Positions 1-64,000 of a stretch of DNA of 64,000 bases are shown one piece after another. The notes under the pieces were generated by a model. The model was not told the origin of the DNA and ran no database searches. It saw only the letters and a program-made list of their open reading frames with translations. How positions within the stretch are numbered: the stretch's first letter is position 1; each line of letters begins with the position of its first letter. Position numbers and translations under genes: made by a program. This stretch comes from Paenisporosarcina sp. FSL H8-0542 (GTDB taxonomy: Bacteria > Bacillota > Bacilli > Bacillales_A > Planococcaceae), in assembly GCF_038632915.1 (NCBI RefSeq), contig NZ_CP152050.1, forward strand, positions 2,883,001 through 2,947,000, read 5' to 3'.

Positions 1-3000
1 GCCTTCAGAAACCGTTACAACGTTTTCATCCGCAACTGTATATGTTGCTTGTGCCGTTACGTCTTCTTCCGTCGCTTCACCTTCAGGAGGTGTTGTTGTT
101 TGTGTAACTTGTAATGTTGCAGTATCGCCTGTTGTCATATCAAGAGCTGATTGATCTACAGAAAGTGTAATCACAGCATCAGGTGGATCTACTTCACTGA
201 TCATCACTTTTTCACCGACGTTGCCAGCTGCATCTTCCACGATGACTTTCACTGAGTCCGTTACTGCATTGAACCCTGAAACAGGGAATGCATATGAACC
301 ATCTTGCTCCAATTCGAATGGAACCGGATGTTCCTCAACGCCATCTTTAGAGACTACGTAAGAAGCAGATAGCTTATCATTCAAATCGAATTCAAGGCCA
401 TACAACGATAATTCTTCGTTGTAGTCCAAATATTTATCAGTCACTTTTCCAGTTGCCTGGCCTCTTACAACAGAGCCTGCGATTTCCGGTTTTGTTGTCT
501 TAACAATAATCGGTCCTACATAGTCCCCAATATCTTCTTGTCCAGCCGTTGCTGAGAAGTCTATTGTGTATAATCCGTCTGGAATCGTTGTTGCCGGTTT
601 TGCGCCCCACGGTTTGTATTGACCTTTAATCGGTAGTTTATAAGATCCTGCCGCTAAAGATGATGCTGCATGCAAGTATCCGATATAGCCATCGCCAAAT
701 TCCCCACCTTTAGGATTCATGATGTCCCAAAGCTCGATAAAGTTCGTTGTAACAGCACCAGTCAGTTTGAATGTCAGTTCCGCTGCATCTTGTACACCGT
801 CCCCATTAAATGACAAGTCTGTCTCAGTAATATTCATGTCTTGTATTTCTGCAGAAGCTACTGCACCGCTGAAATCAGCTGCGAATGGCAATGAAATTTC
901 TGTTTTTCCACCCTTAATGTGGATGTATCCAAGAAGTTCAGAACCTTTTGGAGCTTCCGCTTTTGAAGCAGTCAATGTGACATTCAGCAGTTGCTCGCCA
1001 TTTAATGTGAAAGCCGTTTTATCGACTGTCAGCTTCGCGTCGCCAAATGATTTTGTAACATCTACTGATACTGCATAATCTCCACCGTCACCTGCCATAT
1101 CCTTAACCCGGATTTGTTTAGTGACAGAAAGATTTTCTTTTAATGATTGAGGACCGAATGTAACTGTCCCTTTTAAGTTATCCACTATTTGTCCGCTACC
1201 GTTAAGAGTAGCTTTGTCTAGTGCATACGCGAGTGCACCTGGATGTGCAGCTGCATAAGCATCCACACGGCCAGCACCTTGAGCAAATACATCGTATTTT
1301 TGTGTATTCAGGATTTTTGCTGTATTGGAAAGTGCCACTTTCACGTCAAACGCATTCCAGTCTGGATTTGCTTGTTTAACAAGTGCCACGATTCCCGCGA
1401 TATGTGGTGTAGCCATTGATGTTCCTGTATAACGATCATAAGCTTGGTCATATGAAACATCCGGATAATCTTCTTTGTACATCGCGATTGATGACATAAT
1501 GTTTGTGCCCGGCGCTGTTACATCCGGTTTGATATCAAAGTTCGGTGTAGATGGACCACGTGAACTTGAATCATTTACATCGTCACCAAGTGTTTTTGCT
1601 TCACCATACTTGCCGAACGAAACTGTGCCTGCACCATTTTTCAATGCTGCACGGATTGCATCTCCGTCTGTTTGGGACAAATCAAACGTTGGAATGAATC
1701 CGAATGAATCACCAAGGAATACACCTGATTCATTTGGAGCATTTGTTCCGCCTGCGAAGTTGTGAATCAGTACTCCAACTGCGCCATTCTCTTTTGCAAA
1801 TGCAATCTTGTCAACAAAGGCAATTGCACCACGTGAGACAAGTACAACTTTACCATTCACGTCAAGGCCATTATAGTCAGTAGCTGTCCCGTTTCCAGGA
1901 ACTGCAACCAATGGTAGTTCTCCTTGAAGTTGTGTAGCCAAGTCTTTACCAAAAGTCGTTCCCATCAATTGCAATTGTTTGGAAAACTTATAGTTACCAA
2001 CTTTGACATTTACTTCACCGTTGTACATCGTTTCAGGATTCGTTGAGTTCCCAACTGCTATTCCTAAACGAGCAGTTCCTGGAGTTCCCATTGTTCCACG
2101 GTTAGGACCTGAGTTACCTGTTGCAATAACTGAAATTGTGCCAGCCATCATTGCGTTATTAATCGCAAATGAACCGCTGTCCGTTTCAGTGTTCGATCCA
2201 CCGCCAAGTGATAGATTAATAATATCCATCTTTTCAATTACTGCTGTTTCAATTGCAGCAATGATTCCAGAACTTGATCCGCTGCCGTAAGCACCAAGTA
2301 CTCGGTATGCGTAAAGATCAACATCTGGCGCAATTCCTGAGATACCGTATTCGTTATTTCCTGCAGCTGCAATCGTTCCCGCTACGTGAGTCCCGTGAGA
2401 CGTGTAGAATGGGTCCCCTTTTGAGTTGAACTCAGGCGTTCCAGCCGGACGTTCAGACGGTAATGTTTCAGATGCGTCATCCGCAGAACGTGTTTTTGTA
2501 TATGTTGAAGAGTTCGGAATAAAGTTTTTCCCGCCTTTATATACACCTTCAAATTCAGGGTGATGTTTATCGATCCCTGTATCAAGGACAGCCACTTTAA
2601 TGCCTTCCCCTTTATATCCTTCGTCCCATAACTTTTTAATTCCTAAGAATGAAAGGCTCGTATTCATTGCCGCTTCCATCTTGCCATCCTTATCAAGATT
2701 AGATGTTGACTTCGTTGCAGTAGCTTGCTTGTCTCCCAATGCATAAACCGTTACATCCGGTTCTACTAAAGTAACGCCTGGAATTGAAAGCAATTTTTTA
2801 AGGTCATTCGCTTTTACAGTTGCTGCAAAACCGTTCAACACTGTATTGAATGTATAGCCTTGCTTGACTGAAATGCCTTTCAAACTCATTTGTTTCTTAA
2901 CGAGGGACTGTTGCGCATCTACATCCGCTTTCACTTTAGCCGCTTGAGCGTTCGTGAACTTTTTCCCAGCCAATTCGTTAATTCCCTGTTTCAGTGCTAC

Positions 3001-3270
3001 AGGTTCCTCAGACAAATGAACAATAACCGCTACTTCTTTATCGCCTGAAACACCTAATAAATTTTTGTGAAGTCTTGGTCCGCCCTCTAAGACGTCCATT
3101 TGCTCTGCAATAGCTGCTTTTAATTCTAACTGCGTTTCAGTTTGAACATTCTGCTTAAATGGTTTCAGCTGTTTCGTGTTTGCCGATGCCGACATTGGCG
3201 TCAACAATGAAAGAACCATAAACATTGCAAGAATGCTACTGAAGAACTTATTCAACTTGTTTTTCTTCAA
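1..3270 (-). CDS. Subtilisin-like (S8) secreted serine protease, C-terminus cut by window edge
   Basis: Extracellular protease precursor of the Vpr/lactocepin type; at least 1090 residues are present and the C-terminus lies beyond base 1. The TTG start at 3270 is chosen because AGGGGG sits 9 bases upstream and a signal peptide follows (KKNK, hydrophobic core, AxA site). An inhibitor_I9-like propeptide comes next. The catalytic triad is visible: Asp in VLDTGID near residue 227, His in SHGTHVAGT near 293, Ser in GTSMATPHIAG near 617, with a protease-associated insert between His and Ser. Downstream are beta-sandwich segments, and the last part seen (ATYTVADENVVTVSEG) resembles a bacterial Ig-like group 2 repeat. 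The cell-surface anchor, if any, is outside the window. Family assignment is firm; substrate is unknown. Confidence 0.9.
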   Translation of the reverse strand, partial: MKKNKLNKFFSSILAMFMVLSLLTPMSASANTKQLKPFKQNVQTETQLELKAAIAEQMDVLEGGPRLHKNLLGVSGDKEVAVIVHLSEEPVALKQGINELAGKKFTNAQAAKVKADVDAQQSLVKKQMSLKGISVKQGYTFNTVLNGFAATVKANDLKKLLSIPGVTLVEPDVTVYALGDKQATATKSTSNLDKDGKMEAAMNTSLSFLGIKKLWDEGYKGEGIKVAVLDTGIDKHHPEFEGVYKGGKNFIPNSSTYTKTRSADDASETLPSERPAGTPEFNSKGDPFYTSHGTHVAGTIAAAGNNEYGISGIAPDVDLYAYRVLGAYGSGSSSGIIAAIETAVIEKMDIINLSLGGGSNTETDSGSFAINNAMMAGTISVIATGNSGPNRGTMGTPGTARLGIAVGNSTNPETMYNGEVNVKVGNYKFSKQLQLMGTTFGKDLATQLQGELPLVAVPGNGTATDYNGLDVNGKVVLVSRGAIAFVDKIAFAKENGAVGVLIHNFAGGTNAPNESGVFLGDSFGFIPTFDLSQTDGDAIRAALKNGAGTVSFGKYGEAKTLGDDVNDSSSRGPSTPNFDIKPDVTAPGTNIMSSIAMYKEDYPDVSYDQAYDRYTGTSMATPHIAGIVALVKQANPDWNAFDVKVALSNTAKILNTQKYDVFAQGAGRVDAYAAAHPGALAYALDKATLNGSGQIVDNLKGTVTFGPQSLKENLSVTKQIRVKDMAGDGGDYAVSVDVTKSFGDAKLTVDKTAFTLNGEQLLNVTLTASKAEAPKGSELLGYIHIKGGKTEISLPFAADFSGAVASAEIQDMNITETDLSFNGDGVQDAAELTFKLTGAVTTNFIELWDIMNPKGGEFGDGYIGYLHAASSLAAGSYKLPIKGQYKPWGAKPATTIPDGLYTIDFSATAGQEDIGDYVGPIIVKTTKPEIAGSVVRGQATGKVTDKYLDYNEELSLYGLEFDLNDKLSASYVVSKDGVEEHPVPFELEQDGSYAFPVSGFNAVTDSVKVIVEDAAGNVGEKVMISEVDPPDAVITLSVDQSALDMTTGDTATLQVTQTTTPPEGEATEEDVTAQATYTVADENVVTVSEG

Positions 3271-3583
3271 TTCTCAATTCCCCCTAAATGATTTTATGTC
3301 TCAATAGTTGCTAAAGTTCCCCTCCTTTTTTTATGTCTGAAGATTCAAACATCGTTACCCATAAAAGGCAACACGGTAAATTTTACCATAATAATAGATT
3401 AATAGTTACTTATTTAGAGTGATTTTATATTACTTTTGTATTTCAAAAATGTAAATTAATGTCGATTTCTGACAACGAGATTGTCGGAGTTTGGAGGGTT
3501 AGTTATTGAATTTAGAGCCATTTCGACAAACTCGGGGTTGTTTATAACAAAATCGCGATTAATAACTGCTTAAACAAAATAAA

Positions 3584-3617
3584 AATGACCTCTCCCTATT
3601 GTTAGGAAGAGGTCATT
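3584..3617 (-). terminator. Intrinsic terminator hairpin after the SLH remnant
   Basis: Arms AATGACCTCT and AGAGGTCATT, with an A-rich left flank that reads as a T-tract on the minus strand. It follows the SLH remnant's stop codon. Its sequence is nearly the same as the hairpin at 12817-12854. Confidence 0.7.
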
Positions 3618-3635
3618 AGCTGTGAGTATTAAACC

Positions 3636-3735
3636 TTATAACTCGTTCAGTATATCCAGTGCGCGGTATAGCATGACTTCTGCTTCAGCACGCGTTGCAT
3701 TTGCTTTCGGATCGAATTTACTACCTGCTGTGTGA
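3636..3735 (-). pseudogene. Remnant of an S-layer homology (SLH) domain C-terminus
   Basis: Minus-strand reading ends at TAA (3636-3638) and gives KFDPKANATRAEAEVMLY followed by RALDILNEL, the classic end of an SLH repeat (F.P...TRAE...ML.RAL). No start codon, ribosome site or preceding SLH repeats are present; the frame runs straight back into the end of the aldolase gene at 3785. It is therefore read as the last ~35 codons of a lost surface protein, with its terminator (3584-3617) still attached. Whether it once belonged to the neighbouring subtilase is not visible here. Confidence 0.7.
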
Positions 3736-3784
3736 CAGGTTATAAATCGATTATTTTCAAATCCCCTTTGTTCAGGTGAATCTA

Positions 3785-4423
3785 CTATTTTTGGCCGTAT
3801 GACTTGAATTTCTCCGCCATATGAGCCATTTCGTTATCGTCCAAAATTACTGGTTCCCCCACGGCCTTTGCTTTCAAATACACTTCGCAGCAAAATTCGA
3901 TTTCTTCCGCGATGGCGAATGCGGTAGCAATATTGTTCGCACCTGCCAATAGCCCGTGATTAGCCAGCAAGACAGCTTGTCGATCTTTCATCCCTTCGAA
4001 GGCATTGGTCGCAAGTTCTGATGTACCAAAACTCGCATACTCCGCACAGCGTACGTCTTTTCCTGCATAAGCAACCAAATATGACACTGCTGGCAAATTC
4101 CATCTTAGTGATGCAAGCACGGTGGCGTGCATGGAATGAGTATGGACGATTGCATCTATGTCTGTACGTTGTTGATAGAAAATCGCGTGCATCGGGAATT
4201 CGCTTGATGGCTTTTTATCGCCAGCGATGACTTCCCCTTGCAGATTACATACGACTACATCTTCAGCTGTCATGATGTCGTAATCGATGCCGCTTGGACT
4301 GATGATCATATGGCCGGATTCACGGTCGAAGATGGAAATATTGCCCCCCGTCCCTTTGGTTAGGCCTCGTGTTCTCAATAACTTACAATAATCGACAATT
4401 TCATTGCGTTCTTTCATAAACAT
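3785..4423 (-). CDS. Class II (zinc) aldolase, FucA-like, in an mtnK-mtnA operon
   Basis: 212 residues from the ATG at 4423, which has GGAGG 8 bases upstream; longer in-frame starts lack this. It is a class II aldolase/adducin fold: GTGGNIS near residue 31, the acidic SSEFPMH motif with the likely catalytic Glu, zinc ligands in HTHSMH, and a third His in ANHGLL. The pattern H.H..H.T resembles fuculose-1-phosphate aldolase more than MtnB dehydratase. It lies 37 bases after mtnA. Likely role (inference): cleaving 5-deoxyribulose-1-phosphate or 5-methylthioribulose-1-phosphate to dihydroxyacetone phosphate and an aldehyde. MtnB dehydratase is the alternative, but mtnW/X/E/D are not seen nearby. 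Confidence 0.8.
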   Translation of the reverse strand: MFMKERNEIVDYCKLLRTRGLTKGTGGNISIFDRESGHMIISPSGIDYDIMTAEDVVVCNLQGEVIAGDKKPSSEFPMHAIFYQQRTDIDAIVHTHSMHATVLASLRWNLPAVSYLVAYAGKDVRCAEYASFGTSELATNAFEGMKDRQAVLLANHGLLAGANNIATAFAIAEEIEFCCEVYLKAKAVGEPVILDDNEMAHMAEKFKSYGQK

Positions 4424-4460
4424 AGGTTGTTCCTCCATTCATGGTGTATATCTACTATGT

Positions 4461-5477
4461 TTAGCGAAATAGTTTTTTCAGGTTTTCTTCGTAAGGTGCA
4501 CGAACAATTCCTTTTTCAGTGACTATGGCCGTGATATGTTCGTGTGGTGTGACGTCGAATGCGGGGTTGTACACATTAACATCTGCCGGTGCCGTCAGTC
4601 TTCCAAAGCCTTCGATGACTTCGGATTTATGTCTTTCCTCAATCGGAATTTGCGTGCCCGTTGGTGTATTTAGGTCAATGGTTGGTGTTGGTGCTGCCAC
4701 GTAAAACGGAATGTTGTAGTGTTTTGCTAAAATGGACACTCCAAGCGTACCGATTTTATTGGCCGTATCACCGTTTGCAGCGACGCGGTCGCAACCGACG
4801 ATAACAGCTTGAACTTTGCCTTGGGACATGACCATAGCAGCCATATTATCCGTAATGACCGTTACATCGATTCCCGCTCTGCTCAATTCCAGTGCGGTCA
4901 ATGTAGATCCTTGTAGACGAGGGCGTGTTTCGTCAGCGTACACTTTGAAATCCCAGCCTTTTTCTTTTGCAAGATACATGGGTGCAGTAGCTGTTCCGTA
5001 TTTCGAAGTGGCTAGAGCGCCAGCGTTACAATGTGTCAGGATGCCCATGCCGTCAGTTAGTAACGTTAATAGGTTTTCGCCGATGGTGCGGTTGATTTCT
5101 TCATCTTCTTTATGAATGGCTTTTGCTTCCGCTAATAAAGCTTCTTTATAAATAGCGTCCGGCGCTTTGACTGCTGTCATGCGGTCAAGAGCCCAGAACA
5201 AGTTGACTGCAGTCGGTCTGGACGTAGCCAAATACTCTGCGCTTTTCTGTACTACTTTCACCAAATCGGTTTCGGAATTGCGAACAGCCAAGTAAACGCC
5301 GTATGCTGCGGCAACGCCAATCGCTGGGGCACCGCGGACTTTCATCGTGACGATGGCATCCCAGACGCTTTCAACAGTTGTGAATTCTTCGTAGACAATG
5401 TCGTTAGGAAGCTTGGTTTGGTCAAGCAGGACGAGTGCATCGTTTTTCCATTCTATCGGGTTCAGTGCTTCAGTCAT
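4461..5477 (-). CDS. mtnA: S-methyl-5-thioribose-1-phosphate isomerase
   Basis: 338 residues; converts 5-methylthioribose-1-phosphate (and in related pathways 5-deoxyribose-1-phosphate) to the ribulose form. Family signatures are clear: [14 protein letters not shown] near residue 48, [10 protein letters not shown] carrying the catalytic Cys near 158, and [17 protein letters not shown] carrying the catalytic Asp near 238. ATG 5477 has AGGAGG 7 bases upstream. The start overlaps the stop of mtnK by four bases (ATGA), so the two are translationally coupled. The length matches the family. Only the aldehyde-alkyl chain of the physiological substrate is uncertain. Confidence 0.95.
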
Positions 5478-6700
5478 TTGTTTTCCTCCTGTAGTGCGTT
5501 TTGTAGCGCTGTTAAGTATTGTCCGCCTGTTTGAAATTCTGACGGGTTAAGGATTAGTTCCACTGCGACACGCAAGCAGAGTCTTTCTGCTTTCAGACGG
5601 TTTTCGATCGATTCGATGGTCGTGATGTCTTTCACTTTCGCCAGTCCAACGATGCGGCGTGCTAGTTCAAGACCTGCCATGCCAGCTGTGTCTTTCAGGA
5701 TATTTTGTAAGTAATGTTCTTTGAAATCTACGTTTTTAGCAACGAGGTCCGTTGCGTGGTCGTCCCAAGCAATGCGGAATTTCGTGTCGAATAAGTCCAT
5801 TACGTCGAATAATGTATTTTCAACCCACTCAGTGAATTCTTTGTTTTGGTATGCATCACCGCGAGCGAATGCAAAAATCAGGTTGGCCATGACGTTACCG
5901 ATATCGTAGCCCATAGGTCCGAAGAATGCGAACTCGGGATCGATGACTTTTGTGTCGTTCTGATCGATGAAAATCGAGCCCGTATGTAGGTCGCCATGAA
6001 TGAGTGATTGACTGTTGTTCATAAACTGGAACTTCAATTTCGCTACTTCCAAGTGAAGCGCTTCGTTTTCATAAAGGTGCGTCTGGACAAATTGTTCATT
6101 CCCCGGTGTCACTTCGTTGCGGTTAAAGTTGTTGTGGAACGGCTCTGTGAACACGAGGTCTTCCGAAATTTCACAAAGCTCTGGGTTCGTGAATTTTGCG
6201 ACCAGTTCTTTCTTATCTTTATGGTTCAGGACAACGTCACTTGTGCGCAACAATGTGTTCACGAGGAAGTCCGTGATATGTTCCGCGAAATGAGGGAACG
6301 TCTCGAAATTTGCCAGCGCTGTGCGCATGATTGTCAGATGCGACAAGTCCTCCATGACGCAACAGCTCATCGTTTCATCCAACAGATAAATTTCAGGAAC
6401 CAGTCCCGGTGCCAGCGTATGTTGCAGTTGAAGTGCTTCGGTCTCGATTTTGTTACGGCTAGTCGACAGGACGAATTCATCTGAAATGCGTGCAGTCGTG
6501 CCCGCTTGTTTGACGATGACCGATTCTTTCGTTTCCTCGTTGACGACGCGGTACACATAGTTCAAGTTGCCGTCACCAATTTCTTTGCAAGTAATCTGTT
6601 GTGCATTTTGGAATGACTCTATTTTGGCTTTCACATATTGAATGACGTCATCGGTATTCATCAGGAAGTATTGTTCAAAAGTATGCATAGGTGTTTGCAT
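5474..6700 (-). CDS. mtnK: S-methyl-5-thioribose kinase
   Basis: 408 residues from ATG 6700, preceded by AAAGGAG at 9 bases; the longer ATG at 6739 has no ribosome site. It phosphorylates 5-methylthioribose (possibly 5-deoxyribose) with ATP. It is an APH-like kinase: [13 protein letters not shown] nucleotide loop near residue 44, catalytic loop [12 protein letters not shown] near 233, and the metal-binding [15 protein letters not shown] near 254. First gene of the kinase-isomerase-aldolase operon. The ~80 bases between it and the repeat array upstream are too short for an S-box riboswitch, unlike B. subtilis mtnKA. Confidence 0.94.
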
Positions 6701-6734
6701 CTGCAACCGCTCCTTTGAAAATAGGTTTTTTTCT

Positions 6735-6743
6735 ATCATAGCA
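6735..6743 (-). promoter_or_regulatory. Candidate extended -10 promoter for the mtnK operon
   Basis: Minus strand reads TGCTATGAT, a TGn-extended -10 hexamer, about 20 bases upstream of the mtnK ribosome site. No good -35 box is seen. Prediction from sequence only. Confidence 0.4.
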
Positions 6744-6799
6744 AATTTCTTGTGAGAGTATTCTAGTTATTGAGAATTAGGTTGTATTTTCCCAACGGT

Positions 6800-6999
6800 T
6801 GGTGGGGGTTTTGGCGATTTCTAGTGGGGTTATTACTAATTCGCTCAGTGTTATAGCGAGTTGGCGGGGATATCTCGATTTCGTAGGTGGATATCGAGAA
6901 TTGGATGATGGATATCTATATTTCGCGGGTGGATATCTCCATTTCGTGCACATATATCTATAATTCATGTCTGTTTATCTAAAATTCACCTTTTACGTA
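6800..6999. repeat. Intergenic 21-bp periodic array, family A, copy 1
   Basis: On the plus strand six consecutive exact 21-base units run from about 6869 to 6994, each beginning GATATC, TATATC or TTTATC followed by a NNNATTTCG- or AATTC-like core. Two more degenerate units precede them. The last unit ends in ATCTAAAATTCACCTTTT then ACGTACAAT, the same terminus as in the arrays ending near 12809 and 39195. It lies just beyond the terminator of the subtilase at 7063. A short open frame on the minus strand through the repeats is a by-product of the 21-base period, not a gene. Confidence 0.85.
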
Positions 7000-7008
7000 C
7001 AATAAAAC

Positions 7009-7047
7009 ACAAAACCCTTTCTCCTATTTAAAGGGAAAGGGTTTTGT
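7009..7047 (-). terminator. Terminator of the second subtilase gene
   Basis: Perfect 12-base arms ACAAAACCCTTT / AAAGGGTTTTGT, 16 bases past the stop codon, with a T-rich tail on the minus strand. Confidence 0.85.
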
Positions 7048-7062
7048 AGCTAGATCAATCGG

Positions 7063-10000
7063 TTATTTTTTTTGTTTTGAAACTTTGATTGTTTGGGTTG
7101 CTTCATGGCCAACCAAGTCCACTACTTTCAACTCGAACGTGTTGTTGCCTTTTACCAATGGAAGTTCCACATCAACAGTTTGGCTGTAGCCATTCATTGC
7201 ATATGGTTCTGAAATTGGTTTGTAGAATACTTCACTGTCGTTTACATATAGACGGATTTCATCGAAGTTGTCGCCGACTTTTACTTGGATGATCGGGTTT
7301 GCTTCGTTCGATTTTACCGTTTTAGGTACTTTTACCGCAGCTACTGTTGGTTTTGTCGTGTCCACGAAAATGCGGCGTGTGATGCCCATATCATTTCCAA
7401 ACTCGTCGATTGCTTCCACATTGACTTGTTGCACACCGTCAGCCAGTGTCAGTGTGTGTGTAAAGTTTTTGCCGTCAAATGATGTCGGCGTTTGCCCATT
7501 TACTTTCAATGAAGCGATGTTGGAATCGTCTTCAACAGAACCTGCCACCACTACTTGTGATGTTTTATGGTTGCTGAAGAAACTAGGTGTATTGATAAAG
7601 ATTACCGGTTCAATTGTTTCAGGCTCGTTCGGTGCTGACGTATCGTCATCAGACCCGCCGTCACCAGGTGTTGTTCCTGGTTCTTCGCCTGGTTCTTCCC
7701 CGTCTTCTTTATAATCAGCACTTGTTGTTTTGATTGCAAAGGTTTGTTCTTTTACGTTCCCAGCAATATCCCAAACTTTAAGTGTGACTTTGTCGCCTTT
7801 TTTCACATTTTTAACTTCATATTCTTTTGCAAGTTCTGCAAGTTCTTCACGTTCAACACCGTTTACATATACTTCTACTCGATCAAGACCAATTCCAGCA
7901 TCTTGGAGTGTGTTTGTCGAAATGATGTTTTTCTTTTGATCGAATTTATATTTAGCTTCAGGTGCTTTCGTATCCACATAAATCGGGAACTCAACAGACT
8001 GCCATTCTGCACCCTCGAAATCAATTACACCACGCACTTGAATGAAGTACTGGCCATCTGCAGCGAGTTTTCCATTAATCATTCCGTCCCATGCATTAGC
8101 TGAATTTAACTTGTACGCAGGGTTTGTAGCTGAATCAATATAGTTTTTCGTCATGTTCGTTTCCGTACGGATTGTGCGAACTTTTTTACCGTTGGCATCC
8201 AATACGTTGACTTCCAGGTTTTTCGCATTGCGTATCAACGAGTAAACTGGAGTGGCTGAATCGATGTTACCATCGCCATTTGGAGAGAATGCAAATTTCG
8301 AAGGATCGAAGTTCTCACCTAATGATGGTCCTTTAATATAGTTCCCTTCTTCATCCACCAAACCTTGGTAGCCCCAATAAGTAGATGATTCCCAAGCACT
8401 GCCGTCAAAAATTGATGCATCATCCCATGAACCGTTGTAGCCAAAGAACGGAACTGTTAAAGGTACATTTCCTGATGTGTCTTCGTTCGGGTCAGTTAAT
8501 GTTACGAAACCGTCAATGAAGAATCCGTTAACGAATGTTTCGAAACCTGCCGTGTCTTTCAATAATGAAGCATCGACAGATACTTGAATTTCTGCCTCGC
8601 CATTTGCAGCGATTTCTACAGTTTTAGGGGCTTGAACATCCACTAAATCCGTCACGATATTTGAACCTGCAACGTTCGGTACAACTACGTCATATCCAGA
8701 AGTTTTCAATGCATGGTCAGTTTGAAGTTGAACATCAACATTGAATTTTTTCGCTTCATCTGAGAAGTTTTTCGCCTTCAATGTGAATTTGAATTTGCCA
8801 CCTTTGATTTCTTTCAAGGCTACTTTCGCTTCGCCTGTTGCTTTGTTTGTTACCATTACATCTGTTTCCAAAGCGTTTGCAAGTTGCATGATGCCAGCCC
8901 CTTGACGACGTGGTGATACATATTCTTTCATACCATCGTATTCAGCAAAAACTACTGGTTTAGCTGTGTTCATCATCAAGTTTTTCGCAAACTGCACGCG
9001 CTCTGCACCAGTTAGTCCGAACTCTTCATTCACTCGTTCCATCACTAGCGCAGTACCCCCCGCTACGTGTGGAGCTGCCATTGACGTACCGCTCATCAAA
9101 CCATAAGAATCATTGTTTAAGGTCGAGAAGATATTTCCACCTGGAGCCGTGATTTCCGGTTTGAAGTCCAAGTTTGGTGTAGGACCCCAAGACGTGAATG
9201 AACTCATTTTGCCTGCAGTTGGACTTGGTGCATCGATATATTTCCCGTCAAACCCGACATTTACGACTTGCCCTGCGTCAAGACTTGCTTTCATTGCTAG
9301 TCCATCTGCTTGAAGTGTGGACATGAACGGAATCTTGATGGCTGGATCAGATGCCATGTTGATAGTACCTGCAGCGTTATTGTAAACAATGATTCCTTCA
9401 GCGCCCGCAGCTTGTGCATTCAGTGCTTTTTCAACGAATGAAATTCCTCCGCGAGATACAAGTGCGAATTTGCCTGTTAAGTCTTTACCAGAGAAGTCGG
9501 CAACTGTACCAAAACCTGCAAATTCGATTTCATATTGATCTTCCGGTAGGTCGTTCGGATCTTGGTCATTTGCAAGCAGGAATAATGAACGTCCTGCTTC
9601 TGTTCCATTAACTTCATATTTGAAACTAGAAGCTGTGATCATATTATTTTCAAATGATGCTACACCAAATGAATCTTCAGAAACAGAAGGTGAACCAGTC
9701 AAACCGTAGTCTTGGTTATTCGCCATTGGGTAGAATGTACCTGACCCAAACATATCCGAGTTACCAGCAGAAATGGCTACTAATAAACCGTTATCTTGTG
9801 CACGTGAAACTGCTTGCTGTTCTGGGCTTGTGTTATCGACATATCCTGCAGTCGAACCAAGTGACATGTTAATTACGTCTGCTCCAAGTTTAATTGCATC
9901 GTCCATCGCTTTTACGTAAATGTCTCCAAACGTTGATGGGTATAATGGATCATTCCCAAACACTTTAAGTGCTAATAATTGAGCTTCAGGAGCTACCCCT

Positions 10001-10851
10001 TTAATTCCACCGTTTTCTTCGTCACCGTTTGCGCCAACTGTTCCTGAAACGTGCATACCGTGCATGGATGCATCCGGACCTAAATCACGGATTTCCTGGT
10101 TGCCGTCCATGTAGTTATAGCCATAAGGAACTTTATCAGTGAAGTATTTACCTGGCTCGATTTCTCCACCAGCTAACAATCCATTTACTTCATCTGCCGT
10201 AATGTCTTCATCCGTTTCTGTAGAAAGAACCATGTCGCGGTGGCTTGGGTCGATACCTGTATCGATGACACCAACGACCATGCCTTCACCTTTGAACGAA
10301 TATTTTTCCCATGCAAGTTGAGCTTGAACCAATTCTTTGGAATGAACCATATTCGGTTCTTCGCTTGGTCTTGTATATTCGTTTGTTTCATAGATGGCTT
10401 TTACGCCTTCCGTTTGTGCGATACCCGCAACGTCACCCGCTTCTACTTCAGCAGAGAAACCATTGAAGACTGCATTAAACTCTTCTTTAAATTGAACATT
10501 TTTGGCTTTACCTTTTACTTTATCTTTTACTTTCTTTTGATCTGCTTTGATTGCTGCTTCTACATTTTTACGTTCCGACTTCGGAAGGTCTTTGTAGAGC
10601 TTGCCTTTCTTTGTAGCAGTTTCAATTGCCGGTGCTTTTTCAAGTTCCACGATAATGCGAACTTTTTCGCTTGGGTTCTGAGGAATCGCTAAACGTTCTG
10701 GTATTTTCAACGCTGGTTTTTGCAAGTTAAGTGTCGGAATTTGTTTTGCTAATTGTGTCGCTGCTGTTGGAGCCGGTGCACCGAAAGATGCAGTGCTAAG
10801 TGCCAATGTGGTTGCAAGTGCAATAAACATGCTTTTCTTTTTCATACTCAA
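7063..10851 (-). CDS. Subtilisin-like (S8) secreted serine protease, Vpr-like
   Basis: 1262-residue secreted protease precursor. Start is TTG 10851 (GGAGG at 8 bases); the ATG two codons later is 14 bases away. Domains in order: signal peptide ending near SFGAPA, I9-type inhibitor propeptide (RIIVELEKAPAI near 63), Asp in GVIDTGIDPSH near 195, His in HGMHVSGT near 267 (Met replaces the usual Thr between the two His), a PA domain around 440-550, Ser in GTSMAAPHVAGG near 588. After residue 690 come Fn3-like beta domains, an acidic Gly/Pro/Glu linker near 1040 and two Ig-like domains. No SLH, LPXTG or other wall anchor is visible, so release into the medium is likely. It is a paralogue of the protease at 1-3270. 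Confidence 0.93.
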   Translation of the reverse strand: MSMKKKSMFIALATTLALSTASFGAPAPTAATQLAKQIPTLNLQKPALKIPERLAIPQNPSEKVRIIVELEKAPAIETATKKGKLYKDLPKSERKNVEAAIKADQKKVKDKVKGKAKNVQFKEEFNAVFNGFSAEVEAGDVAGIAQTEGVKAIYETNEYTRPSEEPNMVHSKELVQAQLAWEKYSFKGEGMVVGVIDTGIDPSHRDMVLSTETDEDITADEVNGLLAGGEIEPGKYFTDKVPYGYNYMDGNQEIRDLGPDASMHGMHVSGTVGANGDEENGGIKGVAPEAQLLALKVFGNDPLYPSTFGDIYVKAMDDAIKLGADVINMSLGSTAGYVDNTSPEQQAVSRAQDNGLLVAISAGNSDMFGSGTFYPMANNQDYGLTGSPSVSEDSFGVASFENNMITASSFKYEVNGTEAGRSLFLLANDQDPNDLPEDQYEIEFAGFGTVADFSGKDLTGKFALVSRGGISFVEKALNAQAAGAEGIIVYNNAAGTINMASDPAIKIPFMSTLQADGLAMKASLDAGQVVNVGFDGKYIDAPSPTAGKMSSFTSWGPTPNLDFKPEITAPGGNIFSTLNNDSYGLMSGTSMAAPHVAGGTALVMERVNEEFGLTGAERVQFAKNLMMNTAKPVVFAEYDGMKEYVSPRRQGAGIMQLANALETDVMVTNKATGEAKVALKEIKGGKFKFTLKAKNFSDEAKKFNVDVQLQTDHALKTSGYDVVVPNVAGSNIVTDLVDVQAPKTVEIAANGEAEIQVSVDASLLKDTAGFETFVNGFFIDGFVTLTDPNEDTSGNVPLTVPFFGYNGSWDDASIFDGSAWESSTYWGYQGLVDEEGNYIKGPSLGENFDPSKFAFSPNGDGNIDSATPVYSLIRNAKNLEVNVLDANGKKVRTIRTETNMTKNYIDSATNPAYKLNSANAWDGMINGKLAADGQYFIQVRGVIDFEGAEWQSVEFPIYVDTKAPEAKYKFDQKKNIISTNTLQDAGIGLDRVEVYVNGVEREELAELAKEYEVKNVKKGDKVTLKVWDIAGNVKEQTFAIKTTSADYKEDGEEPGEEPGTTPGDGGSDDDTSAPNEPETIEPVIFINTPSFFSNHKTSQVVVAGSVEDDSNIASLKVNGQTPTSFDGKNFTHTLTLADGVQQVNVEAIDEFGNDMGITRRIFVDTTKPTVAAVKVPKTVKSNEANPIIQVKVGDNFDEIRLYVNDSEVFYKPISEPYAMNGYSQTVDVELPLVKGNNTFELKVVDLVGHEATQTIKVSKQKK

Positions 10852-11323
10852 TCTAGTTTCCTCCCTAATTGTGTTTCTTCTATTTCTGACAAATATTTTA
10901 GAAACGTGACAACCTTGTCGAATTAATTAACAATTTGAAATTTAACATATATTAAGAACCTTGAAAACCTTATTTTATTTACCATAATTACTAAAATGAT
11001 TACATTTTTTGTAATTTAGAGATTTTTAGATATATAGTTACTCATTCTTGAAACGTTTATAGGTTATATGAATCTATTAATTTTAATTGATAATAGGTCT
11101 TTTGGTTTTGAGAGTAATAACTTAGGTATTTCTTTTTACTCATTTTCATTAATTGGTGGGGATTCTATATTTTTGAAGTTGTTGAGGGAATATTGATTTA
11201 CCAAGGGTAGAGTGGGGTTCTTTATTTTTTACTATTAGAAACAATCACTGGAAACTAGATTAGTTTTCACGAATTCAATAATTATTATAGCCAATTCATG
11301 AGTAGGGGTAGCGAATTTGCGTG
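10852..11323. other. AT-rich upstream region of the subtilase
   Basis: No gene is visible. The stretch is very AT-rich and should contain the subtilase promoter, but no convincing -35/-10 pair was found. A short dyad GACAACCTTGTC lies at 10908-10919, 57 bases from the start codon. Confidence 0.5.
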
Positions 11324-12809
11324 GATATCTAGAATTCGCTGGTAGATATCGAGTATTCATAATGAGATATCTCGATTTCATATTTGGATATCTGCATTTC
11401 GACAGTCGTTATCTATAATTCGCGACTACTTACCTAAAATTCATCTTTTACGCACAATTCCTCAGACCTGTATTTGGTGGCTGACGGCTGGCGCCTGCCA
11501 CTTTTCTGTTAGTACCTCAAGGTGTCACTAACAGAAAAATTGCCAGTTAGGTGGTCAACTGGCACCACTAATATCGCATTTATTGTGATATCTAGAATTC
11601 GTGAGTGGATATCAAGAATTCCATGGAGGATATCTCGTTTTCGTGGATGGATATCTCGATTTCGCGCATCGATATCTTTGTGTCGATGGTCGTTATCTAT
11701 AATTCGCGACTACTTATCTAAAATTCATCTTTTACGCACAATTCATTCAGACCTGTATTTGGTGGCTGACGGCTGGCGCCTGCCACTTTTCTGTTAGTAC
11801 CTCAAGGTGTCACTAACAGAAAAATTGCCAGTTGGGTTGTCAACTGGCACCACTAATATCGCATTTATTGTGATATCTGGAATTCGTGAGTGGTTATCAA
11901 AAATTCAATCCCGGATATCTCGATTTCGCGCATGGATACCTTGTGTCGACAGTCGTTATCTATAATTCGCGACTACTTATCTAAAATTCATCTTTTACGC
12001 ACAATACCCTCAGATCTGTATTTGGTGGCTGGTGGCTGATGGCTGGCGCCTGCCACTTTTCTGTTAGTACTTCAAGGTGTCACTAACAGAAAAATTGCCA
12101 GTTGGGCGATCAACTGGCACCACTAATAGCGCATTTATTGTGATATCTGGAATTCGTGAGTGGATATCAAGAATTCCATGTCGGATATCTCGATTTCGCG
12201 CATGGATATCTTTGTGTCGATAGTCGTTATCTATAATTCGCGACTACTTATCTAAAATTCATCTTTTACGCACAATTCATTCAGACCTGTATTTGGTGGC
12301 TGACGGCTGGCGCCTGCCACTTTTCTGTTAGTACCTCAAGGTGTCACTAACAGAAAAATTGCCAGTTGGGTTGTCAACTGGCACCACTAATATCGCATTT
12401 ATTGTGATATCTGGAATTCGTGAGTGGATATCAAGATTTCAATGGAGGATATCTCGATTTCGTGGATGAATATCTTTGTGTCGATAGTCGTTATCTATAA
12501 TTCGCGACTACTTATCTAAAATTCATCTTTTACGCACAATTCCCTCAGACCTGTATTTGGTGGCTGACGGCTGGCGCCTGCCACTTTTCTGTTAGTACCT
12601 CAAGGTGTCACTAATAGAAAAATTGCCAGTTGGGTGGTCAACTGGCACTACTAATAACGCATTTACTGTGATATCTGGAATTCGTGAGTGGATATCAACA
12701 ATTCAATGCAGGATATCTCGATTTCATATTTGGATATCTTCATTTCGACAGTCGTTATCTGTAATTCGCGACTACTTATCTAAAATTCATCTTTAACGCA
12801 CAATTCATT
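11324..12809. repeat. Compound tandem array: 21-bp units alternating with a ~138-bp hairpin segment, about five copies
   Basis: The marker CAGACCTGTATTTGGTGGCTG (CAGATCTG in one copy) recurs at about 11463, 11748, 12011, 12282 and 12546, giving periods of 285, 263, 271 and 264. Each period is six or seven 21-base units (GATATC..GAATTC/ATTTCG type) plus about 138 bases of conserved sequence. The 22-base difference between the first two periods is one extra 21-mer; the 271 period has a 7-8 base insertion in the GGTGGCT run. The conserved part holds a hairpin with arms TTTTCTGTTAGT / ACTAACAGAAAA (first copy 11502-11538) and a second with arms GCCAGTTG / CAACTGGC in most copies. No coding capacity is conserved. 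Confidence 0.95.
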
Positions 12810-12816
12810 CGCAAAC

Positions 12817-12854
12817 AAAAATGACCTCTTCCATCGTTAGGAAGAGGTCATTTT
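12817..12854 (-). terminator. Terminator of the HlyD-like gene
   Basis: Arms AAAATGACCTCTTCC / GGAAGAGGTCATTTT around a 7-base loop, directly after the stop codon at 12857. Nearly identical to the hairpin at 3584-3617. Confidence 0.85.
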
Positions 12855-12856
12855 AT

Positions 12857-14149
12857 CTATCGTACTAAGTATTTCAGGTAGTTTTTCCATCCGAATGCTT
12901 TTACTGATTCCCATGAAGGTGAATCCATTGGCATTGGGTAGAAGATAGCAGGTGCATAACGGTAGTCGTTGATTTGTGGTTCGTAAACAACCACTGAACC
13001 AGCTTTAAGTCCTTCGCCGATGACTGAGCGTGTTTTCAAGTCAAATGCGATGTTGACCGGTGTTTTTACTGCGTAGCCGTATTTATTAACGACATGTGCA
13101 CTTGCTGACCCAGCGAAGCGATTGTCTAACCAAGCGGTCTGAACAGAGACAGCTTTTTGTGCTTCGTTTATTAATACCATAGCGTTTGTCTTGTTACCGA
13201 AAGGCAAGTCTGTGATTGGTTCTTTCGGTTGAATACGAACTTCATAGTATGCTAGCGGGTTCTTATGGTCTTTTGGATCGAGCGCTTTATAGGCAGTCAG
13301 GAATTCGGAGTCTTTAGCAGGAACTTGGGAAACTTCTGTTACCGTTCCTTCTATTGATTGATCGATTCCATCCGCTTGTAGGCGAACACGGTCGTTTACT
13401 TTCACGTCCTGCCATTGTTCATCTGTTGCATACGTAACAATGATTTTTTCGATGCTGTAAATTTCGATTGCCAAGCGGTCATTGTTGTCTCGAATCGCGG
13501 ATACTACGCCTTCGACCGGACTAAGGATGGCAGCCGCTCCCTTTTGAGCAAGCTGTGCATCAACGACTTGCAATTGCTGATTGACTTCAGATAGTTTTTG
13601 TTCCGCTTCAGCAATCGCATGTGCGAAAGCACCATCTTGAGAAACGTCCACGCCGAAATCTACATTTACATCAATATTAACCATTTTATCATCGGTGTTT
13701 TCAGTGACGTTGTCTGTCGCGTTGTCTGTCGAATTACTTGAGCTCTGCGCGGTCGCGCGGTCAGATTGTAAGGACTTTATTGTTGCGTTGGTTTCAGTCA
13801 CTTGACGTTCAAGTGCTTCCTTTTCCGCTTCCCATACTTCACGTTGCTCGTCAGCCGTTGATGTGTTAAGCGTAGCGAGTTCGTCACCTACTTTTACTAC
13901 AGCACCTTCTTTGACCAACCAGTCTTGAATCGTATCTTCACTTTCCACGTAAACCGTTGTCGTGTCGAGCGGTGCAACAAGTGATTCTTTCGGTAAGGAT
14001 TGTACAAAGTCCCCTGTTGCGAGACGTTCGTATTCATTTACGTACACATCTTTAGAAATTACGCTTTTTTCGCTGAACAAGAGAATCGCGTTGGCTGCAA
14101 TGAACGTAGAAACTGCAATGGATATACCAATCGTTAACCATTTATTCAT
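12857..14149 (-). CDS. HlyD/MFP-type membrane fusion protein (YknX-like)
   Basis: 430 residues: one N-terminal membrane segment (residues 5-25), then a biotinyl-lipoyl-like half (SLVAPLDTTTVYVESED..VVKVGDELATL), a long coiled-coil hairpin around 100-200 (EVWEAEKEALERQV, EAEQKLSEVNQQL) and a second half-lipoyl/beta-barrel region (AILSPVEGVVSAI). Such proteins are extracytoplasmic adaptors for ABC exporters. The start overlaps the upstream Yip1-like gene by four bases (ATGA), with AAGGGGGTG as ribosome site. No ABC ATPase or permease is adjacent, so the partner is unknown. The pairing resembles YknW-YknX of B. subtilis, which act with YknYZ; that link is inference. Confidence 0.8.
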   Translation of the reverse strand: MNKWLTIGISIAVSTFIAANAILLFSEKSVISKDVYVNEYERLATGDFVQSLPKESLVAPLDTTTVYVESEDTIQDWLVKEGAVVKVGDELATLNTSTADEQREVWEAEKEALERQVTETNATIKSLQSDRATAQSSSNSTDNATDNVTENTDDKMVNIDVNVDFGVDVSQDGAFAHAIAEAEQKLSEVNQQLQVVDAQLAQKGAAAILSPVEGVVSAIRDNNDRLAIEIYSIEKIIVTYATDEQWQDVKVNDRVRLQADGIDQSIEGTVTEVSQVPAKDSEFLTAYKALDPKDHKNPLAYYEVRIQPKEPITDLPFGNKTNAMVLINEAQKAVSVQTAWLDNRFAGSASAHVVNKYGYAVKTPVNIAFDLKTRSVIGEGLKAGSVVVYEPQINDYRYAPAIFYPMPMDSPSWESVKAFGWKNYLKYLVR

Positions 14150-14835
14150 TTGACGGCACCCCCTTCAACAAAACGTCCGTACCATTCTTCGAGTGGAAGA
14201 AGGCCAGCTGCCGAAGTAATGAGTGCCATACCGATATGTATTCCAATAATAATCAGTAAAATCATGCGCGGGTTCATATCCGTGAATGCACGGATGAATC
14301 GAACTTGTAATGCAATGATAAGGGCAGTAAAGATGGATAATTGATTAAAGAAAAATACTAGGAATGGATGATCGAACACCGTTGCTGCTAGTGGACCGAA
14401 TGAAAACAGTGACACCGGAGTGGTTGCACCGGTCATAAGAAAGATGATAAACAGTAATGCTTTTTCAATTAGCAGGATTCCTACCACATACAGTTGCAAC
14501 ACGGCCAGTTTAGGTAAATCAATGCCCGTGATGCGGTTCAATATGAATGCAATGCCTAAAAAGTGAAATGCCATATAAAGAACTGCCCATAGAATGATTC
14601 CGACAAGTGAGACAAGACGTGCCAGTGTATACGGGTCATTGCCACTAAATGCGTATACGGATGTAAGGTGCTGTGTGTTCATTCCCCACAGTTCTTGTGT
14701 AACAAATAAGAGTAATCCGAATAGACCAACCATCCATACGCGTTTTTTAAAATCGCGCATCGTGGCAGAATCGAGATTATCTATTAATTCTTGCTGGTTT
14801 GCTAGATATCGCCAAAATCGAAAGTCAAATATCAT
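14146..14835 (-). CDS. Yip1-family multi-pass membrane protein (YknW-like)
   Basis: 229 residues with about five hydrophobic segments (near 32-48, 72-95, 108-135, 155-175, 190-213), the size and topology of Yip1-domain proteins such as YknW. Function is unproven; in YknWXYZ the Yip1 protein assists assembly or activity of a peptide-protection ABC transporter. It is the first gene of a two-gene unit with the HlyD-like protein. ATG 14835 has GGAAGG about 12 bases upstream, a rather long spacing. A Yip1 call without a profile search is moderate. Confidence 0.6.
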   Translation of the reverse strand: MIFDFRFWRYLANQQELIDNLDSATMRDFKKRVWMVGLFGLLLFVTQELWGMNTQHLTSVYAFSGNDPYTLARLVSLVGIILWAVLYMAFHFLGIAFILNRITGIDLPKLAVLQLYVVGILLIEKALLFIIFLMTGATTPVSLFSFGPLAATVFDHPFLVFFFNQLSIFTALIIALQVRFIRAFTDMNPRMILLIIIGIHIGMALITSAAGLLPLEEWYGRFVEGGAVK

Positions 14836-15586
14836 ATTTTCAAAAATCCTTCCCGTAACTACCAGTAGCTATTAATCTTCCTTTACTTTACCAAAATTCG
14901 ACATCAATTGTAACGTACGAAGGGTACAGATAAAGAAAAATTGGTGAAAAAGTTGTGGGTGTTTGGAAAGAGATTCATAGGTTTGTGCAGTTTGTCGGAT
15001 AATTTGTCAAATTATTGTCATTTTTGGTTATTTTGGGAAACCGTGAACAATATTTGCGCAACGTTAAAAGTGCGAGCACCCAAATTTGCTCACACTTTTA
15101 ACGTCAGTTTAATTAAAGATTTAGGCCCCCGCCTAAACAGGTCGACTGGTCATACAGCCCGAAAGCTTAAGTGCATGCGGCGTAGGAATGAGGTGAGATT
15201 TCCGCAACGCTATGTATACAATCATTCGTCCTCTATCTCCCCTTCCCCAAAAGGTTCAATAGCTTCATTTAAGTGTAAATGGCTATTGTCAAGATGGAAA
15301 CCTTTGCCCCCAAACTTGAATTTTGCCCACCTACTAAGCTTACAAAAATAAATTTTGACTTCGAAAAGCGTATCAAAATTGAATTTTGTAAAATGAAAAA
15401 CTGAAATTCACATGAAATTGAATAAATTTTTCCAACAAAACCTAAACTTTATATAACCTATCAAAGGAAAATTTCTACATATATTAACTTTATCGTATTT
15501 CCTGCGATACGTTTGGACAGGCAAGGCGCCATGCCGCTTCCATAAAATCAATTAGCAGAGAAAAAAGTAGAGAGGATGTGGTAGAT
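14836..15586. other. 750-bp stretch without a convincing gene, rich in hairpins
   Basis: A plus-strand open frame at 14941-15351 has no ribosome site, runs through the long hairpin and resembles no protein I recognise, so it is not called. Hairpins seen: 15061-15104 (18-base arms), TTTAGGC/GCCTAAA near 15118-15136, and CAATAGC/GCTATTG enclosing CATTT/AAATG near 15258-15290. The region could hold a structured RNA; no known riboswitch signature was recognised. Confidence 0.4.
15061..15104. repeat. Long near-perfect inverted repeat
   Basis: Arms ACGTTAAAAGTGCGAGCA and TGCTCACACTTTTAACGT match at 17 of 18 positions around an 8-base loop. No T-tract follows on either strand, so it is not a standard terminator. 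Confidence 0.85.
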
Positions 15587-15691
15587 GTGAAATTTAATAA
15601 AATCCTTGAATTAACTGCTGTCGATATATTGTTCGGCGTCATCGGCTCGAGTGTATCTGTCATAATATTGTATATGTTGACTTCAATTTAG
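15587..15691 (+). CDS. Small hydrophobic peptide, 34 residues
   Basis: Begins GTG (15587) with AGAGG 11 bases upstream and ends TAG at 15691. The peptide starts MKFNKILELTAVDILFG and continues with a hydrophobic stretch VIGSSVSVIILYMLTSI, a single predicted membrane segment. A strong intrinsic terminator follows 30 bases later (15721-15757), so it looks like a free-standing short transcript. It matches no family I recognise. Small membrane toxins of type I toxin-antitoxin loci have this architecture, but no antisense RNA is demonstrated, and the weak spacing of the ribosome site leaves room for a spurious frame. Confidence 0.45.
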   Translation: MKFNKILELTAVDILFGVIGSSVSVIILYMLTSI

Positions 15692-15720
15692 GAGCGTGAT
15701 GTATGTACAGGTACTACTAG

Positions 15721-15760
15721 AACCCTTCCCCGATCGTGTCATATTCGGAGAAGGGTTTTT
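15721..15760 (+). terminator. Terminator after the 34-residue peptide
   Basis: Arms AACCCTTCCCCGA and TCGGAGAAGGGTT (one mismatch) followed by a T-run on the plus strand. Confidence 0.8.
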
Positions 15761-15858
15761 AATTTTGCTTTTTAACAGTAGCGCAGCGAAAACCAAACCA
15801 ATTTGCCCCCAATCACTTCGTTTTCGGGGTTTTTCATGTAGGAAATACTAGGTGGACT

Positions 15859-15981
15859 GGAATAAACCTTGTTCGAAGAGGAATAAACGGGTTGTCAAAC
15901 GGAATAAAGTGCACTCGCGAAGGAACAAACATATCATGAGAATGAAGAAATCAACAAGAAAGGGAGTAAACATGAATCCCT
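15859..15981. repeat. Intergenic 21-bp periodic array, family B, copy 1
   Basis: Four consecutive exact 21-base units begin GGAATAAAC, GGAATAAAC, GGAATAAAG and GGAACAAAC, followed by two decayed ones (..GGGAGTAAAC). The array lies just beyond the terminator of the IDEAL-domain gene. It is preceded by AGCGCAGCGAAAACCAAACC..TTGCCCCC, a flank also found beside the array at 29.2-29.5 kb. Confidence 0.85.
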
Positions 15982-15995
15982 TAAAAACCACATAA

Positions 15996-16027
15996 AAACA
16001 CCTCCCTCTTTTCATAGGCAGGTGTTT
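15996..16027 (-). terminator. Terminator of the IDEAL-domain gene
   Basis: Arms AAACACCTCCCT and GGCAGGTGTTT, 38 bases past the stop codon, with TTTTTATG on the minus-strand side. Confidence 0.7.
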
Positions 16028-16064
16028 CTAACTTTTATTGAATTCCATGGTTATCCTCCAACGG

Positions 16065-16499
16065 TTAATGTGTCAATCGATCAAATAGACTTTGATCTCG
16101 CATTTGAAGTGCGTAGTCAATCATCCGGCTGCGATTTGCTTGCTCGAGTAACGAAATAAATTCGTTTGCTTCTTTTTTTACATCGCTGGCTGGTTCTCTG
16201 TCTTCCGGCTCGCCATGTTGTAATATGGTTTGCAAATGCATATGAATATCAGACACTAACAACAATTGATAGAGTGGTAAGCGGATGAAGCGATTGCCTT
16301 TTTGAAAGACGAAGACTTCGGATAAGTTTTCGACTTGGTACGTATTCATATTGACGATAATTTCTTTTCCTTCCACTGGAATGAAGTGGAATAGTTCGTC
16401 ATCTTTTTTAATTGAGAAATATTGATAGGCAAATACCAGTTTCATCTTCTGGCCTTCCAATTTCGAATAAAATGGCTTCATAAGTTGTACGTGTAACAT
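16065..16499 (-). CDS. IDEAL-domain protein of unknown function
   Basis: 144 residues from ATG 16499 (AAGGAGG, 8 bases). The C-terminal ~22 residues, RSRMIDYALQMRDQSLFDRL, fit the IDEAL domain (LIDxALxxxDxxxFxxL) found in several small Bacillales proteins. The N-terminal ~100 residues are a beta-rich segment with no family I know, followed by an acidic linker near 105. Probably cytoplasmic; no signal or membrane segment. It is a monocistronic unit with its own terminator, and downstream of a second small gene of unknown function. Confidence 0.7.
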   Translation of the reverse strand: MLHVQLMKPFYSKLEGQKMKLVFAYQYFSIKKDDELFHFIPVEGKEIIVNMNTYQVENLSEVFVFQKGNRFIRLPLYQLLLVSDIHMHLQTILQHGEPEDREPASDVKKEANEFISLLEQANRSRMIDYALQMRDQSLFDRLTH

Positions 16500-16587
16500 T
16501 GTGTTCCCCTCCTTTTTTATCAAAATATTCTGATTACTACTAGTGTATCACAATCCCGTATGTTTCGTGCATGACAAATCCGAAAAA

Positions 16588-16612
16588 AATGCTACCAGTA
16601 TTAGGTAGCATC
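16588..16612 (-). terminator. Terminator overlapping the stop codon of the gene at 16601
   Basis: Arms ATGCTACC / GGTAGCAT with TTTTTTTCGG downstream on the minus strand. The stop codon (16601-16603) lies inside the hairpin, supporting a real transcript in this direction. Confidence 0.75.
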
Positions 16613-16939
16613 GACGTCTTTATTCCTTCTTTTTCTGTAAGTGAAAAAAGCGATCGATTGCTTGTGATACTGAATAAAGAACCCGAGAAGTATGTTTTGG
16701 ATGTTTGAAACGACTTCCGTTTCAAGGTGGTTTTCATTGTATGTAAATGAGCATTTATTGTTCAAAAAATCAATGTGCAAATCTTCAATTTCAAATGAAT
16801 CAAAAGTCAGGCGTTCAATGAATGCCTTTCCAATTTTATTGGATACAATAATTGCAGCTTTCCTCTCCCCGTTTGGCGTAACGTAGAGAATGTATTCTTG
16901 GTCTTTTTGTTTACATTTGGTACTCTGCAACCTTGGCAA
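16601..16939 (-). CDS. Hypothetical cytoplasmic protein, start uncertain
   Basis: 112 residues if it starts at TTG 16939 (MPRLQSTKCKQKDQ...). That TTG has no ribosome site. The frame stays open upstream to about 17030; an AGGAAAGG motif there is spaced ten bases from an in-frame ATT (near 16968), a rare start codon. The product has alternating charged/beta segments (EYILYVTPNGERKAAIIVSN; FEIEDLHIDFLNNKCSFTYN) and an arginine-rich end. A faint likeness to the C-terminal half of ComK was considered and is not secure. Its terminator overlaps the stop, so the gene is likely real. It diverges from the XRE regulator on the other strand. Confidence 0.5.
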   Translation of the reverse strand: MPRLQSTKCKQKDQEYILYVTPNGERKAAIIVSNKIGKAFIERLTFDSFEIEDLHIDFLNNKCSFTYNENHLETEVVSNIQNILLGFFIQYHKQSIAFFTYRKRRNKDVDAT

Positions 16940-17126
16940 TACGATTTCATATGTTGGGCAAATGAGACAACAACCTTTCCTGCTTTGATTTATCTTGAAT
17001 TTGGTTCTTTTGAATGGGATATTGCATATTTATTTTTTACTAAATATTCAGTTTTTATTAATATGAATATATCAATTATGAAACCGCGTTTCAAAAATAG
17101 GATATCTACAACCAAAGGAGTTAAAA

Positions 17127-17498
17127 TTGTCTACACTACCTGCAACTAAGGTGGTGTTGATTTTGCAATTACATGAACTTATTACAGAGTCACGAATTCT
17201 AGCTCAATTAACTCAAAAAGAAGCTGCAAAACTACTGAATATTTCAGCCAGCACGTTATCGCGTTATGAAACGAATCCACAGAGCATTTCTCTACCTGTA
17301 TTTCGAGCGATGTGTGAACTCTATGGAATCCCAAGAGATATAAGCAATAAGGTCATCTATCATTCATCCACAATTTCTTGTAAAAAATTGAGTGTAAAAA
17401 AATCGGTGGACGATTATGGTGATAAATCCTTGAACCCTGTCTACCTTGCATATAAAGCCGATCCTACTTTTTTTTCAGCTATTCCAGTGGTTTTATAG
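17127..17498 (+). CDS. XRE-family helix-turn-helix regulator
   Basis: About 110-123 residues. The helix-turn-helix lies at the N-terminus: LTQKEAAKLLNISASTLSRYE followed by LPVFRAMCELYGI, typical Cro/C1-type DNA binding. Two TTG starts are possible: 17127 with AAAGGAG at 6 bases, and 17163 with AAGGTGG at about 7-8 bases; the second begins directly at the domain (QLHELI). The C-terminal ~50 residues are unlike any domain I recognise. It is divergent from the hypothetical gene at 16601, a common layout for a regulator and its target, but that is inference. Confidence 0.75.
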   Translation: MSTLPATKVVLILQLHELITESRILAQLTQKEAAKLLNISASTLSRYETNPQSISLPVFRAMCELYGIPRDISNKVIYHSSTISCKKLSVKKSVDDYGDKSLNPVYLAYKADPTFFSAIPVVL

Positions 17499-17565
17499 GA
17501 AACCAACCCCTGAAAAAGAGAAGTTCAAAGAAATTTTTTGAAAGCCTATCTGCATTTAAAACCTT

Positions 17566-17629
17566 AAATCTTTCCTTTCACTTACGGTTTTCCGAGAAAA
17601 GCCGTATAATGAAAGGAAAGATTTTTTTT
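17566..17629 (+). terminator. Large terminator/attenuator-like hairpin before the SWIM-protein gene
   Basis: Perfect 15-base outer arms AAATCTTTCCTTTCA / TGAAAGGAAAGATTT enclose an inner stem ACGG..CCGT and are followed by eight T. It ends one base before the GGAG ribosome site of the next gene. A TATAAT sits at 17605-17610 inside the right-hand side. It may terminate the XRE gene, attenuate the SWIM/SNF2 operon, or both. Confidence 0.75.
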
Positions 17630-17642
17630 GGAGATGTTGTTG

Positions 17643-19193
17643 TTGAGCCATTCTTTATTTAATATTGCCGTACGCTACCAATCCCATATCCAACAATGGA
17701 TGGAGACGATTTCGGAAGATTTGCATCCCTCACATCAAGAGGATGAGGAGCTTGTCCGACGTGCTTCGTTTTCCGTTCGTAACGGAGCGGTACGTGCGCT
17801 TTCATATGACCCGTACGAACATTTACTCGAAGCAAAAGTGCAAGATGTGAGTCCTTGCATTGTGACGCTTCATTTAGTCGACGAACAAGTTACGTGTTCT
17901 TGTCCAGAAAAACGTCTATGTCGTCATTGCTTAGCCGTTTTATTCAGTTTATATATGCAGAAGTTTTCTTTATCCGAGTGGCTCCAGGAATGGCGCTTGA
18001 AGAAGTCGGAGCAACTTTCGTTACTTGCCAATGAACGTACACCGGAAAGCTGGAACGCAATCGTTCAATCGACGTTCAATGCTGTTTCTGGTGATTGGTC
18101 TTGGAAAGAGCGATACTTTATCGACAACTCGATTATTCAAATGAAACAGAAATTGAAGAAGTTCATGCCTTTTGAACGTGAATGGCAACCTCTTTACGAT
18201 GTCTATACCAAAACTATGCTGCTTCGTTTGTTGTTTGATGTCAGCGAAGATATGAATGAAAACATGTTCCGCGCTACCATCCAGACCGATATTGAAGATA
18301 TACAGCATCAGCTGCTGAATCTCTCGAGCAAACCACGTTTGTTCTCAGCTGATCCTTTTTATGATGCACTTGTGCTACATGTTCGTCATATCGTTTATGA
18401 GTTGGAAACGATGGCTGATCTTCGTTTTAATTTGTTTCACGCATATTGGGTCATACTGTTAACGGAAAAAGGCCGTCGTGAACAAGAGTTTGCTTATTTA
18501 CAGGAAAACAAAAGTCTAAATAACGACCTGTTTCGGGCTTTATTTTGCTTATTGCTAAAAATACCGGATGAATTGAAACTCATTACGGACCGTATTCATC
18601 CAAGTGATATGCCTGAATGGATGCATTTGGCGAAACTTGCAAAAGAGCAGGAAGATCTGCCGTCGCTGACGATTATATTGCATGCGATGCGTCCACATAT
18701 TTTTGATTATGTGAACAGTCATCTGTCTGCATGGAACCGTTCCGTGTTCGTTTCGAAATTATATGCGTTGTATAAATTCATCGAAATGCCGGATGCTGAA
18801 CGTGAGCAGCTGTTCTGGCAATTTGGTTCATTTGGCGTCCGTGCCTATTCCGATTTCCTGATTGATCAACACCGATATAAAGATTGGGTGGCTCTGCATC
18901 ACCGATTCGGGTCAACACTCGATTATGCGGAATCATGTGGTATGAAGACTGTCCTCCAGGAAGCACCTGAAACAGTGTTGCCGCTTTATCATGTACTTGC
19001 ACTGACCGAAGTGCGAGAGCGCAATCGCCATAACTATAAACAAGCCGTTCGCATTTGGAAAAAAATGAAATCGGCTGCAAAGAAAAGTGGCAAAACCGAA
19101 TATTGGAACAGCTACGTAAGCGAACTTCAAGCGAAATATCGTCGATTGCGCGCTCTCCAAGAAGAGATACAGAAAGGAAACTTGCCTTTATGA
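17643..19193 (+). CDS. SWIM zinc-finger protein (YwqB-like)
   Basis: 516 residues from TTG 17643, which is 9 bases from GGAG; an in-frame TTG at 17628 would leave no ribosome site. The SWIM zinc motif is near residue 80: CSCPEKRLCRHC (C-x-C-x(n)-C-x-H). The rest is helical with no catalytic motif, as in YwqB-type partners of SNF2 ATPases. Its stop overlaps the next gene's start (ATGA), so the two are co-translated. The exact role in DNA or nucleoprotein remodelling is not known. Confidence 0.85.
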   Translation: MSHSLFNIAVRYQSHIQQWMETISEDLHPSHQEDEELVRRASFSVRNGAVRALSYDPYEHLLEAKVQDVSPCIVTLHLVDEQVTCSCPEKRLCRHCLAVLFSLYMQKFSLSEWLQEWRLKKSEQLSLLANERTPESWNAIVQSTFNAVSGDWSWKERYFIDNSIIQMKQKLKKFMPFEREWQPLYDVYTKTMLLRLLFDVSEDMNENMFRATIQTDIEDIQHQLLNLSSKPRLFSADPFYDALVLHVRHIVYELETMADLRFNLFHAYWVILLTEKGRREQEFAYLQENKSLNNDLFRALFCLLLKIPDELKLITDRIHPSDMPEWMHLAKLAKEQEDLPSLTIILHAMRPHIFDYVNSHLSAWNRSVFVSKLYALYKFIEMPDAEREQLFWQFGSFGVRAYSDFLIDQHRYKDWVALHHRFGSTLDYAESCGMKTVLQEAPETVLPLYHVLALTEVRERNRHNYKQAVRIWKKMKSAAKKSGKTEYWNSYVSELQAKYRRLRALQEEIQKGNLPL

Positions 19194-21922
19194 CTTCCCG
19201 TGTATCGCCCTTTATGAAAAATTTAATACTGTCATTCGATCAAATGGATGATGGATTTACAACCGTGCATGCCTACAATGATGAAGGCATGCGTTTATTT
19301 ACGGAACAATGGATATCTTTTATCTCATTCCAACATGAACCCTCTTTTTACGGTTTGAATCATGATGAAGAAACTCGGTTTTCTTCACTTGAATTAGTGG
19401 AACTGTTCTCACCTATCGTTAAACACCCTTACGTACACGTTAGTGGCTATGCACAGGAAGACGAGTTGACGATATCAACCATTCAACAAGCTGCAAACAT
19501 ATGGAGTGCGCCAACTCTTTGGAATGATATTGAGTTTGAAGAAGGCTCACTAGTACTGACAACTGAAGAAGTCCCACCTGCTGCAAAAGTGATGCTTACT
19601 TCTGCCATTCAGCAGAAACTGTATGGCGCAGGGTTGACGTTATCGGATATTCCTACGTTACTTCCCTTTTTCAAACAAGGCGGTTGGCCTCTGCAAGCTC
19701 AAAGCGGGCATGCTGATGTCATTGTGGCACTGCGGCTTAGTGAGCCTGAGTCCTTCTCGGATGAATGGCTATTGGAAACTGTGGTTCGCGGCAAGAAAAG
19801 TTCTGTGCACTGGACTCCCGCTTTTCGGAAGAAAGATTCTTCAATCGCTAATGCGCTACCTGATAAATGGAAAGTTCATGCTCCTTATGTGTATGAAACG
19901 CAATCCAATATGCTGGAATTAATGAATATGGAATCGGATGCGGATCGGTTTTTATCTAGTTCGTTAAGTGATTTGGACGTCCGCCATTTCTTGCGTGACG
20001 ATGCAGCACGCCTGCAAGCTCTTGGTTTTGAAGTGATTTTGCCAGGTTGGTTAAAAGCGGTGAAAGAATCCAAACTGCGCGTCAAGTCGAATGCCAAGAC
20101 CGCTTCGTTTAAAACAACAGCCGGTCTGAATGAAATTTTAACTTTTGATTGGCACTTCTCGTTAAATGGTCAAGCGATTACTGAAGATCAATTCAAACAA
20201 ATGGTTGAAGAAAATCGTGAGTACATACGTGCCGGTAACGAATGGTTCCGCATCGATTCACACTGGATGCATGAAATCCGCCAGTTGATGGAACAAACGG
20301 AAGCTGAAGACTGGACCGTGAAAGAATTATTGTTCCGTGAACTGCCTGAAGCACTCGTACTTGATGAAGATAATTTGGAAGAAGAGGACGATCCATTATT
20401 CCAGTTCGAACTGAATCAATCCCTTCAAAAGTATTTGGAACAGCTACAGGATAAGAAAGGTCTGCCTACTACGACTGTTTCCCCTCATTTGTTGACGGAA
20501 CTGCGTCCTTATCAGCAACAGGGCTTTGACTGGATTGTGTTTATGCGTGAACAAGGATTCGGCGTCTGTTTAGCGGATGATATGGGTCTCGGAAAAACAG
20601 TACAGCTGATTGCGTACTTGCTCCATGTACATCGCACAAATCAAACGGATAAGCCATCGTTTATCATTTGCCCTACTTCCGTTTTAGGAAACTGGCAAAA
20701 AGAGCTGGCACGATTTGCGCCTGATTTGGACGTCCATGTGCATTACGGGCAAACACGTTCCAAAGATGAATCACTGGCTACTGAACTCATTTCCATGAAA
20801 CCGGATGTCGTATTGACGACTTTTGGTACGGCTTCTCAGGATGCTGAAGCGTTAAGTGAAATCGAATGGGCCAGTGTGACTCTGGATGAAGCTCAGAACA
20901 TCAAAAACATGCACACGAAGCAAAGTCGTGCGATCCGCAAGTTACGCGGTGAACATCATTTGGCATTGACAGGAACACCAGTTGAAAATCGTTTGTCTGA
21001 GTTATGGGCCATTTTCGATTTCATTTATAAAGGCTATTTAGGTAGCTTCCGTAAGTTCCAGGATAACTTTATTGCACCAATTGAACGCGATGAGTCGGAA
21101 AATCATAAACAAAAACTACGAAACAAAATCCGTCCTTTCTTGTTGAGACGTACGAAGCAGGATCCAGACTTGCTGTTGAACCTGCCGGACAAACAAGAAC
21201 AGCGTGAGTATTGCCCATTGACGACGGAGCAAGCAGCACTCTATGAAAGCTTGATTCAGGAGACGCTGTTCAAACTCGAAACATTGACCGGCTTTGAGAA
21301 AAAAGGACTTATTTTAAAAATGTTGAGCAAGCTGAAGCAATTGTGTAATCACCCAGCCCTTTATCTGAAGGAGGGGTTTGGTGAAGCGGAGTATATGATG
21401 GAGCGTTCTGAAAAACTGGCGCGCATCGTCACTTTGGCAGCAGAAATTGCCGCTCGCGGTGAGCAATGTCTCATTTTCACCCAGTACATTGGAATGGGTC
21501 ATCTGCTACAGCATTGCTTAAGCGAGTTGCACGACATCGATCCGCCATTCTTAACTGGCAGCATGCCAAAAGCACAGCGTGACCGTCTGGTTGAATCCTT
21601 CCAGGAAAAAGAATTCCCTGTGTTTCTTTTGTCACTGAAAGCTGGTGGAACGGGACTTAACTTAACTGCTGCAAATCATGTATTGCATGCCGATCGTTGG
21701 TGGAATCCAGCGGTTGAAAATCAAGCAACTGACCGTGCCTACCGCATTGGTCAAACGCGTTTTGTCCATGTGCATAAATTCGTGACAATTGGTACGATTG
21801 AAGAGAAAATCGACAAATTGCTAGCTGATAAACAAGCTTTGTCGGAAGACTTGATCCAATCCAGCCAGTGGATTACTGAACTAGCGGATGATGATTTAAA
21901 AGAACTTCTTACATTAGGTTAA
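19190..21922 (+). CDS. SNF2-family helicase/ATPase (YwqA-like)
   Basis: 910 residues from ATG 19190, which overlaps the SWIM gene's stop; a longer open frame reaching 19055 lies wholly within the upstream gene. Domains: an N-terminal SNF2-associated region (1-430), RecA-like domain 1 with GVCLADDMGLGKT near 462 (Walker A), TLDEAQNIKN near 562 (DEAQ box) and LTGTPVENR, and domain 2 with LLSLKAGGTGLNLT and QATDRAYRIGQ. This is an ATP-driven translocase on double-stranded DNA. A strong terminator follows at 21934. Target DNA or protein is unknown. Confidence 0.93.
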   Translation: MTSRVSPFMKNLILSFDQMDDGFTTVHAYNDEGMRLFTEQWISFISFQHEPSFYGLNHDEETRFSSLELVELFSPIVKHPYVHVSGYAQEDELTISTIQQAANIWSAPTLWNDIEFEEGSLVLTTEEVPPAAKVMLTSAIQQKLYGAGLTLSDIPTLLPFFKQGGWPLQAQSGHADVIVALRLSEPESFSDEWLLETVVRGKKSSVHWTPAFRKKDSSIANALPDKWKVHAPYVYETQSNMLELMNMESDADRFLSSSLSDLDVRHFLRDDAARLQALGFEVILPGWLKAVKESKLRVKSNAKTASFKTTAGLNEILTFDWHFSLNGQAITEDQFKQMVEENREYIRAGNEWFRIDSHWMHEIRQLMEQTEAEDWTVKELLFRELPEALVLDEDNLEEEDDPLFQFELNQSLQKYLEQLQDKKGLPTTTVSPHLLTELRPYQQQGFDWIVFMREQGFGVCLADDMGLGKTVQLIAYLLHVHRTNQTDKPSFIICPTSVLGNWQKELARFAPDLDVHVHYGQTRSKDESLATELISMKPDVVLTTFGTASQDAEALSEIEWASVTLDEAQNIKNMHTKQSRAIRKLRGEHHLALTGTPVENRLSELWAIFDFIYKGYLGSFRKFQDNFIAPIERDESENHKQKLRNKIRPFLLRRTKQDPDLLLNLPDKQEQREYCPLTTEQAALYESLIQETLFKLETLTGFEKKGLILKMLSKLKQLCNHPALYLKEGFGEAEYMMERSEKLARIVTLAAEIAARGEQCLIFTQYIGMGHLLQHCLSELHDIDPPFLTGSMPKAQRDRLVESFQEKEFPVFLLSLKAGGTGLNLTAANHVLHADRWWNPAVENQATDRAYRIGQTRFVHVHKFVTIGTIEEKIDKLLADKQALSEDLIQSSQWITELADDDLKELLTLG

Positions 21923-21933
21923 CGTTTATATGG

Positions 21934-21965
21934 ATGCCTGTCGGATTTCCGGCAGGCATTTTATT
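21934..21965 (+). terminator. Terminator of the SNF2 operon
   Basis: ATGCCTG-tCGG-attt-CCGg-CAGGCAT hairpin followed by TTTTATTTTA, 12 bases after the stop codon. Confidence 0.9.
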
Positions 21966-21977
21966 TTATAAAAATTG

Positions 21978-22012
21978 GAGGGAATCGGCTCCCTTTCCGC
22001 GTACGAACTTGC
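21978..22012. repeat. Short dispersed repeat, also at 50688-50716
   Basis: GGAATCGGCTCCCTTTCC-GCGTACGAACTTGC here matches GGAATCTGCTCCCTTTCC-GCAGACGAACCGGC near prfA. Confidence 0.6.
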
Positions 22013-22031
22013 TAGCCTCCTCTGCTGAGTT

Positions 22032-22455
22032 TTTCTATATGTCTAGTTCTGCTGGCCAGACAGTACCTCCGTTTCACTGTCTCATTCGAAAACAGGTTTT
22101 CGAGTCGGCAGTTCCAACGTCGGAGTCGGTCTATCTTGGCCTACTACACTTTTCTTATGTCCAGCTTCAAGCACCAGCTCACACCTAAGCTTGGGCCCAC
22201 AGGATGTGGGTCATGAAGGCGTTCGGACACGATGTCCGGATCTTAGCCTCCCCTCCCAAATACATGCGAAAGCGGGCTTTCGCTTCGTGCCTTCCAGCGC
22301 CGGTGTTGAGCTAGAGTGATGCTTTCCGCTTTTCTATATGTCTAGTTCCGCAGGCCAGACCGCACCTCCGTTTCACTGTCTCGTTCGAAAACAGGTTTTC
22401 GAGTCGGCAGTTCCAACGTCGGAGTCGGTCTATCTTGGCCTACTACACTTTTCTA
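22032..22455. repeat. Direct repeat of 125 bp with a divergent hairpin-rich spacer
   Basis: 22032-22156 and 22331-22455 are two 125-base copies differing at only a handful of positions. Each carries CGAAAACAGGTTTTCG, a small hairpin, and ends CTACTACACTTTTCT. The spacer contains GCGAAAGCGGGCTTTCGC and a GGACA..TGTCC dyad, and a segment GTCCAGCTTCAAGCACCAGCT that recurs inverted near 25.5 kb. This resembles the GTCTAG-CTCCAGCGCC intergenic repeats I associate with Bacillales genomes. No coding. Confidence 0.85.
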
Positions 22456-22515
22456 TGTACAAGACCGACCGTGCTTCACGCGGCCGGTTTCCTCTCTTGC
22501 CAATCTAGTAAAATC

Positions 22516-22659
22516 TTATTTGCCCACTACGCGTAATGTGGGTTCGGTTAATTTGTGTTCGAGCACTTGAATTCGCTCATTCAAATTCGCAATCATACGA
22601 ATTAGTTGTTCCATATGTAGTTCCATTCGAATGAGATGATCAGATGATGAAGCTTTCAT
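22516..22659 (-). CDS. Small coiled-coil protein, 47 residues
   Basis: From ATG 22659 with AAAGGA 10 bases upstream: MKASSSDHLIRMELHMEQ, then LIRMIANLNERIQVLEHKL with a clear heptad pattern, then TEPTLRVVGK. Predicted to form a short amphipathic coiled coil; no membrane segment. It lies 75 bases downstream of the ssb gene on the same strand and may be cotranscribed. No family recognised. Confidence 0.55.
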   Translation of the reverse strand: MKASSSDHLIRMELHMEQLIRMIANLNERIQVLEHKLTEPTLRVVGK

Positions 22660-22734
22660 TGGGTGAATTCCTTTCTCTTGGATTGAGAAATCTTGTGTAC
22701 TAACCAACGGTGCGGTCTACCGTGGAAAACATAG

Positions 22735-23154
22735 TTACACAACCGGTAATTCTTTGTGCTCTTCCTCAGAGAATATAAAGTCTTCTTTCGCTTGCGACTC
22801 TTTTTTCATATGAGGAATTTCTGAAGATTGTCCTGCTTTCGGTTTCGTTTGTAAGAATTGAACTTCTTCAACGATGACTTCGGTTACGAAGACTCGATTG
22901 CCATCTTCTTTTTGGTAGGATCTCGAGTGGATATGTCCACTGATTCCTACAAGCGAGCCTTTTCCACAATACTTCACTGTGTGTTCAGCAAGTTTCCCCC
23001 ATACAGTGCATAATACAAAATCTGCTTCATCCGCTTTTGCACTTTTGTAAGTACGTTGTACAGCCAACACAAAACTTGCTTGCACCCTTCCTTCAGACAA
23101 TTGCCGAAATACTGGATCTTTTGTCATGCGGCCAATCATCCCGATTTGATTCAT
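22735..23154 (-). CDS. ssbB: Single-stranded DNA-binding protein, second copy (SsbB-like)
   Basis: 139 residues; OB-fold ssDNA-binding protein. MNQIGMIGRMTKDPVFRQ, FVLAVQRTYK, DFVLCTVWGKLAEHTVKYCGKGSLVGISGHI and YQKEDGNRVFVTEVIVEEVQF are standard SSB motifs. Ribosome site AAGGAGGTG is ideal. The C-terminal ~35 residues are acidic but end in KELPVV rather than the DDDIPF tip of housekeeping SSB. Position between the ywq-like block and ywpF matches competence-associated ssbB (ywpH) of B. subtilis. Competence regulation is inference. Confidence 0.85.
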   Translation of the reverse strand: MNQIGMIGRMTKDPVFRQLSEGRVQASFVLAVQRTYKSAKADEADFVLCTVWGKLAEHTVKYCGKGSLVGISGHIHSRSYQKEDGNRVFVTEVIVEEVQFLQTKPKAGQSSEIPHMKKESQAKEDFIFSEEEHKELPVV

Positions 23155-23375
23155 TTATTCACCTCCTTTCAGGTTACTGAATTTATTGTACAAAGCACAT
23201 TTAATTGTGTGCAAAGGACCAAAAATTAATTTTGCCCTCTTTTGAGCCTGTAAAAATTTAATTTTGCAAGTACCACATATTAACAAAGTTCTTCTTATAC
23301 CATGTGGCTCTAAGTGTGAAGCATTTCTTTAAAATGCGGTTTTGGCTAGTTCTCTAAGATTTTTGAAGTCTATGA

Positions 23376-23381
23376 TATAAT
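23376..23381 (+). promoter_or_regulatory. Extended -10 promoter for the ywpF-like gene
   Basis: TGATATAAT (TGn plus TATAAT), 38 bases before the TTG start. No clear -35 box. Confidence 0.5.
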
Positions 23382-23418
23382 AGAGTCAATTAAACTTTGC
23401 GGAAAGGCTGTGAGCTTA

Positions 23419-23856
23419 TTGAAAACCTTTAAAATGTTGTCTATGACATTGGTTCAAGGGGACCAAACCATTGCGATTCCTCTCGTAGATGGCATCATCA
23501 TCAATCAAGAAAACAGCCACCGATCATGGATATTAGAAATGTATGTCGATAAAAAAGACAGTACGATATTTGAGCAATACAATGGTTCTGGGGAATTGGT
23601 TGAAGTGAAAGTTGTCATTTCGTATCCTGAAAATGAACCTGCAAGCTTTGAAGTTGCAGTATATGCTGTCAAAGAAATTGGAGATTATGTTTCGGTGCTG
23701 TTGAAAGGGATGTTAATTCGCACCCGGCGTAAGTATGCCTTGCAACTTTTGACAGAACTTGTCCAAGATGGATTAACAGGTGAAAAGCTTATTACTCGCT
23801 TTGAAAACGATATGCGACAACGACCTCATTTAAAAAAAGACTCGGCTGAAATTTAG
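23419..23856 (+). CDS. ywpF: YwpF-like protein
   Basis: 145 residues from TTG 23419 (AAAGG 11 bases upstream); this gives MKTFKML, like B. subtilis YwpF, while the GTG at 23410 is only two bases from the ribosome site. Beta-rich first half (IPLVDGIIINQEN, WILEMYVDKKD) and a helical end. Role unknown; no membrane segment. It sits in the expected place between ssbB and fabZ but on the opposite strand to both. A terminator overlaps its stop codon. Confidence 0.75.
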   Translation: MKTFKMLSMTLVQGDQTIAIPLVDGIIINQENSHRSWILEMYVDKKDSTIFEQYNGSGELVEVKVVISYPENEPASFEVAVYAVKEIGDYVSVLLKGMLIRTRRKYALQLLTELVQDGLTGEKLITRFENDMRQRPHLKKDSAEI

Positions 23857-23869
23857 CCGAGTCTTTTTT
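23836..23869 (+). terminator. Terminator overlapping the ywpF stop
   Basis: AAAAGACTCGGCT..AGCCGAGTC followed by TTTTTT; the TAG stop (23854-23856) is in the hairpin. Confidence 0.9.
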
Positions 23870-23971
23870 GTATTAAAGCGAGCCCAATTCGCGTCTTAGC
23901 TTCAGAAACTCAATCAAATTTTCGATTCATTTCGTCCAGAAAAGACATTCGGGATTCTTCACAATTCAGTA

Positions 23972-24313
23972 TTATTCGTCTTTGTTATCCGCGTCACGTC
24001 TATCCATGTCATCTTCAAGGATTTCTTCTTCATCTGTATTCGCGTCTTTCATCATGTCTTTATCATTATCTTTGTTTTGATCTTCGTTTGTTGGGTCCAC
24101 ATGATTTTCACCTTCAGTACCAGGCACTAAATCTTGGGTATCTTCTCGTACGTCATTTACGTCGTCATTTACATTGTTTTCTACGTCATTTACATCGTTT
24201 TTTACGTCGTTTTCCATTGGGGTTTCGTTTCCTGGTACTTTGTCGTTATTCATGTTACATCCGACAAGTAAAAGTGCACTCATACCAAAGACCATCGTTG
24301 CTTTTTTCCACAT
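23972..24313 (-). CDS. Acidic lipoprotein
   Basis: 113 residues from ATG 24313 (AAAGGAGGG, about 9 bases). Signal peptide with lipobox LLVGC places the mature protein on the outer face of the membrane. The mature part is dominated by Asp, Asn and Glu, with an internal repeat of the form NDV-KNDVNDVENNVNDDV around residues 38-60. No domain recognised; low-complexity extracytoplasmic lipoproteins of this sort occur in many Bacillales. Function unknown. Confidence 0.8.
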   Translation of the reverse strand: MWKKATMVFGMSALLLVGCNMNNDKVPGNETPMENDVKNDVNDVENNVNDDVNDVREDTQDLVPGTEGENHVDPTNEDQNKDNDKDMMKDANTDEEEILEDDMDRRDADNKDE

Positions 24314-24398
24314 AAAAAATTCCCTCCTTTCCGGCAATTGTTCACCACAATTAATGTGATTCACTGTAGGTTGCCCGGGAAAGGAAGGAACTATCCGA

Positions 24399-24785
24399 CT
24401 ATGCGTTTAGTTTTTCTTTTAAAATGGATTCGACGTATGCCGCTTCCGCTTTACACGCATAATCATAATGAGTGTTGAGTTGTTCTTGCATAATTTCAAT
24501 TTTTGCAACTTGTTCTTCAGACGGTGGCTCATTCAAAATTTTATCAATGGCTTGATTCATTTTTTTGGCAATTTCTTCGTGAAATACTGGATCTTGCTTA
24601 CATTCTTCAGAAATCTTGTCTGTCCATGTAGCACTTTCACTTATATATATGCGCCAAGTTTGAATGAAGTCTTCCATACTGAAACGATTTTCAGACCATT
24701 CAATCGAAGCCATATAATGTTCGAAAACGGTTTTGATGGAGCGTGTAATGCTACTTTTTACTCCGGTTGGTAATTCTTTATACAT
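24399..24785 (-). CDS. Hypothetical helical cytoplasmic protein
   Basis: 128 residues from ATG 24785 with AGGAGG 11 bases upstream. Mostly helical (SITRSIKTVFEHYMASIEW; EEQVAKIEIMQEQLNTHYDYA), no membrane segment and no motif I recognise. It lies between fabZ and the lipoprotein, where B. subtilis has other small ywp genes, but I cannot equate it with one of them. Confidence 0.65.
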   Translation of the reverse strand: MYKELPTGVKSSITRSIKTVFEHYMASIEWSENRFSMEDFIQTWRIYISESATWTDKISEECKQDPVFHEEIAKKMNQAIDKILNEPPSEEQVAKIEIMQEQLNTHYDYACKAEAAYVESILKEKLNA

Positions 24786-24880
24786 GAAGCGGAAAACCTC
24801 CTACTTGAAAGGCTACACCGTCTGTTTTATTATTCCCTCAGACGATTAGCATTAAACAACTTGTACTTGTTGAATAGTGA

Positions 24881-25324
24881 TTATTCTTTTTCAACAATTG
24901 GTCCGAGAGCAAATAAAATATCGGTTTCGCATGCGATTTCGCCGTCTACTGTCGCGATGGCATGACCTTTGCCCATTGCCCCGCGAAGTTTTACGAATTC
25001 CACTTCCAAGCGAAGTTGATCGCCAGGCACGACTTGTCGTTTGAAACGGCAGTTATCTACACCAGTCAAAAATGCAAGACGTCCTTTGTTTTCTTCTTTG
25101 TTCAATAACGCTACTCCACCAACTTGTGCCAATGCTTCGATAATTAAAACACCTGGCATTACAGGATATCCTGGGAAATGCCCATTGAAGAAATCTTCGT
25201 TGATTGAAACGTTTTTCAAACCAACTGCACGTTTGCCGTCTTCAATTTCAGTAATTCGATCGACCAATAAAAATGGATAACGATGTGGTAAAATTGCTTG
25301 AATTTGTTGAGCTGATAATGTCAC
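24881..25324 (-). CDS. fabZ: 3-hydroxyacyl-ACP dehydratase
   Basis: 147 residues; removes water from 3-hydroxyacyl-ACP in fatty acid elongation. The hot-dog signature [22 protein letters not shown] is split here as [13 protein letters not shown] and VLIIEALAQ (near residues 47-67), with the catalytic His in GHFPG and Glu in IIEALAQ. GTG 25324 has GGAGG 7 bases upstream. Length matches FabZ. Neighbours mbl and the EpuA-type gene match the B. subtilis ywpB locus. Confidence 0.95.
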
Positions 25325-25420
25325 TGTAAAACCTCCATAAGAAAAGCGTAAAGCGCCACTTCAGATCGACTCCGATGGTGGAAGAAACGAATCGAAAATC
25401 TGTTTTCGAATTGTTTTGGT

Positions 25421-25465
25421 ATGAAGGCTAGTGTCCCGACATCATGTCGGGACACTAGCCTTCAT
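25421..25465. repeat. Perfect 45-bp palindrome with 22-base arms
   Basis: Left arm 25421-25442 begins ATGAAGGCTAGTGTCCCGAC and the right arm 25444-25465 is its exact reverse complement around a single C. It is embedded in a longer dispersed repeat (to about 25525) that also occurs inverted near 22.16-22.25 kb. No T-tract, so not a normal terminator. Confidence 0.95.
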
Positions 25466-25548
25466 GACCCATGTGTACCTAACCGGAGGTGTGAGCTGGC
25501 GCTTGTAGCTAGACAATATTTTTTTCTAAAGACGTGCAAAGAGTCGAT

Positions 25549-25848
25549 TTACTTCTCTTTCCCGTTTAAAATGTCCAAAATGTGTTGCCATGTTTCCCAC
25601 TTAAGGGCGTCTTTTGGTTCACCATCTCCGATGTAACCATAGCCAATAATTAATCCTGCTGCAATTGCAGCAACGACAAGAGCTAAAACCAAAATAATAC
25701 GAAGCCAAATCGGGAAAAGACGTATTTGAACCCACCAAGTTTTCTTTTGACCCTTAGCTTCGGCTTTTTCAGCTTTGTGCTGTTTTCGGTTTGAAGCAAC
25801 TGGCTGCGTTTTTACCTGTTGTTGTTCGTCTTTTACTTCATTCGTCAT
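25549..25848 (-). CDS. EpuA-family small membrane protein (often labelled RNA polymerase beta subunit)
   Basis: 99 residues: a Lys/Gln-rich cytoplasmic N-terminus (1-40), the conserved IRLFPIWLRIILVLALVV membrane segment (43-66) and the conserved IGYGYIGDGEPKDALKWETW tail. This is the EpuA domain family; the common database name 'DNA-directed RNA polymerase subunit beta' is a misnomer and no polymerase motif is present. In Bacillales it regularly neighbours mbl and fabZ. Function unknown; placement next to mbl suggests an envelope role. Confidence 0.8.
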   Translation of the reverse strand: MTNEVKDEQQQVKTQPVASNRKQHKAEKAEAKGQKKTWWVQIRLFPIWLRIILVLALVVAAIAAGLIIGYGYIGDGEPKDALKWETWQHILDILNGKEK

Positions 25849-25901
25849 TCGCCGTTCTCCTTATCGTCCATCAATTGTGCATGTATATTTGTTGGTAATC
25901 T

Positions 25902-26897
25902 TTACAGTCGAGTGGAAGCTTTGCCAATATTGTTTAGCAAAATACCTGTACCGATGGCTACACAGTCCATTGGGTTTTCGGCTATTAAAACCGGTACTTT
26001 CAATTCCTGTGCAAGCAAGAAATCAATGCCGTGCATCAGTGCGCCACCACCTGTTAAAATCACGCCACGGTCGATAATATCTGCAGATAATTCTGGAGGT
26101 GTCTTTTCCAGAACATTTTTCGAAGCCTGCACGATCATGGCAATGGATTCTCGCAAACATTTTTCGATTTCCTCAGAAGTGATTAGAATAGTTCGTGGCA
26201 AGCCTGTAACCATATCTCGGCCGCGGATTTCCATTTCTTCTTTGCGTCCACCAGCGAATACCGTACCGATTCTTATTTTAATATCTTCAGACGTACGTTC
26301 GCCAATCAATAACTTATATTCGCGTTTTATGTACTGTAAAATATCATTATCAAACACATCACCGGCTACTTTAATCGATTCGGACGTTACAATGTCGCCC
26401 ATCGAAAGGACCGCGATATCTGTTGTTCCCCCACCAATATCAACGACCATATTTCCGCTTGGCTGGAAAATATCCATGCCCGCTCCAATCGCCGCCACTT
26501 TTGGTTCTTCTTCGAGGAAAACTTTTTTGCCGCCAGATTTCTCCGCCGCTTCACGAATCGCTTTTTGTTCCACACTTGTGATATTCGTTGGGCAACAAAT
26601 TAAGATACGTGGCTTTGATAAAAATCCTTTTACATCCAATTTATTAATAAAGTGTTTCAGCATCGCTTCAGTCACATCAAAATCAGCGATTACTCCGTCT
26701 TTTAGCGGACGAATCGCCACTATATTTCCGGGAGTACGCCCTACCATTTTACGTGCTTCTTCGCCTACTGCCAACACACGTTTCGTTTTGCGATCCATTG
26801 CTACTACTGAAGGCTCGTTTAATACAATGCCTTTACCTTTTACATGTATTAAAACGTTAGCCGTTCCAAGGTCAATTCCAATATCTTTAGCAAACAT
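25902..26897 (-). CDS. mbl: MreB-like rod-shape protein Mbl
   Basis: 331 residues; bacterial actin that guides lateral wall synthesis beneath the membrane. Actin-fold motifs: IGIDLGTANVLIHVKGKG (phosphate 1), VVDIGGGTTDIAVLS (phosphate 2) and GVILTGGGALMHGID (adenosine site). Sequence and length fit Mbl, and the neighbour spoIIID upstream fits the mbl locus of B. subtilis rather than mreBCD. Start ATG 26897 has GGAAGGGG upstream at a long spacing. Confidence 0.93.
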   Translation of the reverse strand: MFAKDIGIDLGTANVLIHVKGKGIVLNEPSVVAMDRKTKRVLAVGEEARKMVGRTPGNIVAIRPLKDGVIADFDVTEAMLKHFINKLDVKGFLSKPRILICCPTNITSVEQKAIREAAEKSGGKKVFLEEEPKVAAIGAGMDIFQPSGNMVVDIGGGTTDIAVLSMGDIVTSESIKVAGDVFDNDILQYIKREYKLLIGERTSEDIKIRIGTVFAGGRKEEMEIRGRDMVTGLPRTILITSEEIEKCLRESIAMIVQASKNVLEKTPPELSADIIDRGVILTGGGALMHGIDFLLAQELKVPVLIAENPMDCVAIGTGILLNNIGKASTRL

Positions 26898-27060
26898 GAA
26901 CCTTGTTTCCCCTTCCTACAAATCCCATAATAGTTGACTTTCTCTATCTTTGTCTCTACTAACTGACTATTCTATCATAGCGAGCAAATAATTACATCTT
27001 TTTTAGTAAATAGTCCTGTTCTGAAAACGAAGCTTCGGTGTTCTTTTAACCGCATGAAAA

Positions 27061-27092
27061 AACGCCATGACGAGTAATCGTCATGGCGTTTC
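27061..27092 (-). terminator. Terminator overlapping the spoIIID stop
   Basis: Arms AACGCCATGACGA / TCGTCATGGCGTT, then TTTTTTC on the minus strand; the TGA stop is inside the right arm. Confidence 0.9.
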
Positions 27093-27353
27093 TTCTGTGT
27101 GTTCCTCTTTAAGTTTCCACATCTGTTTCGTTGCTTCCCCGCCCCGGATATGCCGAATCGACTTATGATAGGCAAGGATTTCACTAACTTCTTTGGCCAG
27201 TGCTTCATTTACTAGTTTTAAACGTTCTGTTAAATCTTTGTGCACCGTGCTTTTCGAGTAGCCCGTTTTCTTTGCAACCGCGCGTACCGTTAAGCCCGTT
27301 TCATGCACCAATACGCCAAGCTCTAGGCAACGTTTCCGGATCTGTTCGTGCAA
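27081..27353 (-). CDS. spoIIID: Sporulation transcription factor SpoIIID
   Basis: 90 residues from TTG 27353 (GGAAGGA, 7 bases). DNA-binding regulator of the mother-cell sigma-E to sigma-K switch. Helix-turn-helix VRAVAKKTGYSKSTVHKDL and the conserved HKSIRHIRGGEATK basic region match the B. subtilis protein almost residue by residue. It ends in a terminator, separating it from mbl. Sigma-E control is expected from the family; no promoter was resolved. Confidence 0.95.
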   Translation of the reverse strand: MHEQIRKRCLELGVLVHETGLTVRAVAKKTGYSKSTVHKDLTERLKLVNEALAKEVSEILAYHKSIRHIRGGEATKQMWKLKEEHTEETP

Positions 27354-27408
27354 GACCGCATCCTTCCGTACCGAACGTTTCCTATACCGTATGCCTTAAA
27401 GTTGGGAA

Positions 27409-28062
27409 TTAGAACGCTAAGTACGTACGTGGATTAATTGCTTCTCCCTTGTCATACACTTCAAACTGTAAATGAACGCCAGCTGTTGGGTTGAATTCAT
27501 TTTCAGTAGCAGTTGCCATAGGTTGACCTTGTTGTACATGGTCACCGGCTTTCACTGAAATTTCTTTTACGGAACGGTATTGTGTAAGTAGGCCGTCTTC
27601 ATGTTCTAGAACGATTTCGTCCCCAAGGAATGGATCAAGATTTACTTCTTTTACTGTACCACTCATTGCAGCTAAAATTTCAAACGGTTCGCCTTCAATT
27701 GAGATGGTCACACCGCTACTTGTTTCGTAAGTTTGGTTGAATACAAGAAGAGAATTTTCTTGTGATTCGTCCGTTGCAGTAGGATCATAGAAATCTTGCA
27801 GAATTGTCATTTGGTCAAGCATCGCTTCGTCAAATGGGAATTTCATTGACTCTTTTTGAGACGTTACAGCAACTTCTTTTGCTCCCGTGTCTTCTGTTCG
27901 TGGACCTTTTGCGACATTATCAGAATCAATAAACGCATTGTACCCCCAGATCATGCCGACAAATAGCAGCGAAAACCCTACGTAAATCGCTGGCCATAGC
28001 CACGTTTGTTTTTTACTTGGTTTTTTTGGTAGAGAAGGATTATTAGATTTTTCCTCTCGCAT
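27409..28062 (-). CDS. spoIIQ: Stage II sporulation protein SpoIIQ
   Basis: 217 residues from ATG 28062 (AGAGGTG, 6 bases). Forespore membrane protein that pairs with SpoIIIAH across the septum during engulfment. One N-terminal membrane segment (near 23-43), then a LytM/M23 fold from about 110 (GTVKEVNLDPFLGDEIVLEHEDG split by loops). The zinc site is degenerate: GVTISIEG has no ligand and the final motif is HLQFEV rather than HxH, so peptidase activity is not expected. It is just downstream of spoIID, as in B. subtilis. Confidence 0.92.
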   Translation of the reverse strand: MREEKSNNPSLPKKPSKKQTWLWPAIYVGFSLLFVGMIWGYNAFIDSDNVAKGPRTEDTGAKEVAVTSQKESMKFPFDEAMLDQMTILQDFYDPTATDESQENSLLVFNQTYETSSGVTISIEGEPFEILAAMSGTVKEVNLDPFLGDEIVLEHEDGLLTQYRSVKEISVKAGDHVQQGQPMATATENEFNPTAGVHLQFEVYDKGEAINPRTYLAF

Positions 28063-28096
28063 ATTCATCACCTCTGATGCTAGTGTTGTCAGCGAT

Positions 28097-29026
28097 TCAA
28101 GGTTTTAAACATCCTGGTTGAATAGATTGGAAATTTTTTATTTCCGTCTTCGGATAGTAGTGTTTCAAAATCTCCTCTACCTTACTCCCTTCCTGCGCCA
28201 TAGCGTTTGCTCCGTATTGACTCATCCCGACGCCATGCCCGTATCCTTTCGTTGATACGGTGATAAGATTTGGATTGGATGCATCAATTTCGAAATCCGT
28301 GGAGGGGAGCCCTAAAATATCCCTTATTTCACGGCCTGTCCATTCGTGCTGAGTGGTCGTCATTTGTTTGACTCGTTGTGATTCATTTGGCGTCAGCACC
28401 AGTGTCTTGAAGTGATCGGCTGTCCAATTAAAGCCGAATGCCTCGTTCCATTCTTTCAGGGTGAATGTTTTCGTGTTGTTGAACTTCGGAGATATGGTAT
28501 CCCCCAGGCTATCCGTGATGACTAAATATGGAATGTCGTTGCCACTATACCCTTTCGCGCTTTCCGTTTTCCCATTGCTCGTGGAGAAAAACATGGCTGT
28601 GATGAGTTCATTATTATAGGTAAGAATTTGTGAGGCAGTTTCCGTGATTGCTTGTGCGATATTTGGAGGGGATATGCGTTCACTCGGTGAGATGAACGCT
28701 TGGTGTGAAGTAGTTGGTTTAATAGATTTTGAACCAAAATTGGTTGTTTTGAGTGCGAATGTTCGTGCGGCAATTGCTTGCGCTTTTAAGGCCTCTAGCT
28801 TGAACGTAGCTGGCATTTCTGCTTGTACGACACCTTTGACATAGTCCTCTAATGGAAACGGCTCAGCATGCCCTTCCACGCGAATTAGTATAGGTTCACA
28901 AGCTACAACATTGTCGGTTTCGGGTTCGGGTGCTGACACTTGCCCTTGTTGCGGTAGTTTCTTAATTATTTGCAGTGGCAGGAGGAATAAACAGAGACAG
29001 GTGATAACAATGGCTAAGTATCTCAT
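28097..29026 (-). CDS. spoIID: Stage II sporulation protein SpoIID
   Basis: 309 residues from ATG 29026 (or 325 from 29074); neither start has a visible ribosome site. Mother-cell lytic transglycosylase that degrades septal glycan in engulfment. N-terminal anchor (RYLAIVITCLCLFLLPL), catalytic Glu in VQAEMPATFKLEALKAQAIAA, then STSNGKTES and the closing GYGHGVGMSQYGANAMA motif. Strong family match. Family-A and -B repeat arrays fill its upstream space, so its sigma-E promoter must lie among or near them. Confidence 0.92.
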   Translation of the reverse strand: MRYLAIVITCLCLFLLPLQIIKKLPQQGQVSAPEPETDNVVACEPILIRVEGHAEPFPLEDYVKGVVQAEMPATFKLEALKAQAIAARTFALKTTNFGSKSIKPTTSHQAFISPSERISPPNIAQAITETASQILTYNNELITAMFFSTSNGKTESAKGYSGNDIPYLVITDSLGDTISPKFNNTKTFTLKEWNEAFGFNWTADHFKTLVLTPNESQRVKQMTTTQHEWTGREIRDILGLPSTDFEIDASNPNLITVSTKGYGHGVGMSQYGANAMAQEGSKVEEILKHYYPKTEIKNFQSIQPGCLKP

Positions 29027-29088
29027 GGTGGAATATATGATGATAGAGTAAAGAATATGAATTACAGAGAGCATTAGAATTTATCTGG

Positions 29089-29511
29089 ATTTAATGCGAG
29101 TAAATCTAGATTTCAAATGGGTTTCTTCATATCGTACGTCGAGATCTCTTATCAGCATCGCAACGGAAACAAAACCATTTTACACTTCTATGGATATTTT
29201 TTGGAAGTAACTGGGCGAACGGGAATAAAGTACTCGCGAGAGGGATTAAACGTATCCTTAATAGGAACAAATCTTGAAAGGGAATAAAAATTCCCTCCCG
29301 TTAATATTGCCACACTTCTAACAGGAGTAAAGCGTAAACAAACCAACTTGCCCCCTCCCACTTCATTCGGAGGGGAATTACTGTTATGGATTAATATAAA
29401 CAAAGTGAGCTTCCCGAATAGGAACAAATAAAAAAGAAATGGCATACACTAAATATCCCCATACCCCCTCTTTCCAAAACTGAGTATTAACGGGAATAAA
29501 ATTTTCCACAA
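29089..29511. repeat. Mixed 21-bp arrays: family A-like then family B, copy 2
   Basis: About 29089-29160 holds three A-like 21-mers (ATTTATCTGGATTT.., GTAAATCTAGATTT..). From 29218 on, B-type units GGGAATAAAG, GGGATTAAAC, AGGAACAAA, GGGAATAAAA, AGGAGTAAAG appear, two of them exact 21-mers and the rest decayed. The flank AAACAAACCAACTTGCCCCC near 29350 matches the one at 15.8 kb. No gene is seen in 29027-29567. The array abuts the murA terminator. Confidence 0.75.
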
Positions 29512-29547
29512 AAAAACCGACATCTTGGGTATAAGATGTCGGTTTTT
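29512..29547 (-). terminator. Terminator of the first murA
   Basis: AAAACCGACATCTT..AAGATGTCGGTTTTT hairpin, 20 bases past the stop, with TTTTTTTGTGG on the minus strand. Confidence 0.9.
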
Positions 29548-29567
29548 GGAATAGGATAGGATATGGA

Positions 29568-30869
29568 TTAAACGGTTTGTTGCATTACTTTTTCATCAGA
29601 AGATTCAGATGAAACGCGTTCAATGTCTGCTCCAAGTGCTTGTAGTTTCAAGTGGAAGTTCACGTATCCACGGTCAAGATGGTAAAGTTCAGTAACGCGT
29701 GTTACGCCTTCTGAAGCCAAGCCCGCTAAAATTAATGCTGCAGCTGCACGTAGATCAGTTGCTGCCACTTCTGCGCCTTGAAGTTCAGATGGTCCTTGCA
29801 TAATAACCGAGCGACCTTCAATTTTCACATTCCCGTTCATGCGACGAAATTCTTCTACGTGCATAAAGCGGTTTTCAAATACCGTTTCAGTCAACATTCC
29901 CGTGCCAGTTGCCGTTAACATCAATGCCATCATTTGTGATTGCATGTCAGTCGGGAAGCCAGGATGCGGCATTGTTTTAATATCCACGGATTTCAATGTT
30001 TCAGTTGCACGGATACGAAGTCCGTCTTCTTCTTCATTGATATGAACGCCCATTTCTTCCATTTTGGAAATTAACGCTGCCATATGCTCAGGAACTGCGT
30101 TTTCGATTGTTACATCACCTTTTGTGATGGCAGCTGCCACCATGAATGTACCTGCTTCAATACGGTCAGGAATGATATGGTGAAGTGTACCTTCTAATTC
30201 TTCTACACCCTCGATGCGAATCGTGTCGGTACCAGCCCCGATAACACGTCCACCCATTTCGTTGATGAAGTTCGCCAAATCTACAATTTCCGGCTCTCTT
30301 GCAGCATTTTCAAGAATTGTCGTTCCTTCTGCTAATGCTGCCGCCGTCATGATGTTTTCAGTAGCCCCAACACTTGGGAAGTCCATATAAATTTTAGCAC
30401 CTTTTAAGCGACCATCTGTTCTTGCCTCAACAAATCCATGACCAAATGAGATTTCAGCGCCCATCGCTTCAAAACCTTTTAAATGCTGATCGATTGGACG
30501 AGAACCGATTGCACAGCCCCCTGGAAGTGCTACACGCGCAAAGCCGTTACGAGCTAAAATCGGTCCCATTACTAAGATCGATGCACGCATTTTACGAACG
30601 TATTCGAATTGAGCTTCACTTGATAATGTAACTGAAGAATCGATAATGACTTCGTTTTGTTTTGGGAAATATTGCACTGATGCACCTAAACTTTTCAATA
30701 CTTCATTTATCGTGTAAACATCTGCTAAGTTCGCTACGTCACGAATGATGTTTTTTCCTTTTGATGCTAAAAGAGCTGCTGCCAATACCGGTAGTACCGC
30801 ATTTTTTGCACCCTCTACTCTTACTTTCCCTGTTAACTTATGGCCGCCTCTTACAATAATTTTATCCAA
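29568..30869 (-). CDS. murA: UDP-N-acetylglucosamine 1-carboxyvinyltransferase (MurAA type)
   Basis: 433 residues from TTG 30869 (GGAGG, 7 bases); a longer open frame to 30935 has no ribosome site. First committed step of peptidoglycan synthesis: transfer of enolpyruvate from PEP to UDP-GlcNAc. Motifs: [15 protein letters not shown] near residue 19, [15 protein letters not shown] with the fosfomycin-sensitive Cys near 116, and [14 protein letters not shown] near 225. Location between spoIID and the ATP synthase operon identifies it as the murAA orthologue; a second copy is at 56636. Confidence 0.93.
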
Positions 30870-30959
30870 TGTTGACCCTCCATGTTTTATATAATGATTT
30901 TTCTCTATGTGTCGATTAAACTCGTATGATGTCATTTATTAGGAATAAAAACATTACTC

Positions 30960-30988
30960 ATATTACAGACATTTCTCGTATAACACAA
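30960..30988 (-). promoter_or_regulatory. Candidate sigma-A promoter for murA
   Basis: Minus strand TTGTGT, 17-base spacer, TAATAT. 91 bases from the murA start. The region 30870-31239 otherwise shows no gene; ywmB, present here in B. subtilis, is absent. Confidence 0.4.
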
Positions 30989-31239
30989 GTACCCATTCCC
31001 TCATTTTTTGTGAACTTTTTGACAAGTAACTGTTTTATATGATACGTAAGTCACAAGTTCTTTGTGTCGGTCAAAATGGAACTCTTTTAAACTCTTTTTT
31101 GTTAAGTTATTCTACCTACTAATTCCCTTCGACACTAGGATTAAACCATCCTTCGACAATTTATTTCCCGGGTAATATTTGTTCTCTCCATGGCCATAGC
31201 TACGAAACTCGTTCATCTTTATGGACATAAAGAGACTCT

Positions 31240-31476
31240 TTATGAAAAGAGGAACGGAATCTGTTTCGACCAAGTCGACATGTGCAGAAAGAAGTTCGAC
31301 ACTGAAGAACCGATTGCAATGCTCAAAAGAATGTATAGTAGTTGCACTTGAAAAACATGTTGCTTTTTGACAACTTTTTCGATCATGACAGCACGAAGTG
31401 CAAAAAATGTAATTCCGATAAAAAATGTATGCGATAAAATGCCAAGGATTGCTTGTTGCCCAATTTGTGTATACAT
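31240..31476 (-). CDS. ywzB: DUF1146 membrane protein (YwzB-like)
   Basis: 78 residues; AAAAGGAG 8 bases before ATG 31476. Two hydrophobic segments (ILSHTFFIGITFFALRAV and LLYILLSIAIGSSVSNFF) with the short basic loop between them typical of DUF1146. In Bacillales this gene regularly sits between atpC and murA, as here. No function is established. A longer frame on the same strand (31112-31555) is a shadow. Confidence 0.8.
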   Translation of the reverse strand: MYTQIGQQAILGILSHTFFIGITFFALRAVMIEKVVKKQHVFQVQLLYILLSIAIGSSVSNFFLHMSTWSKQIPFLFS

Positions 31477-31755
31477 GGTGATTGCTCCTTTTTGTATGAA
31501 AAGTGGTCGAATTAAGTAAGGAAAACACTTTTGTTAAGATGTTGTCTGGCAGCATACGTACGAATGTGAAAAATTAAGTTAATAAACTTATCACGTTACG
31601 AATTGTGTTGAAAAATGAAATTGGAGATTGAAAACTCATTTCCAGAAATACATTCATTACATTCAGATATAACATTGCGCATTGTAAATAAACAACAGTG
31701 AATCCTCTATATCGATCTGTGAAATAGAGAGACCCCCACCTATCAAATAAAAAAA
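31477..31755. other. Intergenic stretch with no feature seen
   Basis: AT-rich sequence between the DUF1146 gene and the atp terminator. No open frame, hairpin or repeat array worth calling. Confidence 0.5.
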
Positions 31756-31786
31756 CGAGTCGAGGAGAATACTACTCCTCGACTCG
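31756..31786 (-). terminator. Terminator of the ATP synthase operon
   Basis: Perfect 12-base arms CGAGTCGAGGAG / CTCCTCGACTCG followed by TTTTTTTATT on the minus strand. Confidence 0.95.
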
Positions 31787-31796
31787 CCATCTTTTA

Positions 31797-32204
31797 TTAG
31801 ATGTTACCCTCATTAACGTTGATACGATTCATTGCGCGTTTCAATGATAGTTCCGCACGTTTGAAATCGACGTCGTCTTGTTTTGATAAGTTCAGACGTT
31901 CTTCAGCACGTTTCATTGCTTCTTTCGCACGATTGATATCAATTGTGCTAGCTACTTCAGCTGATGGAGCTAGAATGGATACTTGGTCAGGTCGGACTTC
32001 CAAGAAACCGCCGCTTACTGCTACGATTTCAGTTGTTCCTTCCTTTTTCAGACGAATGGCACCCACTTTAAGTGGAGCAACCATTGGAATGTGTCCAGGT
32101 AGCACACCAATTTCACCAGTTGTTGTAGAGGCAATGATCATGTTGACTTCAGAATCGTATACCGGGCCGTCGGGAGTGACAATATTGACTTTGATGGTCT
32201 TCAT
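31797..32204 (-). CDS. atpC: ATP synthase F1 subunit epsilon
   Basis: 135 residues; central-stalk subunit that couples rotation and inhibits ATP hydrolysis. N-terminal beta-sandwich ([33 protein letters not shown]) and C-terminal helical hairpin ([29 protein letters not shown]). AGGAGGGG precedes ATG 32204. Last gene of the operon, 24 bases after atpD. Confidence 0.95.
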
Positions 32205-32228
32205 TTTTTCCCCTCCTGGTCCCTGTTA

Positions 32229-33665
<1,437 letters not shown>

Positions 33666-33674
33666 TTACTTCTT

Positions 33675-34547
<873 letters not shown>

Positions 34548-34574
34548 TTATCGTTTTTTATTCATCCAAAAAGA

Positions 34575-36110
<1,536 letters not shown>

Positions 36111-36647
36111 TTAACCAATAAGTTGTTTTTTCAAGCGGTCTAGCTTAGCGCTTACGCTGCTATCGAAAATACGATTCCCGATTTGAAGACGAATGCCACC
36201 AATCAATGATGGATCAATTTCGTTTTCAATGCGTAAAGAGTTCACCCCTACTTTGTGTGCAAATGCAGACGAAATCGCCGCACGCTCATCATCAGTCAAA
36301 GGACGTGTAGAGAATACTTTCGCGTCAGCAATACCTTGTGCTTCGTTTGAAAGTGTTTCAAATTCAGTAGCTACTGCCACTACTTCATTGATTCGTTTAC
36401 GGTCAATCAACACTTGCAGTGTATTCACTACGAATGGATTAGCTTTACCGAATAACTCACGAATCAACTCTTTTTTACGGTCTAAAGAAAGCTTTGGAGA
36501 AGCAAGCATAACCTGCAATTCACGATTTTCTTTAAATACCACTTTCACTTCACGGAAATCTTCTTCCACGTGAGCTAGTTGGTTATGTTGTTGTGCTAGT
36601 TGAAACAATGCTAGGGCATAACGTTTCGCTGCAGTTGATTGACTCAC
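36111..36647 (-). CDS. atpH: ATP synthase F1 subunit delta
   Basis: 178 residues; peripheral-stalk cap joining F1 to subunit b. [12 protein letters not shown] at the N-terminus and [22 protein letters not shown], split, at the C-terminus are the OSCP/delta signatures. The GTG start overlaps the atpF stop by four bases (GTGA). Confidence 0.95.
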
Positions 36648-37177
36648 ACTACATCGCCTGCCTTCGCAATCGTTTCTTCGATTAACGCACGGTTATCTTC
36701 TTCAGAAATTTGTTTTCCAAGAACTTTAGATGCTGCAAGAACAGATAGAGATACAACTTCTTCGCGTACTGCTGCGATAGCTTTTTCTTTTTCTGTTTCA
36801 ATCTCACGGACAGCTGATTCTTTCAAACGGCCTGCTTCAGCGCGTGCAGTTGTGATGATTTCTTCACGTTGTGCATCGCCTTGTTGCTTCGCGTTTTCAA
36901 CAATCGCTTGTGCTTCTGTGCGTGCTTCTTTTAATAAGGCACGTTGTTCTTCAAGTAATTGATGTGATTCTTGGCGGCTTTTTTCAGCTGCTTCGATTTC
37001 ACTAACAATTAACTCTTCACGTTGCTTCATTACTCCCATCAACGGACCCCATGCGAATTTCTTCAATAGGACCATTAAAAGGATGAAAACGATTAAAGTA
37101 GCAAAAATGTCACCAGTGTTAAGTGCTTTTACAGCATGTTCTGTAGTGGCATTTAGGACGAGGTAATCCAAAAACAC
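36644..37177 (-). CDS. atpF: ATP synthase Fo subunit b
   Basis: 177 residues; peripheral stalk. Membrane segment near 24-42 ([21 protein letters not shown]) followed by a long charged helix ([19 protein letters not shown] and onward) that dimerises. GTG 37177 with GGGAGTG upstream. A 150-base gap with no gene separates it from atpE. Confidence 0.95.
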
Positions 37178-37327
37178 GATTGTTTCACTCCCTTCAAGAG
37201 CTTCAAGTCTTTATCTGAATCTAAACAGATGGATTTTCTATGTTTAAGAACGATCAATATTCATAAGAGAATGACGAAGAATCGTCAAAGATCAACTTCG
37301 CCATTACCATTTGTGAGTATATATATA

Positions 37328-38328
<1,001 letters not shown>

Positions 38329-38377
38329 TCACCTCTCTTTCACAATTCGGTATAGAGTTTTTCATGTATATAATCCT

Positions 38378-38397
38378 GTCTACTATTAATAGAAGAC
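38378..38397. promoter_or_regulatory. 20-bp palindrome in the atpZ-atpB gap
   Basis: GTCTACTATTAATAGAAGAC is a dyad with a single mismatched pair, 56 bases upstream of atpB. The 240-base gap carries no gene although many Bacillales have atpI here. Could be an operator or an mRNA processing hairpin; not recognised. Confidence 0.4.
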
Positions 38398-38562
38398 AAT
38401 CGAGATTACTGAATTCATGCTTCTTCCTGATTTCGACATTCTCCATGTCAAACCGAAAGAAATTCTTGCAAAGGGTGTTTAAACGGAAAGTAGTTTCTAT
38501 GTATGGTCTTACTGTTGAAACTGTTAAATGAGTTTCTTCCTATACATAAATAACGGTTTAAA

Positions 38563-38775
38563 TCATGATTCACTCTTTTGAATGGTCAAGATCATGGCTG
38601 TTACACCGACTGCAAGGCCAATGAACAGAAAAAGCACTAAAAATAACGGGGTGGTGTCTATTTTGTCATCGAGCCACATTCCAGTGAAAACTCCTATTAA
38701 AATAGAACCAACAAGTTGTGAGAGAATAGCCGAATAAAGGGCCATTTCTTGTAAAGGACGTCTCGTTTGACGCAT
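38563..38775 (-). CDS. atpZ: AtpZ/AtpI-family membrane protein
   Basis: 70 residues from ATG 38775 (GAGG, 7 bases). Two membrane helices, LQEMALYSAILSQLVGSILIG and LFLVLFLFIGLAVGVTAMIL split, with the family motif GMWLDDKIDTTP between them. First gene of the ATP synthase operon. Such proteins assist assembly of the c-ring or magnesium supply. A separate, longer AtpI is not found between it and atpB. Confidence 0.85.
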   Translation of the reverse strand: MRQTRRPLQEMALYSAILSQLVGSILIGVFTGMWLDDKIDTTPLFLVLFLFIGLAVGVTAMILTIQKSES

Positions 38776-39046
38776 GGTGATCCTCACGTTTTTGCATGAC
38801 TTTGTAAAAATCGCGAATCTAATAGAAAGCAGATACGACAAGGTTTCAACGTGAATTATACACATGAAAGCCCTCTCATTCATACCCTTTGTAAGCATAC
38901 AATAGGGGTAAAATGATGTCAATTGATTCCCGTGAAAAACTTCACAAAGTCGCCTCAATCGACATATTGTCGACAAATTTGCAAACAGCAGGCTGAGTTG
39001 TTATGAAATATCTTTTTTTGGTGCTGGTGCAGATTGTTTAGTAGTG

Positions 39047-39195
39047 GTTATCTCGATGTTTATCTCGTATTCGAAGAAGGTTATCTGCATTTTGTGTGGT
39101 GATATCTTCAATTCGAGTAACGTTATCTAGATTTCACCTAAGTTTATCTAGAATTCGGACAACTATATCTAAAATTCACGTTTTCTAATACAATT
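39047..39195. repeat. Intergenic 21-bp periodic array, family A, copy 3
   Basis: Six exact 21-base units beginning TTTATC, GTTATC, GATATC, GTTATC, TTTATC, TATATC, each with a T/A-rich ATTTCG-like centre. It ends ATCTAAAATTCACGTTTT..ACAAT like the other family-A arrays, and abuts the hairpin after mnaA. No gene in 38776-39249. Confidence 0.85.
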
Positions 39196-39214
39196 CCCTA
39201 ACAATGTCATAGTG

Positions 39215-39246
39215 AAAGGGACTGCCGAGGCTGTCCCTTTTCCTTT
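39215..39246 (-). terminator. Hairpin after mnaA
   Basis: AAAGGGACTGCC-ga-GGCTGTCCCTTT, ten bases past the stop. T-tract on the minus strand is weak, so termination is likely but not certain. Confidence 0.6.
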
Positions 39247-39249
39247 TTT

Positions 39250-40365
39250 CTACTTATTTAAATAGTCTTTCAGCGCTTCAACGATTCGTCTTGATGCTTC
39301 ACCGTCACCATACGGGTTAGACGCATGAGACATCGATGCATAAGCTTCTTCGTTCGTTAGCAATTCTTTTGCTAAACCATAAATTGTTTCTTCGTCCGTA
39401 CCCGCTAGCTTCAATGTTCCTGCCGCGATTCCTTCAGGACGTTCAGTCGTATCGCGCAATACAAGAACCGGTTTCCCTAAAGAAGGTGCTTCTTCCTGCA
39501 CTCCGCCTGAATCAGTCAATATAATGAAAGAACGTGCTGCGAAGTTATGGAAATCGAGTACTTCTAGAGGCTCGATCAAGTGAATGCGTGGATCATTTCC
39601 AAGGATTTCACTAGCTATTTCACGTACAGCAGGATTCATATGAACTGGGTAGACAACTTGTACGTCGTCATGTTCTTCAATCAAACGTTTGATTGCACGG
39701 AACATGTTGCGCATCGGTTCACCCAAGTTTTCACGACGGTGTGCCGTCAATAAAATCATTCGGTCTGAGCCGATTTGTTCCAGTACAGGATGAGAGTACT
39801 CTTCGCGAACCGTTGTTTTCAACGCGTCAATCGCCGTGTTGCCTGTTACGACAATGCGATCTTCCGGTTTGTTTTCACGGCGAAGGTTATCTGCAGATAC
39901 TTCCGTTGGTGAGAAATGCAGGTCTGCCATAACACCAGTTAATTGGCGGTTCATTTCCTCAGGGTATGGTGAGTATTTATTAAATGTACGAAGTCCCGCT
40001 TCTACGTGACCAACTGCGATTTGGTTATAGAAAGCCGCTAAGCTTGCAATGAAAGTCGTTGTCGTATCGCCATGTACCAAGACGATGTCGGGCTTCGATT
40101 CTTTCATGACTACATCCAATCCTTCAAGTCCACGTGTTGTCACGTCGATTAAAGTCTGGCGGTCTTTCATAATGTTCAAATCGAAGTCAGGTGTAATGCC
40201 GAATGTGTCCAATACTTGGTCAAGCATTTGGCGATGTTGCGCCGTTACGGTCACGATGGATTCGATTTCGTCTGTATGTTTTTCTAATTCCAATACGAGT
40301 GGTGCCATTTTAATTGCTTCTGGGCGTGTCCCAAAAATCGTCATGACTTTCCATTTTTTCGTCAA
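39250..40365 (-). CDS. mnaA: UDP-N-acetylglucosamine 2-epimerase (non-hydrolysing)
   Basis: 371 residues from TTG 40365 (AAGGAAG, 10 bases); another TTG two codons upstream is only four bases away. Interconverts UDP-GlcNAc and UDP-ManNAc for teichoic acid linkage or secondary wall polymer. Signatures: MTIFGTRPEAIKMAPLVLEL at the start, VHGDTTT near residue 93, GHVEAGLRTF near 118, TAHRRENLGEP near 208 and LTDSGGVQEEAP near 286. Confidence 0.95.
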   Translation of the reverse strand: MTKKWKVMTIFGTRPEAIKMAPLVLELEKHTDEIESIVTVTAQHRQMLDQVLDTFGITPDFDLNIMKDRQTLIDVTTRGLEGLDVVMKESKPDIVLVHGDTTTTFIASLAAFYNQIAVGHVEAGLRTFNKYSPYPEEMNRQLTGVMADLHFSPTEVSADNLRRENKPEDRIVVTGNTAIDALKTTVREEYSHPVLEQIGSDRMILLTAHRRENLGEPMRNMFRAIKRLIEEHDDVQVVYPVHMNPAVREIASEILGNDPRIHLIEPLEVLDFHNFAARSFIILTDSGGVQEEAPSLGKPVLVLRDTTERPEGIAAGTLKLAGTDEETIYGLAKELLTNEEAYASMSHASNPYGDGEASRRIVEALKDYLNK

Positions 40366-40384
40366 GGTCAAAGCACTTCCTTAC

Positions 40385-41014
40385 TTATTTTGTTCCGAAC
40401 AAACGGTCACCAGCATCGCCAAGTCCTGGCACGATGTAACCATGGTCGTCCAATTTTTCGTCAAGGGCAGCAATGTAGATATCAACATCAGGGTGTGCTT
40501 GTTGAAGAACCTCTACACCTTCTGGAGCAGCGATTAAGCACATAAATTTAATGCTTTTTGCACCGCGGTTTTTCAAAGCATTGATTGCAACAAGTGCAGA
40601 TCCACCCGTTGCAAGCATTGGATCAACTAATATAAAATCACGCTCTTCAACGTCCGCTGGGAGCTTCACATAATATTCGATAGGCTGTAAAGTTTCTGGA
40701 TCACGGTATAAGCCGATATGTCCGACTTTAGCCGCTGGGATTAATGTTAAAATACCGTCTACCATACCGATACCGGCACGCAAAATTGGCACGATGCCTA
40801 ATTTTTTACCAGATAAAACTTTTGCTTTAGCTGTTGTTACTGGCGTTTCTACTTCAACATCATCAAGAGGCATATCGCGTGTAATTTCAAAAGCCATCAA
40901 TGTTGCTACTTCATCTACCAATTCGCGAAATTCTTTCGTACCCGTCTTCTTGTCACGGATGTATGTTAATTTATGTTGGATCAATGGATGATCAAATACG
41001 TATACTTTTCCCAT
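40385..41014 (-). CDS. upp: Uracil phosphoribosyltransferase
   Basis: 209 residues from ATG 41014 (GGAG, 8 bases). Salvages uracil with PRPP to UMP. Signatures: [21 protein letters not shown] split at the N-terminus, [11 protein letters not shown] near 82, and the PRPP loop [15 protein letters not shown] near 131. Precedes mnaA by 19 bases, so probably cotranscribed. Confidence 0.97.
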
Positions 41015-41145
41015 TTTGTCCTCTCCTTTAACGTTCAAACTTTATCTATTATAGCAGAAAAAAACGGTTACGCTCGACTCCCTTCATATTTACATTTTTA
41101 AGAAAGTTTCGTTTATATGACAAGATGATTGATTGAAAGGTTCCT

Positions 41146-41222
41146 TTCCAATTGGAGAGGAGTGTTTATTCCCTCTCTTATTTTGATTTGTTCCCTTTCG
41201 CGAATGTTTATTCCTTTTATAT
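41146..41222. repeat. Family-B array, copy 3, inverted
   Basis: Read on the minus strand: GGAATAAACATTCGCGAAAG, GGAACAAATCAAAATAAGAGA, GGAATAAACACTCC, spaced 20-21 bases. It lies about 160 bases past the end of the permease gene. Nothing else is seen in 41015-41385 except a weak hairpin (AAGCACCA..TGGTGCCTT, 41338-41371). Confidence 0.7.
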
Positions 41223-41385
41223 AATTTATTTGAATTCTCAATACATGCACACCAAGTTTTTCCTAATGGAAATTACCTTATAATGTATTTAACCCTATTT
41301 TTATCCTTTCAAATCATGTCTGTCGAAAAAATAAGAAAAGCACCACAGACTAATCGTCCATGGTGCCTTAAAATTCCACACTATT

Positions 41386-42771
41386 TTACTTCGTGTGATG
41401 GGCTCGGTTCTTTTTGTGGAACCCTTTTCCATAATAATAAACTGTTAAGAAAACTAGCCATAGTGGCCCAACAACAAGTGCGATTCTTGTATCCGGGGAA
41501 TATGCCATTACAACGATAACAAACACTAGGAAAGCAAGTGCAATATAAGATGTGATCGGGAAGAAAGGAACTTTGTATTTCAGTTTTGCTTTCTCCGCAG
41601 GTTTTAGTTTCTTACGGAATTGGATTTGAGAAACCAAAATAATCCCCCACGTCCAGATAGCACCGAAAGTTGCGATGCTCGTTACCCATGTAAATACTTT
41701 AGCCGGCACTATATAATTCAAAATTACCCCAACCAGTAAAACTATTGCTGTTGCAATAACGGCTTTTCCTGGAACACCGTTTCTTGTCAGGTTTGCAAAT
41801 TTCTTTGGAGCTTCACCGTGTTCTGCTAAGTTAAACAACATTCTTCCAGTACTGAAAATCCCACTGTTACAAGAAGATAGTGCTGCTGTCAAAATAACGA
41901 AGTTGATGATACCAGCTGCGCCCGGAATACCGATTTGTTCAAATGCCATTACAAACGGGCTTCCTTTTGATCCGATTTCCTCCCATGGATAAATGGACAT
42001 GATGACAAATAGTGCCCCTACATAGAAAATCAAAATGCGCCAGAAAACCGAATCAATCGCTTTTGCAAGCGATTTCTCTGGATTTTTGACTTCTCCAGCT
42101 GTTACACCAATCATTTCAATACCAAGGAAAGCAAACATAACCATTTGCAGAGATAATAAAAGTCCTTCAATTCCGTTCGGGAAGAAGCCCCCGTGTTCCC
42201 ATAAATTACTGATACCGGTTGCGATGCCCCCGTTACCAATACCAAATACAATCATGCCTGCCCCAATAAAGATCATCGCGATAATCGTGACGATTTTAAT
42301 TAAAGCAAACCAGAACTCCAATTCACCATACGCTTTGACTGCTAAAAAGTTAATCGAAGCCATTGCAACTAATGCTGCTAAAGCCCAAATCCAGCGCGGC
42401 GTGTCTGGATACCAGTATTCCATATAAATACCAACAGCCGTGATTTCGGCCATACAAGTTACGACCCATAAGAACCAATAATTCCATCCAGTTATGTATC
42501 CTGCCAACGGTCCTAAGTAATCACGTGCGTATTTACTAAACGAACCCGCTACTGGTTTGTGAATAGCCATTTCCCCAAGTGCTCTCATAATAAAGAACAT
42601 CATCATCCCGGCGAATGCATATCCAAATAAAATACTCGGTCCTGCTAACTTTATTGCAGTTGCAGATCCAAGAAACAGTCCTACTCCGATGGCTGCTCCT
42701 AAAGACATCAGTGTTATATGCCTTTCTTCAAGCCCCCGTTGAAGACCTTTTGGTTGCGTCTTGCCCTTCAT
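41386..42771 (-). CDS. Amino acid permease, AAT family of the APC superfamily
   Basis: 461 residues with about 12 membrane helices; proton-driven amino acid uptake. N-terminal family signature LEERHITLMSLGAAIGVGLF near residue 14 and the helix 3 region GEMAIHKPVAGSFSKYA near 66 are typical of the CycA/ProY/GabP/AapA group. The substrate cannot be told from sequence by eye. Monocistronic. GGGGGATT precedes ATG 42771. Confidence 0.9.
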   Translation of the reverse strand: MKGKTQPKGLQRGLEERHITLMSLGAAIGVGLFLGSATAIKLAGPSILFGYAFAGMMMFFIMRALGEMAIHKPVAGSFSKYARDYLGPLAGYITGWNYWFLWVVTCMAEITAVGIYMEYWYPDTPRWIWALAALVAMASINFLAVKAYGELEFWFALIKIVTIIAMIFIGAGMIVFGIGNGGIATGISNLWEHGGFFPNGIEGLLLSLQMVMFAFLGIEMIGVTAGEVKNPEKSLAKAIDSVFWRILIFYVGALFVIMSIYPWEEIGSKGSPFVMAFEQIGIPGAAGIINFVILTAALSSCNSGIFSTGRMLFNLAEHGEAPKKFANLTRNGVPGKAVIATAIVLLVGVILNYIVPAKVFTWVTSIATFGAIWTWGIILVSQIQFRKKLKPAEKAKLKYKVPFFPITSYIALAFLVFVIVVMAYSPDTRIALVVGPLWLVFLTVYYYGKGFHKKNRAHHTK

Positions 42772-43029
42772 ATTTAAATCCCCCTTAGTTCTTCTGTTCT
42801 TCGTGATGAAAAATAGTTTTTCAATTTATAATACTCTTTTAAAATAAGTATTATATAAATATAAAACATTTCTAATAGTTTGACTAGTTACATATGTGCT
42901 AGTAGCAAGCGACGATTTTACTATTCAAAATAGATGAATATGCCTCCCACACTATATTTTGGTAATTATTCCCCAAACTTTACGGTCTTGAGGTAATGGT
43001 AGGAATACCCCAATATCACTCGGCTGAAC

Positions 43030-43049
43030 ATTATTTTAGCCAAAATAAT
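43030..43049. promoter_or_regulatory. Dyad upstream of the permease
   Basis: ATTATTTT-agcc-AAAATAAT. Possible operator, 259 bases from the permease start; not a recognised consensus. The rest of 42772-43113 is AT-rich with no gene. Confidence 0.3.
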
Positions 43050-43113
43050 TTCTAATATTGAATTACTATTATAGTATTTCAATATTTCAAATAGAATGAT
43101 TTTCCATAAAAAA

Positions 43114-43144
43114 GAAGGGCTTCTCCAAATGGGAGAAGTCCTTC
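43114..43144 (-). terminator. Terminator of the rpiB-ywlG-glyA operon
   Basis: GAAGGGCTTCTCC..GGAGAAGTCCTTC hairpin followed by TTTTTTATGG on the minus strand. Confidence 0.85.
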
Positions 43145-43170
43145 AATACATTATGCAAAAATCAATTCTT

Positions 43171-44409
43171 CTATACCTGATAAAGAGGGAACTTAGAAGT
43201 AAGTTCTGCTACTCGTTCAGCCGCTTCTTTATGAACTGCTTCGTCTTCGTGGTTTTTCAATAATTTCGACATGATTGACGCGATTTCTTTCATTTCTGGT
43301 TCTTTGAAACCACGAGATGTTACAGCTGGTGTTCCAATTCGGATACCTGAAGTAACGAATGGGCTTTCTTTATCGAAAGGAATCGTATTTTTGTTCACTG
43401 TAATGCCAACCTCGTCCAATAACTTTTCTGCTACTTTACCAGTTAAGTTCAAAGACTTTAAGTTAACGAGCAGTAAGTGATTGTCCGTGCCGCCTGAAAC
43501 AACATCAATGCCTTCATCAATTAAGCAGTTAGATAATGCTTTCGCATTTTTGACCACTTGTTGAATATACGTTTTGAATTCAGGTTGTTGTGCTTCTCCA
43601 AATGCTACTGCTTTCGAAGCGATTACATGCATCAATGGACCACCTTGAATCCCCGGGAAAATTGTTTTATCAATTTTCTTCGCAAATTCTTCGGTTGTAA
43701 GAATCAATCCGCCACGTGGGCCACGAAGTGTTTTGTGTGTCGTTGACGTTACAAAGTGAGCATGAGGTACTGGATTTGGATGCTCTCCAGCTGCTACTAA
43801 GCCAGCAATGTGAGCCATATCAACCATTAAGTACGCTCCTACTTCATCTGCAATTTCACGGAATTTAGCAAAATCAAGTGTACGTGAATACGCGCTTGCT
43901 CCAGCAACAATCATTTTTGGTTTATGTTGCAAGGCTTTTTCGCGCACATCCGAGTAATCGATTGTTTCAGTCATTTCGTCCACACCGTATTCAACGAATT
44001 TATATTGAATCCCGCTGAAGTTGACCGAAGAACCATGCGTCAAGTGACCGCCATGGGATAAATTCATTCCCAAAACCGTGTCGCCTTGCTCAAGTACAGT
44101 CATGTAAACCGCCATATTTGCTTGAGAGCCAGAATGTGGTTGCACGTTCGCATGTTCCGCTCCAAAAATTTCTTTCAAACGGTCACGCGCAATGTTTTCC
44201 ACTACGTCTACGTGTTCACAGCCACCATAATAACGTTTTCCTGGGTAGCCTTCTGCATATTTATTCGTTAATACAGATCCTTGAGCTTCCATTACTGCTT
44301 CTGAAACAAAGTTTTCAGATGCAATTAATTCGATATTCCCTTGTTGACGTGTTTTTTCAGCAGTCATTGCTTCAAAAATAGCTTTGTCTTGCTCAGCAAT
44401 CTTCTTCAT
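43171..44409 (-). CDS. glyA: Serine hydroxymethyltransferase
   Basis: 412 residues; PLP enzyme making glycine and methylene-THF from serine. [14 protein letters not shown] near residue 23, [12 protein letters not shown] near 55, and the PLP lysine in [14 protein letters not shown] near 225. AAAGGGGAT upstream of ATG 44409. Downstream of ywlG and rpiB in one apparent operon. Confidence 0.98.
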
Positions 44410-44430
44410 GTGTCCATATCCCCTTTATGT

Positions 44431-44982
44431 CTACTTGATTTTATATACTGCTCGCTCTCCGCCGATGAGTTTCGGACGGGTAGTAGCGAGTGTGACAATC
44501 GCTTCACCAATTTGTTTTACAGATGTTCGGATCGGCACTGCTACAGGCTTGATGTGCATGCCGATCAAAGTTTGTCCAATATCGATGCCACCATGGGCTT
44601 TTACTTGCTCGACCACAACCGGATCATTGAAATGTGTATAGGCGTAGGCAGACATGGAACCTCCCGCTTTTTGAACTGGAATGACATTTACCGGTTCTAG
44701 ACCATAGGTATGTGCCGTTTGTCTTTCCATCGTTAGCGCTCGGTTAATATGTTCGCATCCTTGAAAAGCTAAATGAATCTCATGCTTGCTTGCAAATGCT
44801 TGCAACGGTTCGAATAAGCTTTCCGCCACTTCAAGCCCTCCTGCCGAGCCAATTCGTTTTCCAACAATCTCAGAGGTCGAGCAACCGATAACAATGATTT
44901 GCCCTGGTGTGAACGTGACTTGTGTCGCAAACTCACTGAGCAATTGTTCGAGTTGCGGCTGCCACATTGTGTGTGCATCCAT
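44431..44982 (-). CDS. ywlG: TIGR01440/DUF436 family protein YwlG
   Basis: 183 residues; conserved Firmicute protein of unknown function. IIVIGCSTSEIVGKRIGSAG near residue 31, FQGCEHINRALTMER near 73 and VPVQKAGGSMSAYAY-type motif (PVQKAGGSMSAYAYTHF) near 104 are characteristic. Two conserved Cys are visible. GAGGAG precedes ATG 44982. Lies between rpiB and glyA as in B. subtilis. Confidence 0.9.
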   Translation of the reverse strand: MDAHTMWQPQLEQLLSEFATQVTFTPGQIIVIGCSTSEIVGKRIGSAGGLEVAESLFEPLQAFASKHEIHLAFQGCEHINRALTMERQTAHTYGLEPVNVIPVQKAGGSMSAYAYTHFNDPVVVEQVKAHGGIDIGQTLIGMHIKPVAVPIRTSVKQIGEAIVTLATTRPKLIGGERAVYKIK

Positions 44983-44996
44983 ATGACCAAACTCCT

Positions 44997-45437
44997 CTAT
45001 TTGTTTTCGAGTTCTGAAAGTTTTGCGACGCGACGTTCGTGACGTCCACCTTCAAATTCGCTTTCCAACCATGTTTTCACAATTTCACGAGCCAGGCCGC
45101 CACCAATTACGCGTTCGCCCATTGCTAATATATTGGAATCATTATGGCCACGTGTCGCTTTTGCGCTGAACACATCGTGAACCAATGCACATCGGATTCC
45201 TTTGATTTTATTGGCTGCAATTGACATGCCAATACCTGTACCGCAAATTAAGATGCCTCGGTCAAATTTCCCAGTAGCAACCCCCTCTGAAACAGGTCCT
45301 GCATAGTCCGGATAATCGACTGAATCGCTCGTTTGTGGACCGAAATCCTGATATGTGTGTCCCAGCTCGTCAAGTAAAGAAGTAATTTCTTTACGCAAAG
45401 TATTGCCCCCGTGATCGGAAGATATCGCGATATTCAT
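44997..45437 (-). CDS. rpiB: Ribose-5-phosphate isomerase B
   Basis: 146 residues; RpiB/LacAB fold. ISSDHGGNTLRKEI at the N-terminus, GILICGTGIGMSIAANKIKGIR split near residue 65 with the catalytic Cys in ICGTGIG, and HNDSNILAMGERVIGGG near 98. Start ATG 45437 with GAGGG upstream. Interconverts ribose-5-P and ribulose-5-P; specificity for other aldoses is not excluded. Confidence 0.93.
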   Translation of the reverse strand: MNIAISSDHGGNTLRKEITSLLDELGHTYQDFGPQTSDSVDYPDYAGPVSEGVATGKFDRGILICGTGIGMSIAANKIKGIRCALVHDVFSAKATRGHNDSNILAMGERVIGGGLAREIVKTWLESEFEGGRHERRVAKLSELENK

Positions 45438-45542
45438 TTCAGTCCCTCATTTCTATTCATATTCGCTTTTATCTTACCATTTTTACTAAGAAAAGCGCAA
45501 AGTGCCTTTCTAGCCATTCTTTGATTTGGGTTAACTTGAATT

Positions 45543-45624
45543 CGTAAGGGGATATGGAGGAATCAGAGGTGGTTTTCTTTATTTCATTGGCGCATATCTC
45601 CATTTCGAAGTTGTTTATCTAGAA
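45543..45624. repeat. Family-A array, copy 4
   Basis: Four 21-base units: GATATGGAGGAATC.., GTTTTCTTTATTTC.., CATATCTCCATTTC.., TTTATCTAGAAATG... A decayed version of the array near 12 kb. Confidence 0.65.
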
Positions 45625-45667
45625 ATGAAGCCTGCCGTCTCCTTAAGTTAACTTGCCAACGAGACTT

Positions 45668-45780
45668 GTTTGAGCGATAAATCATTCAATTTGATTGATA
45701 AATCTCCAGGTTGAGTGATAAATCTCTAGATTGATCAATAAACTAGCCAGTTTGAGCGTTAAATTTTTCACAAACGAAAA
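45668..45780. repeat. Intergenic 20-21-bp periodic array, family C
   Basis: Five consecutive units of 20-21 bases built on TTGAGYGATAAATC: TTTGAGCGATAAATC.., TTTGATTGATAAATC.., TTGAGTGATAAATC.., TTGATCAATAAACT.., TTTGAGCGTTAAAT... It lies beyond the 3' end of ywlE; the flank AGGAGCGTAGCGAAAACAAA near 45840 resembles that of family B at 15.78 kb. Confidence 0.75.
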
Positions 45781-45924
45781 AGACAGCAAAAACTTGTCTC
45801 ACAAGTCTACTTGTTGTGAGATATCACTTCTTCAAAACAGGAGCGTAGCGAAAACAAAACTATTAAATCTTAAAACCTGAAAATCTAGCTTTACAAAAAA
45901 ACAGCTCCCAATCATTAAGAGCCG

Positions 45925-46368
45925 TCATTGTTCTTCATTTAATTTTGAATGTAATTCATTCGTCAGTTGAGTGAGCTCCTGGAAAGTTTGACGGTACATG
46001 TACACGTCACCGCCAAATGGATCGGACACGTCGTGGGAACCGTATGGGCGTACGTATTCTTTCAAGGTGAATATTTTGTCTGCAGCAAAAGGAAAAGCTT
46101 GCATGATTAGTTGCTTATGTGCAGAGGTCATGGTCAATACAAGGTCTGCCCAGCGTACATCCTCTCCACTTACCTGACGGGAATAGTGTGTGAAATCAAT
46201 GCCGGCTTCACGAATGACTTGTTTGGCATTTTCCGAAATGTCACCATCGTCCATTGCATAGATTCCTGCTGAACGTACGTGCATTCCTTCTTTATTATGA
46301 GATTGGAATATTGCTTCCGCCATCGGACTGCGGCAAGTATTTCCTGTACATATGAAATAGATGTTCAC
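45925..46368 (-). CDS. ywlE: Protein arginine phosphatase (low-molecular-weight PTP fold)
   Basis: 147 residues from GTG 46368 (GAGGG, 8 bases). Catalytic P-loop CTGNTCRSP at residue 7 and general acid in SDPFGGD near 118. The Thr in the middle of the P-loop (CTGNTCR rather than CxGNICR) is the residue reported to set phosphoarginine specificity in YwlE, so it should oppose McsB kinase in protein quality control. A general tyrosine phosphatase is the alternative. Confidence 0.9.
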   Translation of the reverse strand: MNIYFICTGNTCRSPMAEAIFQSHNKEGMHVRSAGIYAMDDGDISENAKQVIREAGIDFTHYSRQVSGEDVRWADLVLTMTSAHKQLIMQAFPFAADKIFTLKEYVRPYGSHDVSDPFGGDVYMYRQTFQELTQLTNELHSKLNEEQ

Positions 46369-46377
46369 GTGAATCCC

Positions 46378-46869
46378 TCATTTATTTAGCAAAGTGAGCA
46401 ATCCCATCAACATGAGACATACTCCTGATATGCGTGTTAGCAATGGTCCTTTGATCAGTTTGCTTTTTAGCGCAACATATGAAAACGCTAAAGCGAAAAA
46501 GCCGGCACTGAATAAGAAAAACCACTTTTGTAATTGAAGCATACCAAAAGAAAGGCTAACTGAAAAGGTATCAATGCTGACAACAATGGCAAGAAAAATG
46601 GGGGGAATGAGTGTGGATTTTGGTTTTTGTTGATATAAGCATAAATGAACACCTGTAAGAAATAAAAGAATACTGGAGATGAAACGTCCACCTTCAACGA
46701 TGAACGAGGTAACCCACTCTCCTGCTAGAAACCCGAGGAGCGGGAAAATCATATGTAAAATTCCTGTCCAGATGGCAAGGATGAGCGGGAAGCGGATTTT
46801 TGGTAATACACTATAAAGTGCGACGACATCCAGTGCGGTAAGTAGCCCCGCAAGCATTTCTGTAGACAA
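46378..46869 (-). CDS. MntP-like manganese efflux protein with an altered first motif
   Basis: 163 residues, TTG start (GGGAGA, 9 bases), about six hydrophobic segments. Position between tsaC and ywlE is that of B. subtilis ywlD/mntP. The second half-repeat keeps VSIDTFSVSLSFGM, but the first reads LTALDVVALYSVL instead of the usual ALGMDAFSVSLG. Fewer acidic/polar membrane residues might change ion specificity or activity. Assigned by context and partial motif. Confidence 0.65.
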   Translation of the reverse strand: MSTEMLAGLLTALDVVALYSVLPKIRFPLILAIWTGILHMIFPLLGFLAGEWVTSFIVEGGRFISSILLFLTGVHLCLYQQKPKSTLIPPIFLAIVVSIDTFSVSLSFGMLQLQKWFFLFSAGFFALAFSYVALKSKLIKGPLLTRISGVCLMLMGLLTLLNK

Positions 46870-46926
46870 TGAAAAAATCTCCCCCCTCTATTGCACTGCT
46901 TCTAGCTTATGCAAAAAAGGAAGAGA

Positions 46927-47961
46927 TTAGGAGTGCCACCAGTTGCCATCGGCTGCTTTTTCTAGACGATTGAAAATGGCTGCACCAACACCTGTTTTTT
47001 CAGGTACCGTAACGAGTATCATATCAGCCGTTGTTTCATCGCACGAACGTAAATGTGCGTATAAATGTTGTGCAGAAGTTTCGAGATTTTGTTGATCGCC
47101 GAGCGAAAAGAACCAGTCTGCCCCTCCTTGACTGAATTCATCTGTAGCGAGTAAAGCAACTTTTTGTTGGTTCATATGTATTGTCTGAATGGCTTTCTTT
47201 ACCGAGTTCACATCTGGTTGAATTAAATACACTGGCGCATCAGGTGCATAATGTGCATATTTCATGCCAGGTGCCCGTGGTACGGATGCTTCATCCACTT
47301 TGGTTGTTTCTGGTTCAATTACTTCGCCAATAACTTCCCGTAGCATGTGCGCTGTAACTCCGCCTGGACGCAGGATCACGGGTGGATCAACAGTAAAATC
47401 CACAACGGTTGATTCAAGTCCGATTCCGGTAGCCCCGCCATCTAAGATGAGAGGAATTCGTCCGTTCAAATCTTTCTCCACATGCAGAGCAGTCGTTGGG
47501 CTTGGTTTACCGCTGCGGTTTGCACTTGGTGCGGCAACGGGGTGATTAAGCATGGTCAGTAATTCCAGTGCAACTGGATGATCAGGCATGCGTAATCCTA
47601 CTGTTGATAATCCAGCGGTTACATTCGGAGCAAACGTATTCGGTTTTGCGTCTAAAATCAGTGTTAATGGACCCGGCCAAAACGCTTTGATGCACGCATC
47701 TGCTTTTTCTGGAACAGAAGTGACGTATTTTACGATGTCGTAAGCTTTACCAACATGAACAATCAATGGGTTATCGGAAGGTCTGCCTTTTGCCTCGAAG
47801 ATTTTCGCGACTGCTTGTTCATCCGTAGCAATGGCTCCCAAACCGTAAACTGTTTCAGTCGGAAATGCGACAACTTCACCAGACATTAATTTTTCCACAG
47901 CTTGTGAATAAACTTCGATTTTATTCACATTGTTATCCACAATGAGTTTTTTCGTTTCCAT
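46927..47961 (-). CDS. tsaC: L-threonylcarbamoyladenylate synthase (Sua5 type)
   Basis: 344 residues; makes threonylcarbamoyl-AMP for tRNA t6A. N-terminal YrdC domain: FPTETVYGLGAIATDEQA near residue 35, KGRPSDNPLIVHV near 58, MPDHPVALELL and APSANRSGKPSPT near 138. The C-terminal ~115 residues form the Sua5 domain (PRAPGMKYAHYAPDAPVYL at its start). GAAAGGAG precedes ATG 47961. Confidence 0.95.
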   Translation of the reverse strand: METKKLIVDNNVNKIEVYSQAVEKLMSGEVVAFPTETVYGLGAIATDEQAVAKIFEAKGRPSDNPLIVHVGKAYDIVKYVTSVPEKADACIKAFWPGPLTLILDAKPNTFAPNVTAGLSTVGLRMPDHPVALELLTMLNHPVAAPSANRSGKPSPTTALHVEKDLNGRIPLILDGGATGIGLESTVVDFTVDPPVILRPGGVTAHMLREVIGEVIEPETTKVDEASVPRAPGMKYAHYAPDAPVYLIQPDVNSVKKAIQTIHMNQQKVALLATDEFSQGGADWFFSLGDQQNLETSAQHLYAHLRSCDETTADMILVTVPEKTGVGAAIFNRLEKAADGNWWHS

Positions 47962-48043
47962 GCGATATTTCTCCTTTCTATTAGGATAATGTGTTAGTTA
48001 TGCACATGTTGTTGATAACCATGTGTGTAAATGTGTATAACTC

Positions 48044-48619
48044 TTACCAAAACTTGCTTTTTATCCACTCCCATGTCCAAAACTTCACAGGCTCTTCTTC
48101 TATCACTTCTTCTTCTTCTTCTTGATAACATACCTTTGGAAATAATGCGCACCACCAGTTGTCACCTTTGCCACTTCCGATTGTCACAACAAGTGATTGG
48201 TGAAAATCTTGTGCATAAAAGTAAGTGCCATCTGTTTTTGGTGGAATCAATGCTTTTGCCAAGCTGATATGGATTGCCTGTTTTGTGAAAGCTTGTGCTT
48301 TTAACGTGATTTCCGTAGATAGCTCATTCAATTCTTTTTCAAGTTGTGCCGTTGTTTGTACGCTGGCAGCTGCTTTTTCAAGAAGTGGTTGAATTTCTTG
48401 CTGAATTAACGATTTGATTTGTTGATCTTCGCTTGTGTTGCTGTTTGCAACAATTCTTATTTGAATAGCGTCTGCTGGTACTGCCTCGGCTGCACCGCTA
48501 ATAACTGGCAATAAAAATAGTAATGTTTGAATGAGTAAGAGCGACAGGATGAGTTCAATCCATGGAGACCGCTTCGTTTGCTGTTCTTCGTTTCTGAAAA
48601 TCTCGTAATCTTGTATCAC
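48044..48619 (-). CDS. spoIIR: Stage II sporulation protein SpoIIR
   Basis: 191 residues from GTG 48619 (AAGGGGG). Forespore-secreted signal that triggers SpoIIGA processing of pro-sigma-E. N-terminal membrane/signal segment (WIELILSLLLIQTLLFLLP), IRIVANSNTSEDQQIK near residue 52 and the diagnostic GKGDNWWCALFPKVCY near 148. The acidic C-terminal extension (EEEEEVIEEE) is variable in the family. Confidence 0.93.
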   Translation of the reverse strand: MIQDYEIFRNEEQQTKRSPWIELILSLLLIQTLLFLLPVISGAAEAVPADAIQIRIVANSNTSEDQQIKSLIQQEIQPLLEKAAASVQTTAQLEKELNELSTEITLKAQAFTKQAIHISLAKALIPPKTDGTYFYAQDFHQSLVVTIGSGKGDNWWCALFPKVCYQEEEEEVIEEEPVKFWTWEWIKSKFW

Positions 48620-48663
48620 TGTTCATTCCCCCTTGACATCATTGTGGACAAGGTGTTGATAGT

Positions 48664-49530
48664 TTATTCACGAATCTCACAGAAAATCATTCTTTCTTTT
48701 CCGTTTATATCTTTTACTATATCAACTTGAGCAGTTGGGAACGATTTTTGGAAGAAAGATTGGACAGCGGGACCTTGCGCATAGCCGATTTCCAGACCAA
48801 TCAGTGCAGGTCGATTCATGATTGCAGGGAGTTCTACAGCTAACCTTTTATATAACTGAAGTCCTTCTTCATCAGCAAAAAGAGCACTATGAGGTTCATA
48901 GTTTAATACAGTATCTGATAGAGTCGTAGCTTCTTCGTGTGCAATATAAGGAGGGTTAGATAATACGATATCCCACTTTTCATTGGCAATAGGAGCGGTT
49001 AAATCACCAAGCTTGAATGTGATGTCTGCATCAAGTTCAGCTGCGTTTGCTTGCGCCACTTTCAGTGCCTGTGGGGATAAATCGGTTGCTGTGACTTGTA
49101 AAGCAGGAACTACAGCCTTCATTGTAATGGCGATTGCCCCACTGCCTGTCCCAATATCCGCAAGATTTAACTCCGTTTTATTGTTGAACAAATGCTTTAT
49201 ACGGGCAGTCGTTTCCACAATAAGTTCTTCCGTCTCAGGGCGTGGAATAAGAACATGTTCATTGACAGAGAACGTTCGACCATAAAATTCTTCCGACCCG
49301 ATAATGTATTGAACAGGCTTTCCGTCTTTGTGCTGTTCAATAAGTGACCAATACTGATTGAATTGGCTGTCTGAAATTTCTTCACGCATATCCATGAGTA
49401 ACTGGACGTGTGTTTTATTTAAAACATGTTGTAGCAACATACGCGCGACAGGTTCTTCTCGACCGTTTTCTATTAAAAAAGACGAGGCTCGCGCGAGAGC
49501 CTCGTATACATATTTACACATTGGTTTCAT
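48664..49530 (-). CDS. prmC: Release factor glutamine methyltransferase
   Basis: 288 residues (285 if it starts at the second Met, 49521). Methylates the GGQ glutamine of RF1/RF2. SAM site [16 protein letters not shown] near residue 118, catalytic [11 protein letters not shown] near 186 and [11 protein letters not shown] near 91. The start overlaps the end of prfA by 17 bases, giving direct coupling to its substrate gene. Confidence 0.95.
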
Positions 49531-50593
49531 TCATGCGCTCAAGTCTTTCGGATTGGTCCGTCATTATGAGAACATTCACGATTTCATCGAGTTTACCTTC
49601 CATGATTTGATCCAATTTTTGAATGGTCAATCCAACGCGGTGGTCGGTCACGCGATTTTGTGGATAGTTGTATGTGCGAATTCGTTCTGAACGGTCTCCT
49701 GAACCGACTGCAGATTTACGGACAGCGTCATACTCAGCCTGTGCTTCTTGACGGAATTTATCTGCAACACGTGCGCGAAGAACCGTCATGGCTTTAGCTT
49801 TGTTTTTAATTTGTGATTTTTCATCTTGGCAAGTTACTACTGTGCCAGTCGGAATATGTGTTAGACGAACAGCTGACATTGTTGTATTAACGGACTGACC
49901 GCCGGCACCTGAAGATGCATACGTATCTGTACGAATATCATTTTCATGAATTTCTACATCTACTTCTTCCACTTCTGGAAGACATGCAACGGTTGCTGTC
50001 GACGTATGAATGCGTCCACCAGACTCCGTTTCAGGAACACGTTGAACACGGTGAGCACCGTTTTCATATTTCATTTTCGAGTACGCTCCGTTACCGTTAA
50101 TCATGAAGATCACTTCTTTATAGCCACCAATTCCAGTAGGAGAAGCATCCATAATTTCAATTTTCCAGCCTTGCGTGTCTGCATAGCGGCTGTACATGCG
50201 GAATAAGTTCCCTGCAAATAGAGCAGCTTCGTCTCCACCGGCAGCTCCACGAATTTCCATGATTACGTTCTTTTCATCATTCGGGTCTTTCGGAATCAAT
50301 AACAGTTTCAAACGTTCTTCCAGCTCTTCAATTTGAGCCGCCAAATCGTTCATTTCTTCTTTCACCATTTCACGCATATCTGCATCGAGCTTATCGTCAA
50401 GCATGGCTCTCGCATCAGCATGCTGCTCTTTGACTTGTTTGTATTCACGGTATGCATTGACCGTATCTTGTAAGTCCGACTGTTCTTTCGAAAGCGTACG
50501 TAGTTTATTCATATCATTAACAATCTCAGGGTCACTGAGCAATTCATTTAAGCGGTCATATCGGTCTTCTACCGATTGTAAGCGATCAAACAT
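49514..50593 (-). CDS. prfA: Peptide chain release factor 1
   Basis: 359 residues; reads UAA and UAG. GGQ loop in [20 protein letters not shown] near residue 230, [19 protein letters not shown] near 116, and the codon-recognition region [17 protein letters not shown] near 183. GAGGTGAAAG precedes ATG 50593. Followed by overlapping prmC. Confidence 0.97.
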
Positions 50594-50687
50594 ACTTTCA
50601 CCTCATCCGTTCATGTGATTAACAGTATAATTATATAGAAAAAGAGGCGAAATTGCCACTACAGCTTAGCTGGATATAACGTAAAGG

Positions 50688-50716
50688 AATCTGCTCCCTT
50701 TCCGCAGACGAACCGG
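50688..50716. repeat. Short dispersed repeat, mate of 21978-22012
   Basis: GGAATCTGCTCCCTTTCC-GCAGACGAACCGGC; differs from the copy at 21978 at a few positions. Lies in the prfA-tdk gap. Confidence 0.55.
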
Positions 50717-50820
50717 CAAAGAGTGCTGTTGAAATTGAAAATCAAACGAAAGAGTACATTTTCGTCTAGCAAAAGAACAGTATTGTTTTACAAAGCCAAA
50801 AAGAAAAAGAGCAGCAATCG

Positions 50821-51435
50821 CTACTCTTTCTCGTACACTAATGAAGTTTGATGAGTAACGCCTGCTGGTACTTCGTGGTGGTGACGGCAACGAGGTTCGT
50901 AAGCTTCTGTTGCTCCAATCAAAATAATTGGATCCTCATAGCCAGCTGGCTCTCCGTTAATAAGTCGTTGCGTTCGACTTGCAGGTGAACCGCACACTTG
51001 GCAAACAGCCTGTAATTTCGTTACTTGTTCAGCACCTGCCATTAGTTTTGGCATTGGTCCAAATGGTTCCCCTCGGAAATCTTGATCCAGACCAGCAACA
51101 ATAACGCGGAATCCATGATTCGCTAGACGTTCCACGACATCCACAATTCCTTCGTCAAAGAATTGGGCTTCATCGATTCCAATGACATCATATTCATCCG
51201 AAATATACGCCCATATATCTTTTGCGCGCTCAACTGGCATCGCAATCACTTTCGTGCCATTATGGCTTACAACTTCTTCTTCACTGTAACGATTATCTAT
51301 ACGTGGTTTGAACACGGCAATTTTTTGTTTCGCAAATTGCACGCGTCGTACACGACGAATTAATTCTTCTGATTTCCCAGAAAACATACTTCCGCAAATG
51401 ACTTCTACCCAGCCAGTTTGTGACATCACGTACAT
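50821..51435 (-). CDS. tdk: Thymidine kinase
   Basis: 204 residues from ATG 51435 (AAAGGAG, 8 bases). Phosphorylates thymidine with ATP. P-loop [18 protein letters not shown] near residue 15, DEAQFFD Walker B near 93, and a zinc ribbon [14 protein letters not shown] between about 150 and 190. Standard type II TK length. Confidence 0.96.
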
Positions 51436-51769
51436 GGAAGTCACTCCTTTCAAAACTCTCTATTCCCTATCATACAGAAAATTATGTTGCATTTCCCGTC
51501 TTTTCTTTCATAAAGTTATGTGATATAGAGGAAAATATTTATTCTAGAATATCAGTCATCATTCTATCAATTGTCTTCTCAAATAGAAACACCACTAAAC
51601 ATCCGTGTGTGGCGCAATTCAAAGGTTTTAATAACAGGGCTATTCGCTTTGCTCGGCAGCCTTTTGCTTAACTTTTAATACATACAGTAAGAATTACACT
51701 CCACTTAAATAAAAAAAGTATCAGTCACCTCAAATTTGCTAATAATAACAAAATAGGAGGTGTGATACT
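51436..51769. other. Intergenic stretch without a recognised gene
   Basis: Tdk upstream region. A plus-strand open frame (to 51671) has no ribosome site and no recognised product. No array or strong hairpin seen. Confidence 0.5.
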
Positions 51770-51925
51770 ATGGCTCAAGATGTTCTGTGTGAAGTGAATA
51801 ACTGTAAGTATTGGGACTCCGGAAACAAATGTAAAGCGGATTCTATTTATGTAGTCAGTCATAAGGGCAAAAAGGCATCCAATAGTGAAGAAACGGATTG
51901 CAAAACATTTGTAACAAAAGCTTAA
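51770..51925 (+). CDS. DUF1540 small cysteine-rich protein
   Basis: 51 residues, ATG 51770 with AGGAGGTG 8 bases upstream. Starts MAQDVLCEVNNCKYWDSGN and continues with KCKADSIYVVSHKGKKA, ending ETDCKTFVTKA; four Cys in the C.VNNC.YW....C.A.....C.TF pattern of DUF1540. Probable small metal-binding protein; many Bacillales homologues are spore-associated, which is family knowledge. Own terminator at 51934. Confidence 0.85.
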   Translation: MAQDVLCEVNNCKYWDSGNKCKADSIYVVSHKGKKASNSEETDCKTFVTKA

Positions 51926-51933
51926 ACTTTTGA

Positions 51934-51961
51934 GGGTAACCATCATTTTGGTTGCCCTTTA
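51934..51961 (+). terminator. Terminator of the DUF1540 gene
   Basis: GGGTAACC..GGTTGCCC hairpin followed by TTTATTATTT. Confidence 0.85.
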
Positions 51962-52099
51962 TTATTTATAGTAATGATGATAATTATCTTTTTCATTCAA
52001 GTTTATGAATTCATTTTATTTTTTCTATCCGCTTTGAAAAAGGAATGGAGTAAAAATATTTTATACCAGCTGTGTTATGCTGAGGTACCCCAAGTGGAG

Positions 52100-52345
52100 T
52101 TAAGGATGAAAGTGTATGTTTTTTTCAGTTTTAAATAGCAGGCAATGTGCATTTCCCACTTTTTCTTCTAAATAGTCAAGTGAATAATTACCCAATGGAT
52201 CTGATAAATCGCCGATTGCCCGGGATAGATTATCAATCACAAGTCTTGTATCAAATCGTCTTAGCTCTTTCCTTACATTCATCTCATCCATAATTTCATG
52301 AGCAAGATGTTGGATTCGACGTAAGCGCATTTCTTTTGTTTGCAT
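52100..52345 (-). CDS. Small hypothetical protein
   Basis: 81 residues; AGGAGG 11 bases before ATG 52345. Basic helical N-terminus (MRLRRIQHLAHEIMDEMN) then an amphipathic region (RFDTRLVIDNLSRAIGDL). No membrane segment or known motif. It faces away from the DUF1540 gene and stands alone. Confidence 0.6.
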   Translation of the reverse strand: MQTKEMRLRRIQHLAHEIMDEMNVRKELRRFDTRLVIDNLSRAIGDLSDPLGNYSLDYLEEKVGNAHCLLFKTEKNIHFHP

Positions 52346-52433
52346 GATCTACTCATCCTCCTATATCCCAACTTATATTGTTTAAATATATGGCTAACAA
52401 TAAGGATTCATGAGACGTTTTTTTATGTGAAGC

Positions 52434-53435
52434 TTACAATAAAATAAAAATCAATAATAGAGCAAATACAATCTGGAATAGACCGATTCCCCCGGCATAA
52501 GCTGATAACTTCCAGCCGTGCAGTGTAAGGTCTTTTATTTTCACACTCATTCCAATCCCCGCCAAAGCGATGATTTCCAAATAGTTTCCGAACCCCTTGA
52601 TTGAATGTGTAACTGTTGCAGGGAAATATAAAATACTATTCAAACAACATAGTATGAAAAAGCCCCCGACATACCATGGAACGATTGTACGCCATTGAAA
52701 TGACTCCTGCGTTTTTGGCTGTTCTCCATTATTAAGTTTGATCTGTTTCAAAACAAAAACAACAGCTACCAGAAAGATAATTCGACTGATTTTAAAGACG
52801 GCTGCTTGATCCTTTACCGCTTCACCAACAATGCTACCACTAGCTACTACTTGTCCAACAGATTGTAATGTTCCACCTATTAATGCAGACGACTGCAATA
52901 CATCGTTTTGAAAAATCGCACTTGTTATCACTGGTAACAAGATCATCAAAACCGTACCCAACAGATTGACAATCGTAATAGAAACGGCCACATCAGATTC
53001 TTTAGCCTGGATAGCTGGTGCAGTCGACGCAATCGCAGATGAACCACAGACCGCATTTCCACTTGCCATCAGCAAACCAAAATCTTCACCGAATCGCAGT
53101 TTCTTTCCTAACCAAATAACAAACAAAATCGTTCCTGCCATTTGAATGAGAATATAAGCAAGACCTAACATTCCAATTTCAAATAATGAATTGAATGTTA
53201 AGGTTGCTCCTAATAAAACAATGGAAAAGTACAGTAAAGTACTTCCCGAAAACTTTTCCCCCGGCTTTAATATGGAATAAGAACCTATTTTTAAATTACC
53301 AATTAATATACCAATTAGAATTGCAAATAAACCACTCCCTAAATTAGGGAAAAATCTTCCGAGTGCTATACCTATCATTGCAATTGCAATACAAACCAGT
53401 AGTCCAGGTAAAATGTATACAACTTTTCTCGTCAT
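52434..53435 (-). CDS. YeiH/UPF0324 family membrane transporter
   Basis: 333 residues, about 10 membrane helices. The signature GNAVCGSSAIASTAPAI near residue 126 and LLYFSIVLLGATLTF near 68 identify the family (often labelled putative sulfate exporter; evidence for a substrate is weak). Monocistronic, GAGGTAG before ATG 53435. Confidence 0.88.
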   Translation of the reverse strand: MTRKVVYILPGLLVCIAIAMIGIALGRFFPNLGSGLFAILIGILIGNLKIGSYSILKPGEKFSGSTLLYFSIVLLGATLTFNSLFEIGMLGLAYILIQMAGTILFVIWLGKKLRFGEDFGLLMASGNAVCGSSAIASTAPAIQAKESDVAVSITIVNLLGTVLMILLPVITSAIFQNDVLQSSALIGGTLQSVGQVVASGSIVGEAVKDQAAVFKISRIIFLVAVVFVLKQIKLNNGEQPKTQESFQWRTIVPWYVGGFFILCCLNSILYFPATVTHSIKGFGNYLEIIALAGIGMSVKIKDLTLHGWKLSAYAGGIGLFQIVFALLLIFILL

Positions 53436-53728
53436 TTCTCTACCTCACTAAATAGTTTTCTTTCGCTCACGCCCAAAGATTATTTTAACATATATTACAC
53501 TTTATCTATTTTGGGAACCGTCTAGAATAATACCAACAACAGGAAGATTTCATTTATCAACTAAGGAGTGCTTAGTTGAAGAACCGACTGCCTTTACAGG
53601 GTAGCTTTTCTATTTGTGATGAGATTAAGAGTTCACTTCCATTATTTATTCAATTCAATCAAATTTCTCTTTTTACAACTAAACTCCCCAGAATTCAACT
53701 AACTGACCGCTCACCTTAAATAAAATAA
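53436..53728. other. Intergenic region with a short dyad and a possible repeat
   Basis: CAACTAAG-gagtg-CTTAGTTG near 53558-53578 and two later CAACTAA-led units 20 bases apart near 53676-53720. No gene seen. Confidence 0.4.
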
Positions 53729-53768
53729 AAAATACCCGCATAGAGTCGAAACTCTAAGCGGGTATTTT
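53729..53768 (-). terminator. Terminator of rpmE
   Basis: AAAATACCCGC-a-TAGAG..CTCTA-a-GCGGGTATTTT, directly after the stop codon. Confidence 0.95.
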
Positions 53769-53772
53769 GTGA

Positions 53773-53988
53773 TTATTCGTTGATTTCTTCTTTAAGACCG
53801 TATTTTTTGTTGAAACGATCAACACGGCCATCCGCTGCTGCGAATTTCTGACGGCCAGTATAGAATGGATGACATTCTGAGCAAAACTCAACTTTGATGT
53901 CTTCTTTTACTGATCCTGTTTCGAACGAGTTACCACATGAACATGTAACTGTAGCTGTTTTGTAATCGGGATGAATTCCTGGTTTCAT
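53773..53988 (-). CDS. rpmE: 50S ribosomal protein L31, zinc-binding form
   Basis: 71 residues from ATG 53988 (AGGAG, 8 bases). [20 protein letters not shown] with C-x-C near 16-18 and [14 protein letters not shown] with C-x2-C near 36-39; the four Cys mark the zinc (C+) paralogue. Downstream of rho, as in B. subtilis. A zinc-independent L31 (C-) is not in this window. Confidence 0.95.
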
Positions 53989-54169
53989 CTTAAATCTCCT
54001 CTCGCCCTGAACCATCTGGAACAGAGTGGGTTATTTAACTGTCACCTTACACGACCCGTTCAGTTCAGCCGTATATGTCACAGAGTATGGTAAATCTACC
54101 GAACTAAATTATAGCAAAAAGGACTTACGAAATCAACCCTTTTGTTTAAATAAGGAACTACAATTTATC

Positions 54170-55453
54170 TTATAGCAGTCCCTTGCCACCACGATGAGCT
54201 TTCATATCGTCATTGAGCTGGTTGAAGAAATCTTCGTTTGATTTCGATTGACGCAATTTTTTTAGGAAGCGTTCGCCGAAATCGTGCGAATCCGAGAATG
54301 TTTTGCGAATTGCCCATAGTTTTTCGAGTTGATTTGAAGGAATAAGTAGTTCTTCTTTTCGTGTTCCCGAGCGACGGATGTCGAGTGCCGGGAAAATACG
54401 ACGCTCTGCCAAATTGCGGTCTAGGTGAAGCTCCAAGTTTCCTGTTCCTTTAAATTCTTCGTAAATCACTTCATCCATACGTGATCCTGTATCAACTAGA
54501 GCTGTTGCAAGAATTGTTAAGCTTCCGCCTTCTTCAATGTTACGTGCTGCACCGAAGAAACGTTTTGGACGATGGAATGCAGCAGGGTCAATACCACCAG
54601 ATAATGTACGACCACTTGGTGGAATCACTAAGTTGTACGCACGTGCCAGTCGTGTAATGGAGTCCATCAGGATGATGACGTCACGTTTGTGTTCAACTAA
54701 ACGCATCGCACGATCAAGAACCAATTCCGCAACTTTTACGTGATTTTCTGGTACTTCGTCAAACGTTGAGCTTACAACATCGGCATTCACAGAACGCTCG
54801 ATATCCGTAACTTCCTCTGGACGTTCGTCAATTAGCAAGACAATCAGTTCTGCATCCGGATAGTTTGTCGTAATCGAGTTTGCCACTTCTTTTAGTAACA
54901 TCGTTTTACCCGCTTTTGGCGGTGCCACGATTAAGCCACGTTGACCGAATCCGACAGGTGCTACTAAATCCATGATGCGGGTTGATAGTTTGTTTGACTC
55001 TGTTTCAAGCTTGATGTGACGATCTGGATATAACGGTGTGAGTGCCGGGAAATGCACGCGTTCTTTTGCAGAATCCGGGTCTTCACCATTTACTAATTCT
55101 ACGTGCAATAGGCCGTAGTATCGTTCATTTTCTTTTGGTGGGCGTACTTTTCCTGTTACTTTATCTCCGTTACGTAAGTCGAAACGGCGAATTTGAGATG
55201 CGGAAATATAGATATCTTCTGAACTTGGAGAATAGTTGATGGGGCGCAAGAAACCGAACCCTTCAGATTGAATAATTTCCAGGACACCTTCCATGAAGAA
55301 GTAGCCTTCTTGTTCTGCGCGTGTTTTTAATATCGCAAAAATAAGTTCTTTTTTCGTTAGTTTGCTGTAGTACGAGATTTTGAACTGGCGTGCAAGTGCA
55401 TACAGTTCTTTTAACGTCATACTTTCTAGTTCAGCAATCTTTAAGGTTGTCAT
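54170..55453 (-). CDS. rho: Transcription termination factor Rho
   Basis: 427 residues; RNA-dependent hexameric helicase. Cold-shock-like RNA-binding domain (GVLEIIQSEGFGFLRPINYS, YISASQIRRFDLRNGD) in residues 50-130; Walker A APPKAGKTMLLKE near 180; Walker B DVIILMDSITRLARAYN near 262; Q/R loop region around GGIDPAAFHRPKRFFGAARN. The ribosome site is weak. Confidence 0.97.
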   Translation of the reverse strand: MTTLKIAELESMTLKELYALARQFKISYYSKLTKKELIFAILKTRAEQEGYFFMEGVLEIIQSEGFGFLRPINYSPSSEDIYISASQIRRFDLRNGDKVTGKVRPPKENERYYGLLHVELVNGEDPDSAKERVHFPALTPLYPDRHIKLETESNKLSTRIMDLVAPVGFGQRGLIVAPPKAGKTMLLKEVANSITTNYPDAELIVLLIDERPEEVTDIERSVNADVVSSTFDEVPENHVKVAELVLDRAMRLVEHKRDVIILMDSITRLARAYNLVIPPSGRTLSGGIDPAAFHRPKRFFGAARNIEEGGSLTILATALVDTGSRMDEVIYEEFKGTGNLELHLDRNLAERRIFPALDIRRSGTRKEELLIPSNQLEKLWAIRKTFSDSHDFGERFLKKLRQSKSNEDFFNQLNDDMKAHRGGKGLL

Positions 55454-55542
55454 AAAATGGCACCACTCTTTTACATATTTTGTTGTGTCGATTCAAGTTG
55501 AAGGTAGGATTGGTTCTGCAATGAATTGATTTTAGTAGAAGA

Positions 55543-55567
55543 TGCCCGGCCAAGTTATGGCCAGGCA
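55543..55567 (-). terminator. Terminator of glpX
   Basis: TGCCCGGCC..GGCCAGGCA hairpin 14 bases past the stop codon. Confidence 0.8.
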
Positions 55568-55580
55568 CATATTTTTGAAG

Positions 55581-56549
55581 TTAGTCTTCCATCATAAGAT
55601 GAGGTTTTTTCTTCAAGCTGTGACGCCCTTCTACGAAACGGACTGTGCCTGATTTCGCACGCATAACTAATGAATGAGACTCTGCATATGATCCCTTGAA
55701 TTGTACACCACGCAGAAGTTCTCCATCCGTTACACCCGTTGCCGCAAAGATTGCGTCGTCACCTTTTACAAGGTCTTCCATACGGAATACACGGTTTACA
55801 TCAAGTCCCATACGAATACAACGTTGTAATTCTTGTTCGTTGGTAGGAACTAATTTACCTTGTATTTCGCCACCTAGACATTTCAAGCCAACTGCAGCAA
55901 TAACGCCCTCTGGCGCGCCACCCAGTCCAAATAAAATATCTACGCCTGTTTCATCGAATGCTGTGTTGATTGCACCTGCAACGTCGCCATCATTGATCAA
56001 TTTAATTCGAGCACCTGATGCACGAATCTCATCAATAATTTTTTGGTGACGTGGGCGGTTTAAAATTGTTGCCACAACGTCTTCGATGTCTTTGTTTTTA
56101 GCACGGGCAACCGCACGTAAGTTATCTGTTACAGAAGCGTTGATGTCCACTTGGCCTCTTGCTTCAGGTCCTACTGCCAATTTGTCCATATACATATCCG
56201 GTGCATTCAGCAGGTTGCCTCTGTCTGCGATTGCAAGAACTGCAAGCGCATTCCATCCGCCTGAAGCCACGATATTTGTTCCCTCGAGAGGGTCAACTGC
56301 GATATCCACTTCCGGACCGCCAATGCCAAGACCTAGTTCTTCACCGATATATAGCATCGGTGCTTCGTCCATTTCACCTTCGCCTATTACGACGACCCCT
56401 TGCATCGGGATAGAGTTAAAAACGTTTCGCATAGCTGTAGTCGCTGCGTCATCCGCTTCATTTTTCAAACCTCGGCCCATCCAACGTGCCGAAGCGATTG
56501 CTGCTGCTTCTGTTACACGCACTAACTCCATTGATAAACTGCGTTCCAT
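55581..56549 (-). CDS. glpX: Fructose-1,6-bisphosphatase class II
   Basis: 322 residues from ATG 56549 (GGGAGG, 10 bases); the longer frame to 56606 has no ribosome site. Gluconeogenic FBPase, lithium-sensitive metal-dependent phosphatase fold: [15 protein letters not shown] near residue 57, [12 protein letters not shown] near 86 and [18 protein letters not shown] near 186. Lies between murA2 and rho. Confidence 0.95.
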
Positions 56550-56635
56550 TTTGTGTGTTCCTCCCGTTATCCGGTCATTTATTTGCGTCATTCTTCCACC
56601 TGTCATTGTACCATACGTGACAAGTGGTCAGATTT

Positions 56636-57931
56636 TTATTTTTCGTTGTCTTCTGTGCTCGAATGTTCGTGTTCATCTTCGATAGTTTCGCGGCGAATAT
56701 CTGCACCGAGCCCATGCAATTTATCAATTAACGAGCTGTAGCCTCGTTCGATATGATAAATATCGCGAATTTCAGTTTCTCCTTCGGCAATCAATCCAGC
56801 CAATACCAAGGCTGCTCCTGCACGCAAATCTGATGCACGAACTGAAGCGGATTCCAATTTCGTCGGACCTGAAATAATCGCTGTACGCCCTTCTACACGT
56901 GCACTGGCATTCATACGTTTCAACTCATCGATATGTTTGAAACGGGCTGAATAAATGGTGTCTGTAATGACCGATGAACCTTTGGCCTGGGTCATTAAAA
57001 GAGAGAACGGTTGCTGTAAATCCGTTGGGAAACCAGGATACACCAGTGTTTTCACATCCACTGCCTGCAAGTTCTCTGATTTCGGAATGAAGATACTTTC
57101 TTCGCCTTCTTCGATCTTAACGCCCATTTCGCGCAGTTTTGCAGTCAGCGCTTCAACATGGAATGGGATGACATTGTCAATTGTAACACCGTCACCAGCC
57201 ACTGCAGCCATTATCATGAATGTTCCTGCTTCAATTCGATCGGGGATAATCGTGTGGTTCGTCCCATGTAGTTCATCAACTCCATCGATTCGAATGACGT
57301 TCGTTCCTGCACCCTTGATTTTCGCTCCCATGTTTGTTAACAAAGTCGCTACATCAATGATTTCAGGTTCTTTCGCGGCATTTTCAATGGTCGTTTGCCC
57401 TTTAGCCATTACGGCAGCCAGCATGATGTTGATGGTGGCACCAACACTGACAACGTCTAAATAAATTTTAGCTCCACGCAATTCATCCGCACGCAAATAA
57501 ATGGCACCATGTTCGTTCGTCACTTTGGCACCAAGCGCCTCAAAGCCTTTGATGTGTTGATCGATCGGACGAGGTCCTAAGAAACAGCCTCCTGGCAAGC
57601 CAATGACCGCTTTTTTAAAGCGACCTAGCATGGCACCCATCAAATAATAGGATGCTCGAAGTTTTTTAACGTTGCCGTTTGGCAAAGGCATGCCTTGCAT
57701 TTTAGTAGGATCAATGTTCATAGTGCCGTCGTCGAAAGATACATCCCCACCGATTTCCTCTAGCAACTCTTTCAGTGTCCAAGCATCCGAGATTTCCGGT
57801 AATCCTTCAATCGTGACAGGAGAATTGGCTAAAATGGATGCCGGGATTAAAGCAACTGCGCTGTTTTTGGCACCGCTCACTTTAATTGTTCCTTGTAAAC
57901 GTTTTTGCCCATTAATTTTATACACTTCCAT
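56636..57931 (-). CDS. murZ: UDP-N-acetylglucosamine 1-carboxyvinyltransferase, second copy (MurAB type)
   Basis: 431 residues from ATG 57931 (TAGGTGA). Same chemistry as the murA at 29568, with [15 protein letters not shown] near 21, active Cys in [16 protein letters not shown] near 117 and [15 protein letters not shown] near 230. Located next to the transaldolase and fbaA, which is the murAB position in B. subtilis. The acidic tail ([14 protein letters not shown]) is variable. Confidence 0.93.
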
Positions 57932-57963
57932 GTAATTCACCTACAATCAATTCAAGAGTTAAC

Positions 57964-58614
57964 TTATTCTGCACTTAAACGGTTATTCCAATCCGCTAAA
58001 AATGCTTCAATTCCTTTATCCGTTAATGGATGTTTGAACATTTGTTTCATTACGTTTATCGGCATTGTTCCAATGTGTGCTCCGTGAAGCGCTGCGTCTG
58101 TCACGTGTTGTGGATGACGAATTGATGCAGCAATGATTTCTGTATCAATATTGTGCAATTCAAAAATTTGTGCAATCGTACCGACTAAATCCATGCCGTT
58201 GTGACCGATATCGTCCAAACGCCCAAGGAATGGTGATACATAAGTTGCTCCAGCACGTGCTGCAAGCAAAGCTTGGTTTGCGCTGAAAATCAACGTGATA
58301 TTTGTTTTAATGCCTTCTTTTGAAAATACTGAACATGCTGCTAGACCGTCTGGTGTCATTGGTAATTTCACTGTGATATTTGGTGCAATTGCCGCTAGTT
58401 CACGACCTTCTTTAATCATTCCTTCAGCATCCAAAGCAATTACTTCTGCACTGACTGAACCTTCTACTAGTGAAGTGATTTCACGTAAACGATCGTGGAA
58501 AGAAATATTTTCTTTTGCCACAAGTGATGGATTTGTAGTTACGCCTGACAAAATACCCCAAGCGTGTGCTTCTTTAATTTCTTCAAAGTTTGCTGTATCG
58601 ATAAAAAATTTCAT
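57964..58614 (-). CDS. tal: Transaldolase, fructose-6-phosphate aldolase-like
   Basis: 216 residues, short TalB-subfamily/FSA type. [16 protein letters not shown] and [12 protein letters not shown] at the N-terminus, the Schiff-base Lys in [12 protein letters not shown] near residue 83, and the C-terminal [24 protein letters not shown] precedes ATG 58614. In B. subtilis the orthologue ywjH is a transaldolase of the pentose phosphate pathway; FSA activity is the alternative. Confidence 0.92.
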
Positions 58615-58643
58615 TTTTAGTTGCCTCCATTTGATGGAAAAAG

Positions 58644-58673
58644 AGGAGAAGGCCGTATTCCGACACTTCTCCT
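58644..58673 (-). terminator. Terminator of fbaA
   Basis: AGGAGAAG..CTTCTCCT hairpin with CTTTTTCC on the minus strand, between fbaA and the transaldolase. Confidence 0.7.
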
Positions 58674-58705
58674 TACATTCTCTTGTTTTATTTATGCTAT
58701 TTTAT

Positions 58706-59563
58706 TTATGCTTTTCCAGAACTTCCGAAATCGCGCATTTTTCCTTGTACAGTGTTTTTGATTGCGTCACGAGCAGGAATTAAGTATTTACGTGGATCGT
58801 AAACATCCGCATCGCTATTCAAGAAATCACGAATTGCTTTTGTAGCTGCAATTTGATTTTCAGTATTAACATTGATTTTCGCTGTTCCCAGTGAAATCGA
58901 ACGTTGAATATCTTTTACAGGAATTCCGGTTCCACCGTGCAATACAAGTGGAAGATCTGATAATTTCGAGATTTCTTCCATTTCAGCAAAACCTAAATTC
59001 GGTTCTCCTTTGTAAGGACCATGAACAGAACCCAGTGCAGGTGCCAAGCAATCGATATCAGTGCGTGAAACCAGTTCAGCACATTCTTTTGGATCTGCAT
59101 AAATGACGCCTTCTGCGATAATGTCATCTTCTTGTCCACCCACAGTTCCAAGCTCAGCTTCAACAGACACGCCATGAGCGTGTGCATATTCCACTACTTG
59201 AGACGTGGTTGAAATGTTTTCTTCCAATGGATGATGTGATGCATCAATCATGACTGATGTGAATCCAGCATCAATTGCTTCTTTACATTTTTCAAAACTT
59301 GAACCATGGTCTAAATGAATCGCTACAGGAACCGTAATTTTATAGTCGTGCATCAATCCTTTAACCATGTGAACAACGGTTGTGAAACCGCCCATATATT
59401 TAGCTGCCCCTTCAGAAACGCCTAAGATTACTGGGGATTTTTCTGCTTCTGCTGCTTGTAAAATGGCTTGCGTGAACTCCAAGTTGTTGATATTGAATTG
59501 TCCGATTGCATAGCCTTCTTTTTTCCCTTTGATCATCATGTCTTTCATCGATACTAAAGCCAT
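58706..59563 (-). CDS. fbaA: Fructose-bisphosphate aldolase class II
   Basis: 285 residues from ATG 59563 (GGAGG, 8 bases). Zinc-dependent glycolytic aldolase. [20 protein letters not shown] with zinc/catalytic Asp-His near residue 81 (split), [13 protein letters not shown] near 133, [10 protein letters not shown] near 204 and [10 protein letters not shown] near 228. Lies between spo0F and the transaldolase, as in B. subtilis. Confidence 0.97.
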
Positions 59564-59627
59564 TGAGGAATCCTCCGTTTCATGAATAGGAAATATTGCT
59601 TTTAACCATCTTTTATAATAACAAAAA

Positions 59628-59650
59628 CAGGCAGTGTTTGCCACTGCCTG
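59628..59650 (-). terminator. Terminator of spo0F
   Basis: CAGGCAGTG..CACTGCCTG hairpin with TTTTTG on the minus strand, 7 bases past the stop. Confidence 0.9.
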
Positions 59651-59656
59651 CTTATG

Positions 59657-60016
59657 TCAGTCTTTTAACATTCCGTTTACAGCATCGCGCACTTCATAAA
59701 TATCAAAGGGCTTTGTGAAATAATGTGAAGCGCCCAAATCCATTGCTTCTTTGATTAAATCAAGTTCTCCATATGCCGTCATCATGACGACCGGCAAGTC
59801 AGGAGTACGCGCTTTGATACGTTTCAAAATTTCTATTCCATCCATCCCCGGTATCTTCATATCTAGGAGCACACCGTCTGGCTTAACTCTCTCAGCTAGT
59901 TCTAATGCTTCAATTCCATTCGCAGCCAAAAATGTCGTGTAACCTTCACGTTTAAACACTTCATTTAATAACAAACGAATCCCCTGTTGATCATCCACAA
60001 TCAGTAACTGTTTCAT
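59657..60016 (-). CDS. spo0F: Sporulation phosphorelay response regulator Spo0F
   Basis: 119 residues from ATG 60016 (AAAGGGG). Single receiver domain without output: acidic pocket in [11 protein letters not shown], phospho-acceptor Asp in [13 protein letters not shown] near 54, conserved Thr in VVMMTAYGE and Lys in YFTKPFD near 104. Passes phosphate from sensor kinases to Spo0B. Between pyrG and fbaA as in B. subtilis, although ywjG is missing from the usual slot. Confidence 0.95.
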
Positions 60017-60219
60017 GAAAACGTTCCCCTTTGCTTGCACTGGTACTATTTCTAATAATTCTACAATCTTTTCCATAATCCTGCATAAAAAAGATATTTT
60101 TCAATAATAATTTGCTTTTATGAAGGAGAAAATGTAATCCCTTTATTATAATACAGGATATTCCATACCTGTAGTGCATTTTTAAAAAAAATATCTAATT
60201 TTATCCATAAATAGTATAA

Positions 60220-60259
60220 CAAAAGCCCGTTCCTTCATTTTCAAAGGAACGGGCTTTTG
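60220..60259 (-). terminator. Terminator of pyrG
   Basis: CAAAAGCCCGTTCCTT..AAGGAACGGGCTTTTG, perfect 16-base arms, 6 bases past the stop. Confidence 0.95.
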
Positions 60260-60265
60260 GTTAAA

Positions 60266-61873
<1,608 letters not shown>

Positions 61874-62045
61874 CTATTATGGTGTATTTGAAATGAAGTT
61901 GGGTGAGGCGTGCTGTTAAAAAGTTCAAGATCGTTTCAAGCTTCGGCTCGATTGTAAGTTTTGAAACTTAGTAAAAACGAGTTTTCATGCTATTTTCGAC
62001 AACTCTGAACTAATGTTGCGCTTTACACTTGTAAAAACAAAAAAA

Positions 62046-62150
62046 GCGCCCTCCCTGCAGTGTTTGCAGGGGGAGCGCATTATATAAGCGTTCAATCTCC
62101 CTTTTAGGGAGCCCAAGTAAAAGATTAATCTGAATGAACTAAGAAGTCAA
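62046..62150 (-). promoter_or_regulatory. pyrG promoter and CTP-sensing attenuator
   Basis: Minus strand: -35 TTGACT (62150-62145), 17-base spacer, -10 TAATCT (62127-62122), seven bases, then transcript start GGGCTCCC at 62114. The leader ends in terminator GCGCTCCCCCTGCA..TGCAGGGAGGGCGC (62078-62046) followed by seven T. In B. subtilis pyrG, low CTP causes repeated G addition at the GGGC start and the poly(G) tail pairs with the C/U-rich left arm to block termination; all the required elements are seen here. Confidence 0.88.
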
Positions 62151-62156
62151 GGGTTA

Positions 62157-62708
62157 TTATACTTCGTCTTCTTCGTCTTCTTCATCTTCCTCATCTTCTT
62201 CGTCCACGATTTCGAATTCATCGTCTGTATCAAGAAGTTCTTCAGCAGCCACTTCTTCGATTTCTTCTTCATCGTCGTCCTCGTCCAACTCGAAGTCTTC
62301 TTCGCCATCTACGTCTTCAACAAATTCATCGAAGTCCTCTTCGAATGCGATTTCATCATCATCTGAATCATCTTCAAGATCGTCTTCATCCACATCAGCT
62401 TTTGCTTTTTTCTTGCGAACTTTTACAGTAGGCGCTGTTTCTTCTTCAATTTGTTCAACAGGGTACCACTCGCGTAGACCCCAACGGTTTTCAGAAATCG
62501 CCAGGAAGCGACCATCGATGTTCATATCTGTATAGTACTGAAGCATACGTTCTTTCATTTGAGCTTCAGTAAATTTATTTAATTTTTTGATCTCATCTAG
62601 TAATTCTTGTAAAGTCAGAGATTCGTGTTTTTCTTCCAATATTGCATATCCCAAATCGATAAACGATTCTTCACTTAGTTGTTCTGTTGTCATTTCACGA
62701 AATTTCAA
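62157..62708 (-). CDS. rpoE: DNA-directed RNA polymerase subunit delta
   Basis: 183 residues from TTG 62708 (AAAGGA, 9 bases); the next ATG is 5 codons in. Structured N-terminal HARE-HTH domain (residues 6-90, with GYAILEEKHESLTLQELLDE split) then a disordered Asp/Glu tail of about 80 residues. It speeds RNA release and promoter recycling. Its 3' end lies between the stop and the pyrG promoter, the order seen in B. subtilis. Confidence 0.95.
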   Translation of the reverse strand: MKFREMTTEQLSEESFIDLGYAILEEKHESLTLQELLDEIKKLNKFTEAQMKERMLQYYTDMNIDGRFLAISENRWGLREWYPVEQIEEETAPTVKVRKKKAKADVDEDDLEDDSDDDEIAFEEDFDEFVEDVDGEEDFELDEDDDEEEIEEVAAEELLDTDDEFEIVDEEDEEDEEDEEDEV

Positions 62709-62774
62709 ATCGTGCACGTCCTTTCTACATACGTTGGCATAATAACCATTATATACAAACCTCATTGAAATATG

Positions 62775-62939
62775 CTACCGTGATTTGTTGTTTTTTGTTT
62801 CCCTTATCGTAGTCCACCCGAAATAAAACAAGTAAATCGATAATATCAGTAAGGGAATCGACCCCATTTGCTTGTTATACAAGAAAAATGTCCCGATAAG
62901 GCATGCCAAAACCACGACAATATGTATGCTGTTTTTCAT
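62775..62939 (-). CDS. Small membrane protein, 54 residues
   Basis: ATG 62939 with GGGAGGATG upstream. MKNSIHIVVVLACLIGTFFL then YNKQMG, PLLILSIYLFYFGW and a basic tail TTIRETKNNKSR: two membrane segments with a positive C-terminus. No family recognised. Upstream of rpoE on the same strand, 66 bases away, so possibly cotranscribed. Confidence 0.65.
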   Translation of the reverse strand: MKNSIHIVVVLACLIGTFFLYNKQMGSIPLLILSIYLFYFGWTTIRETKNNKSR

Positions 62940-63295
62940 TGTGACATCCTCCCAATTCCTCTTGTTCTATTATACCCAATTAAGTTAATAAGTTTATCTT
63001 TTTAAAATGGAATTTATGAATATTTTTAATTTTGGCATTGTAAACTTTTATTTGTACTTTTTTAATAAGAGTGGGTATCGGCTCTCATATAACATTACCT
63101 TTAAAAAAGAGTTTATGTTCATGAGACTCACAATTATACATTCTTACTAGTTGGCTCATACGAAACCTGCGGCTCTAGCGCAAATGCATGATAAATAGTT
63201 AGATTTTTTGAATAAGCCCAATTGTTAATATTTATCCGATTGGAAAACTATGCCATACTAGTAATAAATACATCTTTGATGCAAAGGACCCGATG
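62940..63295. other. Divergent intergenic region
   Basis: AT-rich, between the 54-residue membrane protein and the plus-strand gene at the right edge. A possible -10 TAATAA lies near 63262; no confident promoter, hairpin or array. Confidence 0.4.
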
Positions 63296-64000
63296 ATGAC
63301 CAGAAAACTCAAATTATACACCTTAGGACTCTTACTCCTATTGATAGGTTCCCAATACTGGGTTAACTTGAATGAACAAAAAGCGCCACCTTCTCCTGAA
63401 TGGAGCCGATCATTTCCTACTGATGAACAGGCAAGTGATTATATAAAGCTTCAAAGTGTACCGACTAAAAATGGCTATGCAGTTAGCTTGCTTAATTTTA
63501 GACAACTGGATTTATATGAATGTTCATTGACTATGGATTGTGAGAAGGCATGGTCGAATTCAGATTTAAATGCCAAGAAAAATACATGGAGCGATGGAAA
63601 AACTTCTTATACTATCGTTGAAGATTCGCTAATCTACTCTACTGAATACGGTAATAATGAAATGATTGCTGACCAGGTTGAGGATTTCACAAAGTCCGAC
63701 GACACGCTTGTTTATTGGACAACTGATCAAAAAGTGTTCGTTCAGCAAGGTGATGGTGCGGTGATGCCTTTCACCACTGAGAAGCCAGTTTTCACAGCCA
63801 AAGTTTTGGATGATCATATTTTCATCGTGACTCGTGACATTCTCACTAACCGGTTCACACTTTACGAAGCTGGTAGTGAATTGGAAGAATTGTTCCAGTT
63901 CACCACGAATTCAAGTGAAATCATACAATCGATGACGCTTTTCTCGAAGCCAAACAATCTTTTCGGAATGCTGTTGGATATAGAAATCAATTCCGGTGGT
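63296..64000 (+). CDS. Hypothetical membrane-anchored extracytoplasmic protein, cut by window edge
   Basis: 235 residues present, open at base 64000. ATG 63296 is 7 bases from AAAGGA; an ATG at 63293 is only four away. N-terminal KLYTLGLLLLLIGSQYW is a signal anchor, followed by an extracytoplasmic region with repeated beta-strand blocks (SYTIVEDSLIYSTEYG, VYWTTDQKVFVQQG-like, VLDDHIFIVTRD), suggesting a beta-propeller. Three Cys are few. It is the only substantial plus-strand gene on this side and is not part of the conserved rpoE neighbourhood. Function unknown. Confidence 0.7.
   Translation, partial: MTRKLKLYTLGLLLLLIGSQYWVNLNEQKAPPSPEWSRSFPTDEQASDYIKLQSVPTKNGYAVSLLNFRQLDLYECSLTMDCEKAWSNSDLNAKKNTWSDGKTSYTIVEDSLIYSTEYGNNEMIADQVEDFTKSDDTLVYWTTDQKVFVQQGDGAVMPFTTEKPVFTAKVLDDHIFIVTRDILTNRFTLYEAGSELEELFQFTTNSSEIIQSMTLFSKPNNLFGMLLDIEINSGG

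Follow-up and report, generated by a model that had tools for sequence, protein, structure and literature searches.

Dispersed six-unit arrays of 21-bp direct repeats in Paenisporosarcina and Lysinibacillus: a putative chromosomal protein-binding platform with a locally amplified copy

Architecture of the compound array

The window (the whole stretch of 64,000 nucleotides that was analysed, positions 2883001-2947000 of the 3.63-Mb single-contig genome of Paenisporosarcina sp. FSL H8-0542, here G000) contains a compound array of 21-bp direct repeats behind an HlyD-type gene (12857-14149; Table 1). We scanned four window proteins beside arrays against Pfam, and they were assigned to HlyD_3 (the gene just named), Peptidase_S8, APH, and Epimerase_2. 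TRF reported the compound array at 11366-12807, with a period of 264 bp, 5.3 copies, and a score of 1979, together with 21-bp sub-arrays, which confirms the nested periods of 21 bp and about 265-285 bp proposed in the initial annotation of this DNA. Read on the minus strand, the order is a start signature, six 21-bp units, a hairpin segment ending in the next start signature, six further units, and so on. There are thus six blocks of 21-mers around five hairpin segments (137-145 bp), and not five copies of a macro-unit as first described; the count of six or seven 21-mers per unit was correct, with six units in five of the blocks (one of them with a 1-bp deletion) and seven in the remaining one. 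Successive block starts are separated by 264, 264, 271, 263, and 284 bp, a macro-period of 263-284 bp. The extent originally given (11324-12809) holds at the start, where the signature lies, but not at the distal end, which as judged by eye trails into degenerate units to about position 11255.

Table 1. Array features and other module copies in the window (window coordinates)
Feature	Position	Strand	Remarks
Start signature (leader) of array, GAATTGTGCGTTAAAGAT	12789..12809	-	recognisable in 7 of 10 aligned G000 arrays and in 8 of 8 printed G008 copies
Array block 1, six 21-bp units	12663..12788	-
Hairpin segment 1, three hairpins then block 2 leader	12525..12662	-
Array block 2, six units	12399..12524	-
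Hairpin segment 2	12261..12398	-	folded as DNA: z -5.2, no equally stable fold in 200 shuffles
Array block 3, six units	12135..12260	-
Hairpin segment 3, 7-bp insertion	11990..12134	-
Array block 4, six units, 1-bp deletion	11865..11989	-
Hairpin segment 4	11727..11864	-
Array block 5, seven units	11580..11726	-
Hairpin segment 5	11443..11579	-
Array block 6, six units	11317..11442	-
Degenerate distal units	11255..11316	-	end approximate, judged by eye
Terminator-like hairpin behind upstream HlyD-type gene, just ahead of array	12818..12855	-	by eye; gene is Pfam HlyD_3
Single module copy, start signature and six units	6862..7008	-
Single module copy	39052..39198	-
Partial module copy	45528..45626	-
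Diverged module copy, opposite orientation, retains AATTGTG start signature	31601..31738	+
Weak partial module copy	29077..29149	-	E 2e-4 in genome search

The motif GATATC occurs 22 times in 11324-12809, compared with 0.64 occurrences predicted from its density elsewhere in the window. For the core GAAWTNNNGATA we counted 43 matches in the window, where 1.9 were expected (none of 100 shuffles reached 43), and 40 of them fall inside arrays; the three outside, all on the strand opposite to that of the main array, are not an enrichment over the 1.9 expected for the whole window. The two strong hairpins noticed at the outset are present in the hairpin segment, together with a third (GTGGC...GCCAC), and segment 2 has a strong fold on both strands (z about -5). 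The segments were also said to be better conserved than the 21-mers, and this is true of mean pairwise identity over all copies (95.7% for segments versus 87.3% for blocks), but hardly so against the inner blocks 2-5 (94.3%).

The genus was sampled by nine genomes (G000-G008), including a second strain of the same species (HGH0030, here G006, a separate draft assembly in five contigs) and another species (G008). An assembly artefact had been raised as a concern, and is contradicted by HGH0030, which has a similar array at the same place, with four blocks versus the six found here (a copy number that assembly of the draft could affect). Growth by unequal exchange at both scales, as suggested initially, is supported by this and other differences between the two strains, with the same caution about the draft: the copy at 6862-7008 has gained or lost one 21-mer in its degenerate distal part, and the array at 1942229-1942559 in G006 is doubled in one strain only. 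The counterpart of the window array in G004 is a single array without hairpins; together with the six versus four blocks in the two strains, this makes the macro-structure in the window look like a local amplification.

As the initial annotation held, the array shows no sign of coding, and the data agree with its not being a CRISPR. The 21-bp period keeps some frames open (for example, a 91-aa ORF at 11522-11797), but the varying macro-period lengths break the frame, and by eye the spacer positions lack a codon-like pattern. In a CRISPR array the repeats are long and nearly identical, and the unique spacers between them are similar in length; the repeats here have a degenerate core of 13 bp and spacers of 8 bp, and the units differ in sequence.

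A dispersed module and its relatives

Copies of the same module were found at 16 or more loci in G000. A typical copy opens with a start signature (AATTGTGTG.AAAA) and continues with six units of 21 bp, each consisting of a 13-bp core (GAAWTNNNGATAW, minus strand) and an 8-bp variable spacer, and copies are mostly intergenic, often shortly behind the 3′ end of a gene. Allowing at most two mismatches, the pattern GAAWTNNNGATA-N9-GAAWTNNNGATA matches G000 at 114 places and its reversed form at 3. A sequence model built from ten arrays gave at least 31 copies in G000, at least 27 in G006, at least 11 in G001, at least 13 in G004, and at least 16 in G008 (lower bounds, with 150 candidates scored per genome), one weak hit each in G005 and G007, and no copies among the 150 candidates in G002 or in G003. 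The module is dispensable: two of the nine genomes of the genus are without a copy and two have a single weak hit.

The ten G000 arrays, among them block 1 of the window array, align over 147 columns with one gap (compound, partial, and diverged arrays make up the remaining loci); each of the ten has six units, a seventh being degenerate or absent, and the start signature is recognisable in most (Table 1). Units match the same-numbered units at other loci better (12.87 versus 11.73 of 21 positions; none of 2000 permutations did as well), and the array loci look like copies of a standard module rather than independent expansions. Homology of same-numbered units between loci also fits past mobility.

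We compared core and spacer between G000 and G006 in eight single arrays, leaving out compound and other arrays: 7 of 624 core positions differ versus 18 of 383 spacer positions (Fisher P 6e-4), and the flanks of these arrays differ at 25 of 1504 positions. The core changes four times slower than the spacer, which indicates that it is under selection. Information content was computed in four genomes on units picked with the GAA/GATA skeleton imposed, and core filler positions average 0.79-1.61 bits compared with 0.27-0.44 bits in the spacer.

The core also appears to have shifted in concert. In G008, the eight full copies printed have six units and the same start signature, but most of their units have GAA-N5-GAAT instead of GATA. 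One of these copies has a PLD-like and an ABC_tran gene on its two sides, and orthologues of both genes flank arrays in G000, G001, and G004; this locus was probably inherited while its cores changed. The concerted shift suggests co-evolution with a trans-acting protein, and is also expected from gene conversion. Judged by a flanking orthologue shared with an array locus of G000, 6 of 7 array loci in G004, 2 of 9 in G001, and 1 of 12 in G008 correspond, so that the loci are often old.

Palindromes of the form GTGNCANTTG..CAANTGNCAC occur ahead of the start signature, in G000, G004, and G008 at compound arrays and in G000, G001, and G008 at single ones; the search was limited to this motif and missed the window's own hairpins, in which the outermost pair is open. 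Over six distinct genome/arm combinations, position 4 of the arms is C-G, T-A, or A-T and position 7 is G-C or T-A, with one A-C mismatch and one G-T at position 3. The co-varying arms support a conserved palindrome, which could be either a dimer site or a hairpin.

Pattern searches across the family covered 200 genomes in 19 genera. Allowing one mismatch, the generic pattern of three GAA-N5-GATA repeats was found 334 times, in 21 of the 200 genomes and 4 of the 19 genera (127 in the window's genus and 183 in genus g14), while its reversed control has 21 matches in 3 of the 200 genomes; outside the window's genus, 17 genomes account for 207 matches. Lysinibacillus sp. FJAT-14745, recognised by its array sequence, belongs to genus g14, as do the genomes G155 (a single-contig chromosome) and G169. 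In this genus the core is RAAWCGYYGATAR, unit numbers range from a few up to a chain of 86, and several array loci are common to two to four genomes on both flanks. Array-like matches, selected by the pattern itself, were also seen in Bacillus fonticola, Sporolactobacillus, Paraliobacillus, and an uncultured Planococcus; they may be of the same kind, and are only a lead. The triple pattern taken genome-wide gave at least 116 stretches; outside Bacillales, many of them are probably tandem or coding repeats unrelated to the module, so its breadth beyond the family is not established.

A plasmid or phage origin was considered and dropped: blastn with the window array found no match in 72,556 plasmid records or 50,697 phage records, and one Lysinibacillus array had no match in the plasmid records. 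Eight viral-contig stretches that matched the generic pattern were, by eye, unrelated repeats.

The largest array seen (L258 in G169, 3948-6934) has 127 core matches in about 3 kb, including the 86-unit chain, and part of this locus is N. At four loci of genus g14 (L228, L240, L243, and L258), the arrays alternate two unit types (GAAAGCTGGATAG and AAATCGTGGATAG, and variants); these arrays adjoin homologues of one gene in four genomes (a 316-aa ORF in L243 and L258).

Placement and replication orientation

Gene context was tabulated for 59 arrays at which a simple ORF finder called both neighbouring genes (two of 61 rows were dropped); arrays with fewer than four chained cores were left out except in the window, and many of the 59 are orthologues. 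Among them, 26 lie between convergent genes, 22 are in tandem and co-directional, 8 lie between divergent genes, and 3 are opposed to both genes. Where the upstream gene is co-directional (48 arrays), 28 arrays begin 30-110 bp behind that gene.

The Lysinibacillus-genus chromosome G155 has 85 matches to the two-unit pattern and none to the control, forming 30 clusters (some being a single two-unit match). With the origin placed at dnaA and the terminus assumed opposite, 28 of these 30 arrays point with the replication fork: 10 of 10 in convergent contexts, 4 of 4 in divergent, 11 of 11 in tandem, and 3 of 5 where both neighbours are opposed. ORFs in the same stretches are on the leading strand in 99 of 141 cases, a rate at which 28 or more of 30 would be expected with P 0.002; convergent and divergent contexts, which carry no neighbour bias, together give 14 of 14 with the fork (P ~1e-4, two-sided). 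Among the clusters listed, 15 of 16 in G138 and 7 of 7 in G165 agree with the fork, as do the array regions of Bacillus fonticola (first gene dnaA) at 0.94 Mb (+) and 2.67 Mb (-).

G000 is different. Here 12 of 16 loci follow the fork versus 63 of 79 nearby ORFs, which is no stronger than the gene bias, and of the eight loci in non-tandem contexts four do so. A first tally over four genomes, restricted to arrays with at least four chained cores, had given 30 of 31, but it dropped weaker G000 loci; three of the dropped loci ran against the fork, and all 16 loci give the figure above, so that the claim of polarity rests on Lysinibacillus. Replication polarity is therefore strong in Lysinibacillus and, in the Paenisporosarcina genome G000, not above gene bias. 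The two chromosome arms are unevenly populated: 24 versus 6 arrays in G155, and in G000 14 of 16 loci on the left arm, all within 2.71-3.21 Mb.

Candidate explanations and comparison with known systems

The option in the initial annotation that fits these data best is a binding platform. A constrained short core, fast-changing spacers of near-constant length, concerted core change, no RNA structure, and no plasmid or phage match all fit a platform for protein binding on double-stranded DNA, and we tentatively read the module as a putative chromosomal platform of this kind, locally amplified in the window, a reading to which we give slightly less than an even chance. A single sequence-specific DNA-binding protein would recognise each core; with about two helical turns between sites, the bound proteins could line up and oligomerise; the core would change in concert by co-evolving with that putative protein; and the palindromic hairpins ahead of the start signature would be an accessory, REP-like part. 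Since the Lysinibacillus arrays point with the fork whatever the neighbouring genes do, the platform is likely tied to something that moves with the fork, and most likely it is read by, or placed relative to, such a factor (as a part of organising the chromosome or handling the fork); regulating adjacent genes is the less likely role. A wider version of this proposal, which we regard as doubtful, is that Planococcaceae, and perhaps Bacillales more widely, have chromosomal landmarks made of iteron-like arrays, with a core co-evolving with a dedicated DNA-binding protein and a polarity fixed by the direction of replication, dozens of intergenic platforms being read in the right sense by a traveller on the fork.

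Several observations count against the platform, among them the G000 orientation at the level of gene bias and the genomes of the genus in which the search gave no copy. Two core filler positions in G000, at 0.29 and 0.41 bits, are nearly as unconstrained as the spacer. Unit spacing varies, with steps of 20, 29, and 40/41 bp besides 21 bp, and the G000 array at 2.715 Mb departs from the standard module in its blocks, which have five units and measure 113 bp. In G004, the locus corresponding to the compound array at 2.718 Mb is also compound, with four blocks, and its units are often without GAA. Lastly, 7 of 9 array loci in G001 and 11 of 12 in G008 have no counterpart in G000 by flanking gene.

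This last point also favours a rival that we consider rather unlikely, namely that the module is what remains of a mobile element, either non-autonomous or a solo transposon end, with units that were formerly transposase-binding sites. Past spread would have been by a transposase inserting relative to the fork, of the type of Tn7 TnsE, IS200/IS605, or another clamp binder; the orientation would be a fossil of insertion, and local tandem copies would have arisen later. The copies are indeed positional homologues, most with a common start, the palindromes ahead of some start signatures co-vary, and insertion oriented by replication is described for Tn7/TnsE, IS200/IS605, and several clamp-interacting IS families in a review (PMC5371812). 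Against it, we noticed by eye no terminal inverted repeats or target duplications in copies with flanks, and the only transposase family searched, Y1 (PF01797), is absent from G000, G006, and G169, the last with the largest array, while present in G001, G004, G138, G155, G160, and G165. The loci are moreover old, with most G004 loci common with G000 and one locus shared by G000, G001, G004, and G008; the cores are still constrained, and a core shift at a shared locus is hard to obtain by insertion. Fork orientation as such has two readings, use by a factor moving with the fork or insertion by a fork-directed transposase, and the shared loci with continuing constraint favour use over relic.

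The other explanations fare less well. A neutral minisatellite, in which functionless intergenic tandem repeats grow and shrink by slippage, would account for copy numbers that vary between strains at both scales and for the chain of 86 units at one Lysinibacillus-genus locus; it is already disfavoured, and we find it improbable, by the difference in rate between core and spacer, the recurrence of six units in all ten arrays aligned from G000 and all eight copies printed from G008, the skeleton recurring in other genera far beyond its reversed control, and the non-random orientation in G155. Little probability also goes to a strictly defined landmark for replication or segregation (a fork barrier, a signal for a translocase, or a cluster resembling a centromere): iteron-like direct repeats and the orientation in G155, and among the clusters listed in G138 and G165, are what it would predict, but the G155 arrays are spread along the arms and not near ori or ter, single cores are not enriched outside the window arrays as those of a translocase signal would be, and orientation in G000 does not exceed gene bias. 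We consider a structured non-coding RNA, or an array of RNAs from the minus strand, very improbable. The strong fold of hairpin segment 2, the tandem arrays co-directional with genes, and one of three single arrays tested that folds better than chance (z -3.8) speak for it; the other two single arrays have z 0.0 and -1.2, the ten aligned arrays have no predicted base pair in common, Rfam gave no match at gathering threshold in the array region, and the co-varying palindromes fit a DNA dimer site equally well. We accordingly rejected a structured ncRNA family, and the structured-RNA option first listed is unsupported for the 21-mers. DnaA-box titration was set aside too: some units contain TATCCAC, but on reading the sequences the filler differs in other genera.

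The constrained core, the recurrent six sites, the start signature, the concerted core change at a shared locus, and the replication orientation in Lysinibacillus are handles for testing. They point to a specific protein and a link with replication, or else to a mobile element that was guided by replication and left traces now under constraint, and either reading is directly testable in culturable soil bacteria.

Our search of the open-licence part of the literature found no description of these arrays, and we compared them with several known systems. REP/BIME/REPIN elements, associated with RAYT transposases, are intergenic and palindromic and have a species-specific consensus. The module shares the intergenic location, the species-specific consensus, and a palindromic part with co-varying arms, but its bulk consists of unstructured direct repeats, and the lack of a Y1 transposase in the window's species (G000 and G006) led us to reject a RAYT/REP origin. 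The ends of Tn7, Mu, and IS21 carry several direct transposase sites of about 20-22 bp, whereas no second end or terminal inverted repeats were noticed here. Plasmid iterons and type II/III partition centromeres build a protein platform from a small number of direct repeats of about 20-22 bp; the module differs from them in its many chromosomal copies and in having no match in plasmid records. Translocase signals of the KOPS/SRS type are single motifs, enriched and skewed, unlike the cores outside arrays in the 64 kb of the window.

The nearest known kind is the STAR elements (Staphylococcus aureus repeat), interspersed intergenic direct repeats with a start signature and locus-specific spacers, which number 1-6 motifs at the gapR locus, expand and contract, and are without a described function (PMC3532100). 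The module is likewise intergenic, with a start signature in most aligned G000 arrays, a conserved motif, and a variable spacer. Motif, spacing, and conservation of location differ: the STAR motif is 14 bp, T(G/A/T)TGTTG(G/T)GGCCC(C/A), with spacers of 40-44 bp and locations that differ between species (PMC3532100), compared with 21-bp units, a 13-bp core, 8-bp spacers, and several loci common between species for the module. The module may also have a hairpin ahead of the start signature, and its orientation follows replication in Lysinibacillus; the main text of the STAR paper makes no mention of orientation, leading strand, or origin of replication (PMC3532100).

Other repeats and RNAs were noticed as well. 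In the window, a 20-bp tandem repeat (TTGAGTGATAAATCTCCAGA, 45670-45742) lies near a partial module copy, at a place where this strain exceeds G006 by 41 bp, and Rfam matches were obtained for Bacillaceae-1 RNA (22196-22262) and the L31-Firmicutes leader (53996-54026). Three loci of G001 (L016, L024, and L042) have another 21-bp array family near the GATA arrays, with the core TTACAACGTGA (strand shown); it adjoins the hairpin GAGCTA(A/T)CGCTC, and has a like architecture with a different core.
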